From a virus: 22,129 bases of DNA. The translations under genes were made by a program, and so were the position numbers. The notes below the pieces were generated by a model, which made no database searches, was not told where the DNA came from, and saw only the letters and a program-made list of their open reading frames with translations. Below, in pieces: positions 1 to 22,129 of the stretch. Each line of letters starts with the position of its first letter. Position 1 is the stretch's first letter. Location: positions 1-22,129 of the IMG/VR virus record IMGVR_UViG_3300034198_019889; one strand, written 5' to 3'.

Positions 1-7
1 CTATTTT

Positions 8-24
8 TGTTACAATCCGTAACA
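8..24. repeat. TGTTAC inverted repeat at window edge
   Basis: TGTTAC at 8-13 and GTAACA at 19-24 form a perfect 6-bp inverted repeat around a 5-base spacer. The half-site is the same hexamer that is repeated about twelve times at 4921-5189, so it may be a further site for the same DNA-binding protein. It could also be a short transcription-factor operator for a gene left of the window. The inverted repeat is seen directly; any binding role is inference. Confidence 0.45.
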
Positions 25-28
25 TATG

Positions 29-93
29 GGGGCTGGGGCTGGGGCTGGGGCTGGGGCTGGGGCTGGGGCTGGGGCTGGGGCTGGGGCTGGGGC
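29..93. repeat. (GGGGCT)10 hexanucleotide tract
   Basis: Ten perfect GGGGCT units run from 29 to 88, followed by a partial GGGGC. The plus strand carries eleven GGGG runs separated by CT, which meets the usual sequence rule for a G-quadruplex; the minus strand is correspondingly C-rich. The tract is noncoding and lies downstream of the stop of the leftward gene at 223-978. Such tracts vary in length by slippage, so copy number may differ between isolates or assemblies. Confidence 0.9.
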
Positions 94-233
94 CCATTAA
101 ATCGGTCCTCTCAAGTCCTGAAAATTCTCCATTAAATCGGTCCTATCAAGTCATGAAAATTCTCCATTAAATCGGTCCTATCAAGTCATGAAAATTCTCC
201 ATTAAATCGCCTCTCCCAAGTCTTAAAATTCTG
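94..233. repeat. Four 35-bp tandem direct repeats
   Basis: The unit begins CCATTAAATCGG and recurs at exactly 94, 129, 164 and 199, a period of 35 bp. Copies two and three are identical over the unit by eye, copy one differs at a few bases, and copy four is the most degenerate and runs over the stop codon of the leftward gene (223-225). The copies abut with no spacers, so this is not a CRISPR array. Iteron-like binding, a transcription-end region or simple slippage expansion are all possible. Confidence 0.85.
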
Positions 234-978
234 CTAATTTATTTAACAGCAAATCTGGAACATATTGATCTGCCAGTTTAGACATTCTCTCCTCTGTCCA
301 GTCATACTTGGGCGGAACGATTGGCACGTTTTTTAGAATCCGATATACAAGGTCTAGTTTTTTACCTTTCCTGGTGTAAATCCCTGGCCCATCGTAGCCA
401 TTGTCGGAGTATCTACGGCGAGAATTTACCGCATTTTTGGGTCCTGACATATCACGTTTATCGAGTATAAAATACCTTTGGGTTGATCTTAGGTTGCGTG
501 CGTATTGGCGGCCCGACTTGACCGGACCCGAGTTTCTTCCAAGAACAGAGGTAAGAGCAGATATAAAGGATGGCGTTGGCTTGTATTTATCGTTTCCCCA
601 GTGAAACACGTATTCACTAGGGGCGATGGCACCTGCACGGCGAAGTGCTCGTGAAAATTTTGTGACATACACTTCGCCACCATCAACTTGAGGGGCAAGG
701 TAGCGATCAGGGGAAATACCGCCAGCGGCAATATCTCTAAGAAAAAACAAAAGCCTAGGATTTTCTTTGGTTGGCTTTTTGTATAAAGGCGCATTTACTG
801 TAAAATTGTTTGCACGATTAAATGTAGAGCGTATTACCTGCTGTTCGTTTTCTCTAAGAATTTTACCAAACTCAGATAACGTCCAGAGTACAGATCCAGG
901 GATTCTTGCACGCTGGAAAACCGTTAAATCGTCTAAAGCCTGCTGTAGGCCAGTTACTGTGATTGACTTGGTAGGCAT
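223..978 (-). CDS. Putative phage tail-completion / minor tail protein
   Basis: A 251-residue leftward gene starting ATG at 978. The N-terminus (ITVTGLQQALDDL, residues 6-18) and the C-terminal pattern of a GPGIYTRKGKK turn (about 197-207) followed by a V-P-x-x-PKYDW stretch resemble the HK97 gp10 / lambda gpZ-like tail-completion families, which cap the tail tube or join it to the head. The length is near that of the gpZ type. This is a family impression from motifs, not an alignment. No signal peptide or membrane segment is visible; the protein is basic. If right, it is the only structural gene in the window and marks the left end as the edge of a virion module. It could also be an unrelated phage hypothetical. 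Confidence 0.5.
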   Translation of the reverse strand: MPTKSITVTGLQQALDDLTVFQRARIPGSVLWTLSEFGKILRENEQQVIRSTFNRANNFTVNAPLYKKPTKENPRLLFFLRDIAAGGISPDRYLAPQVDGGEVYVTKFSRALRRAGAIAPSEYVFHWGNDKYKPTPSFISALTSVLGRNSGPVKSGRQYARNLRSTQRYFILDKRDMSGPKNAVNSRRRYSDNGYDGPGIYTRKGKKLDLVYRILKNVPIVPPKYDWTEERMSKLADQYVPDLLLNKLAEF

Positions 979-996
979 AACAGAGAATATGTAGAA

Positions 997-1188
997 CTAG
1001 CAGATCCTAAAATCAATTATTTTGCCGTCTGGGCCAAGTAGTTGCTTGGCGCCACAACCTTTATCAAATGACTTTCTGGCTAACTCGTAGTTACTGTGGC
1101 GCGAAAGAACGGTGTCAGGGGTCGACCCGTACTGGTTCCATCCGGTTCCCCGGCGAACGACAGTGTAAGCTGTTTTGACTTGAGCCAT
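997..1188 (-). CDS. Small hypothetical protein (63 aa)
   Basis: Leftward gene starting ATG at 1188, ending 18 bases before the tail-like gene. The protein is short and basic, with two cysteines (in GCGAK and at the C-terminal RIC) and a polar N-terminal half that includes the pattern YTVVRRGTGWNQYG. The C-terminal phrase LLGPDGKIIDFRIC reads like a beta hairpin. I do not recognise a family. The start is supported by the hairpin leader at 1213-1244, which lies 25 bases upstream and resembles those in front of other genes of this arm. No Shine-Dalgarno is visible. Confidence 0.6.
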   Translation of the reverse strand: MAQVKTAYTVVRRGTGWNQYGSTPDTVLSRHSNYELARKSFDKGCGAKQLLGPDGKIIDFRIC

Positions 1189-1212
1189 GGTGTTTTTAGG
1201 GAGATAAATGAA

Positions 1213-1244
1213 CCGGGGTTGCTCCCGGTGGTGTCATTGTAGCA
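1213..1244 (-). promoter_or_regulatory. Putative promoter plus leader hairpin for the 63-aa gene
   Basis: Read on the minus strand, an extended -10 motif TGCTACAAT (1244-1236) is followed after 8 bases by a short hairpin, CCGGG-AGCAAC-CCCGG (1228-1213), and then GTTCA. The hexamer, the 8-base gap and the CGGG hairpin recur with the same geometry in the spacers at 1827-1916 and 3051-3140. No clear -35 is visible. If this is a promoter, the hairpin would sit at the 5' end of the mRNA. Confidence 0.45.
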
Positions 1245-1248
1245 TGGA

Positions 1249-1806
1249 TTAGAGGCAGCCGTGAAGTTTACCTCCTGCACTGAAACGCCAGTCATTGGCT
1301 TTGATCGTTTCCTTGATGGCCTCTTCGCTTGTCAGATATTCATACTCCTTACGCAGGATTACAAGATAATCCTCAAGTAGCGCTTTTTGAAAGTCGCGTT
1401 CAACGTCGGCAGATTCGTCGTACATGTCAAACTCAGCAAGTAATTGATTCGGGGTATAATATTCAAGGTCTATACCCTTTCTCCAGCCATACTTCTTGAA
1501 GGCTTTAATGTATTCCGCTAAATACTGTTTAGCGGTTGCAAACGTATCACATTCCTTGCCGTGATTCTTGCGAATCAGTTTACAGCAATCAAGCAGGGAC
1601 TCGGTAAGATTGGCTTTAATAGTGCCAAGATCCGTGTCAAATTCTGCTATCTTTAGGCCGATAATTGCGGCATCTTCGTAAATGCCACTCCACCAGTCGT
1701 AGTCAACATTGCAATCTCATTGGTTTTCAATTGCTTTTTCTTGAGCTTTTTCGCTTAACTCATCAAAAGTAAAAAGAGTCTTAACTTCGGTGAAAGTGCG
1801 TGGCAT
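1249..1806 (-). pseudogene. Conserved phage protein interrupted by an in-frame TGA
   Basis: Read leftward from ATG at 1806, a 186-codon frame runs to a TAA at 1249-1251 with a single internal stop, TGA, at codon 30 (1719-1717). The residues before it (FTFDELSEKAQEKAIENQ) and after it (DCNVDYDWWSGIYEDA) read as one continuous protein of a type common in phage genomes, with a DELS-x-KA-x-EKAI helix followed by a DWW...YEDA motif. No frame change is needed, so this is a nonsense codon, not an indel. The rest of the protein is acidic and helical. TGA is used as a true stop by many neighbouring genes, so a reassigned code is unlikely. It may be a nonsense mutation, a sequencing error or a readthrough site. 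The function of this family is unknown to me. Confidence 0.7.
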
Positions 1807-1826
1807 GGCTTTGTTTTTTTGGGATC

Positions 1827-1916
1827 AGTGAACCGGGTTTGTTCCCGATGCCATAATCCTACAGCATCGGAAGCCCGAAAACCATCCTTGCGCAGGACGG
1901 TTCACAAACTGTTACA
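1827..1916 (-). repeat. 90-bp intergenic repeat, copy A
   Basis: This spacer and the one at 3051-3140 are the same length (90 bp) and match over most positions by eye, with a one-base offset in the middle. Each begins AGTGAACCGGG and ends AACTGTTACA, and each contains the TAA stop of the upstream leftward gene at its right end. In leftward sense it holds a terminator-like hairpin, a TAGGAT hexamer, an 8-base gap, and the hairpin CGGG-AACAAA-CCCG, then reaches the next start codon 21 bases on. Confidence 0.8.
1878..1902 (-). terminator. Putative leftward terminator in repeat copy A
   Basis: On the minus strand AACCGTCCT (1902-1894) pairs with AGGATGGTT (1888-1880), with one G-U pair, around the loop GCGCA; the 3' side runs into four T's. 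It lies 10 bases after the TAA of the 119-residue gene. The matching hairpin at 3101-3126 keeps the stem with different base pairs, which supports a structured role. Confidence 0.5.
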
Positions 1917-2271
1917 TTGCATAAATTAAGCCATCGTCGTCAAGGTAGACATCAATTTCAGGCTTGGCTTGGGCCAAAATTTTAAGAATAAGACTTGCGT
2001 CCTTGCTCCAGTCTCCGTCCCAAAAACCGCATCCTTCGTGGTTGTGCGTCATTATGTAATCGTGGGCTAACTGTTCACTGCCGGGTCCAGTGGCGGAACC
2101 GATATAATGGTCTTCGGGATCAAATGACTCTGGTAATTGCCGCAAAAATTCTTGATAATCTTTTGTCAGTGTATCCTTGAGTTCATCCGATACAATACCA
2201 ATATAATCAATTATATTTCCATTGTCGTCAGTAAAACCGGAAAGCAAAGATTCGAGTAGTTGGTTGATCAC
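1912..2271 (-). CDS. Conserved phage hypothetical (119 aa)
   Basis: Leftward gene with a GTG start at 2271. The protein is acidic. Its second half carries the pattern HDYIMTHNHEGCGFWDGDW followed near the C-terminus by IDVYLDDDGLIY, which matches a widespread small phage protein family of unknown function (HDFWLTRNGHGAGFWDRD-type, ending in a DDGK-x-Y strand). It overlaps the right end of repeat copy A, with its stop inside the repeat. The start choice rests on frame opening only: no ATG precedes the conserved region and no Shine-Dalgarno is clear. A hairpin lies 26 bases upstream (2297-2315). Confidence 0.7.
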   Translation of the reverse strand: MINQLLESLLSGFTDDNGNIIDYIGIVSDELKDTLTKDYQEFLRQLPESFDPEDHYIGSATGPGSEQLAHDYIMTHNHEGCGFWDGDWSKDASLILKILAQAKPEIDVYLDDDGLIYAM

Positions 2272-2296
2272 GATGAAAAATGCAGTTGGATGGGTT

Positions 2297-2315
2297 GCCG
2301 GGATGCACTCCCGGC
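2297..2315 (-). promoter_or_regulatory. Leader hairpin upstream of the 119-aa gene
   Basis: GCCGGGA (minus 2315-2309) pairs perfectly with TCCCGGC (2303-2297) around a 5-base loop. It sits between the stop of the 64-residue gene (2320) and the GTG at 2271. It shares the CCGGG/CCCGG core with the other leader hairpins of this arm, but no -10 hexamer is evident upstream. The sequence that follows, AACCCATCC, recurs in front of the genes starting at 2514 and, less fully, 3417. Confidence 0.4.
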
Positions 2316-2319
2316 GGAG

Positions 2320-2514
2320 TCAAGCAATCAAGTCGTAGCGACTAAGGTTATTGGCGGGAATGACGCGCCATTCGTAGTCAGAATCGGCGCTAAAGCCAAC
2401 TTCTTCAAGGCTTCTGGAAGCAGCCCAAGCGGCTTCTTCAGTTGGCCATTCATTGTCTCCATGGCCCAGGTGATCGGTCCATCCGTATTTTGTTTTGAGG
2501 AGAAGTGTGAACAT
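2320..2514 (-). CDS. Small hypothetical protein (64 aa)
   Basis: Leftward gene, ATG at 2514. The frame stays open further upstream but that part overlaps the next gene, so the short start is preferred. The protein contains KYGWTDHLGHGDNEWPTEEA near its N-terminus followed by an alanine/serine helix, then YEWRVI and a short tail. The DHLGHGDNE plus EA-x-AA helix layout is typical of small phage accessory proteins; I do not know a function. The bases before the start read TTTTTTAACCCATCC, a motif shared with neighbouring leaders. Confidence 0.6.
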   Translation of the reverse strand: MFTLLLKTKYGWTDHLGHGDNEWPTEEAAWAASRSLEEVGFSADSDYEWRVIPANNLSRYDLIA

Positions 2515-2545
2515 GAAAGGCAATGTAATAGGATGGGTTAAAAAA

Positions 2546-3034
2546 TCAAACGATAGAGGGATCAAAAACTCTTTTAGATTTAAGGAACTTTTGCAGCCTA
2601 TCAATTGTTTTTTTGGCTTGCTTGTAGGCCAAGGTTTTGCCTTCGCCGCCAAAGTTAGCAGCGCCATGGTAATCAATAAGTAGCCGGTAAGCGCTTGCCC
2701 TCTCCAATATGTTATCGCTGGACAAGTGTAGGGCAAGATTTTTGTAATCACCGTAGCTTATGGCTAAACTTAATTGTCTCAAATCCCCAAACCACGCAAC
2801 CGAGGTAGGGTGGTAATTGTTGTCTCCTATCTCACCGCTTGCCATAATATGGCAGACTTCTAGCAAAATCCTATTAAAGGTTACTTGGGTATCGTCACTA
2901 TCGTCAATGGGTTCAAAAATCCACAATTTGGGACAGTAAACACCGTTGCCATCAATCAAAATAAAAGATCCGCCATAGTCCAAGGGATTGACGTCCCCTA
3001 GATTAGCGGCAACAATCCAGGCGGGTTGAGTCAT
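2546..3034 (-). CDS. Conserved phage hypothetical (162 aa)
   Basis: Leftward gene, ATG at 3034, placed 17 bases after repeat copy B. The N-terminus WIVAANLGDVNPLDYGG followed by a GVYCP turn, and the central phrase YHPTSVAWFGDL, resemble a conserved phage protein of unknown function that often begins with a NLGD-x-NP-x-DY motif. The C-terminal half is helical (LERASAYRLLIDYHGAANF) and ends in a lysine-rich helix. The frame is open a further 58 codons upstream, but that extension crosses the terminator-like repeat and is not protein-like. It probably forms an accessory-gene set with the neighbours sharing the same spacers. Confidence 0.68.
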   Translation of the reverse strand: MTQPAWIVAANLGDVNPLDYGGSFILIDGNGVYCPKLWIFEPIDDSDDTQVTFNRILLEVCHIMASGEIGDNNYHPTSVAWFGDLRQLSLAISYGDYKNLALHLSSDNILERASAYRLLIDYHGAANFGGEGKTLAYKQAKKTIDRLQKFLKSKRVFDPSIV

Positions 3035-3050
3035 GGTTTTTGAAAAAACA

Positions 3051-3140
3051 AGTGAACCGGGTTTTTGTCCCGATGCCATGATCCTACAGCATTGGAAACC
3101 AAAAACCGCCCTTACGCAGGACGGTTTATGAACTGTTACA
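3051..3140 (-). repeat. 90-bp intergenic repeat, copy B
   Basis: This is the partner of 1827-1916. It has the same order of parts in leftward sense: stop codon of the upstream gene inside GTTACA, terminator-like stem, TGCTGTAGGAT, an 8-base gap, hairpin CGGG-ACAAAAA-CCCG, GTTCACT, then a T-rich stretch and the start codon of the next gene. The stretch TCCTACAGCAT is identical in both copies. Confidence 0.8.
3101..3126 (-). terminator. Putative leftward terminator in repeat copy B
   Basis: On the minus strand AACCGTCCT (3126-3118) pairs with AGGGCGGTT (3112-3104), with one U-G wobble, around the loop GCGTA, and is followed by a T run. It starts 10 bases past the TAA of the 93-residue gene. 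Compared with copy A, one G-U pair has become G-C and a different position has become the wobble, so pairing is kept. Confidence 0.55.
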
Positions 3141-3417
3141 CGTTTGCCTGCCAGGCCCAATCGGAAAGGCAGGTAAAAAGTTCTTTCAAAAGACGTTCTT
3201 CCGAGCAATTGCCAATAACTGTGGAATCGGACGCAATTGTTCCGGCTGCTCTAATGGCTTCCCAAAGAGAGCATGGTTTGCGGTTTTCAGGCTTGCTTGA
3301 GTAATCGGTGTAGACTCCGTCAGGGTCAAAAAATTGTAATAATTCAAGCGCTCGTCCACGTCGATTGGCTTTATCAGCGCAAACGGTAACCGTAGCAAGT
3401 GTTTCAAGCTGGCTCAT
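3136..3417 (-). CDS. Small hypothetical protein (93 aa)
   Basis: Leftward gene with ATG at 3417 and TAA inside repeat copy B. The protein opens MSQLETLATVTVCADKANRRGRALELLQFF, broken here as a strand then a basic helix, and its second half is a C/L-rich helix ending in LFTCLSDWAW. I recognise no family. It has its own leader hairpin at 3432-3460 and a candidate extended -10 just upstream, and its own terminator downstream, so it may be a single-gene unit. Confidence 0.62.
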   Translation of the reverse strand: MSQLETLATVTVCADKANRRGRALELLQFFDPDGVYTDYSSKPENRKPCSLWEAIRAAGTIASDSTVIGNCSEERLLKELFTCLSDWAWQANV

Positions 3418-3431
3418 AACTGTTAATGCAA

Positions 3432-3468
3432 TGGGTTAGCCGTTTTCAGCGGCAAACCCACCATAGCA
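3432..3468 (-). promoter_or_regulatory. Putative promoter and leader hairpin for the 93-aa gene
   Basis: On the minus strand the extended -10-like motif TGCTATGGT (3468-3460) is followed at once by a hairpin: TGGGTT pairs with AACCCA and GCCG with CGGC around a 7-base loop, with one mismatch between the two helices (3460-3432). The start codon is 15 bases further on. The same TGCTATGGT occurs upstream of the RHH gene at 8086-8094. Confidence 0.4.
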
Positions 3469-3527
3469 AGCCACTTAAGACATCAGCAATCAATTTTACC
3501 CACCTTGCAAACTGTCTACGCCTTTGG

Positions 3528-4697
3528 CTACGGTGCCATTCCCATGATTAGCTGTCTATGGTTTTCCGCGCCTAGGCCATGAATTAAAAATTGTTCAGCT
3601 TGAAGCTTGGGTCCAGGATTATTTCTTTGGCGTCCAGTACCAGTGTTAATTCCCAGGATTACGCAGTTTTGCTCAACATGGCGCAAGCTATCTAGTAAAT
3701 ATCTGGGGTTCATTTTAGCAGTAAAATTTTCACTGCTAGTTTGACTTTCGGTTGCAATTGTGTCGGCTGCGCTTGCGGCGTCATTTGTGGAAGCAACAGA
3801 AAGATCGCCAGTTTCTTTCGCGTAACTAATAGTTACATATCCAGTTTGACCGGAAGCAGCATTGCTAACAATTAAACAACGCTCAAGAGCTTCTATCAAG
3901 TCTTGGCGCTTGAGTAAAATCGTATTCTTGCAAGTCTCAGGAATCAAGCCGCTAACTTCTGGGTAGGGATCAGCAAAAAGCGATGTTATTATCGAAACCT
4001 CGCCAGTCCTAAAAAGCGCATGTGATTTTGTTTGTGTTAAAAACACTAAATCATTGTCAGCAAGTCCCAATTTTTGTAATTCATTTACGGTTTCACTTGG
4101 AACAGTAAATGCAAGCTCGCCCGTTTCAGCACCTTTTACGGTAAAAACTGATATGCGGTGTCCATCGGTAGCGGATAACTGCAGGTCAGAGTTTTTTGCA
4201 AGAAAATTAACCCCATACAACATTGTCCTTAAACCCGGAGAAGAAGCGGCAGCAAAACTAACTGCTTGCATTGCATTCCTTAGGAGTCCATACTTAAAAA
4301 ATACTAGCTCTAAATCGTTGTCTATTTCAGGTAAAATTGGATAATCTTTGGCTTCAAATGCAATTGCAAGTGAATACCGACCTTCGCCAGCATATATCGC
4401 AAGCTCGCCAGTCCCAGAATCCTCAAGCCGAACCATTGTTCCACCAGCAAGGGCGCCTACCAACCTCGTAAGCATTGCGCCTGGGGCAATACAAGAGCCC
4501 GCAGTTTCCACGATTGCGGCGGTTTCGCGGCGGACGGCCACAGCAAGATCGTAACCCGTGACAGTGAGGCGGTCGCCGTCAGCGGTTAGCAGGAGCCCCG
4601 AGAGCACGTTGGGAGCCCCTCGCCCGCCCAGGGCCCGACTGGAACCTCTCAGGGCGGCCAGAAGCGCCGCCTGGGGCACGGAGACATTGAAAGCCAT
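3528..4697 (-). CDS. dnaN: DNA polymerase III beta subunit homologue (sliding clamp)
   Basis: A 389-residue leftward gene, close to the 360-390 residues usual for bacterial beta clamps. Diagnostic stretches are LRTMLYGVNF and LSATDGHRISVF in the middle domain (bacterial clamps have ATDGHRLA there), LFADPYPEVSGLIPE at the third-domain boundary (usually DYRRVLP), and the C-terminal LIMGMAP (usually MPMR/L). These support a three-domain ring clamp that tethers polymerase to DNA. ATG at 4697 overlaps the TGA of the small upstream gene, so the two are likely translated together. Phage-borne clamps of the bacterial dnaN type are uncommon; most phages that carry clamps have gp45-like ones. The N-terminal third (4490-4697) is clearly more GC-rich than the rest, hinting at a mosaic origin. 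Confidence 0.93.
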   Translation of the reverse strand: MAFNVSVPQAALLAALRGSSRALGGRGAPNVLSGLLLTADGDRLTVTGYDLAVAVRRETAAIVETAGSCIAPGAMLTRLVGALAGGTMVRLEDSGTGELAIYAGEGRYSLAIAFEAKDYPILPEIDNDLELVFFKYGLLRNAMQAVSFAAASSPGLRTMLYGVNFLAKNSDLQLSATDGHRISVFTVKGAETGELAFTVPSETVNELQKLGLADNDLVFLTQTKSHALFRTGEVSIITSLFADPYPEVSGLIPETCKNTILLKRQDLIEALERCLIVSNAASGQTGYVTISYAKETGDLSVASTNDAASAADTIATESQTSSENFTAKMNPRYLLDSLRHVEQNCVILGINTGTGRQRNNPGPKLQAEQFLIHGLGAENHRQLIMGMAP

Positions 4698-4858
4698 CAG
4701 TAGCCCCTCCGCAGGCGCTCAAGGGTCGCCAGGACGCCGCGTAATTCATCCGATTCGGCGATAGTCCCGCCACCAACGGACTCGTGTGCTGCCATCAGGT
4801 CCAAAACCCCAGCGATGGCCTCTCGATACTGCCGATTTCGGACATCAAATTCAGTCAT
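4697..4858 (-). CDS. Small protein coupled to the clamp gene (53 aa)
   Basis: Leftward gene whose TGA (4699-4697) overlaps the clamp ATG as TGATG. The start chosen is ATG at 4858; the frame can also be opened at a TTG at 4912, which would add 18 residues. The protein looks like one or two helices (EFDVRNRQYREAIAGVLDLM, then ELRGVLATLERLRRGY) joined by a glycine-containing loop. I recognise no family. The tight coupling to dnaN suggests a clamp partner or regulator, but that is inference from position only. Confidence 0.55.
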   Translation of the reverse strand: MTEFDVRNRQYREAIAGVLDLMAAHESVGGGTIAESDELRGVLATLERLRRGY

Positions 4859-4920
4859 ACCAGTTTGTTTCGTTGACCTTTCTACGTTCGCACGGGCGAA
4901 AGCCTTTGTCAACCACGTTT

Positions 4921-5189
4921 TGTTACGGCTCTCCCGATTTTGTTACGCCACCGTAACGGGTAAAAACCCAGTCACCGACTACTTTTGTTACGTTGTTACG
5001 TTTGTTACGGTAGAAAGAAAGAGAAAGAGAGAGAGGGAGGGGGGAAAGGGGTCCTGTTTTCCCTTACGTGTCTTTGGTGTTGTCTTTCGACCGTAACAGG
5101 CGTAACAACGTAACAAACCCTGTCATGCCAATAGATTTGGGGTGTTACGGTGGGTGTTACACCCCCTTTTTGACCGCCCAGGCGTAACA
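4921..5189. other. Iteron-rich noncoding region, candidate replication origin
   Basis: The longest clearly noncoding stretch in the window (about 4859-5211) lies between the clamp operon and the primase-helicase gene. It carries about twelve copies of TGTTAC(G) or its complement: forward at 4921, 4941, 4986, 4994, 5003, 5143 and 5155; reverse at 4952, 5092, 5101, 5109 and 5183. One pair forms GTTACG-CCAC-CGTAAC at 4942-4957. Between the inner sets lies a 40-base run of purines (5012-5051). Iterons next to a replication-initiation gene, plus a strand-asymmetric tract, are typical of phage and plasmid origins. It could instead be an operator cluster or a partition site. Confidence 0.7.
4984..5117. 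repeat. Inverted 34-bp arms with mirrored triple TGTTACG arrays
   Basis: The left arm (4984-5017) and the reverse complement of the right arm (5084-5117) agree at 31 of 34 positions. The left arm has TGTTACG at 4986, 4994 and 5003 (steps of 8 and 9). The right arm has CGTAACA at 5092, 5101 and 5109 (steps of 9 and 8), an exact mirror. Both arms end inward in GGT-x-GAAAG. The 66-base centre holds most of the purine run and a following pyrimidine-rich part. Confidence 0.9.
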
Positions 5190-5211
5190 AAACCTGTTTC
5201 GCTGAAAAGCC

Positions 5212-7887
5212 TTACGACAGCAGGGATCTTGGAATTGCAATCGCCCTGGTGCTGCTCGATAAGCCCTGAAACCGCGTGACACCCCAACGCTGCGCACCGG
5301 GTAGCGAAGCCAGCAAATTCGTCCAGCCGCAAGCCGCCCATGCGGTGTCGCGTAACAGCAGCGACACCCCCTTGGCGGTCGTAGAGACGAGTAAAAATTC
5401 GGCCTCGACCTTTAAGCCATGCCTCCCCAGCTCAGCCTTCGCCTGGCTTGCGGTCAGGGGGTCACTGGGATCCCCCAGGCCGCCAGCGGCAACGCAGGCC
5501 ACCAATTCGCCCACGGTTCGCCGCACGTCACCCGAACCCGTTTCCACCCGTAGCCGCGCCTGGAGAATCGTTTGCAGGCAGTCATTTTGGTCGCCGCCGC
5601 GCTCATCGCGGCCACTAGCGCCCTCCTCAAGCCCGCAAGCCCGCAACATTTTAAGTGCCTGATCGGCGGTAGGCGGCACTTGGTTGGAGAGCATCCAGGC
5701 GCCAGCCAGCAGGGCCCCAATCTGATCACCAGCCGCAGCACCCGAAAGCTCAATGGCGGCAACTTCCGAAAAAACACGAGCAGATTCCCGTACCTGTGGA
5801 ATTAAATTGACCATCCGCGCAACAAGCTGTCTGCCGGTGTTTTTTGTTATAGACTTCAATAAATCAGATTTAAGCTCCTTCCAGTGCTCAGCTTTTGCCT
5901 CTGGCGTTAATTCATCTGGTATTCTCAGCATCAAAACAGAAAACCTACGTCTGTCCGCACCTTGAACCAATGCAACACTGATACTGGATAACATAAACAT
6001 TGATCTGATATTAAACATCATTGCCTCACCACTAACTGAACCCTTAACAGTTACCCCGCGTGATTCCGAGGAAGATATGCGAGCCAAGGACAAAACACCC
6101 TGAACCTTTCCAGCATCAACCCGTCCATTTGACTCTGCTTCGTCCTGAATTACGGGTATTCCATCACTTTTCAACATTTGCCTGATACCAGCCTCTGAAG
6201 ATTCCTGACCTTTCAAAACAAGGGCAATATCCGACAGTAAAGGATTAACAAATAAATTCATTAACTGAGTCTTGCCGGATCCCTGTACCGCATTTAACCA
6301 AATGTGTGGCCGCCAGTCCAGGGCTCCGCAAATAGGCGCCAAAGCCGTCCAGCCAGCTAAAAGCACCCCAGAAGATTTTGATTCCCAATGAAATCTTTCA
6401 GATAATTCAAGTAAATTAGCTCCCTCTTGATCACTTAACGGCTCAGCAGAGCCAGGACCATCGCGCCTTGGTAGTCTTTGATAAATGTAATCAGATACGG
6501 GAGGATTTAGTACGGGATAAGGTTTACCATCAACAATCAATCTGTCGCCAAGGTGAAAAACAACACGACCCTCATCCCACCATGCGCCAACGCCACGAAT
6601 GCGAGAGCTATCGTAACAACCAATTCGATGCTGCTCCCTAAATAATTCACTTACGCATTGCTGCCAATTTATACCAATAAACTCTCCATCTTTATTAAAC
6701 CTTGGATACTGTTTTGACCAGTATTCAATAGGCGCAACCCTAAACAAATTCATAGGTCCATGCGAAGCTCCGCTTATACTTGTAACCTGACCACTATCGC
6801 CGGGTTGATAATAGTATTCGCTACCACTAAAGCCAAGTAGTGTATATGGTTTTGTATTGCCTTGATTACTAGCTGCATTGACTACCTGATCGTCGCCGTT
6901 GCCGCCAGAATTGCCTACCGCAGAAAGGTTTTCGCTCAAATAGGTTGTGGCATCAGACTCCGACCAGTCCGCAGCATCTGCAATGTCCCAACCCTGGGGG
7001 GCATCCTTTGGTGGTGCAACTATACCTATCGAGCCTGCGCCTATACCGCTTAAAATCGAAGCCAGCTTCTTGGCGCATTGCGCACCATCATCGTCGGCGT
7101 CGGGCCAGATCGCTACGTTTCGGCCAGCAAGAGGCGTCCAGTCAACATGGCCTACCGCTTTTGAGCCATTAGACCACGTAATGACTACGTGATCGGGAAA
7201 AAGTAATCTAGCCGCATCCCAAGTAGTTTCACCTTCGACTATCAAAATATCTAAATCGGGTCGAATCAGTAACTCTTCTTGCCCCAATAGCGGCCTTGGT
7301 GACGGCCACTCAGACGTAAACGGATCTGTCCTTTTAGGAAAATGCCAGCCATTGTCTAGCCACGTTCTATGTACTAATGTTTTGCTTGGCTTACCCCTCT
7401 TGTCCGGTTTTTTCTTGTTCTCATATCTCTGTATCCAATATAACTGTTCGCCGTTGGTATTCCGATAACACCACTGAGCTACCGAGCGACCCATCATCGG
7501 CGGTTTTGCGTCAACAGGCGGTTTTTCTGGTATCCGTGCTGGTTTAACGTTTTTTTTAACTGCTGCTATAGGTTTTTCTCCCAAAAATTGCTCAACCTCG
7601 TTAGCCGCCTCCTTGAACGTCCACTGGCGAGACTTCATCAAAAGGTCAACGCCAGAGATAGGGCCTCCGTTCTCACCAGGGCCACCGCATTGATTGCAAT
7701 AACCTCCCCCGTCACCCTTTCCAGCCGAGTCGTCCCATCGCCAGCGATCAGCGTCGGGCCTATCCCCGCAAAGCGGACAAGGACCATGCCGACCATCCAA
7801 GAAAGAGGAATCTATTCGGCCCAGTCCGGTAAGAATCTCAAACCACTTGCCGTTAGCTGTAGCAAGTAAATTTTTGTTACTTGGCAC
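5212..7887 (-). CDS. Primase-helicase (zinc finger, Toprim, ATPase)
   Basis: An 891-residue leftward gene with a GTG start at 7887 that overlaps the TAG of the RHH gene (TAGTG). An N-terminal zinc finger of P4-alpha/gp4 primase type has Cys37, Cys40, Cys64 and Cys67. A Toprim-like domain follows with ILIVEGE (214-220) and WPDADDDG (261-268), giving the Glu and Asp residues that bind metal. After a linker, the ATPase has Walker A AVQGSGKT (533-540) and a Walker B-like IPVIQDEAE (577-585), as in DUF927-type helicases. It should unwind DNA and lay primers at phage or plasmid forks. The last 190 residues (5212-5780) are strikingly GC-rich and less conserved in appearance. It ends next to the TGTTACG cluster, so it may act there. 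No polymerase domain was seen. Confidence 0.88.
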   Translation of the reverse strand: MPSNKNLLATANGKWFEILTGLGRIDSSFLDGRHGPCPLCGDRPDADRWRWDDSAGKGDGGGYCNQCGGPGENGGPISGVDLLMKSRQWTFKEAANEVEQFLGEKPIAAVKKNVKPARIPEKPPVDAKPPMMGRSVAQWCYRNTNGEQLYWIQRYENKKKPDKRGKPSKTLVHRTWLDNGWHFPKRTDPFTSEWPSPRPLLGQEELLIRPDLDILIVEGETTWDAARLLFPDHVVITWSNGSKAVGHVDWTPLAGRNVAIWPDADDDGAQCAKKLASILSGIGAGSIGIVAPPKDAPQGWDIADAADWSESDATTYLSENLSAVGNSGGNGDDQVVNAASNQGNTKPYTLLGFSGSEYYYQPGDSGQVTSISGASHGPMNLFRVAPIEYWSKQYPRFNKDGEFIGINWQQCVSELFREQHRIGCYDSSRIRGVGAWWDEGRVVFHLGDRLIVDGKPYPVLNPPVSDYIYQRLPRRDGPGSAEPLSDQEGANLLELSERFHWESKSSGVLLAGWTALAPICGALDWRPHIWLNAVQGSGKTQLMNLFVNPLLSDIALVLKGQESSEAGIRQMLKSDGIPVIQDEAESNGRVDAGKVQGVLSLARISSSESRGVTVKGSVSGEAMMFNIRSMFMLSSISVALVQGADRRRFSVLMLRIPDELTPEAKAEHWKELKSDLLKSITKNTGRQLVARMVNLIPQVRESARVFSEVAAIELSGAAAGDQIGALLAGAWMLSNQVPPTADQALKMLRACGLEEGASGRDERGGDQNDCLQTILQARLRVETGSGDVRRTVGELVACVAAGGLGDPSDPLTASQAKAELGRHGLKVEAEFLLVSTTAKGVSLLLRDTAWAACGWTNLLASLPGAQRWGVTRFQGLSSSTRAIAIPRSLLS

Positions 7888-8090
7888 TACTCGCCCTGTC
7901 GCGGTTTACTGATAAAGATGGAACATCGTATGACTGGCCTTTCAGGAACAATCAGATTGCGAATCACAGCGGCCCGTGATTCCTCTGATTCCTCTGGCTC
8001 ATGACGGCTGTCAAGCCAGGCAACCATCCTCGGTGAAAGCCGGAACGTAAAAATTTCCATTGGATTGGAGGGTTGTACCTTGGCCACCAT
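7887..8090 (-). CDS. Ribbon-helix-helix (CopG/Arc-like) protein
   Basis: Leftward gene whose TAG overlaps the primase GTG start. The core MEIFTFRLSPRMVAWLDSR is a typical RHH strand and first helix, and EESRAAVIRNLI is the second helix, so it should dimerise and bind DNA in the major groove. I give ATG at 8090 (67 residues); ATG at 8060, right at the strand, gives 57 residues and is favoured if the -10-like TGCTATGGT at 8086-8094 is a real promoter. A small RHH protein encoded directly upstream of and overlapping a replication gene recalls CopG-RepB copy control in plasmids. It may repress its own promoter and the divergent one at 8100-8128. The targets are unknown. Confidence 0.72.
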   Translation of the reverse strand: MVAKVQPSNPMEIFTFRLSPRMVAWLDSRHEPEESEESRAAVIRNLIVPERPVIRCSIFISKPRQGE

Positions 8091-8094
8091 AGCA
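8086..8094 (-). promoter_or_regulatory. Putative leftward extended -10 for the RHH-primase operon
   Basis: TGCTATGGT on the minus strand matches the extended -10 form TGnTATnnT. It overlaps the ATG at 8090, so if used the RHH protein would start at 8060. No good -35 is visible. It lies back to back with the rightward promoter at 8100-8128. Confidence 0.35.
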
Positions 8095-8099
8095 GTTGG

Positions 8100-8128
8100 T
8101 TGCAAGCGAAGCGAATACGTGCTATGTT
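8100..8128 (+). promoter_or_regulatory. Rightward promoter for the 8155-15249 operon
   Basis: TTGCAA (8100-8105), a 17-base spacer and TATGTT (8123-8128), preceded by TGC to give an extended -10. The predicted start near 8135 leaves a leader of about 20 bases before the ATG at 8155. It is the only good promoter before a long run of overlapping genes. A GCGAA-GCGAA direct repeat in the spacer (8106-8115) could bind a regulator. Confidence 0.6.
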
Positions 8129-8154
8129 TCACAGGCATCACGCAAAACCGCCCA

Positions 8155-8439
8155 ATGCCCCTAAAACAGTTTAAGCCAGGCGCCGACGCTTTTCGGCATC
8201 CATGCACGCTGGCCGAACCGAACTGCCGAGTTCGTATTATTGAAAAAATTACTAACGATCCAAAGGTTACGGTGACCTTAAATTCCGGCAGAAAAGTTCA
8301 AGTTAAGCCTTTTCCTCGTTACAGAGTTTGTGACGTGGATGGCAACGTTTTTATCATAGGCAAAATTTGCCTATCTCTCAACCCGATTACCTACAGCCCG
8401 AGGGGTACTTATTCCATTATGGTCGGCTGGAAGCCATGA
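8155..8439 (+). CDS. Hypothetical protein, first gene of the rightward operon (94 aa)
   Basis: ATG at 8155 lies about 20 bases downstream of the predicted transcription start; the longer frame back to 8065 would cross the promoter and the RHH gene. The protein has an extended N-terminus, then alternating strands (VRIIEKI, VTVTLNSGRKVQVK, VFIIGKI, YSIMVGW), which suggests a small all-beta barrel. The first gene of an early phage operon is often a host-takeover protein, but nothing here identifies its function. Its TGA overlaps the next ATG as ATGA. Confidence 0.62.
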   Translation: MPLKQFKPGADAFRHPCTLAEPNCRVRIIEKITNDPKVTVTLNSGRKVQVKPFPRYRVCDVDGNVFIIGKICLSLNPITYSPRGTYSIMVGWKP

Positions 8440-8714
8440 TTCAAGCTATTGGCCTTGACATACAAAAAGCTCAAAAATTGCTTAAAAACCTTGCAAACAA
8501 CAATGCAGAAGTTTATTTTGCTGTTACGCATTTAACCAATGCGCAGCAGAAAATTGCAACATACAATCCAGCCGCAAAATCACTTTTAAGTATTGTTGTT
8601 TATTCGCTAATTCGCAGTGTTTTGGCTTTTACCGCCGGAGTTCAAATTGGCATTCAGCATGGTAGATCGCTAGTGGAATCTCAGCACAGCAACGGGCTAG
8701 GGGTTGGCAAATGA
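8436..8714 (+). CDS. Hypothetical protein with one hydrophobic segment (92 aa)
   Basis: Begins at an ATGA overlap with the preceding gene and ends at another (8711-8714). The N-terminal half is helical and polar (DIQKAQKLLKNLANNN). Residues of about 46-72 (SLLSIVVYSLIRSVLAFTAG) form one possible membrane span, interrupted by an arginine, followed by a glycine-rich polar tail. It could be a small inner-membrane protein such as an exclusion or lysis-timing factor; the sequence does not decide this. Confidence 0.6.
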   Translation: MIQAIGLDIQKAQKLLKNLANNNAEVYFAVTHLTNAQQKIATYNPAAKSLLSIVVYSLIRSVLAFTAGVQIGIQHGRSLVESQHSNGLGVGK

Positions 8715-9049
8715 CCCAGATCGAAACTCTTGAGTATTTTATGAACCTTGCAAAGGTTTATGAATCTGAAAACGCAGAAACAACTTGCTGGGAACAGCTT
8801 GAAGTTATTCTTCGAGGATTAAAAACAGAAGCGTTGCTACAGCAGTGGCCTACGCCAATTTCTTTTTTAGATCGCAAGCCAACTAAAAGCGATGCCGACT
8901 CAAACGGGCGTATTGCGTGTTACGATACGGACGGCGACTGGATGCAATATCCATGGGACAATGATCCAGATGGCTGTTGGATTGGCTGGGCCCATACTAA
9001 ACTGTGGTTTGCTGACCAATTTACCAACAAATTCAACCTCAAGCCTTAA
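8711..9049 (+). CDS. Hypothetical protein with a PT-x-x-D-x-D-x-x-G domain (112 aa)
   Basis: Starts at an ATGA overlap. The N-terminal 45 residues form an acidic helical segment. The C-terminal part has the pattern DRKPTKSDADSNGRIACYD, then DWMQYPW, then CWIGWAHT. The same order (DR-PT-x-x-D-x-D-x-x-G, a Y, GxW, W, C-x-W-x-H) is found in the protein at 11643-12011, so the two are probably paralogous domains. This small domain is common in cyanobacterial phage hypotheticals; its function is not known to me. Confidence 0.62.
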   Translation: MTQIETLEYFMNLAKVYESENAETTCWEQLEVILRGLKTEALLQQWPTPISFLDRKPTKSDADSNGRIACYDTDGDWMQYPWDNDPDGCWIGWAHTKLWFADQFTNKFNLKP

Positions 9050-9052
9050 ATC

Positions 9053-9424
9053 ATGAGTAACCCCATTCTTTATTGTCAATCGCAAAACATCAAGCTTCGC
9101 GATTCTTCCGTTCTTGGAAGGGAAATTGGCATTGACGATGTAAAGGATCTCGACGATTCAACCCTTTCCAGGTTTTGCATTGAACTGGATCTTTACGACG
9201 AAGAACTGCGAAATGAATACGCAGAATCTACCAATGTTGTAAGCAAGCAAGCGCTTACTCACAAGCGAATGATCTGGAAAGCTTTTCTTTTGCAGGGTCG
9301 AATTGAAAAAGAAACCCGTAAGCTTGACCAAGGGGAAAGGTTTTACGACCTTGTATGTGCTAAGATTGGATCGCAAGCGGCCAAGGACCTGATGACCGAG
9401 GCCCGCAGCGTTATTCAACCATGA
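9053..9424 (+). CDS. Hypothetical protein (123 aa)
   Basis: Begins three bases after the preceding stop and ends in an ATGA overlap with the ligase-like gene. The protein is largely helical and charged: a segment GIDDVKDLDDSTLSRFCIEL, then a tyrosine- and glutamate-rich helix, then a lysine-rich C-terminal half (RIEKETRKLDQGERFYDLV). No catalytic motif, membrane segment or metal site is visible. Position next to the ligase-like gene suggests a replication or repair accessory role, but only by proximity. Confidence 0.6.
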   Translation: MSNPILYCQSQNIKLRDSSVLGREIGIDDVKDLDDSTLSRFCIELDLYDEELRNEYAESTNVVSKQALTHKRMIWKAFLLQGRIEKETRKLDQGERFYDLVCAKIGSQAAKDLMTEARSVIQP

Positions 9425-9954
9425 ACCTTATGCACGGCATTGACGCCGATCTTGACAATCTTGCTCAATACATTCACTGGGATCAGCAGAAAAAATATCG
9501 CGGCGTTCGTTTTTTTTGGGATGGGCGTAATGCTTATTCCAAAGAGGGCCGCGAAATTGAGCTGACCGATGAATGGCTTGACGGTCTTCCAAGCAGAATC
9601 GCCCTTGATTGCGAGCTTTATGATGGCATTGACGGCGAGCGCCGTTGTGCTAGCGTAATTCGCTACGGACCCAAGCACATTACAAAGTCAATGCAAATCA
9701 TTGCTTTTGATTTACCCATGCCAGGAATGCCATGGAATACCCGCAAGTACGCATTAGCTGCGGCAGTTCAAAGTGCCGATTTTGACCGATTGGAGCTTGC
9801 TCGTTGGTCCACTGTTTCCTCGGTCCATGAAATGCTTGCATACTTACGTGCGGTAAAATTCAACGGCGGCGAAGGCTTGATGCTTCGGGATCCACGGAGC
9901 TACTACACGCCCGGTTATCAACCATGCTTGATTAAGCTCAAGTACGCTGTATAG
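9421..9954 (+). CDS. ATP-dependent DNA ligase adenylation domain, no OB fold
   Basis: A 177-residue protein with the nucleotidyltransferase motifs of small ATP-dependent ligases in order: motif I region KKYRGVRFFWDG (the lysine before Y would be adenylated), motif III ALDCELYDG, motif IIIa IIAFDLP, motif IV GGEGLMLRDPRSYY and motif V LIKLKY. The protein stops three residues after motif V, so the OB-fold domain that normally follows is absent; small bacterial ligases are usually 250 residues or more. In motif I the usual K-x-DG has become K-x-RG. It may be an unusual minimal ligase, a domain that adenylates another substrate, or a decayed ligase. It starts at an ATGA overlap within the operon. 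Confidence 0.78.
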   Translation: MNLMHGIDADLDNLAQYIHWDQQKKYRGVRFFWDGRNAYSKEGREIELTDEWLDGLPSRIALDCELYDGIDGERRCASVIRYGPKHITKSMQIIAFDLPMPGMPWNTRKYALAAAVQSADFDRLELARWSTVSSVHEMLAYLRAVKFNGGEGLMLRDPRSYYTPGYQPCLIKLKYAV

Positions 9955-10040
9955 CAGTAAAGAGACGTCCACCATGCCCTAACCCGCGCCTTCAGCCATG
10001 GCGATGGGAGGCTCTTGTCCAAAACATTCCACAAGATCCA

Positions 10041-10478
10041 GTGACTATTTCAGAGCAATCAAGTGTAATTCGCTGCACTGTTTGCAGTCGAGATAGAGAA
10101 AGGTTTTTGCATCGGCATGAGTCAAATCCAAATGAATCAGCAATTAAATGGTTAAAAGGATCCTGCTCAATTCCAGGCCCAAAGCGGTATTCTTGCAATT
10201 TTGTTGGCATTCCAGAAGGACGGCCAAGCAAAGAAATAACTATTGAGGAAAAAATCAATTCTTTGCTTGTTGACCTTTTTTGCGAAGAGTGGATGGATGA
10301 GGCTGATTGGATTAAAACGCTACAAAATTTTAACGCTCAACCAGGTTGCAGCGTGGAAAATCTAAAAAAAGATTTTCTTACGGGCGTTGCAAATGGTTAC
10401 ACAATAGATCAGCAAATTTCAATATGTAGAAAATTACTCAAACCACGTTTTTCTCTAAAACAAAATGACAGCATCTAA
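10041..10478 (+). CDS. Hypothetical protein with Cys/His cluster (145 aa)
   Basis: GTG at 10041 is the first standard start in this frame, but the frame is open back to 9936 and the intervening codons read like protein (PWRWEALVQNIPQ), so the true N-terminus is uncertain. Near the N-terminus CTVC is followed by H-x-H, and later C-S-I-P and C-N-F, which could make a zinc site. A lysine-rich linker leads to a helical C-terminal domain. I recognise no family; an HNH or zinc-finger role is possible but not shown. It overlaps the next gene by 14 bases. Confidence 0.5.
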   Translation: MTISEQSSVIRCTVCSRDRERFLHRHESNPNESAIKWLKGSCSIPGPKRYSCNFVGIPEGRPSKEITIEEKINSLLVDLFCEEWMDEADWIKTLQNFNAQPGCSVENLKKDFLTGVANGYTIDQQISICRKLLKPRFSLKQNDSI

Positions 10479-10647
10479 CTTTAGGGTTTACATTGATCAT
10501 GTTCGGCACACATTTAGCCAAATCTCTTTTGGCGGCGATAATGAACATTGTGTAAATGCAATTATTGCGGCCAAGCAAGCCGCTGGCAGAGACAAGCGAA
10601 AAAATGCTATGCTGTTGAAGCTTGCTGCTGAAATGGCTGGAAAGTGA
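10465..10647 (+). CDS. Small hypothetical protein (60 aa)
   Basis: ATG at 10465 inside the end of the previous gene; the stop is shared as GTGA with the next small gene. The protein has an N-terminal basic strand-turn, then a long helix (VNAIIAAKQAAGRDKRKNAM) with alanine and lysine, ending LLKLAAEMAGK. It is rich in basic residues and could bind nucleic acid or a partner protein. No known family. Confidence 0.5.
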   Translation: MTASNFRVYIDHVRHTFSQISFGGDNEHCVNAIIAAKQAAGRDKRKNAMLLKLAAEMAGK

Positions 10648-10772
10648 GGTACACAAGCTCTTGGCTTGAAAGATTTCTTAATCTTCCGCATGTTTTTTGG
10701 CAGCATGATAAGATAGGCCTTTCCCCCTGGAAAGCGGTTCAACTCAGCCTTTCAATTCCCGAAAAACCATGA
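10644..10772 (+). CDS. Very small gene between two overlapped neighbours (42 aa)
   Basis: A GTG at 10644 overlaps the TGA of the gene before (GTGA) and its own TGA at 10770-10772 overlaps the ATG of the dNMP kinase (ATGA). The frame between is exactly 43 codons including the stop. The product is aromatic and basic (SSWLERFLNLP, FWQHDK, SPWKAVQLSL). The double overlap, which matches the style of the whole operon, is the main evidence that it is translated. Its function is unknown; it may serve mainly for translational coupling. Confidence 0.5.
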   Translation: MRYTSSWLERFLNLPHVFWQHDKIGLSPWKAVQLSLSIPEKP

Positions 10773-11386
10773 TCATGCCTACTGTTATTGCCATCATTTC
10801 TCCTTGCCCAGGATCAGGTAAAAGCACAACCGCAAATTATTTGTTGAATTATTATAGAAACGCTAAAATAGTTCCATTAGCTCAACCATTAAAAAAAATG
10901 CTTGCAAGCTTGATGGATTCATTTGGTATTGACCAATTTGAACAAATGCTTTATTCTACTTCTTGGAAAGAAGAGCCAATTGAAAAAATTCCTGGTAGTC
11001 CTTCGTATCGACGACTTGCTCAAACAATCGGAACTGAATGGGGACGTAATTTAATTGATAACGATTTATGGGTTGATGCCTGGAAAGAATCAATTTCCAG
11101 TTTTAATGGAGTTGTCATTGTTGATGACTGTCGTCGTCTGAACGAATATAAAGCTATTGCGGCCATGCCTGGGTCATTGATCTTAAGAATTGTCAATCAA
11201 AAAACATTAAAAAATTACCGAAAATCATTGCCCCGCAATTTTTGGCAAAAATTATTAAAAATTACTCCTAGATATGGGCACGCATCCGAAGGAGAGCTTA
11301 AAACGATTCCAGTATTGTCAACAATTTACAACGATGGTACACTGGAAGAACTTTATGCACAAATTGATGCTATTTTGAACAAGTGA
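10769..11386 (+). CDS. Deoxynucleoside monophosphate kinase, phage type
   Basis: A 205-residue protein with Walker A CPGSGKST (residues 13-20) and the phage dNMP-kinase signature RRLAQTIGTEWGRNLIDNDLW, shortened here to RRLAQTIGTEWGRNLI followed by DLWVDAW. A VVIVDDCRRLNE stretch is consistent with the substrate-binding region that follows. It should phosphorylate dNMPs to dNDPs for phage DNA synthesis, working downstream of ThyX on dTMP. T4 gp1 is the best-known member of the class. ATG at 10769 overlaps the previous stop; a second ATG two codons on is also possible. The gene is notably AT-rich compared with its neighbours. Confidence 0.82.
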   Translation: MIMPTVIAIISPCPGSGKSTTANYLLNYYRNAKIVPLAQPLKKMLASLMDSFGIDQFEQMLYSTSWKEEPIEKIPGSPSYRRLAQTIGTEWGRNLIDNDLWVDAWKESISSFNGVVIVDDCRRLNEYKAIAAMPGSLILRIVNQKTLKNYRKSLPRNFWQKLLKITPRYGHASEGELKTIPVLSTIYNDGTLEELYAQIDAILNK

Positions 11387-11646
11387 ATAATTGGCACATA
11401 TACGAGCCCCAGCCCACCGACGTCTCGCTATTGCTTCTTGGCTGTCCAACGTGCCAAAAATCTCGGCCCTTTGTAACATCGTACACCCCATGGATAGGGT
11501 ATGATAAAACTTGCCTTGGTTGCGGTGAAAACTGGCACGACGAACAGCGGTGTGAACGGCCATTTGAGCGGGGTTGGCGCAAAAAATCTATAGTTGCCGC
11601 AAAAGCTTTATTTCGCAAATTCCATCCCAAAACAACTCAGCTATGA
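11383..11646 (+). CDS. Small zinc-ribbon protein (87 aa)
   Basis: GTG at 11383 overlaps the kinase stop (GTGA). Two CxxC pairs, CPTC (about 21-24) and CLGC (about 44-47), are 20 residues apart with aromatic and Gly residues between, which is a classic zinc-ribbon layout. The C-terminal part is basic (RCERPFERGWRKK). It could bind nucleic acid or modify host transcription, but no specific family is evident. Its TGA overlaps the next ATG as ATGA. Confidence 0.65.
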   Translation: MNNWHIYEPQPTDVSLLLLGCPTCQKSRPFVTSYTPWIGYDKTCLGCGENWHDEQRCERPFERGWRKKSIVAAKALFRKFHPKTTQL

Positions 11647-12011
11647 ATTTTGCCGATTATCAGCTCATTTCCAAAGCTACCGCTACTTACCCAAGCGACC
11701 ATGCCACCGGCGCAACAACAATCAAGGTTTATCCACATCATTGGCCAGAGCCAATCTGCGACAGGCCCCCAACAGCAAAAGACGGCGACCACGAGGGCGT
11801 GGTTCAGTACCTCAACCATGAGGGGCGCTGGGCAAACGGATCGTGGGAACAAGTTGCCAGCAACTTTGGCAAATGCCCATGGCTTCATTGCCCTCAATGG
11901 AGGCTGGATTGGAGCGACTCACATTCCCTCACCCGCGCAGTTCCATTAGCGCCTGCGCCTACCCATGCCTGCCCCCACTGGGACCGCAGCGGCAGCGGAG
12001 ACGGGCGATGA
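11643..12011 (+). CDS. Hypothetical protein with PT-x-x-D-x-D-x-x-G domain (122 aa)
   Basis: Starts at an ATGA overlap. The central region reads DRPPTAKDGDHEGVVQYLN, then GRWANGSWEQV, then CPWLHCPQW, aligning in order and spacing with the C-terminal part of the protein at 8711-9049. The ending is rich in Pro, His and Cys (APTHACPHWDR). These proteins resemble a small domain frequent in picocyanobacterial phages and hosts whose role is unknown. It ends in an ATGA overlap with the next gene. Confidence 0.62.
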   Translation: MNFADYQLISKATATYPSDHATGATTIKVYPHHWPEPICDRPPTAKDGDHEGVVQYLNHEGRWANGSWEQVASNFGKCPWLHCPQWRLDWSDSHSLTRAVPLAPAPTHACPHWDRSGSGDGR

Positions 12012-12196
12012 ATAATAGCACGATTGATTTTTTGGCTGATTGCGCGGCCTGGCACTCATGGCTGGAGAAAGCTACGCCAGAAGAAATTGAAAAAAACCCT
12101 GCAACAGGTCATTTGCGTATCCAGCGCTTGCTTGGTGCAATGAATTGCAGTCAATTGCAGCCTGGCGGAAACATTGAAATTTCTTTATATTTTTAA
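12008..12196 (+). CDS. Small hypothetical protein (62 aa)
   Basis: Starts at an ATGA overlap and ends five bases before the helicase ATG. The product is predicted to be mainly helical: FLADCAAWHSWLEKATPEEI followed by HLRIQRLLGAMN. I recognise no family. Placement directly before a DEAH helicase suggests co-expression only. Confidence 0.5.
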   Translation: MNNSTIDFLADCAAWHSWLEKATPEEIEKNPATGHLRIQRLLGAMNCSQLQPGGNIEISLYF

Positions 12197-12200
12197 TACG

Positions 12201-13775
12201 ATGATGCCACTAACGCTCCACGATCACCAGCAAGAGCTTGAGGCCAGCATTCGAGCTGCCCTTGCCAAACACAAGCGAGTTTGCGGCGTTCTTCCCACGG
12301 GGGGAGGTAAATCCGTAGTCCTCTCCTCTATCACCCTACAGGCCGCCAAGAAAGGCCGCCGTGTCTGGATTCTTGCCCATCGTCGCAAGCTCATTTCCCA
12401 GCTTAGTGCAACTGTTGCAAGTCAAGGAGTAGATCATGGCGTTATTCAATCAAAAGCACAGGTAACAGAACACGCCATCCAGGTAGGCAGTGTTGATACT
12501 GTTGCACGGCGACTCGAAAAGCTATTGCCACCCGATTTGATCATTGTTGACGAAGCGCATCATTTATGCGCAGGAAATAAATGGGGCAAAGTTATTGACT
12601 ATTTTCCAAATGCTTTTTTAATAGGTTTTACTGCTACTCCTTGCCGACTAGATGGTCGCGGGCTTGGTTGTGGGCATGGTGGATATTTTCAAGACATAGT
12701 TCTTGGGAAAGATGCAGAATGGCTTACCGAAAATAAATACCTAGCCGAAGCCACTGTCTATTCATGGCCAACGATCGCTAGCGCAAGCATAAAACAACGA
12801 GCCGGTGACTTTGCGCCCAAAGCAGCGGCTGCGGCGGTTGATAAGCCAGCAATTATGGGTGACATTGTTCAAGGATACAAAAAACATCTTGCAGGTAAAA
12901 CTGCAATAGCGAATTGTTGCACTGTTAGGCACGCTGAAAATGTAGCAACTGCGTTTAATAATGCAGGTATTGCAGCAGCGGCTATTACCAAAAAAACTCC
13001 TAAAGACGAACAAGATCGTTTGTTTTCTTGTCTATCCACGGGGGAACTAAAAATACTTTGTCAATGTGAGTTAATTAGCGAAGGTGTTGACATTCCTTCA
13101 GTCAGTGGTGCCCTAATGCTAAGGCCAACAAAATCAGTGACATTATGGTTGCAGCAATTAGGCCGACCGCTTCGCCGCAAAATTGATGGCAGTAGAGCCA
13201 TTATTCTTGATTTTGTTGGTAACGCAAGAAACCCGGAATTAGGGCTACCAACTGATAAGCGAGAGTGGAGCCTTGAAGGCAAAAAAAAGCGAACTAGCGA
13301 TGTGCCGGGCATTAAAGTTTGTAAAAATTGCTATGCCGCTAACAAAGCAACGGCAAAAACGTGTAGTGAATGTGGCAATGAGTTTGAAAGCCAGCCCAGT
13401 AAAGATCCAGACGTAATTGAAGGCGAATTAGTTGCTATGCAGCCCAAGCGACTGCGTCCAGGGGATCCGGTATCATGGGCCAATCAAAGCGGCGTATTTT
13501 ATGTCGCAAGTGATCCAAAACTTGACCCAACTTACGTCCGCTTGGCCGTCACAAGATCAAAAGCAATAAATGCACACAAAGGCATTGGTTTAACCAAGGA
13601 TGCCCCATACGCTGCGCACCTAGAATCGTTGCAACCGTACACAGGCCCCATTAAGCGCCCATCCTCAGGAGCCCAAACACTGGAAGATCTCCAGGTAATT
13701 GAAAAAGAAAAAGGCTATAAACCGGGCTGGGCTAATCACGTCTACCGTTCACGTATGGCCAAAGGAAGGGGTTGA
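12201..13775 (+). CDS. DEAH-box superfamily 2 helicase
   Basis: A protein of about 524 residues if started at ATG 12201 (12204 is equally possible). Motif I is LPTGGGKS, motif Ia-like ILAHRRKL, motif II VDEAHHL, motif III GFTATP, and motif VI-type QQLGRPLRR, so both RecA-like lobes are present. A four-cysteine zinc ribbon follows (VCKNCYAANK, then TCSECGNEFE), then a basic tail ending in YRSRMAKGRG. Phage helicases of this layout act in replication restart, recombination or DNA repair; some are annotated as UvsW- or RadD-like. Its stop overlaps the methyltransferase start as TGATG. Confidence 0.88.
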   Translation: MMPLTLHDHQQELEASIRAALAKHKRVCGVLPTGGGKSVVLSSITLQAAKKGRRVWILAHRRKLISQLSATVASQGVDHGVIQSKAQVTEHAIQVGSVDTVARRLEKLLPPDLIIVDEAHHLCAGNKWGKVIDYFPNAFLIGFTATPCRLDGRGLGCGHGGYFQDIVLGKDAEWLTENKYLAEATVYSWPTIASASIKQRAGDFAPKAAAAAVDKPAIMGDIVQGYKKHLAGKTAIANCCTVRHAENVATAFNNAGIAAAAITKKTPKDEQDRLFSCLSTGELKILCQCELISEGVDIPSVSGALMLRPTKSVTLWLQQLGRPLRRKIDGSRAIILDFVGNARNPELGLPTDKREWSLEGKKKRTSDVPGIKVCKNCYAANKATAKTCSECGNEFESQPSKDPDVIEGELVAMQPKRLRPGDPVSWANQSGVFYVASDPKLDPTYVRLAVTRSKAINAHKGIGLTKDAPYAAHLESLQPYTGPIKRPSSGAQTLEDLQVIEKEKGYKPGWANHVYRSRMAKGRG

Positions 13776-14905
13776 TGCAGTTATTCCTTGGCGACTGCTT
13801 AAAGAAATTAAAAGAGTTACCCGATTGCAGCGTGGATGCGGTGGTCTGTGACCCGCCCTATGGCTTGTCTTTTATGGGCAAGAAATGGGATTACGACGTG
13901 CCCACGGTTGAGGTATGGGTTGAATGTTTGCGAGTGCTGAAGCCTGGGGGGCATTTACTGGCATTTGCTGGCACGCAAACACAACATCGAATGGCGGTAC
14001 GAATCGAGGATGCTGGGTTTGAAATTCGCGATATGATTGCATGGGTGTATGGATCAGGATTTCCGAAATCGCTGGACGTGAGCAAGGCGATTGATAAGGC
14101 GGCCGGGGCTAAGCGGGATGTTGTGGGAGTCAATGAGAACAGCCGCCCATCCAAGCGGAAGGGAGGGGCAGGCTTTGATGCAACCGTTGGATCGGAGGTC
14201 CTTGGCGACATGCTCATCACCGCCCCCGCCACGCCTGAGGCCCAGCAATGGGACGGATTTGGCACAGCGCTAAAACCCTCCTTGGAACCGATTACGATGG
14301 CCCGCAAGCCGCTAGAGGGCACCGTAGCTGCAAACGTGCTGGCGCATGGCACGGGGGGAATCAATGTGGATGGGTGCAGGGTCGGAACCGAAGAGCGCTA
14401 CAACCCAGCCGCTGGAAATAAGGCTAACGGCAACAGCTTGAACATGAGTAAAATTGGAATGCCGCAAGATGCCGAAGGCCAAAATGCCTTGGGCCGATGG
14501 CCTAGCAATTTAATCCACGATGGCAGCGACGAGGTGGTGGAATTATTCCCGCAAACGGTCGGCAAGACCGGCTCCGCCGCCCGCTTTTTCTACACCACCA
14601 AGGTCAGCAAGTCCGAGCGCGGCCAGGGCAGCAATCATCCTACAGTAAAGCCAATTGCTTTAATGCGCTATTTGTGCCGCCTTGTCACTCCACCCGGAGG
14701 CACCGTACTTGATCCTTACATGGGTTCAGGGACTACCGGCAAGGCCGCGTTGCTGGAAGGCTTTGATTTTATTGGCATTGAGCGAGAGCCAAATTATTTT
14801 GCAATTGCCGAGGCTAGAGTCAACAATAGCCCCATTCCCTTGAACGAAGACGAATCTACTGCAGAGCGGGGGCTGTCGCAGGGCAGCATTTTTGATTTAA
14901 TATGA
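13775..14905 (+). CDS. DNA adenine/cytosine-N4 methyltransferase, phage type
   Basis: ATG at 13775 overlaps the helicase TGA. The protein of 376 residues has catalytic motif IV CDPPYGLSFMG near residue 25 and the AdoMet motif I LDPYMGSGTTG near the C-terminus, so the order is that of the beta class of amino-methyltransferases. The middle carries the phage-typical phrases GGINVDGCRVGTE, RWPSNLIHDGS and SAARFFYTTK, then HPTVKP. It likely methylates A-N6 or C-N4 to protect phage DNA from host restriction or to mark it. The target is not predictable from sequence here. No partner nuclease is adjacent, so it is probably an orphan. The middle part is GC-rich relative to the ends. Confidence 0.88.
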   Translation: MQLFLGDCLKKLKELPDCSVDAVVCDPPYGLSFMGKKWDYDVPTVEVWVECLRVLKPGGHLLAFAGTQTQHRMAVRIEDAGFEIRDMIAWVYGSGFPKSLDVSKAIDKAAGAKRDVVGVNENSRPSKRKGGAGFDATVGSEVLGDMLITAPATPEAQQWDGFGTALKPSLEPITMARKPLEGTVAANVLAHGTGGINVDGCRVGTEERYNPAAGNKANGNSLNMSKIGMPQDAEGQNALGRWPSNLIHDGSDEVVELFPQTVGKTGSAARFFYTTKVSKSERGQGSNHPTVKPIALMRYLCRLVTPPGGTVLDPYMGSGTTGKAALLEGFDFIGIEREPNYFAIAEARVNNSPIPLNEDESTAERGLSQGSIFDLI

Positions 14906-15249
14906 CGCAATCTATAGCTTGGTCACGCCCCTATGTAGCCCAAAGAATGGATGATAGCGCTCCATTACTAGCCAAGCGTTTTCAATTGCTATTATATTTC
15001 AACTCTAGCAAGCTTTTAGGTAAAGTTATTTCTTACGGGACAGATAGGGACATAATCGAAGGAGCTATTGGATCTGAGCTTAGCAACCTATGGAGCCTAA
15101 AAGAATATGCTAAAATGACACTAACTAGAGCGAGAAACTTTGCCTCAACAGACAGAATAATTGTTTTGATTGAAAACCAAAAAGAATTGGCAAAAGTCGA
15201 ACCACACCTAGGGTTTGTGGTTGAGCAATTTATCAATACGCTAGACTAG
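14902..15249 (+). CDS. Hypothetical protein (115 aa), last gene of the operon
   Basis: Starts at an ATGA overlap with the methyltransferase. The product is mostly helical, with LLLYFNSSKLLGKVI, then SNLWSLKEYAKMTLTRARNF, and a C-terminal LGFVVEQFINTL. No known family. It closes the long overlapping operon; the next 50 bases are noncoding and carry the promoter of the following unit. No rho-independent terminator is visible directly after it. Confidence 0.58.
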   Translation: MTQSIAWSRPYVAQRMDDSAPLLAKRFQLLLYFNSSKLLGKVISYGTDRDIIEGAIGSELSNLWSLKEYAKMTLTRARNFASTDRIIVLIENQKELAKVEPHLGFVVEQFINTLD

Positions 15250-15296
15250 CTCAAACGCGACAGGTCCCACCAAAGCGATTTATTTGCGGAAATACC

Positions 15297-15305
15297 TGCT
15301 ATAAT
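15297..15305 (+). promoter_or_regulatory. Extended -10 promoter of the stand-alone unit
   Basis: TGCTATAAT is a perfect extended -10. The -35 region (around 15277) is poor (GATTTA), as is usual for extended -10 promoters. The expected start near 15312 gives an almost leaderless message if ATG 15316 is used, or a 34-base leader if ATG 15346 is used. Confidence 0.65.
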
Positions 15306-15315
15306 AAGCACGGCA

Positions 15316-15516
15316 ATGCAGCCCGCATTTCCCTCGGTCCCTAAAATGGACTTTTCCTTTTACAGATTCATTGTTTCAATGGATCTCAAACTCCACCGCA
15401 TTTCAGAGAGCATGTCCGTACTTTCCGACCGCCTGATTGCCGTTCTTGATTTTTTCAAGACTGGCGAAGCCAACCTTAAGCAGGAGCTGGCATCTGTTAA
15501 AGAAAAATTGCTGTAG
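15316..15516 (+). CDS. Coiled-coil protein, 5' part before a -1 frameshift
   Basis: A 66-codon frame from ATG 15316 (ATG 15346, MDFSFYRFIVSMDLKL, is a plausible alternative start) to TAG at 15514-15516. The segment HRISESMSVLSDRLIAVLDF and the following LKQELASVKEKL have heptad-like leucine spacing. Coding character does not end at the TAG: it continues in the -1 frame (see 15501-15701), so this is probably the N-terminal part of one protein of about 120-130 residues. It is transcribed from its own promoter and ends in a strong terminator, so it looks like a moron-type insertion between operons. Proteins of this kind in cyanophages are uncharacterised; a structural or scaffolding role is possible but unproven. 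Confidence 0.6.
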   Translation: MQPAFPSVPKMDFSFYRFIVSMDLKLHRISESMSVLSDRLIAVLDFFKTGEANLKQELASVKEKLL

Positions 15517-15701
15517 CCCTTGGCAATGATGCAGCCGACGCTGAAACAGTTGCAGCGGCAAAGGCTGACGCCGAACTTGCAAAAACTCAGGCCGCTGATG
15601 CCGTTGCCAAGGCCGAGGGGCTTCAGGCGATGGTTGACAAAGATGCCAGCGAGGACGCAATTATCGCCGCTGCCCTTGAAAACTCTGGCGCTCCTGTCTA
15701 A
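15501..15701 (+). pseudogene. -1 frame continuation of the coiled-coil gene
   Basis: From 15501 to the TAA at 15699-15701 the frame shifted by -1 encodes IAVALGNDAADAETVAAAKA followed by further Ala/Asp/Glu/Lys repeats (ADAELAKTQAADAVAKAEG), ending ALENSGAPV. It has no start codon of its own near 15501. The composition and repeat pattern follow naturally from the upstream KEK helix. The switch must occur between 15501 and 15514, where an A5 run (15503-15507) lies. It may be an indel, an assembly error in a homopolymer, or programmed -1 slippage. The heptamer is not a textbook slippery site. Confidence 0.6.
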
Positions 15702-15727
15702 AATTCAAAGGTCATGGGTTTACTCCC

Positions 15728-15760
15728 AAGCCCAGAGAGGTGATAGTCTCTGGGCTTTTT
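15728..15760 (+). terminator. Strong rho-independent terminator
   Basis: AAGCCCAGAGA (15728-15738) pairs perfectly with TCTCTGGGCTT (15747-15757) around an 8-base loop, followed by T's to 15760. It lies 26 bases after the frame-shifted stop at 15701. It separates the stand-alone unit from the recombination operon. Confidence 0.92.
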
Positions 15761-15769
15761 ATGCGTAAC

Positions 15770-15775
15770 TATAAT
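15770..15775 (+). promoter_or_regulatory. -10 element (TATAAT) for the recombination operon
   Basis: A perfect TATAAT nine bases after the terminator T-run and 20 bases before the TTG of the VRR-NUC gene. No -35 match is seen at 16-18 bases, and no TGn extension. Its place, right after a terminator and before a long gene run, is the main support. Confidence 0.5.
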
Positions 15776-15795
15776 ACATTATTCGCCAAATCAGC

Positions 15796-16146
15796 TTGCC
15801 AGAGTCAGAGGCCGCAATTCAAGCAAAAATTCAACTCTCGCTGTCAACTGGTAATACAAGATTGTTTCGCAATAATTGTGGGCAATGTAATATAGATGGA
15901 CGTGTAATTCGCTATGGCGTCGGCAGCCCCGGAGCATCCGACCTGATTGGCATACATACTGTAACAGTAACACCAGAAATGGTTGGTCAAAAAATTGGGG
16001 TTTTTACAGCTATTGAGGTAAAGCGCCCCAAGAATAGCAAGACTGGTGACAATCAGGCCAAGTTCTTGGCTCAAATTGAGGCCATGGGAGGCATAGCGGG
16101 TCGCGCTCGATCCGTGTCCGAGGCCCGGTCCCTGCTGATCCCTTGA
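15796..16146 (+). CDS. VRR-NUC domain nuclease
   Basis: A 116-residue protein with a TTG start at 15796 (no ATG or GTG in the open frame upstream). The VRR-NUC pattern is clear: an N-terminal helix with EAAIQAKIQLSLS, then YGVGSPGASDLIG (the catalytic Asp), then FTAIEVKRP (Glu and Lys of the PD-(D/E)xK core), and a C-terminal QAKFLAQIEAMGGIAGRARS. Stand-alone VRR-NUC enzymes are structure-specific nucleases or Holliday-junction resolvases in phages. Here it heads an operon of recombination genes, so a junction-resolving or flap-cutting role is likely. It ends three bases before the next gene start. Confidence 0.83.
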   Translation: MPESEAAIQAKIQLSLSTGNTRLFRNNCGQCNIDGRVIRYGVGSPGASDLIGIHTVTVTPEMVGQKIGVFTAIEVKRPKNSKTGDNQAKFLAQIEAMGGIAGRARSVSEARSLLIP

Positions 16147-16149
16147 CGC

Positions 16150-16986
16150 TTGCGTGTGCGTGTGCGATCATTAAAGGGCCATCGCGCATTTGCCTTGAAA
16201 ATTTCGGATTATCACAAGCATCCAGCATGGTCGCCGTCAGCGCTTAAGTGCGCATATACCGGAACCATGTCAGCATTCAACTATAGATATGGGCCCGAAG
16301 CTAAACCCTACAAGGCTAGCGAAGATATGAACATAGGTAGCCTTGTGGACTGCCTTTTAACTCCACCGTACAGTATTGACGAAATGTTTGCGGTTTGCGA
16401 TAACCTTGATAAACGAACAAAAGAAGGAAAAGCAAATGCTAAGGCGATTGAAGCCAGCGGTCTTATTGCGATCAAAAATCAAATGCTTAGCCAGGGAATG
16501 GAAATAAGGGATACTCTTGAGACTGACCCAGACATTGGCCCAATTTTGGCCCAAAAAGACGAGCAAGGTAGTCAGGTTCCGCATTTTTTCAATGATGCCT
16601 ACGGTCGCCCTTGTCGCTGCCTTCCGGACATAATAACAAAAGACGGATGCGTTTATGATCTCAAAAAAACAAAATCAGCCGTACCTCGTCGTTTTTACTG
16701 GCAAGCAATTGACCTTGGCTATGACCTGCAAATGGCTCATATCGCCTTGGGTTTTGAGGATAAATATGGTCATCCTCCGAATCAAGTTGGAATTATTTGC
16801 TTTGAGTGGGAACCTCCGTATGACCGTTCATTGTTAATCTTTGATGAGACGGATATAGCGTTGGGACTCTCAAAACGCGAGGAAGCTTTTACCAGGATCC
16901 TCGAATGCCAAGCTTCTGGTATCTGGCCCAGCCACGGCTGCCAGCCATTTCGCTATGCACGCCCAGACTTTCAAACCAACCCTTGA
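16150..16986 (+). CDS. PD-(D/E)xK exonuclease, RecE/DUF3799-like
   Basis: A 278-residue protein; TTG 16150 is given as start, and GTGs at 16156 and 16162 are equally possible. The opening matches the RecE/DUF3799 pattern: DYHKHPAWSPSALK, then NIGSLVDCLLTP (usually LGTAVHALLLEP). The core has RCLPDIITKDG and VYDLKKTKSA, supplying the Asp and Asp/Lys of the fold, followed by QAIDLGYDLQMAHIA, the usual helix with Gln. It should degrade one strand from a DNA end to give 3' single strands for annealing. A Sak4-like ATPase and an SSB follow directly, which makes a complete recombination module. A GTGTGC-type short repeat encodes RVRVR near its N-terminus. Confidence 0.78.
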   Translation: MRVRVRSLKGHRAFALKISDYHKHPAWSPSALKCAYTGTMSAFNYRYGPEAKPYKASEDMNIGSLVDCLLTPPYSIDEMFAVCDNLDKRTKEGKANAKAIEASGLIAIKNQMLSQGMEIRDTLETDPDIGPILAQKDEQGSQVPHFFNDAYGRPCRCLPDIITKDGCVYDLKKTKSAVPRRFYWQAIDLGYDLQMAHIALGFEDKYGHPPNQVGIICFEWEPPYDRSLLIFDETDIALGLSKREEAFTRILECQASGIWPSHGCQPFRYARPDFQTNP

Positions 16987-16996
16987 TTTTTGACAA

Positions 16997-18148
16997 ATGA
17001 CCTTTGAAATTAAAGTCGCAAAACGACTTGGCGCTAGACTCCTGATTCAGCTTTCCGGCGTCAGCGGATCTGGCAAGACCTATTCCGCCTTGCAATTGGC
17101 TTACGGTCTTGCCGGTGGTGACAGTACCAAGATCATAGGCATTGACACCGAAAACAGGAGAATGAGTCTTTACTCTGATTGCCTTCCAAACGCAGAGCCA
17201 TTTCGTGTTCTTGAATTTTTCTCTCCATTTTCACCCGCTCGATACATTGAAGCCATTAGTGCCGCTTGCAGTGCTGGCGCCGAGGTTATCGTCATTGATT
17301 CTGTTTCTCACGAATGGGAATCGGAGGGCGGTTGCGAATGGATCGCAAATAATTCAGTTGACCGTTACGGTGTTAAGTCAAAAGTAGCAGACTGGAAAAC
17401 TGCTAAACGCGAGCATAAACGTTTTATGACAAACATGCTTCAGTGTTCGGCGCATATTATTGCTTGCACGCGAGCAAGGGAAAAAACAGATTTTACAAAT
17501 CCTAAGGTGCCAGTATCATTGGGAGTGCAACCAATTCAAGAAAAAAACTTTAGCTTTGAAGCTACCGTTTCTTTGATGATGGAAGATGGCGGCAAAAGCC
17601 AAAGTGTCTTGAAATGTCCGGCTGAATTATTGACAGTCTTGGGTCGAGGCACTAATTATATTACTGCCACAGATGGTGCATTATTGCGACAATGGGTAGA
17701 TGGTGGCGACACAATTGATCAAGAGGTTGAAAGAAGTCGCGGCTTGCTTCTTAATGCAGCAGAGCAAGGCATGGAGGCCTTGAAAGCTACCGGGCAAAGC
17801 ATTGGCCCGTCTATCCGTGAGGCCCTTGGCAAGCCCTTTCTGGAGTCAGTAGCCGCCAGCGCAAAGGCCTTTGATGAAGCTCGTACCCGTCCTGGCGTTG
17901 CAACCGCTGCCGTTCCCGAGCCTTTGGTGCATGGCCAACCCAACGCCCACGCCAAAGAGGATCCCGAATTAACCCTTGCTGAGCGCCAAGTCCTTGGGAA
18001 AACTATCGCCTCCCTGCCGCAAGCTGCGAAAACACGCCTAATGGATGCTATCCTGGAAAGGTTCGACTTTACCACCATCAGCCAATTGAAGACTAGGGCC
18101 CATGCCAATTTTGTTGGCAACGCAAGTGGCTGGATGAGCAATGATTAA
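16997..18148 (+). CDS. RecA-fold ATPase, Sak4-like single-strand annealing protein
   Basis: A 383-residue protein with Walker A SGVSGSGKT (about 20-28), a Walker B AEVIVIDSVSHEWE (about 94-107), and a segment KREHKRFMTNMLQ with IIACTRAREK, typical of phage NTP-binding proteins of the Sak4 / AAA_24 group. These bind single-stranded DNA and promote annealing with an SSB partner. The N-terminal 230 residues hold the ATPase; the rest is a helical, more GC-rich C-terminal domain ending in a LKTRAHANFVGNASGW stretch. It follows the RecE-like gene after 10 bases and overlaps the small gene before ssb by 8 bases. Its position supports pairing with both. Confidence 0.8.
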   Translation: MTFEIKVAKRLGARLLIQLSGVSGSGKTYSALQLAYGLAGGDSTKIIGIDTENRRMSLYSDCLPNAEPFRVLEFFSPFSPARYIEAISAACSAGAEVIVIDSVSHEWESEGGCEWIANNSVDRYGVKSKVADWKTAKREHKRFMTNMLQCSAHIIACTRAREKTDFTNPKVPVSLGVQPIQEKNFSFEATVSLMMEDGGKSQSVLKCPAELLTVLGRGTNYITATDGALLRQWVDGGDTIDQEVERSRGLLLNAAEQGMEALKATGQSIGPSIREALGKPFLESVAASAKAFDEARTRPGVATAAVPEPLVHGQPNAHAKEDPELTLAERQVLGKTIASLPQAAKTRLMDAILERFDFTTISQLKTRAHANFVGNASGWMSND

Positions 18149-18332
18149 ACCTCGTCCCTTTAGGCGAACTGGCCCAAAGCTTGTTGCTGTAACAACGCAA
18201 ATGTTGCCAAAAGTAGCGGAATCCGTATTCAGGTATGCGGCAACTCGCCTTCCTGAGCCAATTTCCAGAAGTCGAGCCGTTCACGAATTACTTGAATCAC
18301 ACCCACTCTTGAAGATTGACTCCGATGAATAG
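18141..18332 (+). CDS. Small basic protein between Sak4-like and SSB genes (63 aa)
   Basis: ATG at 18141 overlaps the end of the Sak4-like gene; its TAG overlaps the SSB start. The N-terminus is basic (KPRPFRRTGPK). Two helices follow, LPKVAESVFRYAATRL and SRSRAVHELLESHPLL. The strand-helix-helix outline with SRSRAVHELL resembles RHH proteins, but the strand is weak. It may regulate or assist the recombination proteins. Family assignment is tentative. Confidence 0.5.
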   Translation: MIKPRPFRRTGPKLVAVTTQMLPKVAESVFRYAATRLPEPISRSRAVHELLESHPLLKIDSDE

Positions 18333-19047
18333 CATCACTTTGCTGGCTTGCGTTAAAACTCCGCCCGCACTGCAGGCAATTGGTGGCGAAAGGCAATTTG
18401 CCGTTTTTGCTGTAGAGATTGCCGCTTACAAAGATGGCGATCCTCCGATAGCTCTACAGGTTACAGCCTGGGGCGACCTAGCCGATGAGGCCATGCAGCG
18501 TATTCAAGTAAACACCTACTTGACTATCACGGGTCGGCTTCGCATTGAAAAAAACAAACAGCCACAATTGCAAATCTCAAAATTTTACCAAATAAGCATT
18601 CCTGTGGAATTGCCCGGCATTAACTCAGCGTCTCTTGTTGGCCGAGCTGGCCGCGACCCAGAAGTCCGTTATTTTGAGTCTGGTAGCATGGTCGCAAACT
18701 TGACCCTGGCAGTGAACCGCGCCAGCCGTGACGACGAGCCTGATTGGTTTCCCCTTGAGATTTGGGGGAAACAAGCTCAAGTTGCCGCCGACTATGTGCG
18801 TAAAGGTAGCCTACTGGGCATTACTGGTTCATTTAAGCTTGATTGCTGGACCGACCGTACCACGGGCGAACAGCGATCCAAGCCGCTAATCCGAGTAAAC
18901 CGACTTGACCTTTTGAGCGGTAAGCGCGATGGCGAAGGTGGAGGTAACTTTAATAGTGGCGCATCCAGCAAAGAAGAAGCGCCAATCTGGAATACGCCTG
19001 CGAATAATTACCGTCAGTCCGAGTCTTACGACGATATACCCTTTTGA
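18325..19047 (+). CDS. ssb: Single-stranded DNA-binding protein with two OB folds
   Basis: ATG at 18325 (240 residues); a TTG three codons earlier could also start it. The first OB fold (about 1-90) opens MNSITLLACVK and contains DPPIALQVTAWGDLA and YLTITGRLRIE, a pattern like the cyanobacterial Ycf41-type SSB. The second OB fold (about 95-205) is a standard bacterial SSB: ASLVGRAGRDPEVRYFESG, then DWFPLEIWGKQAQVAADYVR, KGSLLGITGSF. A low-complexity linker leads to the acidic tip DDIPF, the usual hook for partner proteins such as Sak4 or helicases. Two OB folds in one chain mean a dimer could act like the usual tetramer. Confidence 0.85.
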   Translation: MNSITLLACVKTPPALQAIGGERQFAVFAVEIAAYKDGDPPIALQVTAWGDLADEAMQRIQVNTYLTITGRLRIEKNKQPQLQISKFYQISIPVELPGINSASLVGRAGRDPEVRYFESGSMVANLTLAVNRASRDDEPDWFPLEIWGKQAQVAADYVRKGSLLGITGSFKLDCWTDRTTGEQRSKPLIRVNRLDLLSGKRDGEGGGNFNSGASSKEEAPIWNTPANNYRQSESYDDIPF

Positions 19048-19133
19048 TGGAAATTTTATCTATCTGGCTGCTTGTTTATTTTTTAATTATTGCTCCTTTA
19101 ACCTTTCTATGGGCCACAAAAAATGGCAAATGA
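19047..19133 (+). CDS. Tiny single-span membrane peptide (28 aa)
   Basis: ATG at 19047 overlaps the SSB TGA (TGATG). The product is almost entirely one hydrophobic helix (ILSIWLLVYFLIIAPLTFLW) with a short basic tail TKNGK. It overlaps the next small gene by 11 bases in another frame. Such peptides are common but rarely verified; translation is supported only by the coupling geometry. If real, it would sit in the inner membrane with its C-terminus in the cytoplasm. Confidence 0.4.
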   Translation: MEILSIWLLVYFLIIAPLTFLWATKNGK

Positions 19134-19299
19134 TCAAACCGCTTGTCAATTCCTAAGACAAATTCTTGACGCAGAAAAGCTTACTGATCTTTTTGACGCT
19201 CTAAATCGAGCAAGTCTGTGGCTTGATGCAAGCCAAGCAGACAAAAACCAAACTCCAACCGCAAGTCAACACTTTAACGGCGAGGTTCCGCTCGAATGA
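19123..19299 (+). CDS. Small hypothetical protein before the sigma gene (58 aa)
   Basis: ATG at 19123; its TGA (19297-19299) overlaps the sigma-factor ATG as ATGA. The product is a soluble, acidic, helical protein with CQFLRQILDAEKLTDLFDAL and a polar, Asn/Gln-rich tail. Its tight coupling upstream of a sigma factor is the position typical of an anti-sigma or sigma-binding partner, but nothing in the residues proves that. Confidence 0.5.
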   Translation: MANDQTACQFLRQILDAEKLTDLFDALNRASLWLDASQADKNQTPTASQHFNGEVPLE

Positions 19300-20249
19300 G
19301 TGACGCCTTAAAGTCCTATCTTAAACAAATTCGTGAAATTCCACTACTTACGACAGACGAAGAAATAGAGTTAAGCAGAGAAGTGCAAGCAATGATAGCA
19401 TTGAAAGATTTACAGAGAGAGCCAACGCAAGCTGAAAAACGTATCATATTGAAAGGTCGTCGAGCCAAAAAAAAATTCATAGAGGCAAACCTAAGGCTAG
19501 TAGTATCAGTTGCTAAAAAATTTCAGGGGGCGCACCACTCCCTTGAAATGCTTGATTTGATCCAAGAAGGAAGTATAGGGCTAAATCGTGCAGTTGAAAA
19601 GTTTGACGGAGCAAGGGGTTACAAATTTTCAACTTATGCCTATCTTTGGATTAAACAAGCCATTCAAAGCGGTGTTCGTCGCTGCGGTTCTTTGATTGAA
19701 CTACCAAAACCAGTAAAAGACGAATTAAATAAAATATCCATAACTAAAGAAAAGTTTTTACAAAAACATGGGCGTGATCCAAAACTTTCAGAATTAGCTA
19801 ATTTGATGAGTAAAAGTGTTGACGATATTGTAACAATTCTACAAAAAATTAAATACGTTAGCAGCTTAGACGCGCCTCTGGGTAATTCTAAAGATGGACA
19901 ACCTACCACTTATTCCGATTTCTTGGCCGATCTTTCCGTTTCGGGCCCCGAAGCACTTATGGAACGGCTCAGCTACGAGCAAGAGGTAGCGACACTTTTG
20001 TCTCAACTCCCCGAGACTCTTGACAGTTTATCTATCGACGTGCTAATGAGCCGCTACGGCGAACACCCTGAGCCATGGGTCGTGATACAGCAACGAACAG
20101 GCATGGGCCGCGCAGGGCTGAAACAAATTGAAATACGGGCCTTGAATCGTTGCAAGCGCTTGCTCTTGGGGCTACCTCTGTCACCCGTGGCTCCGCGAAA
20201 AAACGAACCAGCAAGGCAGGCTTCCATTTTTGACTTTGATGGGGTATGA
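19296..20249 (+). CDS. RpoD-like sigma-70 factor, cyanobacterial group-2 type
   Basis: A 317-residue sigma factor. Region 1.2 is visible as DALKSYLKQIREIPLLTTDEE. Region 2 has ANLRLVVSVAKKFQ, LEMLDLIQEGSIGLNRAVEKFD and GYKFSTYAYLWIKQAI, which bind the core enzyme and the -10 element. Region 3 follows (ELPKPVKDELNKI). Region 4 is divergent from VSSLDAPLG onward: VVIQQRTGMGRAGLKQIEIR replaces the usual helix-turn-helix, so -35 recognition may be weak or altered. That fits the extended -10 promoters without -35 seen in this window. It likely redirects cyanobacterial RNA polymerase to phage genes. It ends just before the cyAbrB-like gene. Confidence 0.88.
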   Translation: MSDALKSYLKQIREIPLLTTDEEIELSREVQAMIALKDLQREPTQAEKRIILKGRRAKKKFIEANLRLVVSVAKKFQGAHHSLEMLDLIQEGSIGLNRAVEKFDGARGYKFSTYAYLWIKQAIQSGVRRCGSLIELPKPVKDELNKISITKEKFLQKHGRDPKLSELANLMSKSVDDIVTILQKIKYVSSLDAPLGNSKDGQPTTYSDFLADLSVSGPEALMERLSYEQEVATLLSQLPETLDSLSIDVLMSRYGEHPEPWVVIQQRTGMGRAGLKQIEIRALNRCKRLLLGLPLSPVAPRKNEPARQASIFDFDGV

Positions 20250-20280
20250 TTTAAAGGTCTTCCATCACAACGCCAATCAA

Positions 20281-20681
20281 TGGAAAAGCTCACCGGAAAT
20301 GCCCTCCGCGCCAAAGTGGCCGAACTGCACAAAGAAGGCGTTAGCGCCAAGGATGTTCTGACTCGGAAAACCGGCTACGTTGCCACCAAGGAGGACGGAA
20401 CCGAGCGCCTACTGTACTCAGCTTTTAGGGATGCGTACTTTGCGGCCACGGCCGGATTTGTGCCCACCGCTCAACCGGGCGTCAGGGCTGGCCGCGAACT
20501 GTCTTTTGTTGCCAAGGTCCAGAAAAATGGTCAATTGATTATTGGCCCTGGCTACCTTACCGAAGTGAAAATTGGTGCCAAATTCAAAATCACCATTTCC
20601 GATGTGGGCGAAATTTCTTTAACACCACTGCCCGCTGAAACGGAAACGGAAACGGAAACGGAAGGAGGTGCTGGCACCTGA
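20281..20681 (+). CDS. cyAbrB-like transcription regulator
   Basis: A 133-residue protein. The first half reads TGNALRAKVAELHKEGVSAK, then TGYVATKEDGTERLLYSAFRDAY, matching the N-terminal part of cyanobacterial AbrB (cyAbrB/CalA) proteins (usually CGY-x-T-x-x-G-x-x-R-x-x-x-x-x-FY-x-A). The second half, FVAKVQKNGQLIIGPGYLTE and KIGAKFKITISDVGEISL, is the AbrB-type swapped-hairpin DNA-binding domain. The tail is an ETETETETE run made by a GGAAAC hexamer repeat. Host cyAbrB proteins control nitrogen and carbon genes, so a phage copy could alter host metabolism. ATG at 20281 lies 31 bases after the sigma stop; TATGAT at 20245-20250 is a possible -10. Confidence 0.75.
20638..20661 (+). repeat. Four in-frame AAACGG hexamers
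   Basis: Four perfect AAACGG units inside the end of the cyAbrB-like gene encode an alternating Glu-Thr tail. The unit is a multiple of three, so slippage would change tail length without breaking the frame. It is the second hexanucleotide tract in the window, after (GGGGCT)10. Confidence 0.85.
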
Positions 20682-20698
20682 TAATTGCCTAATGCCAT

Positions 20699-20734
20699 AG
20701 CAGCTTAGTTAATTTACTAAGCTGCTTAATTATT
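20699..20734 (+). terminator. Perfect hairpin after the cyAbrB-like gene
   Basis: AGCAGCTTAGT (20699-20709) pairs perfectly with ACTAAGCTGCT (20716-20726) around TAATTT, followed by TAATTATT. The stem is strong but the tail is A/T-mixed, so it may be an imperfect terminator, an RNA-processing hairpin or an mRNA 3' stabiliser. It begins 18 bases after the stop and ends 10 bases before the next ATG. Confidence 0.6.
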
Positions 20735-20743
20735 CCAAAACCC

Positions 20744-21139
20744 ATGCAAATTCAATCAAAAGAAATTTTACCAGAATCCTTGACTCACGCAATTTATCCA
20801 GATGGCTGCGAGTCCTGGACAGCCATAGATCAAGACGGCTGCCTTTGGCACCTTCGGCCAAATAGCCCTGGCCGTACCCCTCAGTGGCGTCGGCTACCAT
20901 CGTTACCAGGAAAAACTTACTCGATCAAGAAAATGCCCTCCTCAAGAATCCCAGGCCGCGCAATCAGCGAAACGCTTGATCAATTGAGCAAGTTAAAAAA
21001 CGAGTTTAATTCTAACATTTATGACAGCGTTCGCCTTGGCGTTGCTTTGTTTTTAATTGCCAAGCAGCAAGAAGCTCAAGGGCACCGCTTGGCCTTTCTT
21101 GACAACAACAACAATCCCATTCATTTTGTGACTCTATGA
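20744..21139 (+). CDS. Hypothetical protein coupled to thyX (131 aa)
   Basis: ATG at 20744, TGA overlapping the thyX ATG as ATGA. The N-terminal half is rich in Trp and Asp (GCESWTAIDQDGCLWHLRPN), perhaps a small beta domain; the C-terminal half has a helix LDQLSKLKNEFNS and a hydrophobic stretch GVALFLIAKQQ, and ends in a polar Asn-rich tail. I recognise no family. The tight coupling points to nucleotide metabolism or simple co-expression. Confidence 0.6.
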   Translation: MQIQSKEILPESLTHAIYPDGCESWTAIDQDGCLWHLRPNSPGRTPQWRRLPSLPGKTYSIKKMPSSRIPGRAISETLDQLSKLKNEFNSNIYDSVRLGVALFLIAKQQEAQGHRLAFLDNNNNPIHFVTL

Positions 21140-21867
21140 CTACCGACCCCCTCTTCCAGGTTCAAGTAATCTCGTCTACGCTTAATCCGCAAACAGCAGT
21201 TTGGGCGGGAATGCACCAAGACTATAGCTCAGGGTTTATCTTTGAGGATAAAACCAATTGGCCTGATGAAAAAAATGCGGGCGAAATAGCTGTTAAACGA
21301 TTGCTCAAGGGTGAAAGAGGTCATTACGGCCCACTTGAGCACGCGCAAATTATATTTGCTACCGGCTATTTTCCGCATTCTGTTATGCAGCAAGCGCGAA
21401 CACATCGCATAGGAATTTCCTTTGATGCTCAATCAATGCGTTATACTTCTGAGCATATAATTAAGGCTGCCAAGGGTGAGATAAACATAGAGCGTGCTTT
21501 TTATTTGCGCTCTACGGGCGATTACACAGATCGGCAAGCGAAAAAGTACCATTACAGCGATTCTATGCGTGAGGCTGACCTTGCGGAGTGCCGTTACGCT
21601 GCTAAAAGGTATGCTATGAAAATTGCATCTGGCCAAGCAGAGGAGCACGCTAGGGGTAACTTGCCTTTTGATTATCGCCAGCATTTTGTTGTAAGCTTTA
21701 CTCTACGGGCTTTTCTCCACTTCCTTGATCTGCGTGCAAAAATGGATGCGCAGCATGAGATTCGGCAATTGTGTGAGCTGATGTTTCCGCATCTGGAGGC
21801 GTGGGCGCCGCAGATTGCGGAGTGGTATCAAGCGACCCGTTACGGGAAGGCGAGGTTGGCGCCATGA
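21136..21867 (+). CDS. thyX: Flavin-dependent thymidylate synthase
   Basis: A 243-residue protein of the usual ThyX length. The ThyX signature RHR-x7-S is present as RTHRIGISFDAQSMRYTSE, with the conserved Arg, His, Ser and Arg-Tyr of the dUMP/FAD site. Upstream, GHYGPLEHAQIIF is the typical N-terminal histidine motif, and downstream ARGNLPFDYRQHFVVSF and LDLRAKMDAQHEIRQL carry the remaining active-site residues. It makes dTMP from dUMP using methylene-tetrahydrofolate, NADPH and FAD. ThyX is the synthase of most cyanobacteria and of many cyanophages. It feeds the dNMP kinase encoded at 10769-11386. The ATG is coupled to the preceding gene and the TGA overlaps the next ATG. Confidence 0.95.
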   Translation: MTTDPLFQVQVISSTLNPQTAVWAGMHQDYSSGFIFEDKTNWPDEKNAGEIAVKRLLKGERGHYGPLEHAQIIFATGYFPHSVMQQARTHRIGISFDAQSMRYTSEHIIKAAKGEINIERAFYLRSTGDYTDRQAKKYHYSDSMREADLAECRYAAKRYAMKIASGQAEEHARGNLPFDYRQHFVVSFTLRAFLHFLDLRAKMDAQHEIRQLCELMFPHLEAWAPQIAEWYQATRYGKARLAP

Positions 21868-22129
21868 GCGCCGATATGAATCACGTTGAATTAGCCTTAG
21901 CCATTGTTGTTAGTCGCCTGCCCGTCCTGATCGCGGAGAAAGTGCCAGATCAGGCTGTCCAGCCTCAGGGGTGGCTGATTGAGTCCTGGAACAAACAGGC
22001 CGATGAGTTCAACCAATGGGAATTTTTGAGTCTGAACGAGCAACTGGCCTGGGCACAGGTGCAGGCTGTAGAGGCTGACCGCACCCGCACCGCCACTTTG
22101 CTCCAGTCAATGTGCCAACGGTTGACGAA
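21864..22129 (+). CDS. Partial hypothetical protein running off the window
   Basis: ATG at 21864 overlaps the thyX stop (ATGA) and 88 codons are visible before the sequence ends. The product begins MSADMNHVELALAIVVSRLP and contains GWLIESWNKQADEFNQWEFL, then an alanine- and arginine-rich helix. It is GC-rich compared with thyX. I recognise no family; the C-terminus is outside the window. Confidence 0.6.
   Translation, partial: MSADMNHVELALAIVVSRLPVLIAEKVPDQAVQPQGWLIESWNKQADEFNQWEFLSLNEQLAWAQVQAVEADRTRTATLLQSMCQRLT

Follow-up and report, generated by a model that had tools for sequence, protein, structure and literature searches.

SaPI and PICI elements with the same kind of iteron array as that described here use it as their replication origin (PMC6092414, PMC7581432). 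The PICI origins consist of two iteron sets around an AT-rich region immediately 3' of rep (PMC6092414), and the SaPI primases are of the archaeo-eukaryotic type (PMC7581432). In SCCmec, the C-terminal domain of the Cch2 helicase binds iterons that lie downstream of the gene encoding this helicase (PMC7581432). Two further systems bear on the comparison: pRN1 uses a stem-loop directly 3' of its replication gene (PMC4234260), and TcpK reads tandem 9-nt boxes via a beta-wing (PMC6137059). Here, we analysed a short-repeat array in a viral DNA sequence of 22,129 nucleotides (hereafter the window, meaning this whole stretch), and we consider it, with a probability of roughly 0.83, to be a phage replication origin whose iterons are recognised by the primase-helicase encoded by the adjacent gene.

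An iteron array immediately 3' of a primase-helicase gene

The proposed initiator is a fused primase-helicase (5212-7887, minus strand) comprising a Zn-ribbon primase, a Toprim-like part, an AAA+/SF3-like helicase and a predicted C-terminal winged helix; its Zn-ribbon is followed by a match to a PHROG primase profile. The same strand carries a 53-aa ORF without a family match (4697-4858, ATG at 4858) and a gene for a DnaN-like DNA polymerase III beta clamp (3528-4697). The window also encodes tail, SSB and sigma-factor genes. The array sits in a gap of 353 bp between the primase-helicase stop (5212) and the start of the 53-aa ORF (4858). Because the primase, the 53-aa ORF and the clamp are all on the minus strand, the array is located immediately 3' of the primase gene. 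An earlier note on this DNA had placed the site between the clamp and primase-helicase genes; the 53-aa ORF lies between the array and the clamp.

The array (4921-5189) contains ten exact copies of TGTTACG/CGTAACA, on the plus strand at 4921, 4941, 4986, 4994, 5003 and 5143 and on the minus strand at 5092, 5101, 5109 and 5183, as well as near copies at 4952-4958 (CGTTACG, minus strand) and 5155-5161 (TGTTACA, plus strand). Across the window there are 15 exact copies versus 1.8 expected, a number reached by no shuffle, and the motif score of the array was 65.3 versus a shuffle maximum of 35.7 (motif search over 164 regions). The inverted arms to which the earlier note had drawn attention (4984-5017 and 5084-5117) do match at 31 of 34 positions, or 32 of 35 with a one-base extension, while none of 200 dinucleotide shuffles of the gap (4859-5211) gave inverted arms matching at more than 26 of 34. 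Each arm indeed holds three TGTTACG copies with mirrored steps: a triple distal to the primase gene (4986-5009, plus strand; copies at 4986, 4994 and 5003, steps of 8 and 9) and a facing triple proximal to it (5092-5115, minus strand; copies at 5092, 5101 and 5109, steps of 9 and 8). These triples had been noticed earlier, but not the larger array of ten copies to which they belong. Between them lies an 82-bp centre (5010-5091), presumably the melting or loading region, with the previously reported 40-base purine run (5012-5051, plus strand), which is a CT tract on the primase-coding strand.

Comparison with known origins

As in the SaPI and PICI systems (SaPIbov1 Rep, PriRep1 and the E. coli PICI EcCICFT073), the array lies just beyond the 3' end of the proposed initiator gene, and sets of short iterons flank a centre, here as facing triples around 82 bp. 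The initiators may also be alike, since the SaPI/PICI type is an AAA+/SF3 helicase with a C-terminal winged helix and the window protein is predicted to have this make-up, its models resembling the SaPI folds (7pds, 7ola, and 8tch at a middling Z of 5.1). However, the centre, usually AT-rich in SaPI and PICI, is in the window a purine tract without AT enrichment (AT 0.51 versus 0.51 for its region), the primase is of the Zn-ribbon/Toprim type and fused to the helicase, and the carriers are tailed phages and prophages instead of satellites. The possibility that the window is itself a SaPI/PICI satellite (a phage-inducible genome that has pri/rep, stl and int but lacks a complete set of virion genes) was rejected: the homologues Synechococcus phage S-H1, Bdellovibrio phage phi1422 and others are complete tailed-phage genomes (terminase, capsid or head, and tail genes), and the window has tail, clamp, SSB and sigma-factor genes.

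Phage P4 shows a similar arrangement, in which crr lies directly 3' of the gene for the alpha primase-helicase. The 8-bp type 1 repeats of crr (GGTGAACA) occur in both orientations, facing each other with the same polarity as in the window array, and the crr centre has an A/G-rich tract, as does the window centre. The P4 repeat is one base longer than the 7-bp iteron of the window, and P4 differs in that its crr consists of duplicated units of 120 bp and a distant, distinct ori with the same type 1 repeats lies at 9.1-9.8 kb; in the 22-kb window, whose record is probably a fragment, no second triple array was found. The mirrored layout, which the earlier note had regarded as unusual, is that of SaPI/PICI origins and of P4 crr. 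The putative origin of SCCmec Cch2 likewise has its iterons (AAGTG) 3' of the helicase gene, but these are only three in number, are direct repeats and belong to a different host element.

Facing arrays recur behind homologous primases

The window primase and clamp, used as single-sequence queries against viral contigs, gave no matches; a search with a primase alignment yielded 80 viral and 80 genomic loci. An EM motif search was then applied to the 420 bp after each primase stop (164 regions, 3,280 shuffles). The results showed that 80 of the 164 primase-3' regions scored above all shuffles, as did 7 of 930 control windows taken from these contigs, and that facing groups (two or more copies each, spacer 40-170 bp) were present in 91 of 164 versus 11 of 930. 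For comparing layouts, we used a set of 90 loci, defined as the regions whose motif scored higher than the 99th percentile of the shuffles. Since 129 of the 930 real control windows also pass this threshold, it was judged too lax, and the claims about arrays rest instead on the maximum-shuffle threshold and on the facing groups.

Throughout the 90 loci, the polarity of the facing sets is identical and the spacer between them has a median of 98 bp. Of 222 steps between iterons, 210 measure 8 or 9 bp, and the centre is AT-richer than its own region in 84 loci, the window being among the exceptions. The window has the family's longest purine run. CT tracts of at least 15 nt occur on the same strand in the centres of 16 loci (window included) and are thus not universal; with the window tract having only a 21-base imperfect mirror, the H-DNA proposed for it in the earlier note was not borne out. 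These tracts (15-40 nt, primase-coding strand; examples are those of loci L058, L079, L026 and L047) are often found near the distal iteron set. A DnaA-dependent iteron plasmid origin was rejected, since none of the 90 loci, the window included, has an exact DnaA box (TTATNCACA) in the 420 bp that follow the primase stop, and since the inner groups face each other. Near matches to the DnaA box in the same regions numbered 26 versus 18-32 in shuffles, which is no enrichment.

S-H1 has the same order of primase, gap, small ORF and clamp as the window, and its gap contains facing arms built from another repeat (CCTAACGG/CCGTTAGG, 26 nt at 85%). The earlier note would have taken the absence of conserved arms from close relatives with the same flanking genes as refuting an origin; S-H1 keeps primase, gap and clamp, and the array layout is conserved there although the motif sequence is not, so that the outcome favours an origin. 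In phi1422, eleven copies of TGTTACC/GGTAACA directly follow the primase, with triples stepped 9, 10 and 10, 9. The GC-skew profiles of the complete relatives S-H1, phi1422, KLER1-1 and Acjo_20, another check suggested earlier, had no clear extremum at the array and speak neither for nor against an origin there. A clamp gene stands beside the array in 5 of 34 non-redundant loci, S-H1 being another phage with this arrangement, and the most frequent ORF family after the array occurs in at most 7 of the 34. The genes downstream of the array thus vary between loci, and the primase is therefore its only constant partner.

No array was detected directly 3' of the primase in PY223, and ZRG1, Aeromonas phage ST4 and Yersinia phage fHe-Yen8-01 likewise lack one in that position, their repeat clusters being kilobases away. 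The last three, which are phages with more distant primases, have dense clusters of short repeats (CGCTACC, ACTGGAACA and GGCTAACG types) several kb from the primase, mostly in non-coding gaps: at 22699-23262 in ZRG1 (L007), 15165-15745 in ST4 (L013) and 17190-17541 in fHe-Yen8-01 (L017). In Synechococcus phage MinM1 (L019, 6479-9572), two different genes encode the primase (with a CHC2 zinc finger) and the helicase, and a facing GCTCACA array follows the helicase gene.

The iteron motif covaries with residue 872 of the primase-helicase

The iteron copies agree within each locus and differ between loci. The commonest motifs are CGTTACA (30) and CGTAACA (27); others include CGTCACA, CGTAAGA, CGTCAGA, CGTGAGA, CGTTAGG, CGTTCCA and CGGAACA. 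One bacterial genome, that of Cyanobium sp. Cruz-8D1, contains at least five primase-array modules (L111, L117, L119, L123 and L134) with differing iterons (CGTTACA, CGTTAGA, TGTTAGA), which suggests several coexisting replicons with separate specificities.

Every primase column was scanned for covariation with motif positions 1, 4, 6 and 7 in 78 non-redundant loci, mostly from cyanobacterial elements, with pairs matched on overall identity and motif frames fixed from the resemblance to CGTAACA and from polarity, independently of residue 872. A single column stood out: residue 872 (window numbering) covaried with position 6 of the motif, with a score reached in 0 of 300 permutations (P(max)). 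The rule was kept in 78 of 78 loci: C is accompanied by R in 60 loci and by K in two, and G by Y in seven, by H in five and by W in four. For positions 1, 4 and 7, no primase column was significant after permutation in these loci. On a tree of the helicase domain, with residue 872 left out, the motif and the residue each changed nine times. The window itself has an arginine here, encoded at 5272-5274 (minus strand) and located in the predicted wing, whereas S-H1 has W; the iteron that accompanies the L098-type protein is CGTAAGA.

The rule was also examined in a check set of loci that came from a different query, with contigs of the first set excluded; most of them are less than 50% identical to any first-set member. 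Of the 26 new non-redundant loci, 25 obeyed it. The motif frame of the sole rule-breaking locus, L187, is uncertain because there are no facing groups there. When the sets were pooled (114 non-redundant pairs), R was found with C in 83 cases and with T in one, K with C in three, and S, T or Cys with C in four. With regard to positions 6-7, Y was paired with GA in ten cases, H with GA in five and W with GG in eight. Hence R/K goes with C in 86 of 87 pairs, Y/H with GA in 15 of 15 and W with GG in 8 of 8, where the split between W-GG and Y/H-GA is a post hoc observation outside the tree-based tests. The pooled tree has 11 changes per trait, and all seven of the independent contrasts that fall on supported branches agree (sign test, p=0.016).

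Predicted structure of the primase-helicase

The full AlphaFold model (mean pLDDT 86.9, pTM 0.53) matches MCM and SF3 helicases, including the SaPI proteins PriRep1 on dsDNA (7pds) and the SaPI5 primase-helicase (7ola). The C-terminal domain, which we propose to be the iteron-binding domain, comprises codons 735-891 (5215-5685, minus strand); modelled alone, it is predicted as a winged helix (pLDDT 92.4), in which residue 872 ends strand 866-872 of a beta hairpin, the predicted wing. A Foldseek search of this model against the PDB gave no significant match. VIA re-alignment placed two DNA-binding winged helices near the top, both at middling Z: SaPIbov1 Rep 453-553, from an origin-binding helicase (8tch; Z 5.1, rmsd 3.4, 85 aligned), and the oriT-binding protein TcpK in complex with oriT (5vfx; Z 4.9, rmsd 3.6, 85 aligned). 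The resemblance to TcpK of pCW3, which acts at the TcpK boxes of oriT, would concern the winged helix as modelled; unlike the proposed initiator of the window, TcpK is an accessory protein of the relaxosome, acts at a transfer origin and is no helicase initiator. No sequence similarity emerged when the C-terminal domain was compared by profile with P4 alpha, and the solved origin-binding domain of P4 alpha is absent among the VIA matches listed, which excludes nothing.

A probable origin read by the primase-helicase, and alternative explanations

The earlier proposal of a candidate origin gains support from these data, as the facing array recurs 3' of homologous primases and a C-terminal residue covaries with the drifting motif. 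The covariation argues indirectly for binding of the iterons by the primase-helicase. Three other accounts of the repeats were weighed. The primase-helicase might bind these sites to repress or regulate the downstream genes (the clamp operon) instead of starting replication. This would suit the position of the array in a gap within a co-directional row of genes, and initiators often autoregulate. Nevertheless, the genes after the array vary between loci, the facing sets and the AT-richer spacer recur whatever gene comes next, and the same kind of array is the origin in SaPI and PICI (PMC6092414, PMC7581432), so that we regard regulation in place of an origin as improbable. Slighter still is the chance that the repeats are the operator or centromere of a small ribbon-helix-helix (RHH) protein (CopG- or omega-like) serving copy control, partition or autoregulation. 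The array does resemble omega-type centromeres, which consist of tandem 7-bp heptads in both orientations; a NikA/RHH-like protein is encoded just after the array in S-H1, and the window ORF at 7887-8207, upstream of the primase, looks RHH-like. That ORF, however, has no RHH match in Pfam, and it is a primase residue with which the motif covaries. An RHH protein as the binder, also raised in the earlier note, is disfavoured as well by the rarity of RHH-like genes behind the array (no more than 4 of 34 loci). Because no ORF family exceeds 7 of 34 loci (clamp 5, RHH-like 4), neither an RHH operator nor regulation of a clamp operon can be the general explanation.

The inverted arms could also form an RNA or cruciform hairpin, either a stem-loop origin of the pRN1 type or a structured 3' UTR, and the window region does fold better than shuffles (z -6.4), in a position like that of the pRN1 stem-loop directly after its replication gene. 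In the relatives, by contrast, complementarity is confined to the iterons. The hairpin was rejected as a general feature because the flanks between the sets are non-complementary (centre-side flanks pair at 33%) and the inner steps differ (unequal in 27 of 90 loci); it also has no Rfam match, and we give this account hardly any credence.

For the array as an origin recognised by the adjacent primase-helicase, the best reading of its type is one like the SaPI/PICI origins and P4 crr, read by a fused primase-helicase and carried by a phage. The 7-bp iterons would be read by the wing of the C-terminal winged-helix domain, with Arg872 probably contacting the G opposite the C at iteron position 6; arginine facing a G paired with C is a standard readout. 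By analogy with the known systems, the two facing iteron sets may load two helicase rings in opposite orientations. The opposed rings would then open the centre for bidirectional synthesis, and the primers for both forks could be supplied by the same primase-helicase polypeptide.

What is new here is the spread of this origin type through tailed phages, together with an apparent residue-to-base code; the probable origins of this type extend across a whole family of tailed phages and of prophages in cyanobacteria. We lean towards the broader view that many tailed phages and prophages start replication at facing-iteron origins in the SaPI style, which a fused primase-helicase of the Toprim type would read, with wing residue 872 setting position 6 and partly position 7 (R/K: C; Y/H: GA; W: GG), so that specificity would be predictable from the protein and several non-cross-reacting replicons could share a host genome. 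Natural variation supplies more than 100 initiator-iteron pairs, and because one residue tracks one base over eleven inferred switches, origin choice is testable by a simple binding assay. The link between primase and array may also serve to locate origins in uncultured phages.

Other repeats in the window

The window contains further tandem repeats. At the left end of the contig, a GGGGCT hexamer is repeated 10.8 times without error (29-93), directly followed by a 35-bp unit in 3.3 copies at 97% (94-209). A GAAACG hexamer repeated 4.5 times (20637-20663) lies within the ORF at 20280-20681, at its 3' end, where it encodes a TE-repeat tail.
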